From positions 1 to 64,000 of the forward strand of contig NZ_JARPQB010000001.1 of NCBI RefSeq assembly GCF_029478665.1: a stretch of 64,000 nt of DNA, in the 5' to 3' direction. Positions 1 through 64,000 of the stretch are shown here, piece after piece. The notes beneath the pieces were generated by a model. It saw nothing but the letters and a program-made list of their open reading frames with translations, searched no databases and was not told the DNA's origin. A program made the translations under genes and the position numbers. Source of the DNA: Pseudomonas entomophila. GTDB taxonomy: Bacteria > Pseudomonadota > Gammaproteobacteria > Pseudomonadales > Pseudomonadaceae. Each line of letters starts with the position of its first letter. Position 1 is the stretch's first letter.

Positions 1-87
1 TCCAATGGGCGCGGGGATCATGGCGGGCGGGGAGGGGATCGCAACTGGCAGCGGTGATGTTGAGTCCGGTGCTGGGCGTTGGGTCCT

Positions 88-238
88 CTGTAGGAGCGGC
101 TTTAGCCGCGATGCAGGCAACGTGGTGCCCGGCACCCGCTGCGCGGGTGATCGCTGTAGGAGCGGCTTTAGCCGCGATGCAGGCAACGTGGTGTTCGGCA
201 CCCGCTGCGCGGGTGATCGCGGCTGAAGCCGCTCCTAC
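88..238. repeat. REP cluster with a tandem 66-bp duplication
   Basis: A unit starting CTGTAGGAGCGGCTTTAGCC is present at 88-153 and again at 154-219 with about two differences, so the whole 66-bp stretch, including the spacer, is duplicated in tandem. An inverted arm (GGCTGAAGCCGCTCCTAC) follows at 221-238, so a transcript could fold into a long hairpin. This is the REP type common between genes in Pseudomonas. It lies just beyond the 3' end of the minus-strand gene at 261-1367. Confidence 0.85.
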
Positions 239-260
239 CTTGTCATGGGGCCGGTACCGT

Positions 261-1367
261 TCACCCCAGGTCCGCCAGCGGATGGCGCCCCTCCCAAACC
301 TTGGTGAAATGCGCCTCGACCACCGCCGCCGGCACCTGCGCCACATCCGGCCAGTGCCAGTGCGGCGTGTTGTCCTTGTCCAGCAACCGCGCCCGCACCC
401 CTTCGCTGAACTCCGGGTGGCGGCAGCAGTTCAGGCTCATGGTGTACTCCATCTGGAACACCTGGGCCAACGACAGGTAGCGCGCACGGCGGATCTGCTC
501 CCACACCAGGTGCGCGGTCAGCGGGCAACCTTCGTGCAAGCGCTGGCCCGCCGTCGCCAGCAACGGGTCGGCATGCCGGGCCAGGCCACTTAGCGCACGC
601 CAGGCGGCCACCGGGTCGGCCACATCGAGTACTTCATCGATCACCGCCCGCCGCGCCAGCCACTGCCCCTCGGGCAACTCGGCGCCCGCGCGGTGCTGTT
701 CGGCCTTGAGCAGGCTGTTCAATTGCAACGCCGTCTGTTCCTGCCAGTTCAATTGCAGCAGCTCTTCGATCAGCGCCTCCTGCTGAAACTCGCCAAGGAA
801 ACGGTCGGCCAGCCCCAGGTCCAGGGCATCGCGGGCATTGATCGGCGCACCGGTCAGCCCCAGGAACAACCCCAGCTTGCCCGGCAGCCTGGCAAGGAAC
901 CAGCTGGCGCCGACATCCGGATACAGCCCGATGCTGATTTCCGGCATGGCCAGGCGGCTGCTGGGGGTGACGATGCGCACGCCGGCCCCCTGCAACAGCC
1001 CCATGCCGCCGCCCAGCACATGGCCATGGCCCCAGCACAGCAGCGGCTTGGGGTAGGTGTGCAGGCGATGATCCAGGCGGTATTCATGGGCGAAGAAGGT
1101 GGCGGCCAGCGGCGGCACGCTGCCAGGGTGTTCACGGCAGGCCTGGACCAGCGCGCGCACATCGCCACCGGCGCAGAAGGCCTTGGGCCCATTGCCGCGC
1201 AGTATTACGCAAACGATACCCGGGTCCTGCGCCCAGGCCTGCAGGTGCTCGTCGAGCACCTCGATCATGGGCAGGGTCAGGGCATTGAGCGCCTTGGGCG
1301 CATCGAGCGTGGCAATGCCGATGCGGGCGCCTTCGGCGCCGATGAGTACCTCGCAGTGAATGGCCAT
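261..1367 (-). CDS. Enoyl-CoA hydratase/isomerase family protein, 3-hydroxyisobutyryl-CoA hydrolase-like
   Basis: A 368-residue crotonase-fold protein. The oxyanion-hole segment FCAGGD is at residues 64-69, a second glycine-rich segment HGHVLGGGMG near 114-123, and the catalytic-region MPEISIGLYPDVG near 141-153. The PDVG motif and the length (crotonases are usually about 260) point to the 3-hydroxyisobutyryl-CoA hydrolase branch, which acts in valine breakdown by freeing 3-hydroxyisobutyrate from its CoA ester in the cytoplasm. I place the start at the Met of MAIHCEV; an in-frame Met seven codons upstream is possible. It is divergent from ung across about 130 bp and has no obvious operon partner. 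A plain enoyl-CoA hydratase is the alternative. Confidence 0.85.
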   Translation of the reverse strand: MAIHCEVLIGAEGARIGIATLDAPKALNALTLPMIEVLDEHLQAWAQDPGIVCVILRGNGPKAFCAGGDVRALVQACREHPGSVPPLAATFFAHEYRLDHRLHTYPKPLLCWGHGHVLGGGMGLLQGAGVRIVTPSSRLAMPEISIGLYPDVGASWFLARLPGKLGLFLGLTGAPINARDALDLGLADRFLGEFQQEALIEELLQLNWQEQTALQLNSLLKAEQHRAGAELPEGQWLARRAVIDEVLDVADPVAAWRALSGLARHADPLLATAGQRLHEGCPLTAHLVWEQIRRARYLSLAQVFQMEYTMSLNCCRHPEFSEGVRARLLDKDNTPHWHWPDVAQVPAAVVEAHFTKVWEGRHPLADLG

Positions 1368-1495
1368 GGGCAACCTCGCGCAAGTCATCCCCTCAGTATG
1401 GCCCGTCGCGCCGTGGCTGCCGGTCGCCGGTCGGATCGATTGACAAGCCGGCGAGGCTTTCCTAGTGTCGCGCCACTTTGCTATTGGATGCCCCC

Positions 1496-2188
1496 ATGAC
1501 CGACGACGATCGCATCAAGCTCGAACCCAGCTGGAAGGCCGCGCTGCGCGCCGAGTTCGAGCAGCCCTACATGCACCAGCTGCGCGAGTTCCTGCGCCAG
1601 GAATATGCCGCCGGCAAGGAGATCTACCCACCCGGGCCGCTGATCTTCAACGCCCTGAACTCCACGCCGCTGGACCAGGTTAAGGTGGTCATCCTCGGCC
1701 AGGACCCGTACCACGGGCCGGGCCAGGCCCACGGCCTGTGCTTCTCGGTGCAGCCCGGGGTGCCCGCGCCACCGTCGTTGGTGAACATCTACAAGGAGCT
1801 GCAGCGCGACCTGAACCTGCCCATTCCCAACCACGGCTACCTGCAGAGCTGGGCCGAGCAGGGCGTGCTGCTGCTCAACACCACCATGACCGTGCAGCGC
1901 GCCAACGCCGCGTCCCACGCGAAAAAGGGCTGGGAGTTCTTCACCGACCGGATCATCCAGGTGGTCAGCGAGCAGTGCCCGAACGTGGTGTTCCTGCTCT
2001 GGGGCGCCCATGCCCAGAGCAAGCAGAAGTTGATCGATGGCACCCGCCACCTGGTGCTCAAGTCGGTGCATCCGTCGCCGTTGTCGGCGTATCGCGGGTT
2101 CTTCGGCTGTGGGCATTTCAGCCGTGCCAATGGCTTCCTGCAGCAGCATGGGATGGCGCCGATCGATTGGTCGTTGCCAGTGCTGTAA
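1496..2188 (+). CDS. ung: Uracil-DNA glycosylase
   Basis: Removes uracil from DNA by cutting the N-glycosidic bond, the first step of base excision repair. The 230-residue protein has the family 1 water-activating motif GQDPYHG at residues 68-74 (catalytic Asp70) and the HPSPLS minor-groove loop at 192-197 (His192). Length matches the usual 220-230. The ATG of MTDDDRIK is chosen; an upstream in-frame codon would add six residues. The gene is alone, divergent from the crotonase gene, and is followed by the accessory segment. Confidence 0.96.
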
Positions 2189-2234
2189 GAAACCGGACCT
2201 GTTAATTCTGCTAGTTTTGCCCTGAGTGCCGCTG

Positions 2235-2275
2235 GCGTAGATTCAAGCCAAATTATCGTTTGGTTGAATCTACGC
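2235..2275 (+). promoter_or_regulatory. Long inverted repeat directly upstream of the modular protein gene
   Basis: Arms GCGTAGATTCAA (2235-2246) and TTGAATCTACGC (2264-2275) match perfectly; after one bulged G, CCAAA pairs with TTTGG, leaving the loop TTATCG. This 17-bp stem ends 13 nt before the ATG at 2289, next to the AGAGG ribosome-binding site. No T-run follows, so an ordinary ung terminator is less likely than an operator or a translation-control hairpin. Confidence 0.6.
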
Positions 2276-2288
2276 AGAGGCCTCTCAA

Positions 2289-3914
2289 ATGACAGTGTCC
2301 GTACCCTCGAAAGCGCCGTTGCCTGAGAACGATCTCCCCCCCATAAAGCCAGCACTCACGGTTGTGGACGCGCTTCCGTTGATGGCGGACGAAGAAGGTA
2401 TCTTCACGATACCTCGCAAGTTTCAATCCCAAGCCTTGAACGTCGTAATTCCGCATGCGTGGGATCACTACAGGGACAATTACTTTCCTGGGGCAACCTT
2501 GACGTTCCAGATCTGGATGATTTCAGGGTTGGGGATCGAGGTACAGAATCAGGTTGTCCCAGATCGCACAGTGGCAATGCCGGAAGACCCCACGCAGCTT
2601 TTCCCACTTTTATTTGAGCGTGAGTTTGCGATCCCTGAGCGCTTCTTGCGAACTGAAGGGGTATTCAGACTCTTTTACAAGGTGTGGGTAACCCAGGACG
2701 GAAACGTTTCGAAGTCTGAGTCGGTTGAAGTCTTTCTGGACAAGACGGCGCCACATGGAGGTCAATCCGGGAAAAAGCCGGAGCTGAAAAACCCAGCGGC
2801 TGTTATTGATGAGCAGTACCTGGCGAGCCATAACAATGAATTGGTCGTTAAAGTTCCACGATGGAACGGTTTTCACCTGGAGGACCAGGCTGAGTTGTGC
2901 ATGGAACCGACTGCTGCGCAACCGGTGGAGCCGATCGTACCGGTTGTGACGGTGCGCGAAACTTTTAACGATTTCCTGGAGATTTCGATCCCGGCTGCGG
3001 CCTTGCGCCGCCGAGCCAATGGCCGGGAATTCCTTTACTACTCGCTAATCGACCGCGCAGGCAACCGTGGGTGGTTTTCGTACGCACTGGAAATCAACTT
3101 GCAACTGGGTGCGTCCTTCAATCTTCCGCTTCCTGTGGTGCCATTGGCTTCGGATGGGGTGATCAATCGGACTGAAGCCACGAGCAATCATGTCACGGTG
3201 GAGATACGGCGCATTCCGGAACTGCAGCCCTTCGTTCAGTTGCATGCCTTCTGGAACGGTCGGCCGCTGCCCGTTGTCACCATTGATCAAACTACGACAT
3301 GGCCCGTCAGTATCCCGGTATCCCAAGAGGAGATCTTCAAGGACGGCGATGGCCGCGTTTTTCCTTGCACCGTGGATTACCTCGTCGTGCAAGGTGGACG
3401 GTCACAGCGTTCGGGTCCAACAGACTTCACTGTCGACTTGCGCCAGGCACAAGCTGCGCTGCGACCGGTGAAATTTCCAGCAGAAAACCTGTGGGGTTGG
3501 ATCGGCAGTCTCCAACGCCCGTGGAACGGGATCAAGATCAAGGTACCTGGAAACCGTGGGCTGTGGTTCGCGGGTGAATCAGTGGAAGTATTCTTCGAAG
3601 TCCGTCGAAATCCTACCGACCAATCAAAGGGTGATCCTGCAAAGGATCCGGTTCTGGTCGACAAGCGTCTCCTTACAACGTTCTTGTTGCGCAACGAAGA
3701 CCTCGATGGTTTCGAGACGGAACTGCCGGCAAACCTGTTCGAGCCTTGGTTGGCAACGCCTTTGGAAAGCGCAGGGCTGGAGGACGGAAAGGAATTCATG
3801 TGTCGAGCAATTGTGAACTACATGATGGCTGGCCAGGTCGGCAGGGCATCAACCAGCGCAGCTGTAAAAATTGATCTTCAACGACCGGGTGGAGGGATGT
3901 TCAGGGGTGATTAA
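2289..3914 (+). CDS. Hypothetical multi-module beta-sandwich-like protein (first of a pair)
   Basis: Not recognised as a named family. The 541 residues appear to hold about four modules of 100-130 residues (roughly 30-150, 150-275, 275-390, 390-530). Each is rich in alternating hydrophobic residues and ends in a strand like SVEVFLD, ALEINL, FTVDL or AVKIDL; one contains DRAGN. This looks like tandem Ig-like or other beta-sandwich domains. The N-terminus has no signal peptide and no membrane segment is evident. AGAGG lies eight nt before the ATG. Codon use is less GC-biased than in flanking core genes, suggesting acquired DNA. The next gene encodes a protein of similar design, so the two may work together. 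Function unknown; a surface or secreted structural role is only a guess. Confidence 0.75.
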   Translation: MTVSVPSKAPLPENDLPPIKPALTVVDALPLMADEEGIFTIPRKFQSQALNVVIPHAWDHYRDNYFPGATLTFQIWMISGLGIEVQNQVVPDRTVAMPEDPTQLFPLLFEREFAIPERFLRTEGVFRLFYKVWVTQDGNVSKSESVEVFLDKTAPHGGQSGKKPELKNPAAVIDEQYLASHNNELVVKVPRWNGFHLEDQAELCMEPTAAQPVEPIVPVVTVRETFNDFLEISIPAAALRRRANGREFLYYSLIDRAGNRGWFSYALEINLQLGASFNLPLPVVPLASDGVINRTEATSNHVTVEIRRIPELQPFVQLHAFWNGRPLPVVTIDQTTTWPVSIPVSQEEIFKDGDGRVFPCTVDYLVVQGGRSQRSGPTDFTVDLRQAQAALRPVKFPAENLWGWIGSLQRPWNGIKIKVPGNRGLWFAGESVEVFFEVRRNPTDQSKGDPAKDPVLVDKRLLTTFLLRNEDLDGFETELPANLFEPWLATPLESAGLEDGKEFMCRAIVNYMMAGQVGRASTSAAVKIDLQRPGGGMFRGD

Positions 3915-4031
3915 GAGATATCGAGGCGGTTAGTCAGAAAAGAAGTCTTTTAACGTTTAAATGCTGAGCGACGTGCCTGGGTGCGGCGGACGGCGATCTG
4001 TTGTCTACAGTTTATATTCTGGAGCAAGACG

Positions 4032-6071
4032 ATGACAAGTTTCGAGAAAATCAGCAAGAAGGTGCGGTATTCGGAAATGTTGGCAAAAGTTCGCGCTGAA
4101 GTAGATAGCTATAATAAGAATCTTCGGCCCTCAGGTATTGGCATTCAAGCGGATGATACGTTGAATGATTTTGGGCTGCCCAATGTGCTGCCGCCTGCAG
4201 CGGATGGTAAGGAGAACCTTTTCCCGCTTTCTGCGCGTGTCGATGGGCTTTTGCTGACGTTGGCAAACGCTTGGGGAGATACGGAGGGCAAGGCAGGAAC
4301 GTTTGATATCTTCGTAGCCTATGTAAATGACGTGCCTGTAATCAATGGCACTGAGGTCGTTAACGGCGAATCATTCCCCTATACCTATCGGTTCAATTAC
4401 CCTACCCAGGATTCCGATATTCCTGGCGCTTTCATCATTCCCTATACCAGCCTGCGGGTGGGGGGAGATGGGCTGAAAGTCATTCACTATACTGTTGTCA
4501 ATACCGACACCGGTAACAGCAACTCTTCACCGAAGCAGATCGTGACGCTCGACCTCATCGATCCCGCGGAAGGTGCTAACCCTGATGCTCTGGAATTTGT
4601 CGATGCCGCTAAAAACGGTGTGTTCGACCTGCGTTATCTGGAAGACAATGATGGGTTCGAGGTCAATGCTATTCGCCCCGTCGATTATTTCCCAGGCGAT
4701 ACTTTTCAGATTTATGTAGTTGGCCATGCCACGCCTCTGCTCGCTGGGAATGTACCTCCGGGAGACGCAGGCGATCCCTTCCTGGTCAGGATCGACATGG
4801 CCACAATTCGCAGCGGCCTGCCTGAAGGGTACACAGGCAAGCTGGTCGTTCGATTTACGGACCGAGCCGGAAATCGCACGGACTCGTCGATCGAAGTCGA
4901 CGTGACGATCAGCCTGGTGCAGGCACCTGAAAACCTGTTGGCACCGGTGATGGCTTCGCCCGTGTTTATTCCGGATCGCGATCGGGGCGTGGAGGGGATC
5001 GTTCCAGCGAATGCGACCTTGCGCAATGGCGATGTCATCAAGATGACCCTTGATCTGAATGGGGTGGTAGCCCGTCGCCAGTTCAGCTGGCCGCTTGATC
5101 GGGCGACATTTTCCGGGGCCGATTTTGGCGCCATTGGCAGCCCTCTGACTAACGCTACTTTGGACTACGAGGTGCAGCGTGAGGGAACCGTACCGGTGAA
5201 GCCGAATAACCCCACAGTCGTGGTGGTGGACCTGAGTCAACTGGTTGTCGACCCCACCACGTTGACACCACCGGCCGCCGTTGGCCGGCCTTCCGGCGTA
5301 ACCGGCTTTATTCGGCCTGGGGACAATGCATTCTGGATACTCACACCGATTGATTTAACTGCTGCTGGGCATGTCTATGAACTTTGGTATGGAAACCCGA
5401 CGAATACCTTTACCTACACGATTGCAGGTAACGAGCCGGGGCCAACTATTGAAGTTCCTATTCCGCAGGCTTTCCTTGAAAATGGAAGCAACGGCACGGT
5501 TGCCATTGGTTACCGGGTTCGTGAGTCGGCAACCACGGGTAACTTCCAAGACGCACCTAATGGTTCGGTGGAGGTGACATTCCTCACCATCGGCATTACT
5601 ACCCTGGCCAACTTCACTGGCCGAGTGGGGGGCACCACTCAGGAACCTGGGCCGGGTGCGGCACTCGGGCGCTTGAACTGCCAGGGTGTCGAACCCATTC
5701 AGAATGGTGTGAGTCTGCAAATCAGGGAGCCTGTCGGTATCTTGCATGAGCGCGATGATATCACCGTCACCCTGACGCTCAGCCGGGATGATTTTGGAAC
5801 CACGCCGCTGTCGACCAACACACATTCGTTGAACGTCACCGTCGACGCAACTCAGGCACGCACAGGGCTGATCACGCTCTCCAGAGAACTTCTGCCTCGG
5901 GCCTTCTTCGAAGATCCGGCCGCACCAGGGAGCCATATCACGCGAGGCTCGATCATTGCGCAGTGGAATATCAAACGGGCTACTGGAAACCTGGAAGAGG
6001 ATTCTCGGCCGTCGGCTGTGCGTTATGTGTTGACCTTGAACGGTGGTGCCAACTGCCTGCCCGCTGCATAA
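4032..6071 (+). CDS. Hypothetical multi-module beta-sandwich-like protein (second of a pair)
   Basis: A 679-residue protein of the same general design as its upstream neighbour: about five beta-rich modules with ends such as IVTLDLID, SSIEVDVTI, TVVVVDLS, GSVEVTFL and AVRYVLTL, and a DRAGNR motif like the DRAGNR in the first protein. The MTSFEKISKK start is chosen because GGAG lies seven nt upstream; the reading frame continues 17 codons further up without a better site. No signal peptide or transmembrane segment is seen. The gene follows the first after about 117 bp, is AT-richer than the core genes, and is followed by a perfect 14-bp hairpin. A domain-duplicated pair of adhesin-like or structural proteins is a guess; function unknown. 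Confidence 0.75.
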   Translation: MTSFEKISKKVRYSEMLAKVRAEVDSYNKNLRPSGIGIQADDTLNDFGLPNVLPPAADGKENLFPLSARVDGLLLTLANAWGDTEGKAGTFDIFVAYVNDVPVINGTEVVNGESFPYTYRFNYPTQDSDIPGAFIIPYTSLRVGGDGLKVIHYTVVNTDTGNSNSSPKQIVTLDLIDPAEGANPDALEFVDAAKNGVFDLRYLEDNDGFEVNAIRPVDYFPGDTFQIYVVGHATPLLAGNVPPGDAGDPFLVRIDMATIRSGLPEGYTGKLVVRFTDRAGNRTDSSIEVDVTISLVQAPENLLAPVMASPVFIPDRDRGVEGIVPANATLRNGDVIKMTLDLNGVVARRQFSWPLDRATFSGADFGAIGSPLTNATLDYEVQREGTVPVKPNNPTVVVVDLSQLVVDPTTLTPPAAVGRPSGVTGFIRPGDNAFWILTPIDLTAAGHVYELWYGNPTNTFTYTIAGNEPGPTIEVPIPQAFLENGSNGTVAIGYRVRESATTGNFQDAPNGSVEVTFLTIGITTLANFTGRVGGTTQEPGPGAALGRLNCQGVEPIQNGVSLQIREPVGILHERDDITVTLTLSRDDFGTTPLSTNTHSLNVTVDATQARTGLITLSRELLPRAFFEDPAAPGSHITRGSIIAQWNIKRATGNLEEDSRPSAVRYVLTLNGGANCLPAA

Positions 6072-6078
6072 AGAAAAG

Positions 6079-6117
6079 CGTTAACGGCATGCTTTATTTT
6101 TAGGCATGCCGTTAACG
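6079..6117 (+). terminator. Perfect 14-bp hairpin after the modular protein pair
   Basis: Arms CGTTAACGGCATGC (6079-6092) and GCATGCCGTTAACG (6104-6117) flank an 11-nt T-rich loop, eight nt after the stop codon at 6071. It lacks the following T-run of a classic terminator, so it may instead protect the transcript's 3' end or block transcription less efficiently. Confidence 0.5.
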
Positions 6118-6240
6118 GTGGCAGTCAGTAGATGAGGAAAAGTCCTACATATTTTATCCGTTTTCCCACATAGGATGCACAGCCTAAATTCTGCAGTCTT
6201 TTGACTTCAGTTCTTTTTGAATCAGGACCGGCACCTATCC

Positions 6241-8676
6241 ATGACTCAATACAAGTCAATGTTGCGTAATGCTAGCTCAAGAAATACCGCCAAGGTATTT
6301 GCCTTTACTTTATTGTTCTCTGGTATTCAGGCCCATGCGGCCGTTCTTGTGGGAGAAACAAGAACTGTGGGGGCCGGCGATGTGGTTGAAAAGTATATTC
6401 TGCAAAACAGCTCCACACTCAATATGACACCAGGGGCAGGTGCCCTTGATATCACCGCCAATCGTTCAACGCTCAATGTCGATGGCGGTACGGTTTCCGG
6501 AGGCAACCTGACGGCGGTCCAGCTTTTTGGCAGCCAGGCAACACTGAACAATGCCACGCTGGTCTCGACAGGCAGTACCGGCTTGTCGGTGGCCAGGTTG
6601 AACAACCTCGCATCGAGTGCCACCGTGAATGGCGGCAGCATCACGGGCGCCGGCATCGGCGTTCGGGTTACTGCCGGCAGCACGTTGTCGATGAATGGCA
6701 CCGTGGTTACGGCGAATCACTCGGCGGGCAGGGGCCTGCTGCTCTCGGGGGGCTCGGCCCAAGTCACCGGCGGTTCGATCACCGGCGGCAACCTAGGGGT
6801 CGAATTGCGTCGCGAATCTGCCGCTACCCCTACTGCGCCAAACCTGACCCTTGATGGCACGTCGGTAACCGGGCAAGCGGGTTCGGCCATCCAGGTCGGC
6901 AACGACACCGTCGCCGGCATTATCCTGCGCAACGGAGCGACATTGCATGCTGGCAATGGCACGCTGCTGGACGTTCAGGACCGTGCGACGACGACGATGT
7001 CGGTCGAAACCTCCGGGCTGGCAGGCAACCTGCAAGTAGGTAACGCCGCGAAGCTCGACCTGACGCTCGACCGAGCGACGCTGGAAGGCAACATCACCGC
7101 CGGCTCTGGCAGTAGCACCCAAGTGGCGTTGCGAAATGGCAGCGCGATGAAAGGCGCTGTGCAGGCGAGCGACGGCGCAACGTTCGATATGACGTTCGAT
7201 CAGGCAGCGCTCGAAGGCAGTATTACTGCCGATGCCAGCAGCACCGTGCGTGCGGCACTGTCGAATGGCAGCGCGCTCAAGGGTAATGTGGAAAACCTGC
7301 AGTCGCTCTCGCTGGCCGGTGGTTCCAGCTTCCAGGGTGCGGCAACCCAGGTGGGGCGGATGTCGATCAGCGACACCTCCAGCTGGACACTCAGTGGCAA
7401 CAGCACGGTGAAAGACCTGGATGTGCAGGGTGGCACCGTAGTGTTTGGCGACAATGGCAGCTTCCATGAATTGACCGTGGCCAACCTCACCGGCAATGGC
7501 AACTTCCATATGGCCGGTGACTTTGAAACGGGTCAGGCTGATCAATTAGTCGTTACTGGCTCCTCCACTGGCAACCATGGCCTGTTGGTAGGCAGCAGCG
7601 GCCAGGAGGCGAGCGTCGAGTCGCTGCGTCTGGTCCAGACCGCCGACGGCGGCGCGCAGTTCCACCTGCTCAACGACCGCGAGCGGGTCGACGTGGGCGC
7701 GTACTCCTACGAGCTTGCGCAAGACGGCAACGACTGGGTGCTGAACCGCGAAACCCGCACCGTCGCGCCGATCACCATGGCCGCCATGGCGCTGTTCAAC
7801 ACGCCGATCACCGTGGCCTACGGCGAACTCAGCTCGCTGCGCAGCCGCATGGGCGAACTGCGTTACAGCGAAGGGCGCAACGCCGGTGTGTGGATGCGTG
7901 CCTACGGCAACCAGTACAACGTCAGCGGCGCCTCCCTGGGCGCGGGCTACCAGCAGAACCAGCGCGGCCTGAGCCTGGGCGCCGACATGCAGCTGGCCGA
8001 CAGCGACTGGCTGGTGGGTGTGCTGGCCGGTAGCAGCCGTTCGGACCTGAACCTCGACTACGGCACTTCCGGTACCGTCGACAGCTACTACGTGGGCGGC
8101 TACGCCACCTGGCTTGATCGCGAGACCGGCTTCTACGTCGACACCGTGGTCAAGTACAACCGCTACCAGAACAACGCCAAGGTCGGCATGAGCGACCACA
8201 CCCGCAGCAAGGGTGACTACGACACCCACGGTGTGAGCGCGTCGGTGGAGGCGGGCAAGCACATCAAGCTCAACGACGGTTACTTCATCGAGCCTTTCGT
8301 CCAGGTGGCTACCGCCGCCGTCGCGGGCAAGGACTACACCTTCGACAACGGCCTGCGCGCCGAAGGCGACATGGCCAAGTCGTTGCTGGGCAAGGTGGGT
8401 ACCACCGTCGGCAAGACCATCCCGCTCGATGGCGGGGCCATGGTGCAGCCTTACGTGAAAGGTGCTTTCGCCCACGAGTTCGCCCAGCGCAACCAGGTAC
8501 AGGTCAACAACAACGTGTTCAACAATGACCTGTCCGGTTCGCGTGCCGAGCTGGGTGCCGGGGTGTCGCTGGCGCTGTCCAGGCAGTTCCGTGTGCATGC
8601 CGATGTGGAGTACAGCAACGGCAAGAACATCGAACAGCCTTATGGTGTGAATGTGGGCGTGCGTTACGACTTCTGA
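6241..8676 (+). CDS. Type V autotransporter, pertactin-like
   Basis: An 811-residue outer-membrane protein that exports its own passenger. Residues 1-35 give a Sec signal ending near QAHAA. Residues 36-505 form a Ser/Thr/Asn/Gly-rich passenger expected to be a beta-helix, with a 43-residue repeat (encoded from about 7051 and again from 7180, each with an LxLT/FDMT...LEG pattern). A linker near 508-540 leads to a 267-residue barrel ending in Phe (VNVGVRYDF), as the family requires. ATG at 6241 is preferred over an in-frame TTG eight codons earlier. Codon bias is mild in the passenger and strong in the barrel. Passenger activity is unknown; adhesion is common in the family, and I see no protease or esterase motif. 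Confidence 0.88.
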   Translation: MTQYKSMLRNASSRNTAKVFAFTLLFSGIQAHAAVLVGETRTVGAGDVVEKYILQNSSTLNMTPGAGALDITANRSTLNVDGGTVSGGNLTAVQLFGSQATLNNATLVSTGSTGLSVARLNNLASSATVNGGSITGAGIGVRVTAGSTLSMNGTVVTANHSAGRGLLLSGGSAQVTGGSITGGNLGVELRRESAATPTAPNLTLDGTSVTGQAGSAIQVGNDTVAGIILRNGATLHAGNGTLLDVQDRATTTMSVETSGLAGNLQVGNAAKLDLTLDRATLEGNITAGSGSSTQVALRNGSAMKGAVQASDGATFDMTFDQAALEGSITADASSTVRAALSNGSALKGNVENLQSLSLAGGSSFQGAATQVGRMSISDTSSWTLSGNSTVKDLDVQGGTVVFGDNGSFHELTVANLTGNGNFHMAGDFETGQADQLVVTGSSTGNHGLLVGSSGQEASVESLRLVQTADGGAQFHLLNDRERVDVGAYSYELAQDGNDWVLNRETRTVAPITMAAMALFNTPITVAYGELSSLRSRMGELRYSEGRNAGVWMRAYGNQYNVSGASLGAGYQQNQRGLSLGADMQLADSDWLVGVLAGSSRSDLNLDYGTSGTVDSYYVGGYATWLDRETGFYVDTVVKYNRYQNNAKVGMSDHTRSKGDYDTHGVSASVEAGKHIKLNDGYFIEPFVQVATAAVAGKDYTFDNGLRAEGDMAKSLLGKVGTTVGKTIPLDGGAMVQPYVKGAFAHEFAQRNQVQVNNNVFNNDLSGSRAELGAGVSLALSRQFRVHADVEYSNGKNIEQPYGVNVGVRYDF

Positions 8677-9047
8677 AGCGGATTCTGTGCACGCGTGCCA
8701 TCGAGAGCGGCAAGCTCGCTCTTGATGGTGTCCAGATTCGTGGTGAAGATGACCTTGCGCGCTCTGCCGGTGGCGAGAAGTACCTGTGTAGGCAGGTACT
8801 TCACGTCCCACTCCTTGAACAGCAAGGTCAGCACATAGTCCATCCAAGGGGTTTCGCAAGTATCCACGTTGAATGCGTAGAACGCGTATTCCTCCATGTC
8901 ACTGGCCAATCCCGATAGCTTCGGATGAAGTGCCATGCAGGGTGGGCATTGGTCGGAGTGGATCAGTACCATGCACGGCTTGGGTTGGTAACTCTGTATT
9001 ACCAGCGAAATGAGGGCTTCCAGATCGGTCAACGGAACCATGGCCAT
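8664..9047 (-). CDS. Thioredoxin-like protein with a CPPC motif
   Basis: A 127-residue protein with a thioredoxin-fold pattern: a beta strand (CMVLIHSD) leading to QCPPCMALHP with the CxxC pair near residues 34-37, then a cis-Pro-type segment YLPTQVLLATG. No signal peptide is seen, so it is probably cytoplasmic. The start is set by AGGAG eight nt upstream. Its 3' end overlaps the convergent autotransporter gene by 13 bp. The CPPC active site differs from the CGPC of housekeeping thioredoxins. The partner is unknown; it could be a disulfide reductase or a catalytically weak relative. Confidence 0.72.
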   Translation of the reverse strand: MAMVPLTDLEALISLVIQSYQPKPCMVLIHSDQCPPCMALHPKLSGLASDMEEYAFYAFNVDTCETPWMDYVLTLLFKEWDVKYLPTQVLLATGRARKVIFTTNLDTIKSELAALDGTRAQNPLQKS

Positions 9048-9137
9048 TGAGTTTACTCCTACGCGCCAGAGGAGCTCCCATTCAACGCCTCGGTTCTAAT
9101 CAGTGAAACTGGCAAAAATAACAGTTGTTCAATTTGC

Positions 9138-10169
9138 TCAGCCGCTGCTCGCATTCCAACGCCGAAACAACGGCTCCGCCAGAAACAGCACGAACAACAA
9201 CCGCATCACCTGCAACGCCGTCACCAACGGCACCGACAGTTGCAGCGTCTCCGCCGTCAGGCTCATCTCCGCGATGCCACCCGGCATCATCCCCAGGGTC
9301 AACGAGCGCAGGTCCAGGTGCGTCAGCAGGCTCAACGCCCACGCCGCGCCTGCGGCGATCAGCATGCACAACCCCGTGGCCAGCAAGGTGCGCCCGAGGA
9401 ACGACGGCGCGCGGCGGAAGAATGCCCGGTTGAAGTGGCAGGCCAGGCCGCTGCCGATCAGCCACTGGCCGATCTGGCTGGCCCCGTTGGGCAAACCGAT
9501 CTGCAGATTGCCGGCAAGGCTCACCGTGGCGGCCACCAGCAACGGCCCGAACAACCAAGGATTGGGTTGGCGCAGGCGTTGCCAGATCAGTGCGACAACC
9601 ACGCCCAGCGGCGCGATCAAGGCCAGCCAGCCCCAGCTGACACTACCGGCATGATTCAACGGCACGCCATCGCCCAGCAAGAACTTGAACAACGCCGGCA
9701 CGCACAGCACCACCGCCAGCACCCGCAGGCTCTGCGCCGCGGCCACCTGGCTGAGTACCGCACCATTGCGCGCGCCCAGGTTGACCATCTCCCCCGAGCC
9801 GCCCGGCATGCTGGCGAAGAACGCCGTGGCGCGGTCCTCGCCGGTGCGCCGCAGCAGCCACACGCTGATCACGCTGGACAGCGTGGTGAACAGCGCGCCG
9901 AAGAAGATCAGCGCGAAGTGGTCGGCGACCTGCTCGATCACCGCCGGGGTGAAGTGCAGGCCGATACCGATACCAATGATCCACTGGCCGCACTTGCGGC
10001 CGTTGGGGATCTCGCTCAGCTGCCAGGGTGTCAGGCAGCGCACCAGGATGATCGCCAGCAGCGAGCCGACCATCCACGGCAAGGGCCAGCCGACCTTGCT
10101 GGCGGCATAACCGCCCGCAAGGCCGACCAGCCCCGTGGCCCAGAACAGCGGCAACGACCGGTCAGGCAT
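9138..10169 (-). CDS. AbrB-family (AbrB duplication) membrane protein
   Basis: A 343-residue polytopic inner-membrane protein with two homologous halves. Each half carries a PGG motif: SMPGGSGEMVNLGA in the first and MMPGGIAEMSLTA in the second. This is the mark of the AbrB/AitA-like putative transporter family; substrate is not established. The start overlaps the end of tctA by 8 bp, so it is probably translated with it as the last gene of the tct operon. That context hints at a link to organic-acid transport or its control, but this is inference. Confidence 0.8.
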   Translation of the reverse strand: MPDRSLPLFWATGLVGLAGGYAASKVGWPLPWMVGSLLAIILVRCLTPWQLSEIPNGRKCGQWIIGIGIGLHFTPAVIEQVADHFALIFFGALFTTLSSVISVWLLRRTGEDRATAFFASMPGGSGEMVNLGARNGAVLSQVAAAQSLRVLAVVLCVPALFKFLLGDGVPLNHAGSVSWGWLALIAPLGVVVALIWQRLRQPNPWLFGPLLVAATVSLAGNLQIGLPNGASQIGQWLIGSGLACHFNRAFFRRAPSFLGRTLLATGLCMLIAAGAAWALSLLTHLDLRSLTLGMMPGGIAEMSLTAETLQLSVPLVTALQVMRLLFVLFLAEPLFRRWNASSG

Positions 10170-11676
10170 CGGCCATGGCTCGGCGCTGCAGGGTACGTTT
10201 GCGCCAGATGCGCAGCAGCGGCAGGCTCAGCATGCAGACCACCAGCACCCACACGCCCATGCTGATCGGGCTCGACCAGAGGATGCCCAGCTCGCCGTTG
10301 GAGATCGACAGCGCGCGGCGCAGATTCTGCTCCATCAGCCCACCAAGGATGAACCCCAGCAGGATCGGCGACAGCGGGAAGTCCAGCTTGCGCAGGATGT
10401 AGCCCATGATGCCGATGCCAACCATCAGGAACAGGTCGAAGGTGGTGGCATGCACGGCGTACACACCAATCGCGGTGATGATCGCGATCACCGGCACCAG
10501 CGCCCAGTTCGGCACGGCGAGGATACGCGTGAACACACGGATCATCGGCACGTTGAGGATGATCAGCATCAGGTTGGCGATGAACAGCGAGGCGATCAGG
10601 CCCCAGACGATGTCTGGCTGCTGTTCGAACAGCAGCGGGCCCGGGGTGATGTTGTACAGGGTAAGCGCGCCGATCATCACCGCGGTGGTGCCCGAGCCGG
10701 GCACACCCAAGGTCAGCATCGGCACCAGGGCGCCGCAGCAGGAGGCGCCGATGGCGGTTTCCGGCGCGGCCAGGCCACGGGCGTCGCCCTTGCCGAACTT
10801 GCCTTTGTCACCGGCCAGGCGTTTTTCGGTCATGTAGGCCACGGCGCTGGCCAGGGTCGCGCCGGCGCCCGGCAGCACACCCATGAAGAAGCCGAGCAGG
10901 CCGCAGCGGATGTTGACGAAGAACACCGACGCCGCTTCCTTGAAGTTGAACAGCATGCGCCCGGTGGCCTTGACCGCGATGTGACCGTGATGGGTCTTCT
11001 CCAGCAGCAACAGGATTTCGCTGATGGAGAACAGGCCCAGCACCAGCACGACGAACTGGATGCCATCGGCCAGGTGCACGCTGTCGCCGGTGAAGCGGTA
11101 CACGCCGCTGTTGGCGTCGATGCCCACCGCCGACAGGAACAGGCCGATCAGCGCGGCGATGAAAGTCTTTAGCGGCTTGTCGCCGGCCATGCCGCCCAGG
11201 GCGACGATGGCGAACACCATCAGCACGAAGTACTCCGCCGGGCCGAAGGCGATCGCCCATTTCGCCAGCAGCGGGGCGAACAGCACCATGCCGCAGGTGG
11301 CGATGAAGGCGCCGATGAACGAACTCCAGGCCGACAGCGACAGGGCCACGCCGGCCAGGCCCTGGCGGGCCATGGGGTAGCCGTCGAGGGTGGTCATCAC
11401 GGTGGAGGCTTCGCCGGGGATGTTCAGCAGGATCGAACTGATGCGCCCGCCGTACTCGCAGCCCAGGTACACGGCGGCCAGCAGGATCAGCGCCGACTCC
11501 GGCGGCAAACCGAGGGCGAAGGCGATGGGGATCAGCAGCGCCACGCCGTTGATCGGGCCCAGGCCCGGTAGCAGGCCGACCACGGTGCCGATCAGCGTGC
11601 CGGTCAGGGCAGTGACCAGGTTGTACGGGCTCAGGGCGACGCCGAAGCCCTGGCCCAGGTAGCTCAAGGTATCCAT
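10162..11676 (-). CDS. tctA: Tripartite tricarboxylate transporter, large permease subunit
   Basis: A 504-residue protein with about 12 hydrophobic segments and the glycine-rich TctA signatures GLLPGLGPINGVALL near residue 40 and GVLPGAGATLASAVAY near 265. TctA forms the ion-coupled channel of the TTT system for citrate and related tricarboxylates in the inner membrane, together with TctB and the periplasmic binding protein TctC. It follows tctB after three bases and overlaps the AbrB-family gene, making a tight operon. Expression is expected to depend on the divergent tctD-tctE system. Confidence 0.93.
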   Translation of the reverse strand: MDTLSYLGQGFGVALSPYNLVTALTGTLIGTVVGLLPGLGPINGVALLIPIAFALGLPPESALILLAAVYLGCEYGGRISSILLNIPGEASTVMTTLDGYPMARQGLAGVALSLSAWSSFIGAFIATCGMVLFAPLLAKWAIAFGPAEYFVLMVFAIVALGGMAGDKPLKTFIAALIGLFLSAVGIDANSGVYRFTGDSVHLADGIQFVVLVLGLFSISEILLLLEKTHHGHIAVKATGRMLFNFKEAASVFFVNIRCGLLGFFMGVLPGAGATLASAVAYMTEKRLAGDKGKFGKGDARGLAAPETAIGASCCGALVPMLTLGVPGSGTTAVMIGALTLYNITPGPLLFEQQPDIVWGLIASLFIANLMLIILNVPMIRVFTRILAVPNWALVPVIAIITAIGVYAVHATTFDLFLMVGIGIMGYILRKLDFPLSPILLGFILGGLMEQNLRRALSISNGELGILWSSPISMGVWVLVVCMLSLPLLRIWRKRTLQRRAMADA

Positions 11677-11679
11677 GTG

Positions 11680-12138
11680 TCAGTTCTCCAGTACGTCGAG
11701 CAGGCCGAGGGGCAGGGGCACGTCCATCACGCGGTCGAACAGCCAGTAGAGGAACAGGCTCATGCCGACGACGACGAGGGCGCTGTGCAGCCAGCGGCCG
11801 CCGTACAGGCGGGCCATGGGCACGCCGACGAGGATGGCGCTGAGGATGAAGCCCAGCGCTTCGAAGGTGCTGGCGAAGACGACCAGCAGGCCGACGCAGG
11901 CGCTGATCTTGATCAGCGTCTCGCGGTCCAGCTCGGGCTCGTCGTCCTTGCGCACGATGGGCGTGGGGCGGATGGCCAGGTACACCAGGCCCAGGCTCAT
12001 CAGCCCGAGCATCAGCAGCGGGTAGGCGCGCGGGCCCACCGGTTCGTAGGAGAAGGCCGCCTGGTAGGGCCAGGCCATCACGGTCAGCACGGCGCACAGC
12101 GCCAGCAGGGCCAGGGCGAAAATGCGTTGCAGGATCAT
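11680..12138 (-). CDS. tctB: Tripartite tricarboxylate transporter, small permease subunit
   Basis: A 152-residue protein with four predicted membrane segments, the usual size and shape of TctB, which is needed with TctA to move substrate across the inner membrane. The motif PVGPRAYPLLM near residues 35-45 is typical of the family. It ends three bases before tctA. A REP pair of about 100 bp separates it from tctC, so it may be expressed at a different level from the binding protein. Confidence 0.9.
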   Translation of the reverse strand: MILQRIFALALLALCAVLTVMAWPYQAAFSYEPVGPRAYPLLMLGLMSLGLVYLAIRPTPIVRKDDEPELDRETLIKISACVGLLVVFASTFEALGFILSAILVGVPMARLYGGRWLHSALVVVGMSLFLYWLFDRVMDVPLPLGLLDVLEN

Positions 12139-12175
12139 GGAAGAATCCTCGGTGGTAATGGGCTGACGCGGTCCA

Positions 12176-12278
12176 TGTAGGAGCGGCCTTGTGCCGCGAA
12201 AGGGCTGCGCAGCAGCCCCGGCGATCTCAGAACCTGGGGCCGCTTTGCGGCCCTTTCGCGGCGCAAGGCCGCTCCTAC
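12176..12278. repeat. Inverted REP pair within the tct operon
   Basis: TGTAGGAGCGGCCTTGTGCCGCGAAAGGGC faces its inverted copy (ending GGCCGCTCCTAC) about 45 bp away, between tctC and tctB. Transcribed, the two would form one long hairpin, which could slow 3'-end decay of the upstream opdH-tctC message or reduce read-through to tctBA. Confidence 0.85.
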
Positions 12279-12294
12279 ACGGACCGTGGCGGGC

Positions 12295-13275
12295 TTACTG
12301 GATCAGCCCGAATTCACGGGCCAGCGCCTTGTAGTCCGCCACCTGCTTCTTCACATAGCCGTCCAGCTCTTCACCGGTCATGGCGAACGGGAACAGCTCG
12401 CGCTGGTCACGCAGCTTGGCGAAGTCTTCCGAGGCCAGCAGCTTGTCGAACGAGGCCTTCCACCAGGCGTAGTCCTCGTCGCTGACCTTCGGCCCCAGGT
12501 AGAAACCGCGCACCACCGGCCAGACGATGTCGTAGCCCTGCTCCTTGGCGGTGGGGATGTCTTTCATCTCCGGCTCGTCCAGGCGCTTTTCGGCGAACAC
12601 CGCGAGAATGCGCATGTTGCCGCTCTGGATATGCGGCATGGAGTCGGAGATGTCGGTGGAGCCCACCTGTATATGCCCGCCCAGCAGCGCGGTGGCGATC
12701 TCGCCGCCGCCTTCCAGGGCCACGTAGCGCAGGTCGCGCGGGTTGATGCCGGCGGCCTTGGCGATCAGCGCGGTCTGCATCCAGTCCTGGCTGCCCACGG
12801 TGCCGCCGGAGCCGATCACCACCTTGCTCGGGTCCTTCTTCAGGGCCGCGACCAGGTCGTCGAGGGTCTTGTAGGGCGAGTCGCTCTTCACCGCGATGGC
12901 GCCATAGCTGGTACCCACTGCCGCCAGCCATTTCACCGCGTTCTCGTCGAAGCGGCCGAACTTGCCCTGGGCCAGGTTGAGCAGCGAGCCGCTGGACCAG
13001 GCCACCAGCGTGCCGGCGTCGGCCGGGCGCTGGGCGACCACGGCGTTGTAGGCCACCGCGCCGACACCGCCGGGCATGTAGGTCACGCGCATGGGCTTGC
13101 TGAGGATCTTCTCGTTGACCAGGGCGCTTTGCACCAGCTTGCAGGTCAGGTCGAAACCACCGCCGGGCGAGGCCGGGGCGATGCATTCGGGGCGTTTCGG
13201 TTCACCTGCCAGGGCGTTGCCGGCGAGCAGCAGGCAACCAGTGGCGAGGACGAGGCGGCGCAGTGAAAAAGTCAT
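12295..13275 (-). CDS. tctC: Periplasmic tricarboxylate-binding protein
   Basis: A 326-residue TctC-family (Bug-type) solute receptor. Residues 1-23 are a Sec signal (LVLATGCLLLAGNALA). The mature part begins with the family segment ECIAPASPGGGFDLTC and has YMPGGVGAVAYNAV, which form the ligand-binding lid region; GSGGTVGSQDW near 178-188 is a second binding loop. It captures citrate-like substrates in the periplasm and presents them to TctAB. It lies 45 bp after the porin gene and before a REP pair and tctB, in one minus-strand operon. Confidence 0.92.
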   Translation of the reverse strand: MTFSLRRLVLATGCLLLAGNALAGEPKRPECIAPASPGGGFDLTCKLVQSALVNEKILSKPMRVTYMPGGVGAVAYNAVVAQRPADAGTLVAWSSGSLLNLAQGKFGRFDENAVKWLAAVGTSYGAIAVKSDSPYKTLDDLVAALKKDPSKVVIGSGGTVGSQDWMQTALIAKAAGINPRDLRYVALEGGGEIATALLGGHIQVGSTDISDSMPHIQSGNMRILAVFAEKRLDEPEMKDIPTAKEQGYDIVWPVVRGFYLGPKVSDEDYAWWKASFDKLLASEDFAKLRDQRELFPFAMTGEELDGYVKKQVADYKALAREFGLIQ

Positions 13276-13320
13276 CGTCTAACTCCATGAGCATTGTTGT
13301 TATGGGTTACCGCAATTGGC

Positions 13321-14610
13321 TTACCACAGCGCCACGCTGTAGCTCACCAGCAGCCGCACTTCGTCCGCATCGCGGGTGAAGTTGGAGCGGAAGGTGGCGT
13401 TGCGCAGGCGCACGGCGACGTTTTTCAACGGGCCGCTTTGTACCACGTACTTGAACTCGGTGTTGCGCTCCCACTCCTTGCCCTCGCTGCCATCGGCGCG
13501 GCTGACGTTGTCGCCGTTGATGTAGCGGGTCATGAAGGTCAGCCCGGGGATGCCGAGGGCGGCGAAGTTGTAGTCGTAGCGCACTTGCCAGGAACGCTCG
13601 TCTGCGCCTGCGAAGTCGTTGATCTGGACGAAGTTGACCAGGTACGGGTCGGCGCCATCGACATAGGGGAAGGCGCTGTCGCCGGACAGTTGCTGCCAGG
13701 CGGCGCTGACTTTGTGCCCGCCCAGGCCGTAGCTGAGCATGCCGTTGAAGGTGGTGTTGTCGATGCGCCCGGCCTTGGCGGAGCCTGCGTCGTCACTCAC
13801 CGCCAGGCGCAGGTCGGCGCCGAGGGTGCCCGGGCCCCAGGGCTGGGTGGCGACCATGCCGATGAAGTGCTGGCGGTAGATGTCTTCGAGCTGGGCGAAG
13901 TGGTAGCTGCCGGTGATGCGGTCGGTGAACTTGTAGTCGACGCCGCCCAGGTCGAGGTTGTCGGCGCTGAAGCTGCCACCGAAGCGGCCGTTCTTGTTGT
14001 TGAGGGCCAGGTCTTCCCAGTTGGTGTCGTCGCGGTCCTTGGCCTTGTCCACGCGCCCGCCGGTGAAGGTCAGGCCCTTGATCTCGTTCGAGGTGAGCAG
14101 GCCGCCTTCGAAGGTCTGCGGCAGGATGCGCCCGTCGTTGGGCTGTAGCGTGGGCAGCTCGGGGATCAGGGTGCCGATCTTCAGTTCGGTCTTCGACACC
14201 TTGACCTTGCCGGTCAGGCCGAGCTTGGAATACTCGTCGGCCGCCTTGCCGTCGTCATGGGTGGGCAGCAGGCCGGTGCCTGTGCGGTCCTTGCTGGAGT
14301 CGAGCTTGACCCCGACCATGCCCAGGGCGTCCAGGCCGAAGCCCACCGTGCCTTCGGTGTAGCCGGACTCGAAGTTGAGCATGAAGCCCTGGGCCCATTC
14401 GTCGCGCTTGGATTGCTGCGCGCTGGTGCCGTCGCGGAAGTCGCGGTTGAAGTACATGTTGCGGGTTTCGAAGGTGGCCGTGCTGTCTTCGAAGAAGGCG
14501 GCCTGGCTCAGGGGCGCGACACCGGCCAGGGCGAAGGCGCTGGCGAGGGCGGACGGGCGGGCGGCGAACGAACGGGTAGGCGCGAACGCCTGCGGCTGCA
14601 TGGACAGCAT
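13321..14610 (-). CDS. opdH: OprD-family outer-membrane porin, OpdH-like
   Basis: A 429-residue 18-strand porin of the OprD family, with an N-terminal signal ending near PLSQAA and family segments such as FFEDSTATFETRNMYFNRDF at the mature start. It ends in an aromatic residue (VALW), as outer-membrane barrels do. First gene of the tct operon, so its likely role is passage of citrate, cis-aconitate or similar acids; OpdH of P. aeruginosa plays this part beside tctCBA. ATG at 14610 is chosen because GGAG lies nine nt upstream; a GTG five codons earlier is possible. Confidence 0.88.
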   Translation of the reverse strand: MLSMQPQAFAPTRSFAARPSALASAFALAGVAPLSQAAFFEDSTATFETRNMYFNRDFRDGTSAQQSKRDEWAQGFMLNFESGYTEGTVGFGLDALGMVGVKLDSSKDRTGTGLLPTHDDGKAADEYSKLGLTGKVKVSKTELKIGTLIPELPTLQPNDGRILPQTFEGGLLTSNEIKGLTFTGGRVDKAKDRDDTNWEDLALNNKNGRFGGSFSADNLDLGGVDYKFTDRITGSYHFAQLEDIYRQHFIGMVATQPWGPGTLGADLRLAVSDDAGSAKAGRIDNTTFNGMLSYGLGGHKVSAAWQQLSGDSAFPYVDGADPYLVNFVQINDFAGADERSWQVRYDYNFAALGIPGLTFMTRYINGDNVSRADGSEGKEWERNTEFKYVVQSGPLKNVAVRLRNATFRSNFTRDADEVRLLVSYSVALW

Positions 14611-14703
14611 CGTCGGTGACTCCACTTTATTGTTCTTATGTATTGCACCTTGCTGGTGCTTTATGCGGCGCGCGGGGCGACCGTGGTGCGATGCTAGGTA
14701 ACC

Positions 14704-14735
14704 AACCTTTCGCTAACCTTTCAGCGTGAAAGGTT
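14704..14735. promoter_or_regulatory. Candidate TctD operator: 11-bp-spaced direct repeats plus an inverted copy
   Basis: AACCTTTC occurs at 14704-14711 and again at 14715-14722, exactly 11 bp apart; its inverted copy GAAAGGTT is at 14728-14735. The site sits between opdH and tctD. OmpR/PhoB-type regulators such as TctD typically bind direct repeats spaced one helical turn apart, so this is a good candidate site for control of both units. Confidence 0.55.
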
Positions 14736-14811
14736 TCTTGTGAGGGCTTCACAGGCCCCCTCACGGCGGTACACTCCGCGCCAACCGACCCACCCGAGCT
14801 GGGAGAATCCG

Positions 14812-15483
14812 ATGCGTGTGCTGCTGGTCGAAGACCACCTGCAACTGGCTGAAAGCGTGGCCCAGGCTCTGAAGAGCCAAGGCCTGACCGTGGATGTGCT
14901 GCATGACGGCGTGGCCGCCGACCTGGCCTTGGCCAGCGAGGACTACGCCGTGGCCGTGCTCGATGTCGGCCTGCCGCGGCTGGACGGTTTCGAGGTGCTG
15001 GCGCGCCTGCGCGGGCGCGGCAAGACCCTGCCGGTACTGATGCTCACCGCGCGCAGCGATGTGAAGGACCGGGTCCATGGCCTGAACCTGGGCGCCGACG
15101 ACTACCTGGCCAAGCCCTTCGAGCTGACCGAGCTGGAGGCACGGGTCAAGGCGCTGCTGCGCCGCAGCGTGCTCGGCGGCGAGCGCCAGCAGCGCTGCGG
15201 GCCGTTGGTATACGACCTCGACACGCGCCGTTTCACCCTGGTCGATGAGCCGCTGACCTTGACTCAACGCGAACAGAGCGTGCTCGAGGCGTTGATCGCC
15301 CGCCCCGGGCGGGTGATGAGCAAGGAGCAACTCGCCGCCCAGGTGTTCGGCCTGGACGAGGAGGCCAGCCCCGACGCCATCGAGATCTACATCCACCGCC
15401 TGCGCAAGAAGCTCGACGGCCACCCGGTGGCCATCGTCACCTTCCGCGGCCTGGGCTACCTGCTCGAGCATCGCGATGCGTGA
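14812..15483 (+). CDS. tctD: Response regulator, TctD type
   Basis: A 223-residue OmpR/PhoB-family regulator. The receiver domain (1-115) has the acidic pair E7-D8, phosphorylation site Asp51 in VLDVGLP, and the conserved Lys101 in YLAKPFE. The winged-helix domain fills about 125-220, ending FRGLGYLLEH. The start at 14812 follows GGGAG. It overlaps tctE by 8 bp and is divergent from the porin-tct operon, which it should activate in response to extracellular tricarboxylates. Confidence 0.92.
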   Translation: MRVLLVEDHLQLAESVAQALKSQGLTVDVLHDGVAADLALASEDYAVAVLDVGLPRLDGFEVLARLRGRGKTLPVLMLTARSDVKDRVHGLNLGADDYLAKPFELTELEARVKALLRRSVLGGERQQRCGPLVYDLDTRRFTLVDEPLTLTQREQSVLEALIARPGRVMSKEQLAAQVFGLDEEASPDAIEIYIHRLRKKLDGHPVAIVTFRGLGYLLEHRDA

Positions 15484-16855
15484 CAACGTCAGCCTGCGCG
15501 GGCGCCTGCTGGGCAACCTGGCGCTGCTGCTGGTGGTGCTGATGCTGGCCAGCGGCCTGAGCGCCTACTGGAACGGTCGCGAGGCTGCCGACACCGCCTA
15601 TGACCGCACCTTGCTGGCCTCGGCGCGAACTATTGCCGCCGGCCTGTCGCAACGCGACGGCACCCTCAGTGCCGACGTGCCCTACGTGGCCCTGGACACC
15701 TTCGCCTATGACAGCGCCGGGCGCATCTACTACCAGGTGCTGGATATCCACCAGAAGCTGATCTCCGGCTACGAGAACCTGCCCGCACCGCCCCCGGGCA
15801 CGCCGCGCACCGACGACTACCCGGCCCTGGCGCGCTTCTACAACGCCACCTACCTCGGCCAGGACGTGCGCGTGGTGAGCCTGCTCAAGCCGGTGAGCGA
15901 GCCGAACATGAACGGCATGGCCGAGATCCGCGTGGCCGAGACCGAAGAGGCAAGGGTGCGCATGGCCCGTGGCCTGATGGCCGACACCTTGCTGCGCCTG
16001 GGAATGCTGGCGTTGGGCGCGCTGGTGATGGTGTGGTTCGCGGTCAGCGCGGCGTTACGCCCGCTGGAGCGGCTGCGGGGGGCGGTGGAGGAGCGCCAGC
16101 CGGATGATCTGCGTGCGCTGCCGGTGGTGCAGGTGCAGCGCGAACTGGGTCCACTGGTGCGCGCGCTCAACCATTTCACCGAGCGCCTGCGTGGGCAGTT
16201 CGAGCGCCAAGCGCAGTTCATCGCCGACGCCGCCCATGAGCTGCGCACGCCGTTGGCGGCACTCAAGGCCCGGGTCGAGCTGGGCCTGCGCTCGAAACAA
16301 CCCGACGAATGGCGCAAGACGCTGGAAGCCGCCGCCCAGGGTACCGATCGCCTGACCCACCTGGCCAACCAGTTGCTGTCACTGGCGCGGGTTGAAAACG
16401 GCGCGCGGGCGATCGCCGAGGGTGGCGCCCAGCGTCTGGACCTGAGCCAGCTGGCCCGGGAGCTGGGCATGGCCATGGCGCCATTGGCCCATGCCCGTGG
16501 CGTGTCCCTGGCGCTTGAGGCCGAGGCGCCGGTGTGGCTCAAAGGCGAGCCGACCTTGCTCAACGAGCTGCTCAGCAACCTGGTGGACAACGCCCTGGCC
16601 CACACGCCGCCGGGCGGTGACGTGGTCCTGCGGGTGCTGGCGCCGGCCGTGCTCGAAGTCGAGGACGATGGGCCGGGGATTCCCGAGGGGGAGCGTGAGC
16701 GGGTGTTCGAGCGCTTCTATCGGCGCAGTGCCCAGGGCAGTGGCCTGGGGCTGGCCATCGTCGGCGAGATCTGCCGGGCGCACCTGGCGCAGATCAGCCT
16801 GCATGACGGGGAACGGGGCGGTTTGAAAGTGCGGGTAAGTTTCATCGCCGATTGA
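15476..16855 (+). CDS. tctE: Sensor histidine kinase, TctE type
   Basis: A 459-residue inner-membrane kinase. Membrane segments at about 11-32 and 172-194 bracket a periplasmic sensing domain. A HAMP-like linker is followed by the dimerisation helix with phosphorylated His254 in AAHELRTPL, and an ATP-binding domain with an N box (DNALAHTP), DDGPGIP and GSGLGLAIV. It phosphorylates the product of the overlapping tctD gene. Placement beside the tct genes suggests it senses citrate or related acids. The stop is followed by a REP pair. Confidence 0.92.
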   Translation: MRDNVSLRGRLLGNLALLLVVLMLASGLSAYWNGREAADTAYDRTLLASARTIAAGLSQRDGTLSADVPYVALDTFAYDSAGRIYYQVLDIHQKLISGYENLPAPPPGTPRTDDYPALARFYNATYLGQDVRVVSLLKPVSEPNMNGMAEIRVAETEEARVRMARGLMADTLLRLGMLALGALVMVWFAVSAALRPLERLRGAVEERQPDDLRALPVVQVQRELGPLVRALNHFTERLRGQFERQAQFIADAAHELRTPLAALKARVELGLRSKQPDEWRKTLEAAAQGTDRLTHLANQLLSLARVENGARAIAEGGAQRLDLSQLARELGMAMAPLAHARGVSLALEAEAPVWLKGEPTLLNELLSNLVDNALAHTPPGGDVVLRVLAPAVLEVEDDGPGIPEGERERVFERFYRRSAQGSGLGLAIVGEICRAHLAQISLHDGERGGLKVRVSFIAD

Positions 16856-16868
16856 CGCTGCGATCTCG

Positions 16869-16951
16869 GTAGGAGCGGCTTCAGCCGCGATCACCCGCAA
16901 AGCGGGTGCCAGGCACCGCGGCGCGAGCATCGCGGCTGAAGCCGCTCCTAC
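16869..16951. repeat. Inverted REP pair after tctE
   Basis: GTAGGAGCGGCTTCAGCCGCGATCACC and an inverted arm ending GCGGCTGAAGCCGCTCCTAC lie between the convergent ends of tctE and the HDOD gene. The same type as the cluster at 88-238. Confidence 0.85.
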
Positions 16952-16963
16952 AGGCGAACCGGG

Positions 16964-17770
16964 TCAACGCAACATGCTGCGCGCATCCAGCAACTCTTCC
17001 ATATCCAGTTCGGTACCGAACGGCAGCCCCAGGTGCCGATAGGCGGGCAGGGCGGCCAGCGGCCGGCTGCGCCCGCGCTGGCTGATGCAGCGGGCGATCT
17101 GCACCACGTCGATGTAGTCCAGGGAGTCGGTGCGCCGGTCCAGGTCCTGGATTTCGCTGGGCAGCTTGACCAGTTGCTCGGGGAACTCCCAGGCGCTGAG
17201 GATCTTGTCGCCCAGCACCGGCTGGATCTGTTCGATCACATAGTGCAGGCACACCGGGTCGGAAATCAGTTCGTTGTGCTCTTCGGCATAGATCAGCACG
17301 GGCAGCGCGCCGATCTGGTGCACCAGGCCGCCGAGGGTGGCCTGGTCGGGTTTCAGTTGCGTGTATCGCCTGCACAGTTCATAGCTGATGCCCGCCACTT
17401 CCAGGCTGTTGGCCCAGATATCCCGCAGCTTCTGCTCGACCGCCGGCGAACGGGCATGGAAGATCTGCTCGATTACCAGGCCGATGGCCAGGTTGCAGCT
17501 GTAGTTGATACCCAGGCGGGTGATGGCGGTGTGCAGGTCGGTGACTTCGACGGCTGCGCGCAGCAGCGGGCTGTTGACCACCTTGATCAGGCGCGCCGAC
17601 AGCGCGGCGTCGCGGCCGATCACCTTGCTCAGGGCGGACACGCTGATCTCGCTGTCTTCGGCGGCTTCGCGGATGCTCAGGGCGACTTCCGGAAGCGTCG
17701 GCAGGACCAGGTCGTCGTTATCGATGGCTGCGAGCAATTGCGCTTGGACCATCTCGGCCAGCTTGTTCAT
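16964..17770 (-). CDS. HDOD-domain protein
   Basis: A 268-residue cytoplasmic protein that is mostly one HDOD domain (about 20-215), recognisable from LPTLPEVALSIREAA and later ALSARLIKVVNSPLLR. HDOD proteins are HD-fold relatives that lack the metal-dependent phosphohydrolase activity and usually act in signalling or regulation. I place the start at MNKLAEMVQAQLL; the frame is open 34 codons further up, but that part runs into the ygfZ intergenic region and has no family features. It lies about 55 bp after ygfZ on the same strand. Confidence 0.82.
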   Translation of the reverse strand: MNKLAEMVQAQLLAAIDNDDLVLPTLPEVALSIREAAEDSEISVSALSKVIGRDAALSARLIKVVNSPLLRAAVEVTDLHTAITRLGINYSCNLAIGLVIEQIFHARSPAVEQKLRDIWANSLEVAGISYELCRRYTQLKPDQATLGGLVHQIGALPVLIYAEEHNELISDPVCLHYVIEQIQPVLGDKILSAWEFPEQLVKLPSEIQDLDRRTDSLDYIDVVQIARCISQRGRSRPLAALPAYRHLGLPFGTELDMEELLDARSMLR

Positions 17771-17825
17771 GGACTTCTCTACCGCAAAGGTGGTGCGGCC
17801 CCGCCAAATCGACGGGGCGGGCTGG

Positions 17826-18767
17826 TCAGCGCTGGATTTCCCGGTCGCGGTCCAGTTCGTAAGGCAGGTCAAGCAGCATCAGGCGCGGGCCTTCCAGGCT
17901 GCCCAGGTGCAGGTTGTCATCGGCCACCGCGTCGGCGCTGAGCACGGCCAGCAGTTCGACGGCATTGCCGGTGCTGGCACCGATCACCACCTCGCCGACC
18001 GACGAGCCGTGGGTGGGCGAGAAGATCTCGGCGCCTGGTGCGGGTACCGCTGTCTCGTCGAGCGCAAGGCGGTACTGGCGACGCTTGAGCTTGCCCAGGT
18101 ACTGCATGCGCGCAACGATTTCCTGGCCGGTGTAGCAACCTTTCTTGAAGCTCACGCCATCGACCGCTTGCAGGTTGATCATCTGTGGGATGAACAGTTC
18201 GCGGGTGGCGCCCATGACCTGGCCGATACCGGCGCGCACCTGGCCCAGCAGCCAGTCGTTGAGGGTGCCCTCGGGCAATAGTGCCGCAAGTTTCTCACGA
18301 ACGTCGGCGGCTTGGGCGGCGGGTACCCACAGTTCCACACGATCGGTGGAGGCGGTCACGGCGATCAGGCCTTCATGGCGAACCGTCGCGCCGGTTTCGC
18401 CCGGTACCTTCAGGCCCAGCGCCTGAAGCGCGTTGTCGCCCTGCTGCAAGCCAAAGCGCACCCAGGCTGCGCTTTCGTCGGCCAGGGTGGCCTTGGAGAA
18501 CACCGCGTACTTCTTCAGGTCGGCCAGTTGCATCTCGAGCAGTTCGCTGGCCATGGCCAGCAGGTAGCCATTACCTTCGGGAAGAATGCGGAAGCTCGAC
18601 TGCATGCGGCCCTTGACCATGCACCGCGCACCGAGGCTCGCGTGGTCATCGCTGAGGTAGTTGAGGTTGCAGGTCAGCTGGCCTTGCAGGAACTTGCCGG
18701 CGTCGGAGCCGCGGACTGCGAGGATGCTTTCATGTGGGAGCGTACAGAAGAAAACGGAATCGGCCAT
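17826..18767 (-). CDS. ygfZ: Folate-binding protein YgfZ
   Basis: A 313-residue GcvT-like protein with the YgfZ signature KGCYTGQE at residues 209-216, whose Cys211 is essential in the family. YgfZ binds tetrahydrofolate and helps assemble or repair certain iron-sulfur enzymes, such as MiaB. The start at MADSVFF is preferred; the Met two codons upstream (MTMADS) is equally possible. It is divergent from sdhE, an arrangement common in gammaproteobacteria and one that fits a shared role in maintaining iron-sulfur and flavin enzymes. Confidence 0.92.
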   Translation of the reverse strand: MADSVFFCTLPHESILAVRGSDAGKFLQGQLTCNLNYLSDDHASLGARCMVKGRMQSSFRILPEGNGYLLAMASELLEMQLADLKKYAVFSKATLADESAAWVRFGLQQGDNALQALGLKVPGETGATVRHEGLIAVTASTDRVELWVPAAQAADVREKLAALLPEGTLNDWLLGQVRAGIGQVMGATRELFIPQMINLQAVDGVSFKKGCYTGQEIVARMQYLGKLKRRQYRLALDETAVPAPGAEIFSPTHGSSVGEVVIGASTGNAVELLAVLSADAVADDNLHLGSLEGPRLMLLDLPYELDRDREIQR

Positions 18768-18899
18768 GGTCATCGCGGTAGCTAAAGACTGGCGGCCATC
18801 ATAGAACGCCAGTAACAAAATAGGTAGGTGACTAGACCAACGCCCTGTGTCGCTTCGTCCACTGCGCGGTATACTGCGCGACCATTCGAGGAGGGCCCC

Positions 18900-19154
18900 A
18901 TGGTCGAACAAACTGAACTCAACCGGCTTTTCTGGCACAGCCGCCGCGGCATGCTGGAACTGGACGTGCTGCTGGTCCCCTTCACCCAGGAAGTCTACTC
19001 AAGCCTGAGCGAAGATGACCGGGCACTGTACCGTCGGCTGCTGACCTGCGAAGACCAGGACATGTTCGGCTGGTTCATGGAGCGCAGCGAATCGGAAGAC
19101 CCGGAGCTGCAGCGCATGGTCCGCATCATCCTGGACCGTGTCCAGCCCAAGTGA
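18900..19154 (+). CDS. sdhE: Succinate dehydrogenase flavinylation/assembly factor SdhE
   Basis: An 84-residue protein with the conserved RGMLE motif at residues 16-20, which SdhE uses when it helps attach FAD covalently to SdhA. Length fits the family (80-90). GAGGAG upstream gives a strong ribosome-binding site, and a -10-like TATACT is at 18870-18875. Its end overlaps ygfX by 17 bp. Confidence 0.94.
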
Positions 19155-19629
19155 CCGCTTCGAGTGCCGTTGGCAGGGCTCTGGTCGCCTGCTGACGGCC
19201 TACCTCGCCAGCCTGGCGCTGGCGATTGCCACATTGGCCGTTGTTGTGGCTCCTGCCTGGCTTCGTGGCCTGCTGCTGGTCGCCTGCCTTGCCCACGCCT
19301 GCTGGGTCATTCCCCGTCGTATCCTGCTGACCCATCCCAGAGCCATTACGGGCCTGCGCCGTGACGCGCGGGGCTGGCGGCTATATTGTCAGGCCGAAGG
19401 CTGGCAGCCTGTGCGGCTGTGTCGGGACAGCGTGGCGTTGCCGGGGCTGGTGGTATTGCGTTTCGTGCCTCAGGGGCGATGGTTGGGGCAGAGCCAGTGT
19501 GTTGCCAAGGACGCGCTTGCCCCTGACGAACATCGCCGCCTGCGAGTGCGGCTGAAGTTCAGCCGACGCAGGTGGTCTCAACCTGTAGGAGCCAGCCTTG
19601 CTGGCGAACGGCGCCACCTCCGGACCTGA
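19138..19629 (+). CDS. ygfX: YgfX (CptA-like) membrane protein with a REP-encoded C-terminus
   Basis: A 163-residue protein beginning at GTG within the end of sdhE. Two membrane helices at about 18-36 and 40-58 ([30 protein letters not shown]) are followed by a soluble domain, the usual YgfX plan. YgfX pairs with SdhE; in E. coli the pair has been described as a type IV toxin-antitoxin (CptA/CptB), though that role is debated. The last 15 or so residues ([15 protein letters not shown]) are encoded inside a REP element, so the C-terminus is likely an extension over the normal family end (typically about 135-150 residues). Confidence 0.82.
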
Positions 19630-19672
19630 GGCCTGCGTTGACCCCGGTTCGCCAGCAAGGCTGGCTCCTACA
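19584..19672. repeat. REP pair overlapping the end of ygfX
   Basis: TGTAGGAGCCAGCCTTGCTGGCGAAC at 19584 faces its inverted copy, ending GCTGGCTCCTACA, at 19672. It lies between the convergent ends of ygfX and nadB. The first 46 bp are coding sequence of ygfX. Confidence 0.88.
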
Positions 19673-19685
19673 TCGATCGCGTTCA

Positions 19686-21287
19686 TCACGGGCTGAGAAT
19701 CGTGTCCTTGGCCTCGGGCAACATTCCCGGGTAATCCAGCGTGTAATGCAGCCCCCGGCTCTCCTTGCGCTGCATTGCCGAACGGATCATCAGTTCGGCC
19801 ACCTGCGCCAGGTTGCGCAGCTCGATCAGGTCGCGGCTGACCTTGTAGTTGCTGTAGAACTCGTCGATCTCGTCCAGCAGCATGCGTACCCGGTGCTCGG
19901 CGCGTTGCAGGCGCTTGCTGGTGCGCACGATCCCCACATAGTCCCACATGAAACGCCGCAGCTCGTCCCAGTTGTGCGCGATGATCACGTCTTCATCCGA
20001 GTCAGTCACCTGGCTGGCATCCCAGCAGGGCAGTGCGCGGGGCATGGCGACCTGCTCCAGGTGAGCCACGATGTCGGTGGCGGCGGCGCGGCCGTAGACG
20101 AAACACTCGAGCAGCGAGTTGCTGGCCATGCGGTTGGCACCATGCAGGCCGGTGAAGCTGGTCTCGCCGATCGCGTACAGCCCCGGTACATCCGTATGAC
20201 CACGGTCATCGACCATGACCCCGCCGCAGGTGTAGTGCGCCGCAGGCACCACCGGGATTGGCTGGCGGGTGATGTCGATACCAAAAGTGAGGCAGCGCTC
20301 GTAGACAGTGGGGAAGTGGCCCTTGATGAAATCCGCCGGCTTGTGGCTGATGTCCAGGTACACGCAGTCCACGCCCAGGCGCTTCATCTCGTGGTCGATG
20401 GCACGGGCGACGATATCGCGTGGCGCGAGCTCTTCACGGGGATCGAAGCGCGGCATGAAGCGCTCGCCATTGGGCAGGCGCAGCAGCGCGCCCTCGCCGC
20501 GCAGGGCTTCGGTGATCAGGAAACTCTTGGCCTGCGGGTGGTAGAGGCAGGTCGGGTGGAACTGGTTGAACTCCAGGTTCGCCACCCGGCAGCCAGCGCG
20601 CCAGGCCATGGCGATGCCATCGCCGCAAGCGCCGTCGGGGTTGCTGGTATAGAGGTACACCTTGGCCGCGCCGCCTGTGGCCAGCACGGTGAAGCGCGCA
20701 CCGAAGGTGTCGACTTCGCCCGTGTTGCGATCCAGTACATAGGCGCCCAGGCAACGTTCGCCTTCCAGGCCCAGGCGACGCTCGGTGATCAAGTCGACCG
20801 CCACCCGCTGTTCGAGCAGATCGATATTCGAGCGCTGGCGCGCCTGCTCCAGCAGGGTGGTGAAAATGGCCGCGCCGGTGGCGTCGGCGGCATGGATGAT
20901 GCGCCGATGACTGTGGCCGCCCTCGCGGGTCAGGTGGAACTCGAAACCCCCGTCGTCGACGCTGTAGTGTTCGTCGCGGGTGAACGGCACGCCTTGCTCG
21001 ATCAACCATTGAATGGCTTCGCGGCTGTGCTCGACGGTGAAGCGCACCGCGTCCTCGTGGCACAGGCCGCCTCCGGCGTTGAGGGTATCTTCGACATGGG
21101 ATTGCACGGTGTCGGTGTCGTCGAGCACCGCAGCGACACCGCCCTGGGCCCAGAAGGTCGAACCATTGGCCAGGTCGCCCTTGCTCAGCACGGCGATGCG
21201 CAGGTGGCCAGGGAGGTTCAGTGCCAGGCTGAGACCGGCGGCACCACTACCGATCACCAGGACATCATGTTGGAATTGTCTGCTCAT
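19686..21287 (-). CDS. nadB: L-aspartate oxidase
   Basis: A 533-residue flavoenzyme that oxidises L-aspartate to iminoaspartate, the first step of NAD biosynthesis. The FAD-binding [11 protein letters not shown] is at residues 13-23, and the family segment [10 protein letters not shown] follows near 45-54. The C-terminal helical domain includes [18 protein letters not shown], where Arg and His help bind substrate. Length agrees with other NadB proteins. It is divergent from algU, as in many Pseudomonas genomes, and ends in the REP pair shared with ygfX. Confidence 0.95.
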
Positions 21288-21443
21288 GTCGGGACACTAG
21301 TAATCTTTGGAGGGGGCACGGCACAATAGTCGAGCGCAGATGGCATTGTGAAACTATCGTGAAACCTGGCCGGGGATGCCTTTATAGCAGCCCCGGGTGC
21401 CTGATTTCCAATGGCGCTTGCGGAGCAATGGCGACGTTCAGGG

Positions 21444-21471
21444 GAACTTTCCGGCGGTGCCGCAAATCCTA
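21444..21471 (+). promoter_or_regulatory. Candidate upstream AlgU-type promoter
   Basis: GAACTT (21444-21449), 17-nt spacer, then TCCTA (21467-21471). This resembles the GAACTT-N16/17-TCTGA pattern of AlgU/RpoE promoters, but the -10 is less exact. Confidence 0.4.
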
Positions 21472-21639
21472 TGAAGGCTGCCCGCACGCCACATTTTGTC
21501 GCGGCGACGCACGGCGGCAGCTCTATCCCGGGCTGACACCTGCGTGTATGAAACCAGATTATCGACGCTGCCGGCCGTGACCGCGCCGCGTCTTTCGTGC
21601 GAGCCGACCGAGGGCCGCAGGAAACTTGCTTGGAGGGGA

Positions 21640-21666
21640 GAACTTTTGCGCAAAGCCCGAGTCTAT
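21640..21666 (+). promoter_or_regulatory. AlgU-type autoregulatory promoter
   Basis: GAACTT (21640-21645), 16-nt spacer and TCTAT (21662-21666) fit the AlgU/RpoE consensus well and lie 60 bp before the algU start. AlgU transcribes its own operon in P. aeruginosa, so positive autoregulation is likely here. Confidence 0.65.
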
Positions 21667-21725
21667 GTTTGCAAGCCTGAACGATGGCTGTCGCAACGCT
21701 CCTTCGAGTTCATTGAGGAGTGTTC

Positions 21726-22307
21726 ATGCTAACCCAGGAAGAGGATCAGCAGCTTGTCGAGCGCGTGCAGCGCGGCGACAGGCGAGCGTTCGATCTGTTG
21801 GTGTTGAAGTACCAGCACAAGATTCTCGGGTTGATCGTGCGTTTCGTCCACGACACCCATGAAGCGCAAGACGTGGCGCAGGAAGCCTTTATCAAGGCAT
21901 ACCGGGCGCTCGGCAATTTTCGCGGTGACAGTGCGTTCTACACCTGGCTGTACCGCATCGCCATCAACACGGCGAAGAACTATCTGGTGTCCCGTGGAAG
22001 ACGGCCACCTGACAGCGATGTGAGCTCCGAGGATGCGGAGTTTTACGACGGCGATCATGGTCTCAAGGATCTCGAGTCCCCAGAGCGCTCGTTGTTGCGG
22101 GATGAAATCGAAGGCACCGTCCATCGCACCATCCAGCAACTGCCGGAAGATTTGCGCACGGCACTGACCCTGCGCGAGTTCGATGGTCTGAGTTACGAAG
22201 ACATTGCCAGTGTCATGCAATGTCCGGTGGGTACCGTGCGCTCTCGAATTTTTCGCGCTCGGGAGGCCATAGATAAAGCCCTGCAACCCTTGTTGCAGGA
22301 ATCCTGA
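21726..22307 (+). CDS. algU: Extracytoplasmic sigma factor AlgU (RpoE)
   Basis: A 193-residue ECF sigma factor. Region 2 is at about 25-95 (DLLVLKYQHKILGLIVRF, then FYTWLYRIAINTAKNYL) and region 4 at about 130-185 (LPEDLRTALTLREFDGLSYEDIA, then GTVRSRIFRAREAI). AlgU directs the envelope-stress regulon and, in many pseudomonads, alginate genes. The MLTQEEDQ start is chosen over a Met two codons earlier. MucA, encoded 31 bp downstream, holds it inactive. Confidence 0.95.
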   Translation: MLTQEEDQQLVERVQRGDRRAFDLLVLKYQHKILGLIVRFVHDTHEAQDVAQEAFIKAYRALGNFRGDSAFYTWLYRIAINTAKNYLVSRGRRPPDSDVSSEDAEFYDGDHGLKDLESPERSLLRDEIEGTVHRTIQQLPEDLRTALTLREFDGLSYEDIASVMQCPVGTVRSRIFRAREAIDKALQPLLQES

Positions 22308-22338
22308 GACAGCGGCGACAGCCAAGAGAGGAACCGCC

Positions 22339-22929
22339 ATGAGTCGTGAAGCTTTGCAGGAATCGCTGTCCGCGGTGATGGATAACGAAGCGGACGAGCT
22401 TGAACTGCGTCGCGTGCTGAACGCCGCGGACGATGCCGAAACCCGTGCCACCTGGTCGCGTTACCAGGTCGCTCGCGCGGCGATGCACCAGGAACTGCTG
22501 CTGCCCAAGCTGGATATCGCCTCGGCGGTGTCCGCGGCGCTGGCCGACGAGGCCGTGCCAGTAAAGGTCAAGCAGGGGCCGTGGCGCAGCATCGGCCGCC
22601 TGGCCGTGGCCGCTTCGGTGACCGTTGCCGTGCTGGCAGGCGTGCGCTTCTACAACCAGGACGAGATCACCGGTGCCGAACTGGCTGCCCAGCAGCCTGT
22701 GCAACAAGGCCTGAGCATGCCTCAGACCCAGGGCCCGGCTGTTTTGGCAGGCTATAGTGAAAGCAGCGAACAACCGACTGGCCCGATGGCCAACGGTGTC
22801 CTGCAGAACCAGGCCGGCTGGGATCAGCGCCTGCCGGGCTATCTGCGCCAGCATGCCCAGGAATCGGCACTCAAGGGTAACGAGACCGCACTCCCTTACG
22901 CCCGCGCCGCCAGCCTGGAAAACCGCTAA
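22339..22929 (+). CDS. mucA: Anti-sigma factor MucA
   Basis: A 196-residue inner-membrane protein. The N-terminal half (SREALQESLSAVMDNEADELELRRVL) binds AlgU; one membrane helix lies at about 88-104 (LAVAASVTVAVLAGVRF); the periplasmic C-terminus interacts with MucB. It is full length compared with P. aeruginosa MucA (194 residues), with no sign of the frameshifts that make strains mucoid. Regulated proteolysis of MucA frees AlgU. Confidence 0.94.
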   Translation: MSREALQESLSAVMDNEADELELRRVLNAADDAETRATWSRYQVARAAMHQELLLPKLDIASAVSAALADEAVPVKVKQGPWRSIGRLAVAASVTVAVLAGVRFYNQDEITGAELAAQQPVQQGLSMPQTQGPAVLAGYSESSEQPTGPMANGVLQNQAGWDQRLPGYLRQHAQESALKGNETALPYARAASLENR

Positions 22930-22941
22930 TTAAGGAGGATC

Positions 22942-23907
22942 ATGCGCGCGCTACCTCTCCTGTCGCTGCTGCTTGGCAGCAGCCTGACGGTGCAGGCCCT
23001 GGCGGCCAATTCCTCGCCTGAGGCGAGCGAGTGGCTGAACAGGCTGGCACGAGCTGAACAAGAGCAGAGTTACCAGGGCGCCTTCGTCTACGAACGCAAT
23101 GGCAGCTTCTCCACCCACGATATCTGGCATCGCGTCCGCGACGGCAAGGTCAGCGAGCGGTTGTTGCAGCTCGATGGCGCAGCCCAGGAAATCGTTCGGG
23201 TCGATGGCAAGGTGCAGTGTGTCAGCGGCGCTTTGGCCAGCGGAGTGGGTTCACCACCCGACTCTGCGCCGCGTGTACTCGATCCTCTGAAATTGATGGG
23301 CTGGTATGACTTGAGCGTGGCCGGCAAGTCCCGCGTCGCCGACCGCGACGCGGTAATCGTGACGCTCACCCCGCGTGACCAGCACCGATATGCTTTCGAA
23401 CTGCATCTGGACCGTCGCACCGGCCTGCCCCTGCGTTCGTTGATGCTCAACGACAAGGGCCAGTTGCTCGAGCGCTTCCAGATGACCCGCCTGGATACCG
23501 ACGACTTGCCGACCGATGCCGACCTCAGTGCCAGCGCGGCGTGCAAGCCTGTTGAGCATGTCGCGACCACCTCGTCCGAAGCGGTCGCTGGCTGGCGTTC
23601 CGACTGGCTGCCACCTGGTTTTGAATTGATCAGCAGTGCCGTGCGTCGCGACCCGGAGCGCAAGAGCACGGTCAGCAGCCTGATGTACGACGATGGCCTG
23701 GCACGCTTCTCGGTCTTCCTCGAACCGATCAGTGACAGCGGCGGCAACGATATCCGCACGCAGCTCGGCCCGACCGTGGCGGTCTCGCGCCGGCTCACCA
23801 CCCCCAAAGGCAAGGTGATGGTCACCGTGGTCGGCGAGATCCCCCTGGGCACTGCCGAGCGGGTCGCCCTGTCGATGCGGGCCCAGGATGCCCAGGCGCG
23901 CCAATGA
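22942..23907 (+). CDS. mucB: Periplasmic regulator MucB (RseB)
   Basis: A 321-residue RseB-type protein. Residues 1-21 form a Sec signal (ending VQALAAN). The N-terminal domain contains YQGAFVYERNGSFSTHDIWHR, and the C-terminal domain ends in the family region with TPKGKVMVTVVGEIP. MucB binds the periplasmic tail of MucA and shields it from the site-1 protease until envelope damage is sensed. It follows mucA by 12 bp after AAGGAGG. No mucC lies between it and mucD. Confidence 0.93.
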   Translation: MRALPLLSLLLGSSLTVQALAANSSPEASEWLNRLARAEQEQSYQGAFVYERNGSFSTHDIWHRVRDGKVSERLLQLDGAAQEIVRVDGKVQCVSGALASGVGSPPDSAPRVLDPLKLMGWYDLSVAGKSRVADRDAVIVTLTPRDQHRYAFELHLDRRTGLPLRSLMLNDKGQLLERFQMTRLDTDDLPTDADLSASAACKPVEHVATTSSEAVAGWRSDWLPPGFELISSAVRRDPERKSTVSSLMYDDGLARFSVFLEPISDSGGNDIRTQLGPTVAVSRRLTTPKGKVMVTVVGEIPLGTAERVALSMRAQDAQARQ

Positions 23908-23967
23908 CGGCGTGCCTCCTGACAGCTCTTGTTACACAGAGCTGACATGAAATTAAGGCATTGTCAT

Positions 23968-23996
23968 TTGCAATCCTGCCGCAAATTTTCTATAGG
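23968..23996 (+). promoter_or_regulatory. Candidate sigma-70 promoter for mucD
   Basis: TTGCAA (23968-23973), 17-nt spacer, TATAGG (23991-23996), about 80 bp before the mucD start in the 167-bp gap after mucB. The gap suggests mucD has its own promoter beside read-through from algU. Confidence 0.4.
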
Positions 23997-24074
23997 TCAG
24001 GCTTCTCGGAGTCTGGCCTTTCCTGCTTCTGCAGGGACCTTACTGCTAACTACGCTCGTTGTGACGGGAGCCGT

Positions 24075-25514
24075 ATGTCAATACCACGCTTGAAAACCTA
24101 TCTCTCGATGTTCGCCGCCGTGCTCATGCTCGGCCAGGTGCTCAGCGCCCAGGCCGAGGAGTCCTTGCCGGACTTCACCACCCTGGTCGAACAGGCCTCG
24201 CCGGCGGTGGTCAACATCAGTACCAAGCAGAAGCTGCCGGACCGCCGCGTCGCCGCCGGGCAGATGCCCGACCTCGAAGGGCTGCCGCCGATGTTCCGCG
24301 AGTTCTTCGAACGCAACATGCCGCAGCAACCGCGCTCGCCCCGTGGCGACCGCCAGCGTGAGGCGCAGTCGCTGGGTTCTGGCTTCATCATCTCCGACGA
24401 CGGCTACGTGCTGACCAACAACCACGTGGTGGCCGACGCCGACGAGATCATCGTCCGTCTCTCCGACCGCAGCGAGCTGCAGGCCAAGCTGGTCGGCACC
24501 GACCCGCGCACCGACGTGGCCCTGCTCAAGGTCGAGGGCAAGAACCTGCCGACCGTAAAGCTGGGGGACTCCGAGAAGTTGAAAGTCGGTGAGTGGGTAC
24601 TGGCCATCGGCTCGCCGTTCGGCTTCGACCACTCGGTGACCAAGGGTATCGTCAGCGCCAAGGGCCGCACGCTGCCCAATGACACCTATGTCCCGTTTAT
24701 CCAGACCGACGTGGCCATCAACCCAGGCAACTCCGGTGGTCCGCTGTTCAACATGAAGGGCGAGGTGGTGGGCATCAACTCGCAGATCTTCACCCGTTCC
24801 GGTGGCTTCATGGGCCTGTCGTTCGCCATCCCGATCGACGTGGCGATCGACGTGTCGAACCAACTGAAAAAAGACGGCAAGGTCAGCCGCGGCTGGCTGG
24901 GCGTGGTGATCCAGGAGGTCAACAAGGACCTCGCCGAATCGTTCGGCCTGGACAAGCCAGCCGGCGCCCTGGTGGCCCAGGTCCTGGAAAACGGCCCGGC
25001 AGCCAAGGGCGGCCTGCAGGTGGGTGACGTGATCCTGAGCATGAACGGCCAGCCGATCGTCATGTCCGCCGACCTGCCGCACCTGGTCGGTAGCCTCAAG
25101 GATGGCGAGAAGGCCAAGCTTGAGATCATCCGCAACGGCAAGCGCCAGAACCTCGACATCACCATCGGCGCGTTGCCGGAAGATGACGCCGACATCGGCG
25201 CTGGCCTGGGTGCCGACGGCAGCGCCGAGCGCAGCAGCAACCGTCTGGGTGTGTCCGTGGCCGACCTGAGCGCCGAGCAGAAGAAGTCGCTGGAACTCAA
25301 GGGCGGCGTGGTCATCAAGGAAGTCCAGGACGGCCCCGCCGCAGTGATCGGCCTGCGTCCGGGCGATGTCATCAGCCACCTGAACAACCAGGCCATCGCC
25401 TCGGCGAAGCAGTTCACCGAGATCGCCAAGGAGCTGCCGAAGAACCGTTCGGTGTCCATGCGCGTGCTGCGCCAGGGGCGTGCGAGCTTCATTACCTTCA
25501 AATTGGCTGAATAA
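24075..25514 (+). CDS. mucD: Periplasmic serine protease MucD (DegP/HtrA family)
   Basis: A 479-residue HtrA protease. A signal peptide (residues 1-28, ending LSAQAEE) is followed by a trypsin-like domain with catalytic His117 (TNNHVV), Asp147 (DPRTDVALLKV) and Ser220 (NPGNSGGPL), then two PDZ domains at about 270-370 and 380-475. It degrades or refolds damaged envelope proteins and negatively affects AlgU activity. The ATG at 24075 follows GGGAG; the open frame upstream has no signal features. A strong terminator follows. Confidence 0.95.
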   Translation: MSIPRLKTYLSMFAAVLMLGQVLSAQAEESLPDFTTLVEQASPAVVNISTKQKLPDRRVAAGQMPDLEGLPPMFREFFERNMPQQPRSPRGDRQREAQSLGSGFIISDDGYVLTNNHVVADADEIIVRLSDRSELQAKLVGTDPRTDVALLKVEGKNLPTVKLGDSEKLKVGEWVLAIGSPFGFDHSVTKGIVSAKGRTLPNDTYVPFIQTDVAINPGNSGGPLFNMKGEVVGINSQIFTRSGGFMGLSFAIPIDVAIDVSNQLKKDGKVSRGWLGVVIQEVNKDLAESFGLDKPAGALVAQVLENGPAAKGGLQVGDVILSMNGQPIVMSADLPHLVGSLKDGEKAKLEIIRNGKRQNLDITIGALPEDDADIGAGLGADGSAERSSNRLGVSVADLSAEQKKSLELKGGVVIKEVQDGPAAVIGLRPGDVISHLNNQAIASAKQFTEIAKELPKNRSVSMRVLRQGRASFITFKLAE

Positions 25515-25531
25515 GCGGGTTTTGAAGTAGG

Positions 25532-25559
25532 AAAAGGGCAGCTTCGGCTGCCCTTTTTT
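25532..25559 (+). terminator. Rho-independent terminator after mucD
   Basis: AAAAGGGCAGC, a TTCG loop and GCTGCCCTTTTTT form an 11-bp stem with a T-run, 18 nt after the mucD stop. It ends the algU-mucA-mucB-mucD unit. Confidence 0.92.
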
Positions 25560-25620
25560 CGTAAAGCAAACAATCAGCCCCTGTTCCAGGTGGGCGTCAT
25601 CCATCCATCGCGTTGCCTGC

Positions 25621-25693
25621 TTCGCCAGCAAGGCTGGCTCCTACGGGACCGGGCAGGCTGCAAATGCTGTAGGCGCCGGCCTTGCCGACGAAC
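25621..25693. repeat. Two REP half-elements upstream of lepA
   Basis: TTCGCCAGCAAGGCTGGCTCCTAC (25621-25644) and a diverged TGTAGGCGCCGGCCTTGCCGACGAAC (25668-25693). The first is an inverted type, the second direct, so the two resemble a decayed REP pair. A -10-like TACAAT at 25741-25746 further down may belong to the lepA promoter, but no clear -35 is seen. Confidence 0.65.
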
Positions 25694-25800
25694 ACGGGCG
25701 CAACTGATAGAGGAATCTCCCATATCCCCGCAGCTTGAGGTACAATTCCCGGCTATTTTTCGGCGGGCGTCCGGCTCGCAGCCTTTTCGAGTGTTGACCC

Positions 25801-27600
25801 GTGAGTGATTTGAGTCATATCCGCAATTTCTCCATCATCGCCCACATCGACCATGGCAAGTCGACGCTGGCTGACCGTTTCATCCAGATGTGCGGTGGCC
25901 TGACGGCGCGCGAAATGGAAGCCCAGGTCCTCGACTCCATGGACCTGGAGCGCGAGCGCGGGATCACCATCAAGGCCCACAGCGTCACGCTGCACTACAA
26001 GGCGCAGGATGGTAAGACTTACCAACTGAACTTCATCGACACCCCCGGCCACGTCGACTTCACCTACGAAGTCTCGCGCTCGCTGGCGGCGTGCGAGGGT
26101 GCGCTGCTGGTGGTCGACGCCGGCCAGGGCGTCGAGGCGCAGTCGGTTGCCAACTGCTACACCGCCATCGAGCAGGGCCTGGAAGTCATGCCCGTGCTGA
26201 ACAAGATGGACCTGCCCCAGGCTGACCCGGACCGCGTCAAGGACGAGATCGAGAAGATCATCGGCATCGACGCCACCGACGCCGTGGCCTGCAGCGCCAA
26301 GAGCGGCATGGGCGTCGACGAGGTGCTCGAGCGCCTGGTACAGACCATTCCCGCGCCGGAAGGCGAAATCGATGCGCCATTGCAGGCGCTGATCATCGAC
26401 TCCTGGTTCGACAACTACCTGGGCGTGGTCTCGCTGGTGCGCGTGCGCCAGGGCCGCGTCAAGAAGGGCGACAAGATCCTGGTCAAGTCCACCGGCAAGG
26501 TGCACCTGGTCGACAGCGTCGGTGTGTTCACCCCGAAACATACGCAAACCGCTGATCTGAAAGCCGGTGAAGTAGGCTTCATCATCGCCAGCATCAAGGA
26601 CATTCACGGCGCGCCGGTGGGTGACACCCTGACGCTGTCGAACACCCCTGAAGTCGAAGTGCTGCCAGGCTTCAAGAAGATCCAGCCGCAGGTCTACGCC
26701 GGCTTGTTCCCGGTCAGCTCCGACGACTTCGAAGACTTCCGCGACGCGCTGCAGAAGCTGACGCTGAACGACTCGTCGCTGCAATACATGCCGGAAAGCT
26801 CCGACGCCCTGGGCTTCGGCTTCCGCTGCGGCTTCCTCGGCATGCTGCACATGGAGATCATCCAGGAGCGCCTGGAGCGCGAATACGACCTGGACCTGAT
26901 CACCACCGCCCCGAGCGTGATCTACGAGCTCGAGCTCAAGACCGGCGAGACCATTACCGTCGACAACCCGTCGAGGCTGCCGGACGTCTCGGCGGTCAAC
27001 GATTTCCGCGAACCGATCGTCACCGCGACCATCCTGGTACCCCAGGAGCACCTGGGCAACGTCATCACCCTGTGCATCGAGAAACGTGGCGTGCAGCGCG
27101 ACATGCAGTTCCTCGGCAGCCAGGTGCAGGTGCGCTACGACCTGCCAATGAACGAAGTGGTCCTGGACTTCTTCGACCGCCTGAAATCGACCAGCCGCGG
27201 CTACGCCTCGCTGGACTATCATTTCGATCGCTACCAGTCGGCCAACCTGGTCAAGCTGGACGTGCTGATCAACGGTGACAAGGTCGATGCCCTGGCCCTG
27301 ATCGTGCACCGCGACAACGCCGCCTACAAAGGCCGTGCGTTGACCGAAAAGATGAAGGAACTGATCCCTCGGCAGATGTTCGACGTGGCGATCCAGGCAG
27401 CCATTGGCGGCCAGATCATCGCGCGGACAACCGTCAAGGCGCTCAGAAAGAACGTACTGGCCAAGTGCTACGGTGGCGACGTCAGCCGTAAGAAGAAGCT
27501 GCTGGAGAAGCAGAAGGCCGGTAAGAAACGCATGAAACAGGTGGGTAACGTGGAGATTCCACAGGAAGCCTTCCTCGCCGTGCTCAGGTTGGATAGCTAG
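25801..27600 (+). CDS. lepA: Elongation factor 4 (LepA)
   Basis: A 599-residue translational GTPase. The GTP-binding domain (1-185) has [13 protein letters not shown] near residues 14-26, DTPGH near 80-84 and NKMD near 134-137. The LepA-specific C-terminal domain ends in [18 protein letters not shown] and similar basic stretches. It acts on ribosomes and affects initiation or back-translocation under stress. It starts with GTG. lepB follows after five bases, the usual pairing in proteobacteria. Confidence 0.96.
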
Positions 27601-27605
27601 GTCCT

Positions 27606-28460
27606 ATGTCGCTAAATTTCCCGCTGTTGCTAGTCATCGCCGTCGCTGTCTGTGGCCTGTTGGGGCTGCTCGACCTGCTGTTCCTGGCCCCGCGCCGGCG
27701 GGCGGCGATCACCAACTACCAGGGCAGCGTCAGCCAGCCCGAGCTGGCCGTGGTCGAACGCCTGAACAAGGAGCCCTTGCTGGTTGAATACGGCAAGTCG
27801 TTCTTCCCGGTGCTGTTCATCGTGCTGGTGCTGCGCTCGTTCCTGGTCGAGCCGTTCCAGATCCCGTCGGGTTCGATGAAACCGACGCTGGAAGTGGGCG
27901 ACTTCATCCTGGTGAACAAGTTCTCCTACGGCATTCGCCTGCCGGTGATCGACAAGAAGGTCATCGAGGTGGGGGATCCGCAGCGCGGGGATGTGATGGT
28001 GTTCCGCTACCCAAGCGACCCGAACGTCAACTACATCAAGCGTGTGGTCGGCCTGCCAGGCGACCAGGTGCGCTACACCAGCGACAAGCGCCTGTTCGTC
28101 AATGGCCAGCCGATTGCCGAGCAACTGGTCGGCAGCGAGCCGGGCACCCTGGGCAGCGCTGAGCTGTACAAGGAGAAACTCGGCGAAGCCGAGCACCTGA
28201 TCCGCAAGGAAATGACCCGCTACCGCATGCCGCCGGACCAGCAGTGGACCGTGCCGGCCGGTCACTACTTCATGATGGGTGACAACCGCGACAACTCCAA
28301 CGACAGCCGTTTCTGGGATGATCCGAACATTCCCAAGGAACTGCATGGCATGGTTCCGGACCGGAACATCGTCGGTAAGGCGTTCGCGGTCTGGATGAGC
28401 TGGCCGGAGCCCAAACTGAGCCACCTCCCGAACCTGTCGCGGGTCGGCCTGATCCATTGA
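27606..28460 (+). CDS. lepB: Signal peptidase I
   Basis: A 284-residue inner-membrane protease that removes Sec and Tat signal peptides. Two membrane segments (about 4-25 and 64-80) precede the periplasmic catalytic domain. Catalytic Ser90 (PSGSMKPTL) and Lys145 (NYIKRVVGLPGD) fall at the same positions as in E. coli LepB, and GDNRDNSNDSR marks box E near 228-238. It is coupled to lepA and is followed by a hairpin. Confidence 0.96.
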   Translation: MSLNFPLLLVIAVAVCGLLGLLDLLFLAPRRRAAITNYQGSVSQPELAVVERLNKEPLLVEYGKSFFPVLFIVLVLRSFLVEPFQIPSGSMKPTLEVGDFILVNKFSYGIRLPVIDKKVIEVGDPQRGDVMVFRYPSDPNVNYIKRVVGLPGDQVRYTSDKRLFVNGQPIAEQLVGSEPGTLGSAELYKEKLGEAEHLIRKEMTRYRMPPDQQWTVPAGHYFMMGDNRDNSNDSRFWDDPNIPKELHGMVPDRNIVGKAFAVWMSWPEPKLSHLPNLSRVGLIH

Positions 28461-28467
28461 GCATCGA

Positions 28468-28491
28468 CGGCGCTGTCCACGGACAGCGCCG
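28468..28491 (+). other. GC-rich hairpin after lepB
   Basis: CGGCGCTGTCC (28468-28478) and GGACAGCGCCG (28481-28491) form an 11-bp inverted repeat with a two-base gap, eight nt after the lepB stop. ATTGCATTTC follows, so it may be a weak terminator or an mRNA 3'-end stabiliser. Confidence 0.55.
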
Positions 28492-28621
28492 ATTGCATTT
28501 CTGACATAGGCTGTGTTCTCAGGGAGCGAGAGATTTCGCCGTTTCCGGCGTCAGATCACAGCCACACCGTCTTTCAGGATGTTGATTTGAACAACGCGTT
28601 GAACATTGTAGGGGTGGCCCC

Positions 28622-29311
28622 ATGAGTGCTTCCCTTGACCGCCTGGAGCGCAAGCTCGGCTATACCTTCAAGAATCAGGACCAGATGCTGCTGGCCCTGA
28701 CCCATCGCAGCTATGCCGGGCGCAACAACGAGCGCCTGGAATTCCTCGGCGATGCCATCCTCAACTTCGTGGTCGGCGAAGCGCTGTTCGAGCGCTTCCC
28801 CCAGGCCCGCGAGGGCCAGCTGTCGCGCCTGCGCGCGCGCCTGGTCAAAGGCGAGACGCTGGCACGCCTGGCCCGCGGCTTCGACCTGGGCGACTACCTG
28901 CGCCTGGGTTCGGGGGAGCTCAAGAGTGGCGGTTTCCGCCGTGAGTCCATCTTGGCCGATGCCCTGGAAGCCCTGATCGGCGCGATCTACCAGGACGCCG
29001 ACATGCAGACTGCGCGCGAGCGCATCCTGGCCTGGTTGACCGACGAGTTCGACGGGCTCACCCTGGTCGACACCAACAAAGACCCCAAGACCCGCCTGCA
29101 GGAGTTCCTGCAGTCGCGTGCCTGCGAGCTGCCGCGTTACGAAGTGGTGGACATCCAGGGCGAACCGCACTGCAGGACCTTCTTCGTCGAATGCGAAGTG
29201 GTCCTGCTGAACAAGAAAAGCCGTGGGCAGGGCGTGAGCCGGCGTATCGCCGAGCAAGTCGCCGCCGCTGCCGCACTGATCGCCCTGGGCGTGGAGAATG
29301 GCAATGACTGA
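28622..29311 (+). CDS. rnc: Ribonuclease III
   Basis: A 229-residue endonuclease that cuts double-stranded RNA in rRNA processing and mRNA decay. The catalytic signature [11 protein letters not shown] is at residues 37-47, with Glu40 and Asp44 as metal ligands; [11 protein letters not shown] near 117-127 holds the second pair. A double-stranded RNA-binding domain fills about 155-225. It overlaps era by a few bases, as in most gammaproteobacteria. The 161-bp gap before it can fold, see the finding on self-regulation. Confidence 0.96.
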
Positions 29312-30206
29312 GAACACTTCGACCCGTTGCGGCTACGTCGCCATTGTCGGCCGCCCCAACGTCGGCAAGTCGACGCTGCTCAACCACATCCTTGGGCAGA
29401 AGCTGGCGATCACTTCGCGCAAGCCGCAGACCACCCGCCACAACATGCTCGGTATCAAGACCGAGGGTGACGTGCAGGCGATCTACGTCGACACCCCCGG
29501 CATGCACAAAGCGAATGACAAGGCGCTCAACCGCTACATGAACCGCAACGCCTCGGCGGCCTTGAAAGACGTCGACGTGGTGATTTTCGTGGTTGACCGC
29601 ACCCGCTGGACCGACGAGGACCAGTTGGTGCTCGAGCGCGTGCAGTACGTGACCGGCCCGCTGATCATCGCGGTCAACAAGACCGACCGCATGGAAGAGA
29701 AAGCCGAGCTGATCCCGCACCTTCAGTGGCTGCAGGAACAACTGCCGAATGCTGAAGTGATGCCGATTTCCGCGCAGCAGGGGCACAACCTCGATGCGCT
29801 GGAAGCGCAGATCGCCAAGCACCTGCCGGAAAACGATCACTTCTTCCCGGAAGACCAGATCACCGACCGCAGCAGCCGCTTCCTTGCGGCGGAGCTGGTA
29901 CGCGAAAAGATCATGCGCCAGCTGGGGGCGGAGCTGCCGTACCAGATCACCGTGGAAATCGAAGAGTTCAAGCAGCAGGGCCATGTGTTGCACATCCATG
30001 CGTTGATCCTCGTCGAACGCGACGGCCAGAAGAAGATCATCATTGGCGACAAGGGCGAGCGCATCAAGCGCATCGGTTCCGAGGCGCGCAAGGACATGGA
30101 AGTGCTGTTCGACTCCAAGGTCATGCTCAACCTCTGGGTCAAGGTCAAAGGCGGCTGGTCCGACGACGAACGTGCCCTGCGTTCGCTGGGTTACGGCGAC
30201 CTGTAA
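29304..30206 (+). CDS. era: GTPase Era
   Basis: A 300-residue GTPase that helps mature 16S rRNA and assemble the 30S subunit. Walker [10 protein letters not shown] is at residues 16-24, DTPG near 63-66 and NKTD near 125-128; the C-terminal KH domain (about 205-285) contains [14 protein letters not shown] use the Met of MTENTS, 8 bp inside rnc; a Met two codons upstream is possible. Translation coupling with rnc is likely. Confidence 0.96.
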
Positions 30207-30221
30207 GCCCCGGACTCCCTC

Positions 30222-30335
30222 TGTAGGAGCGGCCTTGTGCCGCGAAAGGGCTGCATCGCAGCCCCACAATCTTTGCAACAGTCGAAATCCTGGGGCCGCT
30301 GCGCGACCCTTTCGCGGCACAAGGCCGCTCCTACA
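30222..30335. repeat. Inverted REP pair between era and recO
   Basis: TGTAGGAGCGGCCTTGTGCCGCGAAAGGGCTGC faces an inverted copy ending GGCACAAGGCCGCTCCTACA. The pair separates recO from the rnc-era unit and could lower expression of recO relative to rnc-era. Confidence 0.86.
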
Positions 30336-30368
30336 AGGGTGCGTCAAATCTGGGTTTAGAGATTCATC

Positions 30369-31052
30369 ATGGACCAACCCACCCCACAACCCGCCTTCGT
30401 ACTGCACAGCCGCGCCTACAAGGAAACCAGCGCGCTGGTGGACTTCTTCACCCCGCAAGGCCGGGTGCGGGCGGTGCTGCGCCGGGCGCGGGGCAAGGGC
30501 GGCAGCCTGGTCAGGCCGTTCGTGCCTCTGGAAGTGGAACTGCGCGGGCGTGGCGAGCTGAAGAACGTCGGGCGCCTCGACAGCGCCGGCATCGCGGCCT
30601 GGCTGCATGGCGACGCGCTGTTCAGCGGCCTGTACCTCAACGAGCTGCTGATGCGCCTGCTGCCGGCGGAGGCGCCGTATCCCGCGTTGTTCGAACACTA
30701 CACCCTGACCTTGCAAGCCCTGGCTGCCGGGCGACCCTTGGAGCCGTTGCTGCGCTCGTTCGAATGGCGCCTGCTGGATGAACTGGGGTACGCCTTCTCC
30801 CTGAGCCGGGACGTCAATGACGCAGAGGTGGTCGCCGACGGCCTCTACCGCCTGCGAGTCGACGCCGGGCTGGAACGGGTCGAGCTGTTCCAGCCCGGAT
30901 TGTTCAAGGGCAGCGAGCTGCTGGCGCTGGCCGAGGCCGACTGGGACGCGCCGGGTGCCTTGCTGGCGGCCAAGCGCCTGATGCGCCAGGCGTTGGCGGT
31001 GCACCTGGGCACAAAGCCGCTGGTCAGCCGCGAACTGTTTCGCAAGCGCTGA
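30369..31052 (+). CDS. recO: DNA repair protein RecO
   Basis: A 227-residue protein with the RecO OB-fold at the N-terminus ([24 protein letters not shown], about residues 8-31) and an alpha-helical C-terminal half. RecO works with RecF and RecR to load RecA at single-strand gaps coated with SSB. No zinc-finger cysteines are present, as usual in gammaproteobacterial RecO. It is followed by pdxJ after 44 bp in the same direction. Confidence 0.93.
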
Positions 31053-31096
31053 GCACGACGTATGCTGTGGGCCTCAATCTTCAGGAGAGCCCTTTC

Positions 31097-31837
31097 GTGA
31101 CTCACAGCAACCGCATGCTTCTCGGTGTCAACATCGACCACGTGGCGACCCTGCGCCAGGCCCGGGGCACCCGCTATCCGGACCCGGTCAAAGCCGCGCT
31201 GGATGCCGAGGAAGCGGGTGCCGACGGCATCACCGTGCACCTGCGCGAAGACCGTCGACACATCCAGGAGCGCGACGTACTGCTGCTCAAGGACGTGCTG
31301 CAGACCCGCATGAACTTCGAGATGGGCGTCACCGAGGAGATGATGGCGTTTGCCGAGCGGATTCGCCCGGCGCATATCTGCCTGGTGCCGGAAACCCGCC
31401 AGGAATTGACCACCGAAGGTGGCCTGGACGTGGCCGGCCAGGAGGCACGGATCAAGGCGGCGGTGGAGCGCCTGTCGCGCACGGGTGCCGAGGTGTCGCT
31501 GTTCATCGATGCCGACGAGCGGCAAATCGAGGCCTCGCGCCGTGTCGGTGCCCCGGCCGTCGAGTTGCATACCGGGCGTTATGCCGATGCCGAAACCCCG
31601 ACCGAGGTGGCCGAAGAGCTTCAGCGTATTGTCGATGGCGTTGCGTTTGGCGTGGGGCAGGGCTTGATCGTCAATGCCGGGCATGGCCTGCATTACCACA
31701 ACGTCGAGGCCGTGGCTGCGATCAAGGGCATCAACGAGCTGAACATCGGCCATGCGTTGGTGGCCCATGCCTTGTTCGTTGGTTTCAAGGCGGCGGTGGC
31801 AGAGATGAAGGCGCTGATCGTCGCGGCTTCGCGCTGA
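31097..31837 (+). CDS. pdxJ: Pyridoxine 5'-phosphate synthase
   Basis: A 246-residue TIM-barrel enzyme that condenses 3-amino-2-oxopropyl phosphate with 1-deoxyxylulose 5-phosphate to give pyridoxine 5'-phosphate. Recognised from [16 protein letters not shown] near residues 8-23, [13 protein letters not shown] near 44-56, and the glycine-rich end GHGLHYHNV. The GTG start at 31097 is chosen because AGGAGA lies eight nt upstream; the upstream ATG in frame has no such site. Confidence 0.95.
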
Positions 31838-31850
31838 GGTATGGGATTGC

Positions 31851-31955
31851 GGGGGGCGCTTTGCGCCCCTTTCGCGACACAAGGCCGCTCCCACAGGGAT
31901 AGCGCCAACCTGTGGGAGCGGCCTTGTGTCGCGAAAGGGCTGCAGAGCAGCCCCT
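31851..31955. repeat. Outward-facing REP pair between convergent genes
   Basis: An inverted REP (ending GACACAAGGCCGCTCCCACA) and a direct REP (TGTGGGAGCGGCCTTGTGTC...) lie back to back between the pdxJ and histidine kinase ends. This variant has GTGGGAG in place of GTAGGAG. Confidence 0.85.
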
Positions 31956-31959
31956 GACA

Positions 31960-33345
31960 TCATTCGCTTCTGAATACCAATGTGAACCGGGTCGGTCCTT
32001 CGGCCTGGCTGCACACCTCGACCCGCCCGCCATGCAACTGCATGATCGACTTCACGATCGCCAGCCCCAACCCGGTCCCGCCTTCCAGCCGCGAACGACC
32101 GGCCCCCACCCGGTAGAACCGTTCAAACAGATGCGGCTGATGCGCCTCGGCGATCCCCGGCCCCTGGTTCTCCACCCAGACCGCGACCTCATTCCCCCGC
32201 CGCTCGATACCCACGACCACCGCCTGACCTTCCGGGCTGTGGCGCAGGGCATTGCTCAGCAGGTTTGACAGTGCCCGCTGGAACATCAGCCGGTCGACCA
32301 AGGCCGTGCCCCAACCCTGGAGCTCCAGGGTGATGTCCTTGAGCTCGGCACTGAACGCAAACAACTCGCTCACCCGCACGACTTCGTCAGCCAGCGCCAC
32401 GGGCAACAGCGCCACCTGCGTCTGCGGCTGGCTGACCTGGGCGAGGAACAGCATGTCGTTGATGATGCGGTTGAGCCGGGTGAGCTCCTCGACGCTGTCT
32501 TCCAGCGCCTCGCGGTAGCGCTCGCCATCGCGCTCGCGGGCCAGTGTCACCTGGGCTTTGCCCATCAGGTTGCCGATCGGGGTGCGCAGTTCGTGGGCCA
32601 GGTCGTCTGAAAACTGCGACAACTGGCTCACCCCTTGGTCGAGTCGATCGAGCATGACGTTGATGGCCCGCGCCAAGTCGGCCAGTTCCACAGGCAGGTC
32701 GCTGTCGGGCAGGCGATGGCCCAGGTCTTGAGCCGATACCTGGCCGGCGATGCGACGGAAGTGGCGCAGGGGACGCAGGCCGCGCTGCACCAGTTTCCAG
32801 GCGGCGATGCCGATCAACAGCAGCAGCAATGGCAGGGCCAGCAGGGTGGAGTTGAGGTACGCCTGCAGCAGCGCATTGTCGTCGTCGCGGTTGAGCGACA
32901 TCAGCACCTTGACCGGGGTGTCGTCGCGCAGGCGCATCAGGCTGCTGGCGGTAAGGATCTGGTTGCCGTCGGCATCTCGCCATTCATGGAAGGTCAGCCG
33001 GGCGTCGGCGTCCAGCGTCAGAAGATGCTGTGACTCCAAGGCCGGGCCGAGGCTGATCAGGGCCGGGTGGCGCGCATCGACGGCCATCACGCTGAGGCTG
33101 AGGTTGTCGTGCCCCATGACCAGGTCGAGCAGCGGGTGGGCGCGGGTGCCCAGGTCGTCGCTGCGCAGGTCGACCCGCAGGTTGTGCTCGACCTGCAGCA
33201 TCTTGCGCGCCAGGTCCTTGCGTGCGCGGCTGTCCAGTTCGTGGTCGAGGGCGAACACCGCCAGGCAGGCCAGCAGCAGGACCAGCGCCGCGCCCAGCAG
33301 GGTGACGGTCAGGCCCAGGCGCAGGGACAGGCTGGCGCGTTTCAA
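31960..33345 (-). CDS. Heavy-metal-type sensor histidine kinase
   Basis: A 461-residue kinase with membrane segments at about 10-33 and 164-184 and a periplasmic sensor of some 130 residues between them. HAMP is followed by the phosphoacceptor helix with His251 in [11 protein letters not shown], the N box ([10 protein letters not shown]), ENQGPGI and [12 protein letters not shown]. It belongs to the CopS/CzcS/CusS type of metal sensor. The start is a TTG whose TG overlaps the response regulator stop; the same plan is seen in many such pairs. The metal sensed cannot be told from the sequence. Confidence 0.88.
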
Positions 33346-34016
33346 GGCCGGGCCTCGAGCACATAGCCGACGCCGCGCAGGGTGTGGATCAGCTTGTCCT
33401 CGAAGGGGTCGTCGATCTTCGCCCGCAGGCGGCGGATCGACACCTCGACCACGTTGGTGTCGCAGTCGAAGTTCATGTCCCACACCAGCGAGATGATCTG
33501 GGTGCGCGACAGCACCTCGCCGCTCTGGCGCATCAGCAGGTGCAGCAGGGCGAACTCCTTGGCGGTCAGGTCGATGCGCTGGCCACCGCGCCAGGCGCGA
33601 TGGCGGCCGGGGTCGAGCTCCAGGTCGGCGACTTTCAGGGTGCTGGGCTGCAGGTGCTGGTCGTTGCGCCGCAGCAGGCTGCGGATGCGCGCCAGCAGTT
33701 CGGGGAACTCGAAAGGCTTGAGCAGGTAGTCGTCGGCGCCCAGGTCAAGGCCCTTGACCCGGTCGGCCAGGCGACCGTGGGCGGTGAGCATCATGATCCG
33801 TGTGGACGATTCGGCGCGCAGGCGCTGCAGCACGCCCCAGCCGTCCAGTTCGGGCAGGTTGACGTCGAGGATCACCAGGTCGTAGGGCTGCTGGCGGGCC
33901 AGGTGCAGGCCGTCGGTGCCGGTGTGGGCGCAGTCGACCACGTAGCCGTTCTCGCGCAGCCCTTGCTGCAGGTAGTCGGCGGTACGGGGTTCGTCCTCGA
34001 TGATCAGTAGGCGCAT
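33342..34016 (-). CDS. Heavy-metal-type response regulator
   Basis: A 224-residue OmpR-family regulator with acidic residues E7-D8-E9, phosphorylation site Asp51 in [13 protein letters not shown] and the [12 protein letters not shown] segment near 101-112. The winged-helix domain ends [11 protein letters not shown]. The sequence is of the CopR/CzcR/IrlR type that controls copper, zinc or cadmium efflux. It is co-transcribed with the overlapping kinase gene. Its promoter carries a MerR/CadR-like operator (34046-34076). No efflux genes lie in the window, so targets must be elsewhere. Confidence 0.9.
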
Positions 34017-34045
34017 GGTCGGGCTCGGTCGGAAGAATGGCGGCG

Positions 34046-34076
34046 ATTCTCAACCCTGTAGCTGTATCAGGGTCAA
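34046..34076 (-). promoter_or_regulatory. MerR/CadR-type promoter-operator before the metal two-component genes
   Basis: Reading on the minus strand, TTGACC (-35, 34076-34071) is followed by a 19-bp spacer and GAGAAT (-10, 34051-34046). The spacer is filled by the interrupted palindrome ACCCTG...CAGGGT (34053-34073, full ACCCTGATACAGCTACAGGGT minus one base of 21). A 19-bp spacer with an internal ACCCTNTA-like palindrome is the mark of promoters controlled by MerR-family metal sensors such as CadR, ZntR or PbrR. It begins transcription about 30 nt before the regulator start. Confidence 0.7.
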
Positions 34077-34184
34077 GGGCTGCGATGTTACGACATGTGG
34101 CGAGCGAATCCGCGCAGATAACCGATCTGTAATGGGCGGGTCATGTGGCTGAAAGGGGCGCGGGGCGCCCCTCGATCAATGCGA

Positions 34185-36260
34185 TCAGGCGGTGCCGATC
34201 TCGCCGCCGTCGTTGCGCTGGATCACCACGGTCGCGGCGCGTGGGCGTACCGAGCTGCCGGCCGGGGTGGTGTCGGTGGCCTTGTCGGTGTAGGGCCAGT
34301 TGTCCGGGTGCTGGATGTTGATGAACAGTGTCTTGTTGTCCGGGGTGAAGGTGATGCCGGTTACTTCGCAGCCGTTGGGGCCGACGAAGAAGCGCCGCAG
34401 GTCGGCCTGGTTGGTGGCGTTGACCGGGACCTGCTTGCCCGTGGCGTCGACCAGGTCGGTGGGGATCACCGCCAGCAGCTGGTCGTTGGTGTAGTTGGTC
34501 AGGGTGGTTTCGCCGTTGTCGGTCTCGAACCACAGCACGCCACGGCTATCGAAGCTCATGCCGTCGGGGCTGGCGAACTGGTTCAGCTCGGTCAGGCCGG
34601 AGCGGTTGATGTCCGGGGCGCCGGCGGCGTTGGCGCCGAACACGAAGATGTCCCAGGTGAAGCTCTTGTGATCGTCGCTGTCGTGCCAGCGGATGATATG
34701 GCCATGACGGTTCGGGCCGCGCGGGTTGGCCGCATCGACCTTGGCGGCGGTGCGCGCGCTGTTGTTGGTGAGGGTGAGGTAGACGTCGCCGTTGAGCGGG
34801 TTGACGGCGGTCCACTCCGGGCGGTCCATGGGCGTCGCGCCCACGGCGTCGGCGGCGCCACGGGTGTTGAGGATGATCCCCGGCAGGTCGCCGAACAGCG
34901 CGCCGAGCGTGCTGCCGTTGGTGGTCGCGGTGGCGACGTCGAGCAGCAGCCACACGCCCTTGCCGTCGGCGTTGAAACGCGCCACGTAAAGCTTGCCTTT
35001 GTCCATGTACTTGGCGCCGGTGGCCAGGCGGTCGGCGGGGCTGGCGTCGGCCGGGTCCCAGACCGCGTCGGAGACGAACTTGTAGAGGTATTCGTTGTTG
35101 GAGTCGTCGCCGGTGTACCAGACCAGTGGCTTGCCCGCCACCGGCAGGCCCGGGCAGCAGCCTTCGTGGCGGAAGCGGCCGAGGGCGGTGCGCTTCACCG
35201 CCAGGGTGGCGCTGTTGTAGGGGTCGATCTCGACGATGTAGCCGTAGGTGCTGGCCTCGTTGCGGTAGTCGCTGGTGGCGCCGGCGCCGGTCGGGGTGAT
35301 GTTGAAGCGGGCGAACTCATCGGCCACTTCGCTGGCGTCGCCGGCCGCGCTTTCCCATTTGTACTGGCCGCTTGAGCTGCCCACGCCGATGCGGGTCTGG
35401 TTGGCCGGGCGGGTGCCCTTGTTGACGAAGATGCCGGGCCAGTTCTCCTCGCAGGTCAGGTAGGTGCCCCACGGGGTGTAGCCGTTGCCGCAGTTGTTGT
35501 TGGTGCCGCGGCACTGGGTGCCGCTGGGCGAGAACTTGGTCTTGACGTGGTCGGTGCCGCGCAGGGGGCCGGCGATGTTCATCAGCGAAGCGGTGGTGAA
35601 GCGGCGGTTGAGCGGGTCGTTCTGGATCACCTGCCAGCGGCCATTGACCTTGGTCAGGCGCACTACGCCGGCGCCGTGGGCGTTGATCTCCTTGCGCACT
35701 TCCTCGGCCGGGCGCTTGCCGCTGGCGTCGGTGGTCGGGCCGGCCGGGTGCAGGGCCGCGGTGTCGATGTATTCGAAGTTGATCGCCAGCAGGCCGTCGT
35801 CGGAACTGCCGTTGATGGGGAAGAAGTGCATGCCGTCATGGTGCATGCCCATGGCGTTGGCCTGGTCGGTGGAGGTGTTGCTGCCGTCGGACTTCCAGGG
35901 GTTGCCGTTGCTGTTGAGCGGCGTGCCCCAGGGGGCGAGCACGTAGGCACTGTAGCCGGCGGCGACCACGCAGGCGTCGGTGCGCGAGCCTGCGATGGAG
36001 TTGAAGCCCAGCTTGAGCTTGGGTTTTTCCGGCTTCGGATCCGGGGTGGTCACCGGTGGCTCGCTGACCGGATCGTCATGGTTGGAGCCACCGCCGCTGT
36101 CGAAACAGCCGCTCAGCCCGGCGCCGGCGATCATCGCGATGGCCGCGCCGAGGCTGCCGCGCACCACGCTCCGACGGCTCAGGTAGGCGTCCATGACGCT
36201 GGCCATCGGCAGGTTGTCGCTCGGGTTGCGGTCCAGGTTATCGCCGGATTCTCGACTCAT
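34185..36260 (-). CDS. phoX: Alkaline phosphatase PhoX
   Basis: A 691-residue DUF839/PhoX-family phosphatase, a calcium- and iron-dependent enzyme that frees phosphate from organic esters. A Tat signal contains Arg29-Arg30 (LSRRSVVRG), followed by a hydrophobic stretch and LSGC with Cys52 in a lipobox-like position. Family segments include TYLTCEENWPG, EIDPYNSATLAVKRTALGRFRHEG (first part) and WFETDNGE. AAGGA lies eight nt before the ATG. It is divergent from uxpA; a weak Pho-box match reads toward it. In P. putida, PhoX is known to be released by the Xcp type II system, matching its neighbours here. Confidence 0.92.
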   Translation of the reverse strand: MSRESGDNLDRNPSDNLPMASVMDAYLSRRSVVRGSLGAAIAMIAGAGLSGCFDSGGGSNHDDPVSEPPVTTPDPKPEKPKLKLGFNSIAGSRTDACVVAAGYSAYVLAPWGTPLNSNGNPWKSDGSNTSTDQANAMGMHHDGMHFFPINGSSDDGLLAINFEYIDTAALHPAGPTTDASGKRPAEEVRKEINAHGAGVVRLTKVNGRWQVIQNDPLNRRFTTASLMNIAGPLRGTDHVKTKFSPSGTQCRGTNNNCGNGYTPWGTYLTCEENWPGIFVNKGTRPANQTRIGVGSSSGQYKWESAAGDASEVADEFARFNITPTGAGATSDYRNEASTYGYIVEIDPYNSATLAVKRTALGRFRHEGCCPGLPVAGKPLVWYTGDDSNNEYLYKFVSDAVWDPADASPADRLATGAKYMDKGKLYVARFNADGKGVWLLLDVATATTNGSTLGALFGDLPGIILNTRGAADAVGATPMDRPEWTAVNPLNGDVYLTLTNNSARTAAKVDAANPRGPNRHGHIIRWHDSDDHKSFTWDIFVFGANAAGAPDINRSGLTELNQFASPDGMSFDSRGVLWFETDNGETTLTNYTNDQLLAVIPTDLVDATGKQVPVNATNQADLRRFFVGPNGCEVTGITFTPDNKTLFINIQHPDNWPYTDKATDTTPAGSSVRPRAATVVIQRNDGGEIGTA

Positions 36261-36326
36261 CAGGGTGTCCTTATGTTGGCTGAGTGGGAGGAAACAGCGA
36301 CTTTAGGGCGTAAGTATGATGATTGA

Positions 36327-36344
36327 TTTGCAGAAATGTGACGC
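36327..36344 (-). promoter_or_regulatory. Degenerate Pho box toward phoX
   Basis: On the minus strand GCGTCAC-ATTT-CTGCAAA (36344-36327) has the 7+4+7 plan of a PhoB site but several mismatches. TACTTA at 36316-36311 follows at the expected ten-base distance and may be the -10. Confidence 0.35.
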
Positions 36345-36409
36345 ACTGTTAAAACGCACGGTTCTTAATGGAGCTGAATAAATAATGCTTTGGAATTAAC
36401 AGCGCCTTT

Positions 36410-36443
36410 CTGCCATTAAACTGTCACGAGAACGCCGCACTAT
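36410..36443 (+). promoter_or_regulatory. Pho box and -10 of the uxpA-gsp operon
   Basis: CTGCCAT (36410-36416), TAAA, CTGTCAC (36421-36427) match the PhoB box CTGTCAT-N4-CTGTCAT with two differences. CACTAT (36438-36443) lies ten bases later, where PhoB-dependent promoters have their -10. Phosphate limitation should therefore switch on uxpA and the secretion genes. Confidence 0.72.
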
Positions 36444-36483
36444 CCGGGACCCAACGTGTACTCGGATAAGGATGGCGGGGTCG

Positions 36484-38127
36484 ATGGCAAGCAACATGGG
36501 CAGGCGTGACGTGATCGGCTGGATGGGCATCGGTGCGCTGGCACCGCTGCTCGGCGCCTGTTCCGCGCTGCCACTGCCCGGTGCTGGCGGTGAGCGGTCG
36601 GTGGACCTGCTATACGTGGCCGATACCCTCGACGCCCGCCTGCCTGGCCAGGCCGTGGTTCCGGCGACCCGCCTGGGCCCGGTGAGCCACCTGGGCCGTG
36701 CGCCGTGGATGAGCGGTTCGAATGCCCGCGACGCACAGCCGGAGCTGGCACCGTTGCTCGATGCCGGGCAGGCCGCACAGGCTCGGTTGGGTGGCTACGC
36801 GGTGCTGGCGGCCCTGCTCGAGCAGCTGCGTGGCGAAGCCGGAGCCGAACGCTGCCTGACCTTGGAGAACGGCCAGTGCTGGAACGGCAGTGGCCTGGCC
36901 TACCTCACCCAAGGCGAGAGTGGCGTGCAGGGCAGCCAACTGCTGGGCAGCGAGGCGCGGGTCAGCAGCGACGAGCGGGTGCTCTGGCCACAGCGCGGCA
37001 CAGCGCTCTACCGGCAGTCTTCTTCTATTACCCTGGGGGCGGGCCTGGCCAGCGAGCAGGCCAAGGCGCTGGGTATCTCAGGTGTGCAGGTGTTCCAGCG
37101 CGGCGGTGTGCGCGTGGCGGTGGTCGGCGTTACCGACCCCTATGCCCAGGACCAGAAGGCCTCCCTCAAGCAGTGGTACCAGTCGTTGTTGCCCAGCTTC
37201 CAGCAGGCCCGCCGCGAGGGCGACCTGGTGGTGGCCCTGGCCGATGTCGGCAGCGGGCCGGGCCTGTGGCTGGCCGAGCGAATCCCGGAAATCGACGTGC
37301 TGCTGTGCGCCCGGGGCCAGGATCTGTGGCCTGCGCCGGTGCAGGCCACCCAGGCCAGTGGGCGGCGAGTGCCGGTGCTGTTCGCCGGTTGCCGGGCCAG
37401 TGGCGCGTTTCGTCTGCGTTGTCGGCAGACAGGCGGGCAATGGCAGTTCGACGCCCGGTTCTTCCCCGCATTCGAGCAGCACCTTCAACCCGGCGCGCTG
37501 GCCCGAGCCGGCCAGCTACGTGGCGTGCTGCACAGACAGCGCAGCGGCCATGCGGCCTGGCTCGACCAACCCTTGGCCCGAGCGCCGCAAGCGCTGTGGC
37601 GGCGCGATACCCGTGGCGGTAGTTGGGACAACCTGTTGCACCAGGCCCTGGCCGACGGCTCGAGCATGCCGGTGCTGCTGCCCGGCCTGCGCTACGACTT
37701 TCCTGTGCAAGCCGGTGAGTCCATCACCCGTGAACACCTGATCAGCCTGACCGGTGGTTACCCCGCACCGGTGCTCGAAGTGCCAGCGCAATCTGTCGAG
37801 CAGGTTCTGGAAAACGCCGCCGAGCAGCTGTTCGGCGACCCGCTGCTGCTGGACAACAGCCAGGACCTGCCGCGCTGGCAGAACCACGCCTGGCAAGTGA
37901 ACTACAGCCCGACCGGCAAGCGAGTCGCCGGGTTCGAACCCGTGCAGGGGCTGTGCCGGACCTTCGGCCTGCATGTCGATGCCCAGGCCGGCGTGCCGTT
38001 GTGGCAAACCGTCGAGGCTTGGCTGGTGCGGCAGGCGCCGGGCTGGCGACTGGCACCCTTGCAGCTGCCCGACGTGCGCTACGTGCAGGGGCACCCCGGC
38101 TGGCACCCGCGTCAGGAGGCGGTGTGA
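36484..38127 (+). CDS. uxpA: Secreted phosphatase lipoprotein UxpA (5'-nucleotidase-like)
   Basis: A 547-residue protein with a Tat-like signal (GRRDVIGWM, Arg7-Arg8) and the lipobox LLGAC (Cys26). The body has the two-part plan of metallophosphatase/5'-nucleotidases: an N-terminal phosphoesterase domain, with VDLLYVADTLDARLPG at the mature start, and a C-terminal 5'-nucleotidase domain near 380-540. UxpA of P. putida is a phosphatase exported by the Xcp system. I prefer ATG at 36484, since AAGGA is eleven nt upstream; ATG at 36472 is too close to it and 36496 has none. gspC overlaps the stop by four bases. Confidence 0.87.
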   Translation: MASNMGRRDVIGWMGIGALAPLLGACSALPLPGAGGERSVDLLYVADTLDARLPGQAVVPATRLGPVSHLGRAPWMSGSNARDAQPELAPLLDAGQAAQARLGGYAVLAALLEQLRGEAGAERCLTLENGQCWNGSGLAYLTQGESGVQGSQLLGSEARVSSDERVLWPQRGTALYRQSSSITLGAGLASEQAKALGISGVQVFQRGGVRVAVVGVTDPYAQDQKASLKQWYQSLLPSFQQARREGDLVVALADVGSGPGLWLAERIPEIDVLLCARGQDLWPAPVQATQASGRRVPVLFAGCRASGAFRLRCRQTGGQWQFDARFFPAFEQHLQPGALARAGQLRGVLHRQRSGHAAWLDQPLARAPQALWRRDTRGGSWDNLLHQALADGSSMPVLLPGLRYDFPVQAGESITREHLISLTGGYPAPVLEVPAQSVEQVLENAAEQLFGDPLLLDNSQDLPRWQNHAWQVNYSPTGKRVAGFEPVQGLCRTFGLHVDAQAGVPLWQTVEAWLVRQAPGWRLAPLQLPDVRYVQGHPGWHPRQEAV

Positions 38128-38549
38128 TCGGTACACGGCGCATCGCCACCGGCCTGTTGCTGACCCTCGCTGGCTGGCTGGCGGCGCAATGCGTGCTGCT
38201 GTTCAGCCAGCAACCGCAACCGGCCCAGGCCGTGCAGCAGATCGAGGTGCCGCTGCCAGGCTTGCTGGTGGGGCACTGGCAGGCACCGGTGGACGATGGC
38301 GTGATACCGCTGACTCGCTTGCCTCTGCATTACCTGGGCGGGCTCAAGGCCCAACCTCTGTCGGCCAGCGTGGTGGTTTTGCGCCACGGCGAGCAGGTGC
38401 GCACCCTGGGCCGTGGCCAGCGCCTGGCGCCGGGCATCGTGCTGCAGGATATCGACGCACAAGGCCTGATTTTCGACAACCACGGGCGGCGCGAGCGCCT
38501 GCCCTGGCCGCCACGCCCCGCCGTGACCGGCTTCAAGCGCCAAGGATGA
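38124..38549 (+). CDS. gspC: Type II secretion protein GspC, short form
   Basis: A 141-residue inner-membrane protein starting at GTG in the overlap GTGA with the uxpA stop. One membrane helix (about 8-24) precedes a periplasmic homology region (PLTRLPLHYLGGLKAQPLSASVVVLRHG, then GQRLAPGIVLQDI). GspC links the inner-membrane platform to the secretin GspD. It stops after the homology region; the PDZ or coiled-coil C-terminal domain of the usual 230-300-residue GspC is missing. Position before gspD supports the call. The gene is also called xcpP in Pseudomonas. Confidence 0.83.
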   Translation: MIGTRRIATGLLLTLAGWLAAQCVLLFSQQPQPAQAVQQIEVPLPGLLVGHWQAPVDDGVIPLTRLPLHYLGGLKAQPLSASVVVLRHGEQVRTLGRGQRLAPGIVLQDIDAQGLIFDNHGRRERLPWPPRPAVTGFKRQG

Positions 38550-40508
38550 ATGATGATCGCACGGTACTGTCTGGCCGGGGTGCTCACCCTGGGCCTGTCC
38601 CTGGCCTGGGCCGAGGAGCCGGAAGTGTTCGCCGACGATGGCACGCCGCTGTATGAGGTGAACTTCGTCGACACCGAGCTGGGCGAGTTCATCGACAGCG
38701 TGTCGCGCATCACCGGCACCACCTTCATCGTCGACCCGCGAGTGCAGGGCAAGGTCACCGTGCGCACGGTCGATCGCCATGACGCCGACGCCATCTACGA
38801 TATCTTCCTCGCTCAACTGCGTGCCCAGGGCTTCGCCACGGTGGACCTGCCCAACGGCAGCGTGAAGATCGTCCCCGACCAGGCCGCGCGCCTGGAGCCG
38901 GTGCCGGTGGAGCGGCCCGGCAAGAAGTCCGAAGGCAGCGATGGCGTGGCCACCCGCGTTTTCAACGTGCGCAATGCCGCCAGCGAGCAGATGCTCAACA
39001 TCCTCAAGCCGCTGATCGACCCGCGGGTCGGGGTGATCACGCCTTACCCGGCCGCCAACCTGCTGGTGGTCACCGACTGGCGCAGCAACCTCGAACGCAT
39101 CGACAGCCTGCTGCGCCAGCTCGACCAGGTCAGCGACGAACCGCTGCAGGTGATGCCGCTCAAGCACGCCAGCGCCGCCGACACGGCGGGGCTGGTGACC
39201 CGCTTGCTGGGCCGCGAGCAAGGCGCCGACAGCGCCCAGGTGGTCGCCGACCCGCGCAGCAACGCCCTGCTGGTGCGCGGCAGTGCCGACAGCCGCGAGC
39301 GGGTGCGCGCCTTGCTTGCCCAACTGGACCGGCCAAGCGAGAACCGGCACAGCAGCAACACCCAGGTGATGTATCTGCGCCATGCCAATGCCGCCGAGGT
39401 GGTCAAGGTGTTGCGCGGGTTGGGCCAGAGCGGCGCGGTGCCGAGCGATGGCGGCGAGGGAGAGGGCAAGGACAAGCCGTTGCAGGCGGCCAGCGATTCC
39501 GGCATCCGCCTCGAATATGAAGAGGGCACCAACGCCGTGGTCATGGTCGGCCCCGACAGCGAGCTGGCCGCCTACCGCAGTATCGTCGAGCAGCTGGATA
39601 TCCGCCGGGCGCAGGTGGTGGTCGAAGCGATCATCGCCGAAGTGTCCGACAGCAGCGCCCAGGAGCTGGGCGTGCAATGGCTGTTCGCCGACGAGAAGTT
39701 CGGCGCGGGCATCGTCAACTTCGGCAGCAACGGGGTGAACATCGCCAATATCGCCGGCGCGGCCAGCAGCGGCGACAACGAAAAGCTCGGCAAGCTGCTG
39801 TCGGCGACCACGGGCGCCACCGTCGGCTTCGGCCATTTCGGCGGTGGTTTCAACTTCGCCATGCTGGTCAACGCGCTCAAGGGCAAGAGCGGCTTCAACC
39901 TGCTGTCCACCCCGACCCTGCTGACCCTCGACAACGCCGAGGCGTCGATCCTGGTGGGCCAGGAGGTGCCGTTCGTCACAGGCTCCGTCACCCAGAACAA
40001 CGCCAACCCCTACCAGACCATCGAGCGCAAGGAAGTGGGGGTGAAGCTGCGCATCAAGCCGCAGGTCAATGTCGACAACAGCGTGCGCCTGGACATCGTC
40101 CAGGAGGTATCGTCGATCGCCGATTCCCGCGCGGCCAGCGATGTGATCACCAACAAGCGCGAGATCAAGACCAAGGTCATGGTCGAGGATAACGGCCTGG
40201 TGATTCTCGGCGGCCTGATCAGCGACGAGCTGAGCACCAGCAACCAGCGTGTGCCGTTGCTCGGTGACATCCCCGGCCTGGGCCGGCTGTTCCGCTCTGA
40301 CGCCAGCAAGAACACCAAGCAGAACCTGATGGTGTTCATCCGCCCGCGCATCCTGCGCGACGGCGAGAGCCTGGCCGGGCTCAGCCAGCAGAAATACCAG
40401 AGCCTGCGCCAGGACACCCCGCTCAAACTGCCGGCGCTGGCCGAAGGCATGCCGCTGTTGCAGGCGTTCCCGGCCAGCCGGGCGCGGCTCGAAGGCGGTG
40501 ACTGGTGA
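38550..40508 (+). CDS. gspD: Type II secretion secretin GspD
   Basis: A 652-residue outer-membrane secretin, which forms the exit channel. A signal peptide (residues 1-21, ending LAWAEE) precedes the N0-N3 domains (about 30-380, with VNFVDTELGEFIDSVSRITG in N0), then the secretin core with VGQEVPFVTGS and the end motif VPLLGDIPGLGRLFRS. It starts directly after the gspC stop and overlaps gspE by one base. No pilotin gene is seen nearby. xcpQ in Pseudomonas terms. Confidence 0.95.
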   Translation: MMIARYCLAGVLTLGLSLAWAEEPEVFADDGTPLYEVNFVDTELGEFIDSVSRITGTTFIVDPRVQGKVTVRTVDRHDADAIYDIFLAQLRAQGFATVDLPNGSVKIVPDQAARLEPVPVERPGKKSEGSDGVATRVFNVRNAASEQMLNILKPLIDPRVGVITPYPAANLLVVTDWRSNLERIDSLLRQLDQVSDEPLQVMPLKHASAADTAGLVTRLLGREQGADSAQVVADPRSNALLVRGSADSRERVRALLAQLDRPSENRHSSNTQVMYLRHANAAEVVKVLRGLGQSGAVPSDGGEGEGKDKPLQAASDSGIRLEYEEGTNAVVMVGPDSELAAYRSIVEQLDIRRAQVVVEAIIAEVSDSSAQELGVQWLFADEKFGAGIVNFGSNGVNIANIAGAASSGDNEKLGKLLSATTGATVGFGHFGGGFNFAMLVNALKGKSGFNLLSTPTLLTLDNAEASILVGQEVPFVTGSVTQNNANPYQTIERKEVGVKLRIKPQVNVDNSVRLDIVQEVSSIADSRAASDVITNKREIKTKVMVEDNGLVILGGLISDELSTSNQRVPLLGDIPGLGRLFRSDASKNTKQNLMVFIRPRILRDGESLAGLSQQKYQSLRQDTPLKLPALAEGMPLLQAFPASRARLEGGDW

Positions 40509-41947
40509 TGCTGCCTTATCGTCTGGCGCGCCAGAGCGGCCTGGCCATGTCCCCCTGCGAGGGCGGATGGCAGTTGTGGCTTCGCGGTGACGCCGACAGT
40601 GACCAGCTTCAGGAGCTGTTGCGCGTTCATGGCCAGCCACATGCTTTGGAACACCTCGACCATGCCCAGTTCGACGAGCGCCTCGGCCAGCTCTACCAGG
40701 CCGGCGAGGCGGCGACCGAAGCCTTGATCGAGGGCATTGGCGAACAGGTCGACCTCGACAGCCTGATGAGCGAGATGCCGCGCATCGAGGACCTGCTGGA
40801 AAGCGACGACGAAGCGCCGGTGATCCGCCTGATCAACGGCCTGTTCGGCCAGGCCCTGCGCCTGCGTGCCTCGGATATCCATATCGAGACCTTCGAGCAG
40901 AGCCTGGTGGTACGCCTGCGGGTCGACGGTCACCTGCGCGAAGTGCTGCGCCCGCCGCGGGCACTGTCGGCGATGCTGGTGTCGCGGATCAAGGTGATGG
41001 CCCGTTTGGACATCGCCGAGAAGCGCCAGCCCCAGGACGGCCGTATCACCCTGCGCGCCGCCGGGCGCGAGGTGGACGTGCGCGTCTCGACCCTGCCCGG
41101 CATCCACGGTGAGCGGGTGGTGATGCGCGTGCTCGACAAGCAGGCCAGCCTGCTGGCGCTGGACAACCTGGGCATGCCCGCCACTGTGTTGCGCGGCCTG
41201 CGCGGCTGCCTGGCGCGGCCCAACGGCATCGTGCTGTCCACCGGCCCCACCGGCTCGGGCAAGACCACCACCCTGTACGCCAGCCTCAACAGTCTCAACG
41301 ACGGCAGCCGTAACATCCTCACCGTCGAGGACCCGGTGGAATACGCCATCGCCGGTATCGGCCAGACCGCTATCAACCCACGGGCCGGCTTGACCTTCGC
41401 CAGCGGCCTGCGGGCCATCCTGCGTCAGGACCCGGACGTGATCATGCTGGGTGAGATCCGCGACCAGGAAACCGCGCAGATCGCCGTGCAGGCCAGCCTC
41501 ACCGGGCACCTGGTGCTGTCGACGCTGCACACCAACAGCGCCGTGGGGGCGGTGACCCGCCTGCGCGACATGGGGGTCGAGCCGTTCCTGATCGCCTCGT
41601 GCCTGCGCGGGGTGCTGGCCCAGCGCCTGGTGCGGCGGCTGTGCGCCTGCGCGATGGCGCGGCCGCTGCACAGCGCGGAGCGCGAGATGTGGCCGCAACT
41701 GGTCGAAACCTATCATCCGGTGGGCTGCGAGCATTGCCAGGGCAGCGGCTATGTCGGGCGCCTGGGGTTGTACGAATTCATTGAACTGGACGACGGGCTG
41801 GTGGCGTTGCTCTACGACGGCCAGAGCGAACTGGCCATGCAGGCGTACCTGGAGGGTCGCCGGCAGAGCCTGGTGGCGATGGCCGCCGACTGCCTGGCGC
41901 AGGGCCAGACCAGCCTCGCCGAAGTGTTGCGTGTGGTGCAGGGCTGA
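40508..41947 (+). CDS. gspE: Type II secretion ATPase GspE
   Basis: A 479-residue cytoplasmic ATPase that drives pseudopilus assembly. Walker A GPTGSGKTT is at residues 246-254, the Asp box in LTVEDPVEY follows, Walker B is in MLGEIRDQETA and the His box in LSTLHTNSA. A CxC...CxxC zinc site (CACA, then CEHCQGSG) lies near the C-terminus as in typical GspE. The ATG overlaps the gspD stop in TGATG; an in-frame GTG one codon earlier is possible. xcpR in Pseudomonas terms. Confidence 0.95.
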   Translation: MLPYRLARQSGLAMSPCEGGWQLWLRGDADSDQLQELLRVHGQPHALEHLDHAQFDERLGQLYQAGEAATEALIEGIGEQVDLDSLMSEMPRIEDLLESDDEAPVIRLINGLFGQALRLRASDIHIETFEQSLVVRLRVDGHLREVLRPPRALSAMLVSRIKVMARLDIAEKRQPQDGRITLRAAGREVDVRVSTLPGIHGERVVMRVLDKQASLLALDNLGMPATVLRGLRGCLARPNGIVLSTGPTGSGKTTTLYASLNSLNDGSRNILTVEDPVEYAIAGIGQTAINPRAGLTFASGLRAILRQDPDVIMLGEIRDQETAQIAVQASLTGHLVLSTLHTNSAVGAVTRLRDMGVEPFLIASCLRGVLAQRLVRRLCACAMARPLHSAEREMWPQLVETYHPVGCEHCQGSGYVGRLGLYEFIELDDGLVALLYDGQSELAMQAYLEGRRQSLVAMAADCLAQGQTSLAEVLRVVQG

Positions 41948-41950
41948 CCG

Positions 41951-43153
41951 ATGCCGACGTATCGCTACCAGGCCGTGGACCTCGCCGGCAAGGCGCACAA
42001 GGCCAGCGTGCAAGCCGACAGCGAGCGCCATGCGCGCCAGTTGTTGCGTGAGCAGGGGCTGTTTGCCCGGCACTTGCAGCGCCATGAGGCCGGCCAGGCC
42101 CAGCCACGTCGCCAGCGTTTGAGCCGTGCCCAGCTGTGCGAGCTGACCCGCCAGCTGGCGACGCTGGTCGGTGCCGGCATCCCGTTGGTTGATGCCTTGG
42201 CCACCCTTGAACGGCAACTGCGCCAGCCGGCCCTGCACGCCGTGCTGGTGGCGTTGCGCGGCGCCCTCGCTGAAGGACTGGGGCTGGCCCGTAGCCTGGC
42301 GCGCCAGGGGGTGCCCTTCACTGGCTTGTACTGCGCGCTGGTCGAGGCCGGCGAGCGCTCGGGGCGTTTGGGGCAGGTGCTGGCGCGCCTGGCCGATCAC
42401 CTGGAACAAGTGCAACGCCAGCGCCACAAGGCGCGCACCGCGCTGATCTACCCGGCGGTGCTGATGGGCGTGTCGCTGGCGGTGGTGGTCGGCCTGATGA
42501 CCTTCGTGGTGCCCAAGCTCACCGAACAATTCGCCCATTCCGGGCAGAGCCTGCCCTTCATCACGTCGTTGCTGATCGGCCTCAGCCAGGGGCTGGTTCA
42601 AGTGGGGCCCTACCTGTTGGTGCTGGCGCTCATGCTGACGCTGTTCGCAGGCGTGCTGCTGCGCAAGCCCCACTGGTGCCTGCGCCGCGACGACCTGCTG
42701 CTGCGCCTGCCACGCATCGGCCAGGTCCTGCAGGTGCTGGAGAGCGCGCGGCTGGCGCGCAGCCTGGCGATCCTCTGCGGCAGCGGCGTGGCCCTGCTCG
42801 AAGCCTTGCAGGTGGCCACCGAGACGGTCGGCAACCGGCGTATCCGCGCGGCGATGGAGCAGGTGCGCCTGCAGGTGCAGGGCGGCACCAGCCTGCACCG
42901 GGCGCTGGACGGCGCCGGCCAGTTTCCGCCGTTGCTGGTGAACATGGTCGGCAGCGGCGAAGCCAGCGGCACCCTGGCCGACATGCTCGAACGGGTGGCC
43001 GATGACCAGGAGCGCGGCTTCGCCCGCCAGGTGGACACCGCGATGGCGCTGTTCGAGCCGCTGATGATCCTGGTGATGGGCGGCGTGGTGCTGTTCATCG
43101 TGCTGGCGGTGCTGCTGCCGATCATGCAGCTCAATCAAGGATTGCAACTGTGA
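41951..43153 (+). CDS. gspF: Type II secretion platform protein GspF
   Basis: A 400-residue polytopic inner-membrane protein with two homologous halves and three membrane helices (about 165-190, 215-240 and 370-395). It begins YRYQAVDLAGKAHKASV, a typical GspF start, and has GERSGRLGQVLARLADHLE and GEASGTLADMLERVAD, the paired GspF signatures. It works as the core of the assembly platform with GspE, L and M. xcpS in Pseudomonas terms. Confidence 0.95.
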   Translation: MPTYRYQAVDLAGKAHKASVQADSERHARQLLREQGLFARHLQRHEAGQAQPRRQRLSRAQLCELTRQLATLVGAGIPLVDALATLERQLRQPALHAVLVALRGALAEGLGLARSLARQGVPFTGLYCALVEAGERSGRLGQVLARLADHLEQVQRQRHKARTALIYPAVLMGVSLAVVVGLMTFVVPKLTEQFAHSGQSLPFITSLLIGLSQGLVQVGPYLLVLALMLTLFAGVLLRKPHWCLRRDDLLLRLPRIGQVLQVLESARLARSLAILCGSGVALLEALQVATETVGNRRIRAAMEQVRLQVQGGTSLHRALDGAGQFPPLLVNMVGSGEASGTLADMLERVADDQERGFARQVDTAMALFEPLMILVMGGVVLFIVLAVLLPIMQLNQGLQL

Positions 43154-43167
43154 CAAGGAGAACTTCG

Positions 43168-43602
43168 ATGCAGCAACGACACAAGCGCCAGGGTGGTTTC
43201 ACCCTGATGGAGATCATGGTGGTGATCTTCATCATCGGCCTGCTGATCGCCGTGGTCGCGCCCAGTGTGCTGGGCAACCAGGACAAGGCGATGAAGCAGA
43301 AGGTGATGGCCGACCTGGCCACCCTGGAGCAGGCGCTGGACATGTACCGCCTGGACAACCTGCGCTTCCCCAGCAACGAGCAGGGCCTGGCCGCGCTGGC
43401 GAAGAAGCCCACCCAGGAGCCGCTGCCGCGCAGTTGGCGCAGCGATGGCTATATCCGCCGCCTGCCGGAAGATCCGTGGGGCACGCCGTACCAGTACCGC
43501 ATGCCGGGTGAACATGGCCGGGTCGATGTGTATTCGCTCGGCGCCGATGGCGTGCCGGGTGGCGAAGGGCTGGATGCCGACCTGGGCAACTGGGCGCTGT
43601 GA
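43168..43602 (+). CDS. gspG: Major pseudopilin GspG
   Basis: A 144-residue type IV pilin-like protein that forms the bulk of the pseudopilus. The prepilin site is G10/F11 (RQGGFTLMEIMVV), with Glu15 at mature position 5. The C-terminal part has the GspG calcium-site region with DPWGTPYQYR and ends GLDADLGNWAL. AAGGAG lies eight nt before the ATG at 43168. The prepilin peptidase (PilD) must be encoded outside the window. xcpT in Pseudomonas terms. Confidence 0.96.
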   Translation: MQQRHKRQGGFTLMEIMVVIFIIGLLIAVVAPSVLGNQDKAMKQKVMADLATLEQALDMYRLDNLRFPSNEQGLAALAKKPTQEPLPRSWRSDGYIRRLPEDPWGTPYQYRMPGEHGRVDVYSLGADGVPGGEGLDADLGNWAL

Positions 43603-43603
43603 C

Positions 43604-44041
43604 ATGCGTCGGCAGGGTGGTTTCAGTCTGCTCGAGTTGCTGGTGGTGCTGGCCATCGCCGGGTTGATGACCAGCCTGGCCGTGGCTTGGCTCGACAGTG
43701 CCAATGCCGGCGTCGATCAGGCGCTGGAGCGTTTGGCGACTGCGACCGAGGCCCAGGGCGAACTGGCGCGTCATGCCGGGCAGTTGCGTGGCCTGCGCTG
43801 GAACGGCCAGCGCCCGCAGTTCGTGCGCCAGGAGCGTGGACGCTGGGTGGTCGAGCCGGTCGCCCTGGGCGAGTGGCCCAAGGGCCTGCGCCCAGACTGG
43901 CCGAGCAGCCCGGCGCCGGTGCTGGTGTTCACCCCCGACGGTTGGGCCCGGCCTGGCAGTGTGCGTTGGCATTGGGCCGATGGCAGCCAGGGCTGGCACT
44001 GGGGCCGTGATGGCCGCTTGCAGGTGAGCCGTGTCCAATGA
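43604..44041 (+). CDS. gspH: Minor pseudopilin GspH
   Basis: A 145-residue pseudopilin with prepilin site G6/F7 (RRQGGFSLLELLVVLAIAG) and Glu11 at mature position 5. The C-terminal half is beta-rich and shows little conservation, as is usual for GspH. It begins one base after the gspG stop and overlaps gspI by four bases in ATGA. GspH joins the pseudopilus below the tip complex. xcpU in Pseudomonas terms. Confidence 0.88.
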   Translation: MRRQGGFSLLELLVVLAIAGLMTSLAVAWLDSANAGVDQALERLATATEAQGELARHAGQLRGLRWNGQRPQFVRQERGRWVVEPVALGEWPKGLRPDWPSSPAPVLVFTPDGWARPGSVRWHWADGSQGWHWGRDGRLQVSRVQ

Positions 44042-44406
44042 CGCGCAGGCAAGAGGGTTTCACGCTGCTTGAAGTGAGCGTCGCGCTGGCGATCGCCGCT
44101 GTGTTGGCGGTGATCACCAGCCAGGTCTTGCGTCAGCGCCTGGCAGTACAGGACACCGTGCAACAGCACCGACTCGGCGTGCTCTGCGCCCGTGAGTTGC
44201 AGGCGCGGTTCGTGGTCGAGCAGTACTGGCCAGCGACCAATGAAGACGCTGGCGAGCTGACCCAGGGCGGGCAGGTTTGCCATTGGCACTTGCAGTTGCG
44301 GCGCACGGGTGTGCGTGACCTGCGCCGCGGCGAACTGCGGTTGTATACCGACCGCGATCAGCGCCTGCCACTTGGGCAGTACACCGTGTTCCTGGAGCGC
44401 CCATGA
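44038..44406 (+). CDS. gspI: Minor pseudopilin GspI
   Basis: A 122-residue pseudopilin with prepilin site G7/F8 (RRQEGFTLLEVSVALAIAA), Glu12 at mature position 5 and a short globular domain of about 90 residues, the usual GspI size. In model systems GspI forms the pseudopilus tip with GspJ and GspK. It overlaps gspH and gspJ by four bases each. xcpV in Pseudomonas terms. Confidence 0.88.
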   Translation: MTRRQEGFTLLEVSVALAIAAVLAVITSQVLRQRLAVQDTVQQHRLGVLCARELQARFVVEQYWPATNEDAGELTQGGQVCHWHLQLRRTGVRDLRRGELRLYTDRDQRLPLGQYTVFLERP

Positions 44407-44993
44407 AGCGAAGGCAGGCGGGCATGACCCTGGTCGAACTGATGGTTGCCCTGGCCTTGACCGCATTGCTGGGCTTGCTGCTGGCGGCGTTGGTCAATGG
44501 CTGGCTGAGGGTGCGTGAGCGGCTTGATCAGCCACAACGGGAAACCCAGGTGGTGGACTTCTGCCTGGCGCTTGAGCGGCGCTTCGACAGCCCTGTGCTG
44601 CGCCGTGTGTATGAACAACGCCTGCCCTTGCCGGTGCGCTGGCTCGATTGGCAGCCCGACCGCCAGCAACTGCTCTGGGTGGCCGCCGCGGCGTGGCCGC
44701 AGGCCGAAGGTGGTTCGCGCCTGCAGCGTCAGCGCCTGCGTTTCGAACCGCGTGAACAGCAGTTGCTGGTAGAAACCTCCGCCGACCTCTATGCCGCCGC
44801 AGCCCCGCACTGGGTGTTGCGCGAACGGCTGGAGCGGGTCGGCGCGATGAGCCTGCTTTACCACCAGTCTGGCCAATGGCTGGCCTGGCCTTCCGATCAA
44901 CCGACGCATCCCGGATGGGGTGTGCGCCTGGAGTTCGTGCGTGATGGAGCACCTTATACCTGTACCTTCGTGCTGCCTTGGGGGCGCTCGTGA
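44403..44993 (+). CDS. gspJ: Minor pseudopilin GspJ
   Basis: A 196-residue pseudopilin with the prepilin site G7/M8 (RRQAGMTLVELMVALALTA), Glu12 at mature position 5 and a larger beta-rich domain (about 160 residues), typical of GspJ. It overlaps gspI and the following gspL. The gene that should come next in the standard order, gspK, is not here. xcpW in Pseudomonas terms. Confidence 0.88.
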   Translation: MKRRQAGMTLVELMVALALTALLGLLLAALVNGWLRVRERLDQPQRETQVVDFCLALERRFDSPVLRRVYEQRLPLPVRWLDWQPDRQQLLWVAAAAWPQAEGGSRLQRQRLRFEPREQQLLVETSADLYAAAAPHWVLRERLERVGAMSLLYHQSGQWLAWPSDQPTHPGWGVRLEFVRDGAPYTCTFVLPWGRS

Positions 44994-46066
44994 AACGTGA
45001 GTGGCGGCGCCGTACGCCGCTGCGGCCATGGCTGTTGCTGCGTCCAGGTCCGGTGTGGGACTGGGTGCTGGTGGAGCAGGGCGTGGCCACGCGTCAGGGG
45101 CACGGCATGCCGCCTGCGGGCCTGTCGGCGCGGGTCGCCTTGATTGTTCCGGGTGAACATTGCAGTCACTTCCAGCTGGCCGCGCCGCCTGGGCTCAAGC
45201 GCGAAGAGTGGCCGCTGTTGCTGGAGGATCGGCTGTTGCAGGGGGCGGATGAAGTGGATTGTGCCTGCATCGGCCGGCCCACGGGGCAACTGCGGCTTCT
45301 GGTGGTGGCCCGGCAGCGGTTGGTTGAATGGCGTGCGCAGTGCGTCGAATGGGCGTTGCCTGTCGAGCGTTGTTGGGGGGAGTTGCAGTTGCTGCCTGAA
45401 CCTGAAGCGGGGGAGTGCTGGCAATGGCGGCGAGGCGAAAGGCTGTTGCAGCTTGGCAAGGGGGCCGAAGGACGTGTCCATTGGCTGGCCTGGCCCGATT
45501 CACTCGGCCAGGTGCCCGCGATGGTTTGGCAGGCAGGTGCGCAGGCGTTCGTCGAAGGTGACTGGCCCAAGGCGCTGGCGCCATTGGAGGGCCTGCCTGG
45601 TTTGTCCGAGGCGCGAAGCCCACGCCCGTTCCCCCGGCTGGCGCCGGTACAGCGACGGTTCGCACTTGCCTGCATGGCATTGGCTGTCACCTGGGGTGGC
45701 CTCTGGCTGGCCCAGCAGTGGCGCCAGACACAGGCCTATCGTGAGCAGGTGCTGGCCGTGACCGGCCCGCAGGCCACGCCACGCCAGGCGGCCCAGGTGC
45801 TCAAGCGCTTGCGTGACAGCCACGGCGAAACGCAACTGCGCCTGCGCCAGTTGGAAGGGTTGCAGACGCAACTTCAGGCCTGGCTGGACGCGAACCCGGG
45901 CTGGCGATTGCAGGCCGTGCGTTTCGACGGTCGGCAATGGCGGTTGGCGCTGGAGGGGGATGGAGCGACTCCGCCTTGGCAGGAGATGGCGGCGGCCGCA
46001 GGGGTACAGGTGCGGATCGAGGAGGGAGCCCGGCACGTGATGTTCGATCTGGAGGAGGCCTCATGA
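44990..46066 (+). CDS. gspL: Type II secretion platform protein GspL
   Basis: A 358-residue bitopic protein: an actin-like cytoplasmic domain (1-220), one membrane helix near 228-245 (FALACMALAVTWGGLWLA) and a periplasmic ferredoxin-like domain. GspL links ATPase GspE to the rest of the platform. It begins at GTG in a GTGA overlap with gspJ and ends in ATGA with gspM. Conservation is low, as expected, and the call rests on layout and position. xcpY in Pseudomonas terms. Confidence 0.82.
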   Translation: MKREWRRRTPLRPWLLLRPGPVWDWVLVEQGVATRQGHGMPPAGLSARVALIVPGEHCSHFQLAAPPGLKREEWPLLLEDRLLQGADEVDCACIGRPTGQLRLLVVARQRLVEWRAQCVEWALPVERCWGELQLLPEPEAGECWQWRRGERLLQLGKGAEGRVHWLAWPDSLGQVPAMVWQAGAQAFVEGDWPKALAPLEGLPGLSEARSPRPFPRLAPVQRRFALACMALAVTWGGLWLAQQWRQTQAYREQVLAVTGPQATPRQAAQVLKRLRDSHGETQLRLRQLEGLQTQLQAWLDANPGWRLQAVRFDGRQWRLALEGDGATPPWQEMAAAAGVQVRIEEGARHVMFDLEEAS

Positions 46067-46449
46067 ACCGCGAGTGGTTGCAACGGCGGCGAATGCTGCT
46101 GGCCTGGCTGCTGATTGCGCTGCTGGTGCTTGTCCTGGTGCTGCGCGAAGGGCTCGGCTATTGGCGGGAGCAGGCGCAATGGCGAGCCTTGGCCGAGTCG
46201 GCGGCCGGGATGCGCAGCGGACCCGCGCTGACGCTTGAACGCCTGCGCCAGTCGGCCCAGGCCCGGCATATCGAACTTGCCGAGGTGCAGGTACAGGAGC
46301 AAGGCTGGCAAGCGCGGGGCAAGGTTGCTGATGCCCAGGCCCTGCAGGACTGGTTGCAGGCCCTTCGCCTGGAGGGCGCGCGCATGGCGCAGTGGGGAAT
46401 TGAGCGCGAAGGCGATCGGTTGCGCTTCGATGTGCAGGTGCAACCTTGA
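46063..46449 (+). CDS. gspM: Type II secretion platform protein GspM, short
   Basis: A 128-residue bitopic protein with one N-terminal membrane helix (MLLAWLLIALLVLVLVL, about 11-27) and a small periplasmic domain (ARHIELAEVQVQEQGWQARGKV and so on) of ferredoxin-like appearance. GspM pairs with GspL. It is shorter than the usual 150-180 residues. It is bounded by four-base overlaps with gspL and gspN. xcpZ in Pseudomonas terms. Confidence 0.78.
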   Translation: MNREWLQRRRMLLAWLLIALLVLVLVLREGLGYWREQAQWRALAESAAGMRSGPALTLERLRQSAQARHIELAEVQVQEQGWQARGKVADAQALQDWLQALRLEGARMAQWGIEREGDRLRFDVQVQP

Positions 46450-47105
46450 GTCGGCGCGCGGGTGCCTGGCTGGGGCTGGTGTTCTGCCTGAGCTTGCTGG
46501 TCGAGCTGCCTGCGGTCTGGCTGGCGTCGTTGAGCGGGCTGCCGGCGGAGGGCGTGGTGGGCAGCCTGTGGCAAGGGCAAGCGATGCGCCTGGGGGCGGT
46601 TGGCCCCTTGCGCTGGGAACTGCGACCGTGGCATCGGGACGCGCAGGTATGGATGGGGTTCCTGGGGCAGGGGTGGAGGTTGCATGCCAGTGGCTGGCCT
46701 TGGCAGTGGCAGGCCGAGGTCGAAGCCCTGGGGGCCCAACCCAGTGTCGCCCAGGCCTATCGCTTTGCCGGACAGTGGCAAGGCGCGCTCCATCTGCAAG
46801 GAAGTGGCGGGCAATGCCGTGAGGCACAGGGACGGATCGAGGTGAATGACCTGGCGCTGGCCGAGCCGTGGTCGCTGGGGCTGGGCCGGGGTGGCATCGA
46901 GATGAACTGCGTGGATGGCTGGCGGGCATCAGGGCAGTTGAGCCTGGACGGACAGCATCGTCTGGTGGTGAGCGGCGATCTGCTGGCGCGGCGGGCTCAG
47001 GTGAGTGTCGAGGTGCAGCCCGACGCGGCGCTGACACCCGTGCTGCGCGGTGTGCAGTGGTTGGGTGCCGAAGCGCTGCACGGGCAGCGGGAGATCAGGT
47101 GGTAG
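46446..47105 (+). CDS. gspN: Type II secretion protein GspN
   Basis: A 219-residue protein with an N-terminal hydrophobic segment (AWLGLVFCLSLLVELPAVWL, about 6-25) and a beta-rich periplasmic domain including GSLWQGQAMRLG, the family pattern. GspN is an accessory component that many type II systems lack; its task is unclear. It begins at a TTG that overlaps the gspM stop (TTGA). It is the last gene of the operon; a REP pair follows. Confidence 0.8.
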   Translation: MSRRAGAWLGLVFCLSLLVELPAVWLASLSGLPAEGVVGSLWQGQAMRLGAVGPLRWELRPWHRDAQVWMGFLGQGWRLHASGWPWQWQAEVEALGAQPSVAQAYRFAGQWQGALHLQGSGGQCREAQGRIEVNDLALAEPWSLGLGRGGIEMNCVDGWRASGQLSLDGQHRLVVSGDLLARRAQVSVEVQPDAALTPVLRGVQWLGAEALHGQREIRW

Positions 47106-47144
47106 GGACAGAGTCGCAGCTGATCTTGAGACGGGCGCAACACC

Positions 47145-47217
47145 TGTAGGAGCGGGTTTACCCGCGATTGCGTCGGTGGGATCACTACCGCATTCGCCGG
47201 CAAGGCCGGCTCCTACA
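47145..47217. repeat. REP pair between gspN and the L,D-transpeptidase gene
   Basis: TGTAGGAGCGGGTTTACCCGCGA, the form typical of P. putida, faces an inverted copy of another subtype (TTCGCCGGCAAGGCCGGCTCCTACA). It lies between convergent genes. Confidence 0.85.
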
Positions 47218-47238
47218 GGATAGGCATGCCCCGATGGC

Positions 47239-47787
47239 TCAGGGCCGGATCTCGATCATGGTGCCGTCCTTGACCATGCTCCACACCTCGCGCATGTCGT
47301 CGTTGCGCATGGCGATGCAGCCTTCGGTCCAGTCGAGGGTGTGGAAGTACCACTCCGGGTATTCCTCGTTGATCGGCGTGCCGTGGATCATGATCATGCT
47401 GCCGGCCGCCACCCCATCACGCCGGGCCTTGGCGGCGTCGGTGATGTTCGGGTAGGAGATGTGCATGGCCAGGTTGTAGCGGTCGCTGACCTTGCGCCAG
47501 TCCAGCCAGTACAGGCCTTCGGGGGTCTTCTTGTCGCCTTCGCGCTCCTTGGCGCCCCTGGGCTGCTTGCCCAGGGAGATACGGTAGGTCTTGAGCGGCT
47601 CGCCGCGGCTGATCAGTTGCAAACGGCGCTCGGACTTGAGCACCAGCACCTTGTCGATCATGGGGTCCTGGGGGACGGTCGTGGCAGCTTGCAAGGCCGA
47701 CGGCGGCTTGCGAATGATGGTTTCGGTGAAGGCAGCCTGCGACACCGAGGCGACACTGAGGCAGAAGAGGGCAAGCAACCAGCGCAT
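47239..47787 (-). CDS. L,D-transpeptidase family protein (YkuD domain)
   Basis: A 182-residue periplasmic protein with a Sec signal (1-18, ending SVSQA) and one YkuD domain. The catalytic motif is present: His135 (MIHGTP), His149, and GCIAMR with nucleophile Cys157 and Arg161. Enzymes of this type cross-link peptidoglycan, attach lipoproteins to it, or cut such links (YafK/DpaA class). It lacks a LysM or other binding domain. Which of these reactions it carries out cannot be told here. Confidence 0.85.
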   Translation of the reverse strand: MRWLLALFCLSVASVSQAAFTETIIRKPPSALQAATTVPQDPMIDKVLVLKSERRLQLISRGEPLKTYRISLGKQPRGAKEREGDKKTPEGLYWLDWRKVSDRYNLAMHISYPNITDAAKARRDGVAAGSMIMIHGTPINEEYPEWYFHTLDWTEGCIAMRNDDMREVWSMVKDGTMIEIRP

Positions 47788-47805
47788 GAAACCGTATCCC
47801 TGAGG

Positions 47806-48360
47806 CTAGGTGGTGGACGACGAGACGTTCATCGGCGGCAGGTATTCATGGCCTATGGGGTAGTGCTGCCCGATGCGGTCGCGATAGTAGCATTCTAGTG
47901 TGCGTGTGACGGTCCGGAAAGCCAGCTCGCTCCACGGGATCTCATGTTCCTCGAACAATCGCACCTCCAGGCTCTCGACGCCCACGGCGAAGTCCAGGTC
48001 GGCAAGCTCGGCGCGGAAGAACACGTGTACCTGGTTGATGTGCGGCAGGTCGAACAACTGGTAAAGGTGCGCCTCGCCCACCCGGGCGCAGGCCTCCTCG
48101 ACGGTTTCACGACGGGCGGCCTGGTCGAGGGTCTCGCCGTTCTCCATGAAGCCGGCGGGCAGGGTCCAGTAGCCTCGGCGCGGTTCGATGGCGCGACGGC
48201 ACAGCAGCACCTGGCTGCCCCAGGTGGGCAGCACCCCGGCGACGATGTTGGGGTTCTGGTAGTGGATGGTCTGGCAATGGTCGCAGACATACCGCGGGCG
48301 GCTGTCGCCTTCGGGGATTCGCTGGGTGACCGGTTGGCCGCACGCGCTGCAGAATTTCAT
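47806..48360 (-). CDS. Nudix hydrolase with an N-terminal zinc ribbon
   Basis: A 184-residue protein with four cysteines of a zinc ribbon (C4, C7, C26, C29) and a complete Nudix box at about residues 70-92 (GFMENGETLDQ, then RRETVEEA). Zinc-ribbon Nudix proteins include NudC (NAD decapping/pyrophosphatase), but this protein is shorter than NudC (about 260-280) and lacks its N-terminal domain, so its substrate is not clear. The start MKFCSACG is chosen; the open frame extends upstream without features. A Nudix gene is divergent from it. Confidence 0.85.
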   Translation of the reverse strand: MKFCSACGQPVTQRIPEGDSRPRYVCDHCQTIHYQNPNIVAGVLPTWGSQVLLCRRAIEPRRGYWTLPAGFMENGETLDQAARRETVEEACARVGEAHLYQLFDLPHINQVHVFFRAELADLDFAVGVESLEVRLFEEHEIPWSELAFRTVTRTLECYYRDRIGQHYPIGHEYLPPMNVSSSTT

Positions 48361-48493
48361 GCTTTCATTCCTGTGTGGTCGGGCTATCTTGGCGCGCCCG
48401 ACCCGCCCACCGCAAGCGGACCGCGGGCGGGGCTTGGGTGCCTCGCGGCTTTGGTGCATCATGCAGGGCAGGCCTTGGAATCGAGAGTGCGTA

Positions 48494-49093
48494 ATGCTGG
48501 ACGAGCTTCTTCGCCGAATGAGCAACCATACCCCCGCGTCACTGGAGACGGACCGCCGTTTCCCCGAAGCGGCGGTGCTGCTGCCCATCACCCGTGGCGA
48601 AGAGCCGGAGCTGGTGCTGACGCTCCGTGCCAAGGGGCTTTCCACCCACGGTGGCGAGGTCGCCTTCCCCGGAGGCCGACGCGACCCGGAGGACCCGGAC
48701 CTGGTGTTCACCGCCCTGCGCGAAGCCGAGGAGGAAATCGGCCTGCCCCCCGGCCTCGTCGAGGTGCTCGGCCCGCTCAGCCCGCTGATCTCCCTGCATG
48801 GCCTGAAGGTGACACCGTTCGTCGGCCTGATCCCCGATTACGTCGAGTACCGCGCCAACGATGCGGAAATCGCCGCCGTGTTCAGCGTGCCGCTGGCATT
48901 CTTCCGCCAGGACCCGCGCGAGCACACCCACCGTATCGACTACCAGGGCCGCAGCTGGTACGTGCCCAGTTACCGTTACGGCGACTACAAGATCTGGGGG
49001 CTGTCGGCGATCATGATCGTCGAGTTGGTCAATGTGCTGTTCGATGCCGGCATCAGCCTGCACCAGCCACCGGAGCGTTTCATCCAGAACTGA
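48494..49093 (+). CDS. Nudix hydrolase, CoA pyrophosphatase (NudL)-like
   Basis: A 199-residue protein with a Nudix box near residues 59-83 (FPGGRRDPEDPD, then REAEEEIG) and the upstream LRAKGLSTHGGEVAFPGG segment of the CoA-hydrolase (UPF0035/YeaB) family. It is expected to split coenzyme A into 4'-phosphopantetheine and 3',5'-ADP. It is divergent from the zinc-ribbon Nudix gene and followed, after 45 bp, by the carbonic-anhydrase-like gene. Confidence 0.85.
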   Translation: MLDELLRRMSNHTPASLETDRRFPEAAVLLPITRGEEPELVLTLRAKGLSTHGGEVAFPGGRRDPEDPDLVFTALREAEEEIGLPPGLVEVLGPLSPLISLHGLKVTPFVGLIPDYVEYRANDAEIAAVFSVPLAFFRQDPREHTHRIDYQGRSWYVPSYRYGDYKIWGLSAIMIVELVNVLFDAGISLHQPPERFIQN

Positions 49094-49138
49094 ATGGGGC
49101 CCACCCCGTCACCTGCGTCCAACCGTGAGGAGCGAGAC

Positions 49139-49663
49139 ATGAAATACCGCCTGGGCGACCTGCGGGTCGAGGCCCATCCCAGCAGCTGGGCCGCGCCCAA
49201 CGCCACCCTGATCGGCAAGGTGCGCCTGCAAGCCCGTGCCAGTGTGTGGTTTGGCGCGGTGTTGCGTGGCGACAACGAGTTGATCGACATCGGCGAGGAC
49301 AGCAACGTCCAGGATGGCACGGTGATGCATACCGACATGGGCTCGCCGCTGAACATCGGCAAGGGCGTGACCATTGGCCATAACGCCATGCTGCATGGGT
49401 GCACGGTGGGCGATTTCAGCCTGATCGGCATCAATGCGGTGATTCTCAACGGTGCGCGTATCGGCAAGCATTGCATCATCGGCGCCAACGCGTTGATCCC
49501 GGAAGGCAAGGAAATCCCCGACGGTTCGCTGGTGATGGGCTCACCGGGCAAGGTGGTGCGCGAGCTGACCGAGCAGCAGAAACGCATGCTCGAGGCCAGC
49601 GCCGCCCATTACGTGCACAACGCCCAGCGTTATGCCCGCGACCTGGTAGTTGACGATGAGTGA
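49139..49663 (+). CDS. Gamma-carbonic anhydrase family protein
   Basis: A 174-residue left-handed beta-helix protein with hexapeptide repeats (about 12-140, such as [14 protein letters not shown] and [15 protein letters not shown]). The three zinc-ligand histidines are present at 64, 81 and 86. Proteins of this YrdA/CaiE-like group bind metal, but carbonic anhydrase activity is often weak or unproven. GAGGAG lies upstream of the ATG. Its end overlaps the DUF1289 gene. Confidence 0.88.
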
Positions 49664-49850
49664 TGAAAAGCCGGTCGCTTCGCCCTGCGTCAGCATCTGC
49701 GCGCTGGACGAGCAGGACATCTGCACGGGGTGCCAGCGCACGGTGGCCGAGATTACCCGCTGGGGGCGGATGGACAACACGGAACGCCGCGCGGTACTCA
49801 AACTGTGCCATGAGCGGGCGGTCGCCGCAGGCTTGATCATCGGCCTGTAG
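49656..49850 (+). CDS. DUF1289 family small cysteine-rich protein
   Basis: A 64-residue protein with four cysteines, [18 protein letters not shown] near residues 9-26, and a short helical tail. This pattern marks DUF1289, possibly metal-binding, with no established function. It overlaps the carbonic-anhydrase-like gene by 8 bp. Its stop TAG (49848-49850) is the TAG within the REP sequence TGTAGGAG, so the stop is provided by the repeat. Confidence 0.85.
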
Positions 49851-49922
49851 GAGCCAGCCTTGCTGGCGAAAGCAAGGCATAGCCTTGCCAGCGTCACATT
49901 CGCCAGCAAAGCTGGCTCCTGC
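49846..49922. repeat. REP pair containing the stop codon of the DUF1289 gene
   Basis: TGTAGGAGCCAGCCTTGCTGGCGAA faces an inverted TTCGCCAGCAAAGCTGGCTCCTGC. The DUF1289 stop codon is the TAG of the first arm. Confidence 0.87.
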
Positions 49923-49995
49923 AAGGGATCGCGGGCTTGTCCAGTGGCTGGCCCGACGCTACTCTGAGCGGCTTGCCCACCTGAATACCCAGACC

Positions 49996-50463
49996 ATGTT
50001 CTATCTCATCGCCTACATCAGCAGCGTGGTGCTGATCAACTACGCCTTCTCCAGCGCGCCGCACCTGGACGTGATCTGGTCCGCCTGGGGTGGCCTGGTG
50101 TTCATCCTGCGCGACATGGTGCAGACCCGCTACGGCCACGGCGCGCTGCTGGCGATGCTGGTGGCGCTGGTGCTGTCCTACGCCACGTCGGAGCCGGCCA
50201 TCGCCCTGGCCAGCGCCACCGCGTTCTTCGTCTCCGAACTGATCGACTGGCTGGTGTTCAGCGTCACCCGCCGCCCTCTGCGTGATCGCCTGTGGCTGAG
50301 CTCGGCCCTGAGTATTCCGGTGGACACCTTCATCTTCTTCGGCATGATCGGTGCGCTGACACCGGCGGTGATCGGCACGGCGCTGGCCTCGAAGTTCGCC
50401 GGGGTCACGGCGGTATGGCTGATCATGGCCTGGCGGGCACGGCGCGCGATCGCTGCATCCTGA
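49996..50463 (+). CDS. VUT family membrane protein (preQ0 transporter-like)
   Basis: A 155-residue protein with about five membrane helices, beginning MFYLIAYISSVVLINYAFS, and with SATAFFVSELIDWLVFS and SIPVDTFIFFGMIG, which resemble the YhhQ/VUT family that includes queuosine-precursor transporters. It is shorter than YhhQ itself (about 220). The start is uncertain: an open frame runs upstream to 49885, but that part overlaps a REP element. Substrate is inferred only. Confidence 0.72.
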   Translation: MFYLIAYISSVVLINYAFSSAPHLDVIWSAWGGLVFILRDMVQTRYGHGALLAMLVALVLSYATSEPAIALASATAFFVSELIDWLVFSVTRRPLRDRLWLSSALSIPVDTFIFFGMIGALTPAVIGTALASKFAGVTAVWLIMAWRARRAIAAS

Positions 50464-50537
50464 TGTAGAATACCGGTCCATTTTTCAGCGGGCGGCAGCC
50501 AGCGTGGCGCGGCCCCGGACGCCTTCGAGGACCTGAA

Positions 50538-51719
50538 ATGACCCGTATCGGAACCCCATTGTCGCCGACCGCGACCCGTGTACTGCTGTGCGGCTGCGGC
50601 GAGCTGGGCAAGGAAGTGGTGATCGAGTTGCAGCGCCTGGGGGTCGAGGTGATCGCCGTTGACCGCTACGCCAATGCCCCGGCCATGCAGGTCGCGCACC
50701 GCAGCCACGTGATCAACATGCTCGATGGCGTGGCCCTGCGCGCAGTGATCGAGGCCGAGAAACCGCACTACATCGTCCCCGAGATCGAAGCCATCGCCAC
50801 CGCCACCCTGGTGGAGCTGGAGAACGAGGGCTTCAACGTCGTCCCCACCGCCCGCGCCACCCAGCTGACCATGAACCGCGAAGGCATCCGCCGCCTGGCC
50901 GCCGAGGAGCTGGACCTGCCGACCTCGCCGTACCACTTCGCCGATACCTTCGAGGACTACAGCAAGGCGGTCGCCGACCTGGGCTACCCCTGCGTGGTCA
51001 AACCGGTGATGAGCTCATCAGGCAAGGGCCAGAGCCTGCTGCGCAGCGCCGACGACCTGCAGAAGGCCTGGGACTATGCCCAGGAAGGCGGCCGTGCGGG
51101 CAAGGGCCGAGTGATCATCGAGGGCTTCATCGACTTCGAGTACGAGATCACCCTGCTGACCGTGCGCCATGTCGGCGGCACCACCTTCCTCGAGCCTGTC
51201 GGTCACCGTCAGGAGAAGGGCGACTATCAAGAGTCCTGGCAGCCCCAGGCCATGAGCCCGAAAGCCTTGGCCGAGTCGCAGCGCGTGGCCCAGGCGGTCA
51301 CCGATGCACTGGGCGGCCGTGGCCTGTTCGGCGTGGAGTTGTTCGTCAAGGGCGACCAGGTGTGGTTCAGCGAGGTCTCGCCGCGCCCGCACGACACGGG
51401 CCTGGTGACCCTGATTTCCCAGGACCTGTCGCAGTTCGCCCTGCATGCCCGGGCGATTCTCGGCCTGCCGATCCCGGTGGTGCGCCAGTTCGGTCCTTCG
51501 GCTTCAGCGGTGATCCTGCCTGAAGGGCAGTCGCAGCAGACCAGCTTCGCCAACCTCGGTGCGGCCTTGAGCGAGCCGGATACCGCCATTCGCCTGTTTG
51601 GCAAGCCAGAGATCAATGGCACCCGCCGCATGGGCGTGTGCCTGGCGCGCGACGAGTCGGTCGAGGCCGCGCGTGCCAAGGCCACCCGCGCCTCGCAGGC
51701 GGTCAAGGTCGAGTTCTGA
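50538..51719 (+). CDS. purT: Formate-dependent phosphoribosylglycinamide formyltransferase
   Basis: A 393-residue ATP-grasp enzyme that makes formyl-GAR from GAR, formate and ATP in purine biosynthesis. Recognised from [15 protein letters not shown] near residues 15-29, the ATP-grasp segment [17 protein letters not shown] near 149-165, and [15 protein letters not shown] near 276-290. The enzyme is an alternative to folate-dependent PurN. It is followed by a REP pair. Confidence 0.95.
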
Positions 51720-51730
51720 TCTGAGATTGC

Positions 51731-51836
51731 TGGGGGCGCTTTGCGCCCCTTTCGCGGCACAAGGCCGCTCCTACAGGAGGTATGCGATCCCTGTAGGAGC
51801 GGCCTTGTGCCGCGAAAGGGCTGCAAGGCAGCCCCA
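51731..51836. repeat. Outward-facing REP pair between convergent genes
   Basis: An inverted REP (ending GGCACAAGGCCGCTCCTACA) and a direct one (TGTAGGAGCGGCCTTGTGCCGCGAAAGG...) lie back to back between purT and the MFS gene. Confidence 0.86.
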
Positions 51837-51841
51837 AGGGT

Positions 51842-53146
51842 TCAAAGCGCGGTATCGCGTGTCTCTTTCAGGCACAAAACGGCAATCAGGCTGATCACCG
51901 CCGCCACCGACACATACCCCCCCACCCAGCTCAATCCCCCCATGCTCACCAGCTTCTGGGCAAAGAACGGTGCCGCCGAGGCGCCGACGATGCCGCCCAG
52001 GTTGTACGCCGCCGAAGCACCGGTGTAGCGCACATGGGTCGGGAACAGCTCTGGCAGCAGCGCGCCCATCGGCGCGAAGGTCACCCCCATCAGGAACAGC
52101 TCCATGGCCAGGAACAGCGCCACGCCCGTGGTCGACCCCGAGGTCAGCAGCGGCTCCATGGTGAAGCCCGAGGCAATGGCCAGCACGCCCCCGACGATCA
52201 GCACCGGCTTGCGCCCGAAACGGTCGCTGAGCCAGGCCGACAGCGGCGTGGCCAGGGCCATGAACACCACGGCGAAGCACAGCAGCCCCAGGAACGTCTC
52301 CCGGCTGTAGCCCAGCGTGGTCACGCCATAGCTGAGCGAGAACACCGTGGAGATGTAGAACAGCGCGTAGCACACCACCATCGCCGCGGCCCCCAGCAGG
52401 GTGGGTAGCCAATAGCGGGCGAACAGGTCGACCACCGGCATTTTCACCCGTTCGTGGCGGGCGACCGCCTTGGCGAACACCGGGCTTTCTTCCAGCTTCA
52501 GGCGCACGTACAGGCCCACCAGCACCAGGGCGGCGCTGAGCAGGAACGGAATGCGCCAGCCCCACTCGCGGAACTGTTCGTCGCTGAGCGCCAGGGCCAG
52601 GGTGAGGAACAGGCCGTTGGCCGCCAGGAAGCCGATCGAAGGGCCGAGCTGCGGGAACATGCCGAACCACGCACGCTTGCCCTCCGGGGCGTTCTCGGTG
52701 GCCAGCAGCGCCGCGCCACCCCATTCGCCGCCCAGCCCCAGGCCCTGGCCGAAGCGCAGCAGGCAGAGAAGGATCGGTGCCCACACGCCAATGCTGTCAT
52801 AGCCCGGCAGCACGCCGATCAGCGTGGTGGACACGCCCATCAGCAACAGCGACGCGACCAGTGTCGACTTGCGCCCGATGCGGTCGCCGAAGTGGCCGAA
52901 CAGCGCCGACCCCAGTGGGCGGGCGAGGAAGGCGATGCCGAAGGTGAGAAACGCCGCGAGCATCTGTGCGGTGCCAGAGCCGGACGGGAAGAACACCGGC
53001 CCGATCACCAGGGCGGCGGCGGTGGCGTAGACGTAGAAATCGTAGAACTCGATGGCGGTGCCGATGAAGCTGGCGGTGGCCACCCTGGCCGGGGAATTGA
53101 CCGGAGTCGCCGCGGCAGGTTCGGCGTAGGTGTTGCTGGTAGTCAT
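51842..53146 (-). CDS. MFS transporter, metabolite:H+ symporter (MHS) type
   Basis: A 434-residue inner-membrane transporter with 12 predicted helices. ASFIGTAIEFYDFYVYATAAALV and FGHFGDRIGRKSTLV near the N-terminus are typical of the MHS branch (ProP, KgtP, ShiA and relatives). It probably couples uptake of an organic acid or similar metabolite to protons; substrate unknown. MTTSNTYAEP is chosen as start; the frame opens 14 codons earlier. Confidence 0.88.
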   Translation of the reverse strand: MTTSNTYAEPAAATPVNSPARVATASFIGTAIEFYDFYVYATAAALVIGPVFFPSGSGTAQMLAAFLTFGIAFLARPLGSALFGHFGDRIGRKSTLVASLLLMGVSTTLIGVLPGYDSIGVWAPILLCLLRFGQGLGLGGEWGGAALLATENAPEGKRAWFGMFPQLGPSIGFLAANGLFLTLALALSDEQFREWGWRIPFLLSAALVLVGLYVRLKLEESPVFAKAVARHERVKMPVVDLFARYWLPTLLGAAAMVVCYALFYISTVFSLSYGVTTLGYSRETFLGLLCFAVVFMALATPLSAWLSDRFGRKPVLIVGGVLAIASGFTMEPLLTSGSTTGVALFLAMELFLMGVTFAPMGALLPELFPTHVRYTGASAAYNLGGIVGASAAPFFAQKLVSMGGLSWVGGYVSVAAVISLIAVLCLKETRDTAL

Positions 53147-53390
53147 GCGAAGGTCCCTGACAGTCATGCTCCATGGGGCACGGCCCATGTGGCGGGCACA
53201 CGGGAGCCGGAGCGTATTGTTGTTGGTCGCCCGACTGACGATAGCCCAGGGGATAGAGGCGGGGAGCGGGCGCTGTTCGGGGTGCTGAAGCAGGACCGCG
53301 GGGCGTGTCAGTGGTGCGGACTGGCCGTAGAGCGCCGGGTGCGGGTAGCAGGCGGGACGGCAGGGCTGGGTAAGCGTGACCGGAGTATAG

Positions 53391-54566
53391 CTATCGGGTC
53401 ACGGTCCAGACCAGTACCTTGCTGGCGCAATTGTCCTCGGTTTCGAGGATTTCCAGGCGATAACGGCCGATCTTCAGGCACACCGCGCTTTCCGGGATGC
53501 TTTCCAGCGCTTCGGTGACCAGGCCGTTGAGGGTCTTCGGCCCGCCGTCGGAGGGCAGGTGCCAGCCCAGGGTGCGGTTGATTTCACGCAGCGACGCCGT
53601 GCCTTCGATGATGAAGGTGCCATCGGGTTGCGGGTGCACATGGGGGTTGTCGAGGCTGTGTTCGTCCTCGAACTCGCCGACGATCTCTTCAAGAATGTCT
53701 TCCAGGGTGACGATGCCCAGCACTTCGCCGTACTCGTCCACCACCACGCCCATGCGCCGTTGCTGCTTGTGGAAGTTCAGCAGTTGCATCTGCAGCGGAG
53801 TGCTTTCGGGGACGAAGTAGGGCTCGTAGCAGGCAGCCTGGAGCTTCTCGAAAGTGAGCTCGGCACGGGGCAGCAAGTGGCTGATCAACTTGGTGTTGAG
53901 CACCGCTTCGACCTGGTTGATGTCGTTGTGGTAGACCGGCAGGCGGGTATGTCGGCTGACGATCAGTTGCTCGATGATGTGCTCGATGGGGTCGTCGAGG
54001 TTGATGCCATCCACTTCGTTGCGTGGCACCAGGATGTCGTTGACGGTGACCTTGTCCAGCGCCTGCAAGCCTTCGAGCAGCCCATTGCGGGCCGGGTCTT
54101 CATCGAAGTCGTCGTGCTCCTGGGGGTGCAGCGCCACGGCGGTGGGCTGGATGCGAAACGGGCGCAGGATCAGCTTGGCGCCGCCATCGAGCAGGCAGCC
54201 CAAGGGTTGCAGGGTGGCCAGCGGCAGCTTGAGCAGGCTGGCCCCGAGGCTGAGAAAGGCGTGCGGATTGCGCCGGGCCAGGCGCCGCGGCAGGTATTCG
54301 GCCAACACCAGCAGCATGAGCGTGGCGCCCAGGCCGGCGAGCCAGAAGCCATGCTCACCATTGTGGCGCTGGCCGACCAGGCAGGCCAGGCCCAGCACCA
54401 GCAGTTTGCCGAGGCTGGCGCCGAGCACCAGGGCTTGGGCCGGTAGCGTGGGTTCAGCCTGGCCGTTGAGTTGCTGGCGGGCGGCGTCCACGGCAGTGAA
54501 CAGCGCCGACCACAGCAGTGCCAGTGCGAGTGTGCCGAGCAGCGGGGCGTACGGCAGGGTGTCCAT
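53391..54566 (-). CDS. CorC/CNNM-type protein with CBS domains
   Basis: A 391-residue protein of the HlyC/CorC family. An N-terminal region with three membrane helices (about 8-27, 45-65 and 72-92) is followed by a CBS pair (about 170-295, including VNDILVPRNEVDGINLDD and GVVDEYGEVLGIVTLEDILEEIVGE) and a C-terminal CorC-HlyC domain. Relatives handle magnesium or cobalt efflux. It overlaps no neighbour; the CcsA-like gene ends nine bases before its start on the same strand. Confidence 0.87.
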   Translation of the reverse strand: MDTLPYAPLLGTLALALLWSALFTAVDAARQQLNGQAEPTLPAQALVLGASLGKLLVLGLACLVGQRHNGEHGFWLAGLGATLMLLVLAEYLPRRLARRNPHAFLSLGASLLKLPLATLQPLGCLLDGGAKLILRPFRIQPTAVALHPQEHDDFDEDPARNGLLEGLQALDKVTVNDILVPRNEVDGINLDDPIEHIIEQLIVSRHTRLPVYHNDINQVEAVLNTKLISHLLPRAELTFEKLQAACYEPYFVPESTPLQMQLLNFHKQQRRMGVVVDEYGEVLGIVTLEDILEEIVGEFEDEHSLDNPHVHPQPDGTFIIEGTASLREINRTLGWHLPSDGGPKTLNGLVTEALESIPESAVCLKIGRYRLEILETEDNCASKVLVWTVTR

Positions 54567-54575
54567 GGGCGGCCG

Positions 54576-55385
54576 TCAGATATGCAGGATGAATTCGCGG
54601 ACCAGCTTGCTGCCGAAATAGGCCAGCATCAGCAGGCAGAAACCGGCGAGGGTCCAGCGGATCGCCTTGTGGCCACGCCAGCCCAGGCGGGTGCGGCCCC
54701 ACAGCAGCACACTGAAGACGATCCAGGCCACGCACGCCAACAGTGTCTTGTGCACCAGGTGCTGGGCGAACAGGTTGTCGAGGAACAGCCAGCCAGAGAT
54801 CAGCGACAGCGACAGCAGGCCCCAGCCGGCCCACAGGAAGCCGAACAGCAGGCTCTCCATGGTTTGCAGCGGCGGGAAGTTGCGGATCAGGCCGGATGGG
54901 TGCTTGTTCTTCAATTGGTGGTCCTGCAGCAACAGCAGCAGGGCCTGGAACACGGCGATGGTGAACAGGCCGTAAGCCAGGATCGACAGCAGGATGTGCG
55001 CCAGGATGCCTGGCTCCTCGTTGATCAGCGGTACCGTGCCGGGCGGGGCGAACTGGGCCAGCAGGGCGGTCACCGCGCCGAGCGGGAACAGCAGGACCAG
55101 CAGGTTTTCCACCGGAATGCTCAGGCAGGCGACCAGCGTCAGGGCGATCACCGCCACGGCGATCAGACTGGCGGCACTGAAGAAGTCGAGGCTCAGGCCC
55201 AGTGGCGTGATCAGCTGGAAGAACAGCGCGCCGCCCTGGGCAAGCACTGCCAATGTACCGAGCAGGCCGAGCAGCCGTTTGTCGGCACGGGCGCCACGGG
55301 CCAGGCCGGTGGCCTGGAAGACGGTCGCGGCCACATAAAGGAAGGCGGCGAGCAGATTGGGGATGAGGCTGGGTGAAGAGAGCAT
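54576..55385 (-). CDS. CcsA/YpjD-like inner-membrane protein
   Basis: A 269-residue protein with eight predicted membrane helices and the cytochrome c assembly segment around GILAHILLSILAYGLFTIAVFQALL, plus HLVHKTLLACVAWIVFS. YpjD-like members often lie beside ffh, as here. A role in cytochrome c or haem handling is inferred from family only. MLSSPSLIPNLL is chosen as start; the frame extends upstream without features. Confidence 0.83.
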   Translation of the reverse strand: MLSSPSLIPNLLAAFLYVAATVFQATGLARGARADKRLLGLLGTLAVLAQGGALFFQLITPLGLSLDFFSAASLIAVAVIALTLVACLSIPVENLLVLLFPLGAVTALLAQFAPPGTVPLINEEPGILAHILLSILAYGLFTIAVFQALLLLLQDHQLKNKHPSGLIRNFPPLQTMESLLFGFLWAGWGLLSLSLISGWLFLDNLFAQHLVHKTLLACVAWIVFSVLLWGRTRLGWRGHKAIRWTLAGFCLLMLAYFGSKLVREFILHI

Positions 55386-55503
55386 AAGTCCTGGCAGGCA
55401 AGCCCTAAAGGGACGGAGTTTGGCATAGAACGCAGTAGGCAAGGAAGACCGGAAAGCCTGCCCCTGTGCCTGGCGAGCGACTTGTACCGTATATGCCGGC
55501 CCA

Positions 55504-55528
55504 TTCGCCGGCAAAGCCGGCTCCTGCA
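55504..55528. repeat. Single REP half-element before ffh
   Basis: TTCGCCGGCAAAGCCGGCTCCTGCA, an inverted-type REP arm without a partner. Confidence 0.75.
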
Positions 55529-55616
55529 GGTGCGGCGCGCACGATCTCTTTACCTGCTGATGTCACCGAATATCTAGCCGACTGGCGTCAAGGTGTGCGC
55601 CGCCGTCGCTCTTCGC

Positions 55617-55622
55617 TATAAT
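55617..55622 (+). promoter_or_regulatory. Candidate -10 element of the ffh promoter
   Basis: A perfect TATAAT about 85 bp before the ffh start, preceded by GC. The -35 region seventeen bases upstream (TGTGCG) is poor, so support rests on the -10 alone. Confidence 0.45.
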
Positions 55623-55706
55623 CGCCGCCTTGTTGTGCCCAGCGCATGTACCTGTTCACCTGGGCGCCTGAAAAACCTCGGCTTTACTGGGCCTGAAAGG
55701 ATCACC

Positions 55707-57083
<1,377 letters not shown>

Positions 57084-57325
57084 TCGAATCCGGAGGGCTG
57101 CCCTGCTTTATATAAGAAGCGCGGCAGCCCTCCAGACCCCGCTTCGGCGGGATAACGGCCGCAACACAGCGGCTAAACCGGCAGAACTGAGCGGTCGGGC
57201 ATGTGCTCGCCGAAAAAGGCATTTGCAAATGTCCGTGTATTCCCCGAGAATATGCGGCCTTTTGGGCACCCGTGTGCCCATTGGGCATTCAGTTTTGCAG
57301 CACCGACTATAGGAACGATGTTCAC
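57084..57325 (+). promoter_or_regulatory. Structured 242-bp region upstream of rpsP
   Basis: Several inverted repeats occur. GGAGGGCTGCC (57092-57102) pairs with GGCAGCCCTCC (57123-57133). CCCGC-TTCG-GCGGG follows at 57138-57151. GGGCAC-CCGT-GTGCCC is at 57265-57280, overlapping TGCCCATTGGGCA. The first may end ffh transcription; the last could act in a leader. AGGAACG before the rpsP ATG supplies the ribosome-binding site. Confidence 0.5.
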
Positions 57326-57577
57326 ATGGTAACCATTCGTCTGGCCCGTGGCGGCTCGAAAAAGCGCCCATTCTACCACCTGACCGTGACCAACTCGCGT
57401 AACGCCCGTGACGGCCGTTTCGTTGAGCGCGTTGGCTTCTTCAACCCGATCGCATCGGGCGCCGAAGTCAAGCTGTCGGTCAACCAAGAGCGCGTCACCT
57501 ACTGGCTGAGCCAGGGCGCACAGCCGTCTGAGCGCGTTGCTCAGCTGCTGAAGGAAGCTGCCAAGGCTGCAGCCTGA
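57326..57577 (+). CDS. rpsP: 30S ribosomal protein S16
   Basis: An 83-residue ribosomal protein, recognised from [21 protein letters not shown] at the start (first part) and [19 protein letters not shown] near residues 27-45. It is needed for 30S assembly. First gene of the rpsP-rimM-trmD-rplS operon, conserved across proteobacteria. rimM follows after five bases. Confidence 0.97.
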
Positions 57578-57582
57578 GCAGT

Positions 57583-58119
57583 ATGAACGCGACGCCAGAA
57601 AAGGCTGACGACCTCATCGTCGTTGGCAAGATTTTTTCGGTTCACGGCGTTCGCGGCGAGGTGAAGGTGTATTCCTTTACCGATCCGATTGAAAACCTGT
57701 TGGATTATCCACGCTGGACGCTTCGGCACGAAGGCAAGGTAAAACAGGTCGAGCTGGTCAGCGGTCGTGGCTCCCAGAAGGGCCTGGTCGTGAAGCTCAA
57801 AGGCCTCGATGATCGTGATGAAGCCCGTCTTCTGAGTGGTCATGAAATCTGCATTTCGCGAAGCCTTTTGCCCAACCTGGCAACCGACGAGTACTACTGG
57901 TACCAGTTGGTAGGCCTGAAGGTCATCAATCAGGACGAACACCTGTTCGGCAAGATCGATCACCTGTTGGAGACCGGCGCGAACGATGTACTGGTGGTCA
58001 AGCCTTGCGCAGGCAGCCTGGATGATCGCGAGCGTCTGTTGCCCTATACCGGGCAATGCGTGCTGGCAGTCGACCTGGAAGCCGGTGTGATGCGCGTTGA
58101 ATGGGACGCGGATTTCTAA
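57583..58119 (+). CDS. rimM: Ribosome maturation factor RimM
   Basis: A 178-residue protein that binds S19 and assists maturation of the 30S head. The N-terminal barrel has VVGKIFSVHGVRGEVKVYSFTD near 15-36 (first part), and the PRC-barrel C-terminal domain contains EYYWYQLVGLKV and ends LPYTGQCVLAVDLEAGVMRVEWDAD (last part). Length fits the family. Confidence 0.96.
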   Translation: MNATPEKADDLIVVGKIFSVHGVRGEVKVYSFTDPIENLLDYPRWTLRHEGKVKQVELVSGRGSQKGLVVKLKGLDDRDEARLLSGHEICISRSLLPNLATDEYYWYQLVGLKVINQDEHLFGKIDHLLETGANDVLVVKPCAGSLDDRERLLPYTGQCVLAVDLEAGVMRVEWDADF

Positions 58120-58122
58120 ACG

Positions 58123-58875
58123 ATGGATACCCTTCGCGTAGAAGTCGTCACGTTGTTCCCCGAGATGTTCTCGGCCATCACGGAGTACGGCATTACCAGC
58201 CGCGCGGTGAAACAGGGGTTGCTGCAAGTGACCTGCTGGAACCCGCGGGACTACACCACAGATCGTCACCACACGGTGGACGATCGGCCGTTTGGCGGTG
58301 GTCCGGGCATGGTGATGAAGATCAAGCCTCTGGAAGACGCCCTGGCCAGTGCCAGGCAGGCGACCGGAGCATCGGCGAAGGTGATCTACCTCTCGCCACA
58401 AGGCCGCAAGCTGACCCAGCAGGCGGTCAAAGGCCTGGCCGAACAGGAGTCGTTGATCCTGATCGCCGGTCGTTATGAAGGCATCGACGAGCGCTTTATC
58501 GAGGCTCATGTCGATGAGGAGTGGTCGATTGGCGACTATGTGCTTTCCGGTGGCGAGCTGCCGGCCATGGTACTGATCGATGCGGTTACACGGCTGCTGC
58601 CCGGAGCTTTAGGGCATGTGGACTCGGCGGAGGAAGACTCTTTCACCGACGGTCTGCTGGATTGCCCGCACTACACCCGACCTGAGGTGTATGCGGATCA
58701 GCGTGTTCCCGACGTGTTGCTAAGTGGCAACCATGCACATATCCGGCGTTGGCGGATGAAGCAGTCCCTTGGTAGGACCTTCGAACGACGCGCCGATCTT
58801 CTGGAAAGTCGCTCGCTTTCTGGAGAAGAGAAGAAGCTGCTCGAGGAATACCTCCGCGAGCGGGACGATAGTTAA
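58123..58875 (+). CDS. trmD: tRNA (guanine-N1)-methyltransferase
   Basis: A 250-residue SPOUT methyltransferase that makes m1G37 in tRNAs, preventing frameshifts. [20 protein letters not shown] near residues 45-64 and the SAM-binding knot with [11 protein letters not shown] and [13 protein letters not shown] are clear. It acts as a dimer. It begins three bases after rimM. Confidence 0.97.
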
Positions 58876-58917
58876 CGTATCGATGGTGGATCAAGTTATC
58901 CATCTTAGGAGCACAGC

Positions 58918-59268
58918 ATGACCAACAAGATCATCCAGCAGCTCGAAGCCGAGCAGATGAGCAAAGAGATCCCGACCTTTGCACCCGGCGACACCGTTGT
59001 CGTCCAGGTTAAAGTGAAGGAAGGCGACCGCTCGCGTCTGCAGGCGTTCGAAGGCGTCGTCATCGCCAAGCGTAACCGCGGTCTGAACAGCGCCTTCACC
59101 GTGCGCAAGATCTCCAGCGGCGTTGGCGTAGAGCGTACCTTCCAGACCTACAGCCCGCAGATCGACAGCCTGGCCGTGAAACGTCGTGGTGACGTGCGTA
59201 AAGCCAAGCTGTACTACCTGCGCGACCTGTCCGGCAAAGCCGCTCGCATCAAGGAAAAACTGTCCTGA
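58918..59268 (+). CDS. rplS: 50S ribosomal protein L19
   Basis: A 116-residue ribosomal protein at the subunit interface, recognised from [18 protein letters not shown] near residues 21-38 and [18 protein letters not shown] near 63-80. Last gene of the rpsP operon; AGGAG lies before its ATG and a terminator follows. Confidence 0.97.
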
Positions 59269-59304
59269 GTACAGTTTGACCGGTGGCCCAGGCCATCTTG
59301 CGAG

Positions 59305-59333
59305 AAAAAAAGCAGCCTTCGGGCTGCTTTTTT
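59305..59333 (+). terminator. Rho-independent terminator after rplS
   Basis: AAAAAAAGCAGCC, loop TTC, GGCTGCTTTTTT: an eight-base-plus stem with A- and T-runs, about 35 nt after rplS. It ends the rpsP-rimM-trmD-rplS operon. Confidence 0.93.
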
Positions 59334-59358
59334 GCGTTTTGCGGTCACACATCGGCCT

Positions 59359-59380
59359 CTTCGCCGGCTTGCCGGCGAAG
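59359..59380. repeat. REP-like palindrome before the thioesterase gene
   Basis: CTTCGCCGGC-TT-GCCGGCGAAG, with flanking GGCC on both sides, forms a strong hairpin. It resembles the core of a P. putida REP. Confidence 0.6.
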
Positions 59381-59421
59381 GCCGCGACACCTTTCAAAAG
59401 CCCTAGCGATGTAAGCACTTC

Positions 59422-59832
59422 ATGACTACGCCCCGAGACCAGGAAATCCAGCGCCGCACCGAACTGTCGGTAACCCGCGTGACCAAGGCGGTGTTCCCCA
59501 ACACCACCAACCACCACAACACCCTGTTCGGCGGCACCGCCCTGGCGTGGATGGACGAAGTGTCGTTCATCGCCGCCACCCGTTTCTGCCGCCTGCCGCT
59601 GGTGACCGTGTCCACCGACCGCATCGACTTCAAGCACCCGATTCCGGCGGGTTCGATCGTCGAGCTGGTGGGCAGCGTGGTCAAGGTCGGCAACACCAGC
59701 CTGCAGGTGCAGGTGGATGTGTTCGTCGAGAACATGTACCTCGATGGCCGCGAGCGCGCCATTCATGGCGTATTCAGCTTCGTCGCCATCGACGAGGACA
59801 AACGCCCGGTGCCCGTGCTGCCAGCCTCCTGA
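59422..59832 (+). CDS. Acyl-CoA thioesterase, hotdog fold (YciA-like)
   Basis: A 136-residue hotdog-fold enzyme. NHHNTLFGGTALAWMDEVSFI near residues 30-50 carries the catalytic-region Asn and Asp of the YciA/BFIT group, followed by TVSTDRIDFKHPIPAG. It is expected to hydrolyse acyl-CoA esters in the cytoplasm; chain-length preference is unknown. It stands alone and converges on the antiporter gene with a REP pair between. Confidence 0.88.
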   Translation: MTTPRDQEIQRRTELSVTRVTKAVFPNTTNHHNTLFGGTALAWMDEVSFIAATRFCRLPLVTVSTDRIDFKHPIPAGSIVELVGSVVKVGNTSLQVQVDVFVENMYLDGRERAIHGVFSFVAIDEDKRPVPVLPAS

Positions 59833-59843
59833 CGTTCCCGCTG

Positions 59844-59929
59844 TTGTAGGAGCCCGCCTTGCTGGCGAACGCAGGCGCCACCGTTCTATCGTGGTGCGAG
59901 CGTTCGCCAGCAAGGCTGGCTCCTACAGG
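59844..59929. repeat. REP pair containing the stop codon of the antiporter gene
   Basis: TTGTAGGAGCCCGCCTTGCTGGCGAACG faces an inverted TTCGCCAGCAAGGCTGGCTCCTACAGG. The minus-strand antiporter gene ends in the TAG of the second arm. Confidence 0.87.
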
Positions 59930-61728
59930 TTGGATACGGGCTCGATCAACGCCACCAAGGTCCAGCCTGGTTGCGGCTGAAGCAGGCTTTCCGGGCTGGC
60001 CACATGCACCCAACCGTTGCTGTCGCGGGCGAACAGCAATGTCGCGCGCTCACCGTGCAGTTGCTGGTAGTCCGCCCAGGTAAATGCCTCGGTCAAGGTG
60101 GTGCTGTACAACTCGGCGCCCTGGTGCAGCAGCTTTGCCAGCTGTGCATAGGTCAACGGGCTCGACCCAAGCAGTTGCCCACGGTGCTCCTCGCTGGCCC
60201 GGTGCTTGTCGCTACGTTGTTTCTCAAGCCCGCTAGCCAGCACGAACAGCCGGCCATGGCCGAAATCATGGCGAAAGCGCGCGCAGGCCAACGCATTGAG
60301 CTCCCCTGCCGGCGACAACCCCAGCAGGTGGCCCAGGCCGACCAGGTCAAGGTGGGCGTCCGCATGCTGGGAGGCCGGGTTGCCGAAATAGGTGGGCAGG
60401 TTCTCCATGCGCGCGGCACGGATGTTCTCCCAGCTCGAGTCGGTCAGCAGCACCCGGCAACCGAGTTGTTGCAGGGCCTTGGCGATGGCCCGCGCGGGTG
60501 GGTTGGCACCCACGACGAGGAACCCGCTCGGTGCTGGCTCGGCCACCTTGAGCAGGCGCGCCAGTGGCCTGGCCGTGGCGCTCTGCAGCACCACGGTGCC
60601 GATGATCACGGCGAAGGTCAGCGGCACCAGCAGCAGCGCGTCCTCGTGGCCGGCCTCATCCAGGCGGATGGCGAAGATGGCCGATACCGCCGCAGCGACG
60701 ATGCCCCGTGGGGCAATCCATGCCAGTAGCGCGCGCTCCCGCCAGTTCAATGGCGAGCCCAGGGTCGACAGCCACACGTTCAGCGGCCGCGCCAGCAACT
60801 GGATCACCAGCAGCAGCGCCAACACCGCCGGGCCCAGGCCCAGCAATGCATGCAAGTCGAGGCGCGCGGCCAGGAGAATGAACAGCCCGGAGATCAGCAG
60901 CACGCTGAGATTCTCCTTGAAGTGCAGGATCTGCCGCACATCCACGCCAGGCATGTTGGCCAGCCACATGCCCATCACCGTGACCGCCAGCAACCCCGAT
61001 TCATGGACGATCTGGTTGGCAGCGATGAAGATGCCCAGCACCGCCGCCAGCGAAGCCAGGTTGTGCAGGTATTCCGGCAGCCACTGCTCACGCATGACCT
61101 GCCCAAGCAGCCATCCACCGGCAACGCCCAGGGCGCTGCCGCAGACAATCACCCCGGCGAAGGTCACCAGACTCTGGCTCACGCCGTCACCGGCGGCGCT
61201 GGCGATGATGAAGCTGTAGACCACCACCGCCAGCAGCGCGCCGATCGGGTCGATGACGATGCCTTCCCAGCGCAGGATATTGGCGATCGCCGCCTTGGGC
61301 CGCACCACGCGCAGCATGGGCACGATCACCGTGGGGCCGGTGACCAGGGTCAGGGTGCCGAACAGGATCGCCAGGGGCCAGTCGAAACCGAGCAGCCAGT
61401 GAGTGGCCAGGGCGATCACCAGCCAGGTGCTCAGCGCACCGACCGTGACCAGGCGGTGAACCACACTGCCGATCTCGCGCCATTGCGACAGGTGCAGGGT
61501 GAGACTGCCTTCGAACAGGATCAGCGCCACGGCCAGCGACACCAGCGGCATCAACAGTGGGCCGAACAACGCCTGGGGCTGCAGCCAACCCAGCACGGGC
61601 CCGGCGAGAATGCCGCACAGCAGCAGGAACAGAATCGCCGGCAGCTTGAGGCGCCAGGCCAGCCATTGGCAGAGCAGCGCGGCCGCGCCAATGCCGCCGA
61701 CACTCAAAAGAATCTGTTGTTCGTTCAT
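59923..61728 (-). CDS. Na+/H+ antiporter of the CPA1 type with a C-terminal nucleotide-binding-like domain
   Basis: A 601-residue protein. The first 400 residues form about 12 membrane helices with LILFEGSLTL, TGPTVIVPML, EGIVIDPIGAL and AWIAPRGIVAAAVSAIFA, which are marks of NhaP/YjcE-like cation:proton antiporters (the Asp in DPIGA is the expected ion site). Residues about 410-600 begin FLVVGANPPARAIAKALQQLG, a TrkA-N-like fold that may bind NAD(H) or another ligand to gate transport. Its stop is the TAG within a REP arm. Whether Na+ or K+ is carried is unknown. Confidence 0.87.
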   Translation of the reverse strand: MNEQQILLSVGGIGAAALLCQWLAWRLKLPAILFLLLCGILAGPVLGWLQPQALFGPLLMPLVSLAVALILFEGSLTLHLSQWREIGSVVHRLVTVGALSTWLVIALATHWLLGFDWPLAILFGTLTLVTGPTVIVPMLRVVRPKAAIANILRWEGIVIDPIGALLAVVVYSFIIASAAGDGVSQSLVTFAGVIVCGSALGVAGGWLLGQVMREQWLPEYLHNLASLAAVLGIFIAANQIVHESGLLAVTVMGMWLANMPGVDVRQILHFKENLSVLLISGLFILLAARLDLHALLGLGPAVLALLLVIQLLARPLNVWLSTLGSPLNWRERALLAWIAPRGIVAAAVSAIFAIRLDEAGHEDALLLVPLTFAVIIGTVVLQSATARPLARLLKVAEPAPSGFLVVGANPPARAIAKALQQLGCRVLLTDSSWENIRAARMENLPTYFGNPASQHADAHLDLVGLGHLLGLSPAGELNALACARFRHDFGHGRLFVLASGLEKQRSDKHRASEEHRGQLLGSSPLTYAQLAKLLHQGAELYSTTLTEAFTWADYQQLHGERATLLFARDSNGWVHVASPESLLQPQPGWTLVALIEPVSNL

Positions 61729-61796
61729 GCGGGCTCCCTCTGCATGCCTTGTTGTGAAAGACTAAGCGCCATTTCGCCGTTTGCCACCGAGTCTGC

Positions 61797-62693
61797 ATGC
61801 CAGCCCTAGACCACCCCCTGATCGACCAGTTCCTCGATGCCCTCTGGCTGGAGAAGGGCCTGTCCGACAATACCCGCACCTCTTATCGAAGCGACCTGGC
61901 GCTGTTCAATGGCTGGCTCCAGGAGCACGGCGTGGCGCTGCCCGACGCCGGTCGCGAGTTGATCCTCGACCACCTGGCCTGGCGTTTCGACCAGGCCTAC
62001 AAGCCCCGGTCGACGGCGCGGTTCCTCTCCGGCTTGCGTGGTTTCTACCGCTATTTGCTGCGTGAGCGGATGATTGCCGTCGACCCGACGTTGCAGGTCG
62101 ACATGCCGCAACTCGGTCGTCCGTTGCCCAAATCCTTGTCGGAAGCCGATGTCGAAGCGTTGCTCAAGGCCCCCGACCTGGGCGAGGCCATCGGCCAGCG
62201 CGACCGGGCCATGCTCGAAGTGCTCTACGCCTGCGGGTTGCGGGTGACCGAACTGGTCAGCCTGACACTGGACCAGGTCAACCTGCGCCAGGGCGTGTTG
62301 CGGGTGATGGGCAAGGGCAGCAAGGAGCGCCTGGTGCCGATGGGCGAGGAGGCCGTGCTGTGGCTCGAACGCTACCTGCGTGATGGCCGAGCCGACCTGC
62401 TCAACGGCCGGCCCAGCGATGTGCTGTTCCCCAGCCTGCGCGGCGAGCAGATGACCCGGCAGACCTTCTGGCACCGGATCAAGCACCACGCGCGGCTGGC
62501 GGGTATCGACAAGCCGCTGTCGCCGCACACCCTGCGCCATGCGTTCGCCACCCACCTGCTCAACCACGGCGCCGACCTGCGCGTGGTGCAGATGCTGCTG
62601 GGGCACAGCGACCTCTCCACCACGCAGATCTACACCCACGTGGCCAAGGCGCGGCTGCAGCAGTTGCACGCCCAGCACCACCCGCGTGGATGA
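61797..62693 (+). CDS. xerD: Site-specific tyrosine recombinase XerD
   Basis: A 298-residue recombinase that resolves chromosome dimers at dif with XerC and FtsK. The catalytic residues are all present: Arg149, Lys173, His244, Arg247, His270 and nucleophile Tyr279. The N-terminal SAM-like domain covers about 1-105. XerD rather than XerC is favoured by the length and the dsbC-hom neighbours, standard for XerD in Pseudomonas. Confidence 0.95.
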   Translation: MPALDHPLIDQFLDALWLEKGLSDNTRTSYRSDLALFNGWLQEHGVALPDAGRELILDHLAWRFDQAYKPRSTARFLSGLRGFYRYLLRERMIAVDPTLQVDMPQLGRPLPKSLSEADVEALLKAPDLGEAIGQRDRAMLEVLYACGLRVTELVSLTLDQVNLRQGVLRVMGKGSKERLVPMGEEAVLWLERYLRDGRADLLNGRPSDVLFPSLRGEQMTRQTFWHRIKHHARLAGIDKPLSPHTLRHAFATHLLNHGADLRVVQMLLGHSDLSTTQIYTHVAKARLQQLHAQHHPRG

Positions 62694-62846
62694 ATGATAT
62701 TCATGTTCCGCCGACCGGTGCCTGAGTACCCCTACTGCGCCGGTCTGTTGTGGTAGGCTTGGACGGTTTGTTGCAAGGGCCGACCGTTCGCCGCGTTCAA
62801 GACGCGAGCGATGCCCCTCCGGCCCCGTCCGCCTTCAGGAGTTCCC

Positions 62847-63608
62847 ATGCGCGTGACCCAGATTTTCGCCGCCGCCGCCCTGGCGCTGGCCAGCACCTTT
62901 GCCGCCGCCGCGGCCACCGAGACGGCTGCCGGTGCCGAGCAGGCGATCCGCAAGTCGTTGCAGAACCTCGAACTGGAAGTGCCGGTCGAGAGCGTCGCCA
63001 GCAGCCCGCTCAGTGGCCTGTACGAAGTCAAGCTGCAGGGCGGCCGCGTGCTGTACGCCAGCGCCGACGGCCAGTTCGTGATGCAGGGCTACCTGTTCCA
63101 GATCCAGGACGGCAAGCCGGTCAACCTCACCGAGAAGACCGAGCGCCAAGGTATCGCCAAGCTCATCAACGGCATTCCGGCCGGCGAGATGATCGTCTAC
63201 CCGGCCAAGGGCGAGACCAAGTCGCACATCACCGTGTTCACCGACACCACCTGCCCGTACTGCCACAAGCTGCACGCCGAAGTGCCCGAGCTCAACCGTC
63301 GCGGTATCGAAGTGCGCTACGTCGCCTTCCCGCGCCAGGGCCTGGGTTCGCCGGGTGACGAGCAACTGCAGGCGGTCTGGTGTTCGAGCGACCGCCGCGC
63401 GGCGCTGGACAAGATGGTCGACGGCAAAGAGATCAAGGCCGCCAAGTGCGCCAACCCGGTGGGCAAGCAATTCGCCCTGGGCCAGTCGATCGGTGTCAAC
63501 GGCACGCCGGCCATCGTGCTCGAGAGCGGCCAGGTGATCCCGGGCTACCAACCGGCGCCGCAGGTGGCCAAGCTGGCCCTGGCCGGCCAGCAGCAAGCAA
63601 CCAAGTAA
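62847..63608 (+). CDS. dsbC: Periplasmic disulfide isomerase DsbC
   Basis: A 253-residue protein with a Sec signal (1-22), an N-terminal dimerisation domain (about 25-85) and a thioredoxin domain with the active site CPYC (Cys136, Cys139). It corrects wrong disulfides in periplasmic proteins and is kept reduced by DsbD. The start MRVTQIF follows AGGAG; the open frame upstream adds 12 residues without signal character. It lies between xerD and hom, as in other pseudomonads. Confidence 0.95.
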   Translation: MRVTQIFAAAALALASTFAAAAATETAAGAEQAIRKSLQNLELEVPVESVASSPLSGLYEVKLQGGRVLYASADGQFVMQGYLFQIQDGKPVNLTEKTERQGIAKLINGIPAGEMIVYPAKGETKSHITVFTDTTCPYCHKLHAEVPELNRRGIEVRYVAFPRQGLGSPGDEQLQAVWCSSDRRAALDKMVDGKEIKAAKCANPVGKQFALGQSIGVNGTPAIVLESGQVIPGYQPAPQVAKLALAGQQQATK

Positions 63609-63690
63609 ATCATTCAGTACGCCGTCGTCATGGGGTGACGGCATGTTTCACGGTCGGCGCAGGTGCCGGCCGTTCAATGGGGAGTTCACA

Positions 63691-64000
63691 GTGAAACCGG
63701 TCAAAGTAGGCATCTGTGGGTTGGGGACCGTCGGTGGCGGTACCTTCAATGTACTTCAGCGCAACGCCGAGGAGATCGCCCGCCGTGCCGGGCGCGGTAT
63801 TGAAGTGGCACAGATTGCCATGCGCTCGCAGAACCCGAATTGCCAGATTACCGGTACCCCCATTACCGCTGACGTATTCGAAGTGGCGAGCAACCCCGAG
63901 ATCGATATCGTCATCGAGCTGATCGGTGGCTACACCATTGCCCGCGACCTGGTGCTCAAGGCCATCGAGAACGGCAAGCACGTGGTCACCGCCAACAAGG
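63691..64000 (+). CDS. hom: Homoserine dehydrogenase, 5' part only
   Basis: The first 103 codons of a gene that continues beyond the window. The NAD(P)-binding start VGICGLGTVGGGTFNVL (near residues 5-21) and the IDIVIELIGGYTIARDLVLKAIENGKHVVTANK segment (its parts near 70-103) identify homoserine dehydrogenase, which reduces aspartate semialdehyde to homoserine on the way to threonine and methionine. It begins at GTG, with GGGGAG six nt upstream. thrC usually follows. Confidence 0.93.
   Translation, partial: MKPVKVGICGLGTVGGGTFNVLQRNAEEIARRAGRGIEVAQIAMRSQNPNCQITGTPITADVFEVASNPEIDIVIELIGGYTIARDLVLKAIENGKHVVTANK

Follow-up and report, generated by a model that had tools for sequence, protein, structure and literature searches.

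The CadR-to-czcRS3 circuit is already published for Pseudomonas putida KT2440, where Liu et al. (2021) studied the operon of PP_1438 and its kinase, orthologous to the one considered here (PMC8469834). CadR protects CTTGACCCTG-N9-CAGGGTCAAG, at positions -35 to -59 relative to the start codon of czcR3; a probe with altered arms is not bound. The promoter is strongly induced by Cd, weakly by Pb and Zn, and not by Cu; deletion of cadR abolishes czcRS3 expression, and complementation restores it. CzcR3, for its part, binds and activates czcCBA1 and czcCBA2, and has a footprint on its own promoter at -116 to -101, where autoregulation is weak. Deleting czcRS3 leaves the activity of this promoter unchanged and lowers the MIC four-fold for Cd and for no other metal tested. 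The transcription start is reported at -39, which by the paper's own numbering falls inside the CadR footprint.

Other described promoters resemble this one in part. In MerR-type promoters, as a rule, the palindrome lies between the -35 and -10 elements within a spacer of 19-20 bp (PMC1526738). The cadA promoter of P. putida and P. aeruginosa shares with czcRS3 a palindrome with identical outer arms between -35 and -10, and the regulator CadR; it governs a pump gene transcribed divergently from cadR, whereas the czcRS3 promoter drives a two-component system, and its arms reach further, into CTA/TAG, in which the czcRS3 operator differs. In P. aeruginosa PAO1 a cytoplasmic zinc sensor also acts on czcR, which it activates; there, unlike CadR here, the sensor is Zur, bound downstream of the transcription start (PMC9827704, in part), and czcR is missing from the CadR sites that PMC12301328 (section 3.3) tabulates for PAO1.

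We analyzed 64,000 nucleotides of Pseudomonas entomophila (assembly GCF_029478665.1, contig NZ_JARPQB010000001.1, positions 1 to 64,000), referred to as the window, within a genome of 5.84 Mb in 136 contigs. Judged from its letters, its conservation and the analogy with KT2440, positions 34046-34076 are very probably a CadR-controlled promoter of the czcRS3 operon. The relevant features are as follows.

31067-31837, strand opposite to that of the kinase, beyond czcS3: a gene that we take, from its protein, to be pdxJ; homologues traced in relatives.
31960..33345, minus strand: czcS3, sensor histidine kinase, a frame of 461 codons with approximate start codon (TIGR01386; HisKA, HATPase_c and HAMP domains).
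33342..34016, minus strand: czcR3, response regulator of 224 aa (TIGR01387; Response_reg and Trans_reg_C domains; orthologues 90-100% identical).
34046..34051, minus strand: -10 element GAGAAT, read directly; unchanged in 56 of the 65 orthologous promoters.
34053..34073, minus strand: predicted CadR operator ACCCTG-N9-CAGGGT in the 19-bp spacer, from direct reading, conservation and its match to the footprinted KT2440 czcRS3 repeat (PMC8469834, in part).
34071..34076, minus strand: -35 element TTGACC, overlapping the operator, read directly; TTGACC in 64 of 65 orthologous promoters.
34118..34133, minus strand: CzcR box ATTACAGATCGGTTAT, with one mismatch to ATTAC-N6-GTAAT, 102-117 bases before the czcR3 start codon.
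34185-36260: PhoX-type phosphatase gene (PF05787), 168 bases upstream of czcR3.

Read on the minus strand from 34076 down to 34046, the promoter is 5'-TTGACC CTGATACAGCTACAGGGTT GAGAAT-3', with a 19-bp spacer and the palindrome inside it, as in MerR-type promoters of the CadR/PbrR kind; the palindrome is 21 bp long and lies 37-57 bases from the czcR3 start codon. The first-pass annotation had its letters and coordinates right, and its assignment of a CopR/CzcR-type regulator holds as well, czcR3 scoring 350 bits against TIGR01387 (NCBI cut-off 279) and czcS3 446 bits against TIGR01386 (cut-off 293). No clear Shine-Dalgarno sequence is apparent in 34017-34051, between the -10 element and the czcR3 start, and conservation is low in the columns that immediately precede it.

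The locus resembles KT2440 czcRS3 in the type of operon, the inverted repeat, its distance to the start codon and the upstream CzcR box, and likewise in the presence of CadR and czcCBA in the genome. This comparison uses the letters printed in PMC8469834 together with named P. putida strains, for example that of locus L043. Transposed to the window, the KT2440 footprint covers 34051-34075 and coincides with the operator. One misfit concerns the transcription start: GAGAAT ends at -30 in the window, implying a start near -22, while the -39 reported for KT2440 lies within the footprint; the discrepancy may come from different counting, from a processed end or from a genuine departure from MerR geometry. 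Unlike in KT2440, phoX lies upstream of czcRS3 in the window. The PhoX gene next to the promoter is an insertion or rearrangement, no PhoX match being found in the 80 relatives of the regulator that were fetched. Methyltransferase-like genes lie upstream of czcRS3 in L043, at the place of the PhoX gene in the window.

Among these 80 relatives, 64 (L017-L080) are putida-group orthologous loci, with a regulator identity of 90-100%, the kinase adjoining the regulator in every one and pdxJ downstream in 61, the contig ending in the other three (L019, L020, L040). This arrangement, a heavy-metal-subfamily regulator and kinase with pdxJ downstream, marks the czcRS3 operon of the putida group, and the window has it. 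The palindrome is kept in 64/64 orthologues, starting at -54 to -64; including the window, the 12 arm bases carry no mismatch in 34 loci, one in 22 and two in nine, and the central nine bases vary among relatives. Information per column averages 1.53 bits around the promoter vs. 0.41 further upstream. In the czcRS3 flanks of 17 of the loci (e.g., L054, L056, L077), matches to CzcC, CzcB, CzcA, CadA or CadR queries were obtained; pump genes may adjoin czcRS3 there, while they lie apart from it in the window. Two records labelled Pantoea and one labelled Paucimonas (L017, L048, L076) contain putida-group czcRS3 loci, and their labels are probably wrong.

The genome that carries this MerR-type promoter also encodes CadR, in a gene at 1261-1704 (minus strand) of L001, whose product matches the solved P. 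putida CadR (6jgv) with E 3.6e-91, is identical to it over residues 1-67 and retains cysteines 77, 112 and 119. The gene is divergent to cadA, and ACCCTATAGTGGCTACAGGGT lies between them, in the cadA promoter, with the same arms as the czcRS3 operator except for one base. Close CadR proteins (81-98% identity) occur in 63 of the 64 orthologue genomes (20/21 and 43/43), and CadR was also present in 6/6 non-putida genomes tested, five of them at 77-86% and the sixth at 64%. P. shirazensis (L050) yielded no close CadR (best match 38%) and no close CadA (34%). Joint loss of operator and cadR was considered for it and set aside: it would concern this single genome, and its operator is largely intact, with one of 12 arm bases changed and GACAAT as -10; an operator kept without a close CadR rather argues against the idea. 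As a separate observation, P. bharatica CSV86 (G013, L055) gave 28 CadR matches; the majority, at 46-48% identity, are nearly the same as one another and scattered through the genome, a pattern suggestive of a MerR-type gene carried by a multicopy mobile element.

The genome has nine MerR-domain genes, and the eight besides CadR keep alive the idea that the main regulator is another MerR-type protein, above all the copper sensor CueR. The next closest to CadR (L004, 37% identical) shares its contig with a CadA-like ATPase (C103:12777-14111, 35%), and in its features it appears similar to CueR. Against such a regulator, the KT2440 promoter is uninduced by Cu and silent without cadR (PMC8469834, in part), and the operator has the arms of CadR sites, the genome's own cadA promoter differing by one base; we thus regard it as very unlikely, and CadR as the regulator to be preferred. 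In this sense, the MerR-family sensor that the first-pass annotation placed at the operator can be refined to CadR. Its claim of control in trans also fits: none of the nine MerR-domain genes lies in the window, and one located elsewhere is CadR. The search for cadR homologues that it proposed found CadR, beside cadA.

The output side of the circuit is present as well. The genome gave 14 RND matches, czcA alone passing the heavy-metal family cut-off, unlike KT2440 with its two czcCBA operons, and a perfect CzcR box, ATTACAGAATTGTAAT, precedes czcC by 64-79 bases (L144, 6693-6708), so that czcCBA with its CzcR box is found in the same genome. Two further regulators (59-60% identity) showed no CadR-type site at up to four mismatches in the 7-kb stretches examined. 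The CzcR box of the czcRS3 promoter itself is found in 65/65 orthologous promoters at 0-2 mismatches, vs. about 2% of shuffles, and, together with the CzcR3 footprint at this place in KT2440, it could be taken to mean that CzcR mainly controls the operon through 34118-34133, the palindrome carrying little weight. The KT2440 promoter, however, is unaffected by deletion of czcRS3 and silenced by deletion of cadR (PMC8469834, in part), and we consider control mainly by CzcR highly improbable. The layered circuit proposed by the first-pass annotation, from a MerR-type protein to kinase and regulator and on to efflux, is supported by steps demonstrated in the KT2440 ortholog (PMC8469834, in part), and its parts, CadR, the cadA operator and czcCBA with a perfect CzcR box, were recovered in the window's genome.

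How often such a palindrome arises by chance depends on how strictly it is defined. Within the window, the exact arms at N9 spacing match once, and three matches with at most one arm mismatch were obtained against 0.21 expected, a number reached in 0/100 shuffles. On the other hand, a loose architecture, i.e., any TTGAC near a 6-bp inverted repeat spanning 19-23 bp, the -10 element not being demanded, is satisfied by 36/60 random sequences. A scan of the whole genome with a cadA-like consensus at three mismatches gave seven sites per strand, vs. eight in the reversed control, and is thus at background level, the exact cadA site excepted (C1:67220 is among the further matches). Since the loose architecture is frequent by chance, the evidential weight rests on conservation and on the experiments of others.

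The operator is also widespread in the genus. TTGACCCTGNAGNNNCTNCAGGGT occurs at up to two mismatches in 89/89 Pseudomonas genomes, the reversed control in 1/89. From the matches listed, 68 sites, mostly not of cadA type, were picked (the selection passed over the bulk of the cadA-type sites, copies on the second strand and several isolated weak sites; in L235, one of the 68, the contig ends after 357 bases), and 27 of them precede a CzcR homologue of 72-99% identity. As these sites had been chosen by their operator, the test was reversed with regulators chosen by similarity only: all 76 CzcR homologues with E up to 1e-95 (69-100% identity), present in 49 of the 89 genomes, were used. An operator at 0-3 mismatches lies within 320 bases of 44 of the 76 (43 genomes), the best match for the remaining 32 has 7-10 mismatches, and none of 1520 base-shuffled sequences reached four or fewer. 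Of the 49 genomes in which a close CzcR occurs, 43 thus carry one or more preceded by a CadR-type operator, 40/89 genomes being without a CzcR of this closeness; these counts are not independent events, since the 89 genomes are interrelated and some belong to the same species as genomes among the 64. That the palindrome of czcRS3 is a functionless coincidence, as the random sequences satisfying the loose architecture and the background-level genome scan might suggest, is next to impossible given its retention in 64/64 orthologues beside a divergent flank, the gap between 0-3 and 7-10 mismatches with 0/1520 shuffles at four or fewer, and the published CadR footprint (PMC8469834, in part).

The regulators without the operator include czcC-linked ones (L081-L083, L087-L091, L093) and additional copies (second or third) at 69-74% identity in genomes with a carrier, although the operator is present before others at 73-75%. 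In L084 and L095 czcRS is divergent to czcC; in the window, czcRS lies apart from it. On a tree of 110 regulators, 108 of them labelled, the operator label needs two changes; as 27 rows had been chosen for carrying the operator, nothing is drawn on ancestry, and the frequency claim rests on the 76-homologue test.

Several further CadR-type sites were observed. In L244 (G139:C29), a 325-aa frame, which we take to resemble an insertion-sequence transposase, lies between a CadR-type operator (24309-24332) and a czcR homologue (25655-26323), and by its arrangement this locus is an apparent natural disconnection of the circuit. A variant operator, with the right arm GTACAGGCT then GTTGAATGG, occurs in four genomes (L236, L238, L241, L246), where it precedes CadA-like ATPases of 50-54% identity. 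In L195 (G102:C1:1439255-1440855), a CadR-type operator stands before a small CxxC-rich protein, likened by description alone to the PAO1 CadR target Zrd (PMC12301328, in part).

Taken as read from the sequence, promoter, conserved operator, CadR, the cadA operator and czcCBA with its box are all in one genome, and by analogy we infer that the circuit runs in P. entomophila as in KT2440. CadR is a cytoplasmic sensor of Cd, Zn and Pb from the MerR family, and its gene lies elsewhere in the genome, next to the pump gene cadA. It would occupy the palindrome between -35 and -10, where the spacer is too long; metal-bound CadR would presumably distort the DNA so that RNA polymerase is able to start, and more CzcR3 and CzcS3 would be made. 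CzcS3, probably switched to its active state by metal beyond the inner membrane, would then phosphorylate CzcR3, and the phosphorylated regulator would switch on czcCBA via the TTAC-N6-GTAA box.

No report of CadR at czcR outside P. putida was found in the literature covered, its scope stopping short of supplementary tables, RegPrecise and most subscription journals; the genus-wide breadth of the operator is the part not found in print, and a modest extension. We find it evenly balanced whether the gating of CzcRS by a cytoplasmic metal sensor would be a Pseudomonas rule rather than something special to P. putida, for czcRS beside or apart from czcCBA, with P. aeruginosa as an exception in which Zur took over the input. 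As P. aeruginosa czcR is under Zur and absent from the PAO1 CadR table, a cytoplasmic sensor feeding CzcRS may be a rule with exchangeable sensors. The present sequence analysis confirms a circuit established in a single strain and shows its DNA signature to extend far past it. A cell with this circuit would build more of its membrane alarm for cadmium and zinc only once the metal has reached the cytoplasm. With the operator present across the genus, one can test whether this sequence of events holds generally, and how P. aeruginosa acquired its use of Zur.
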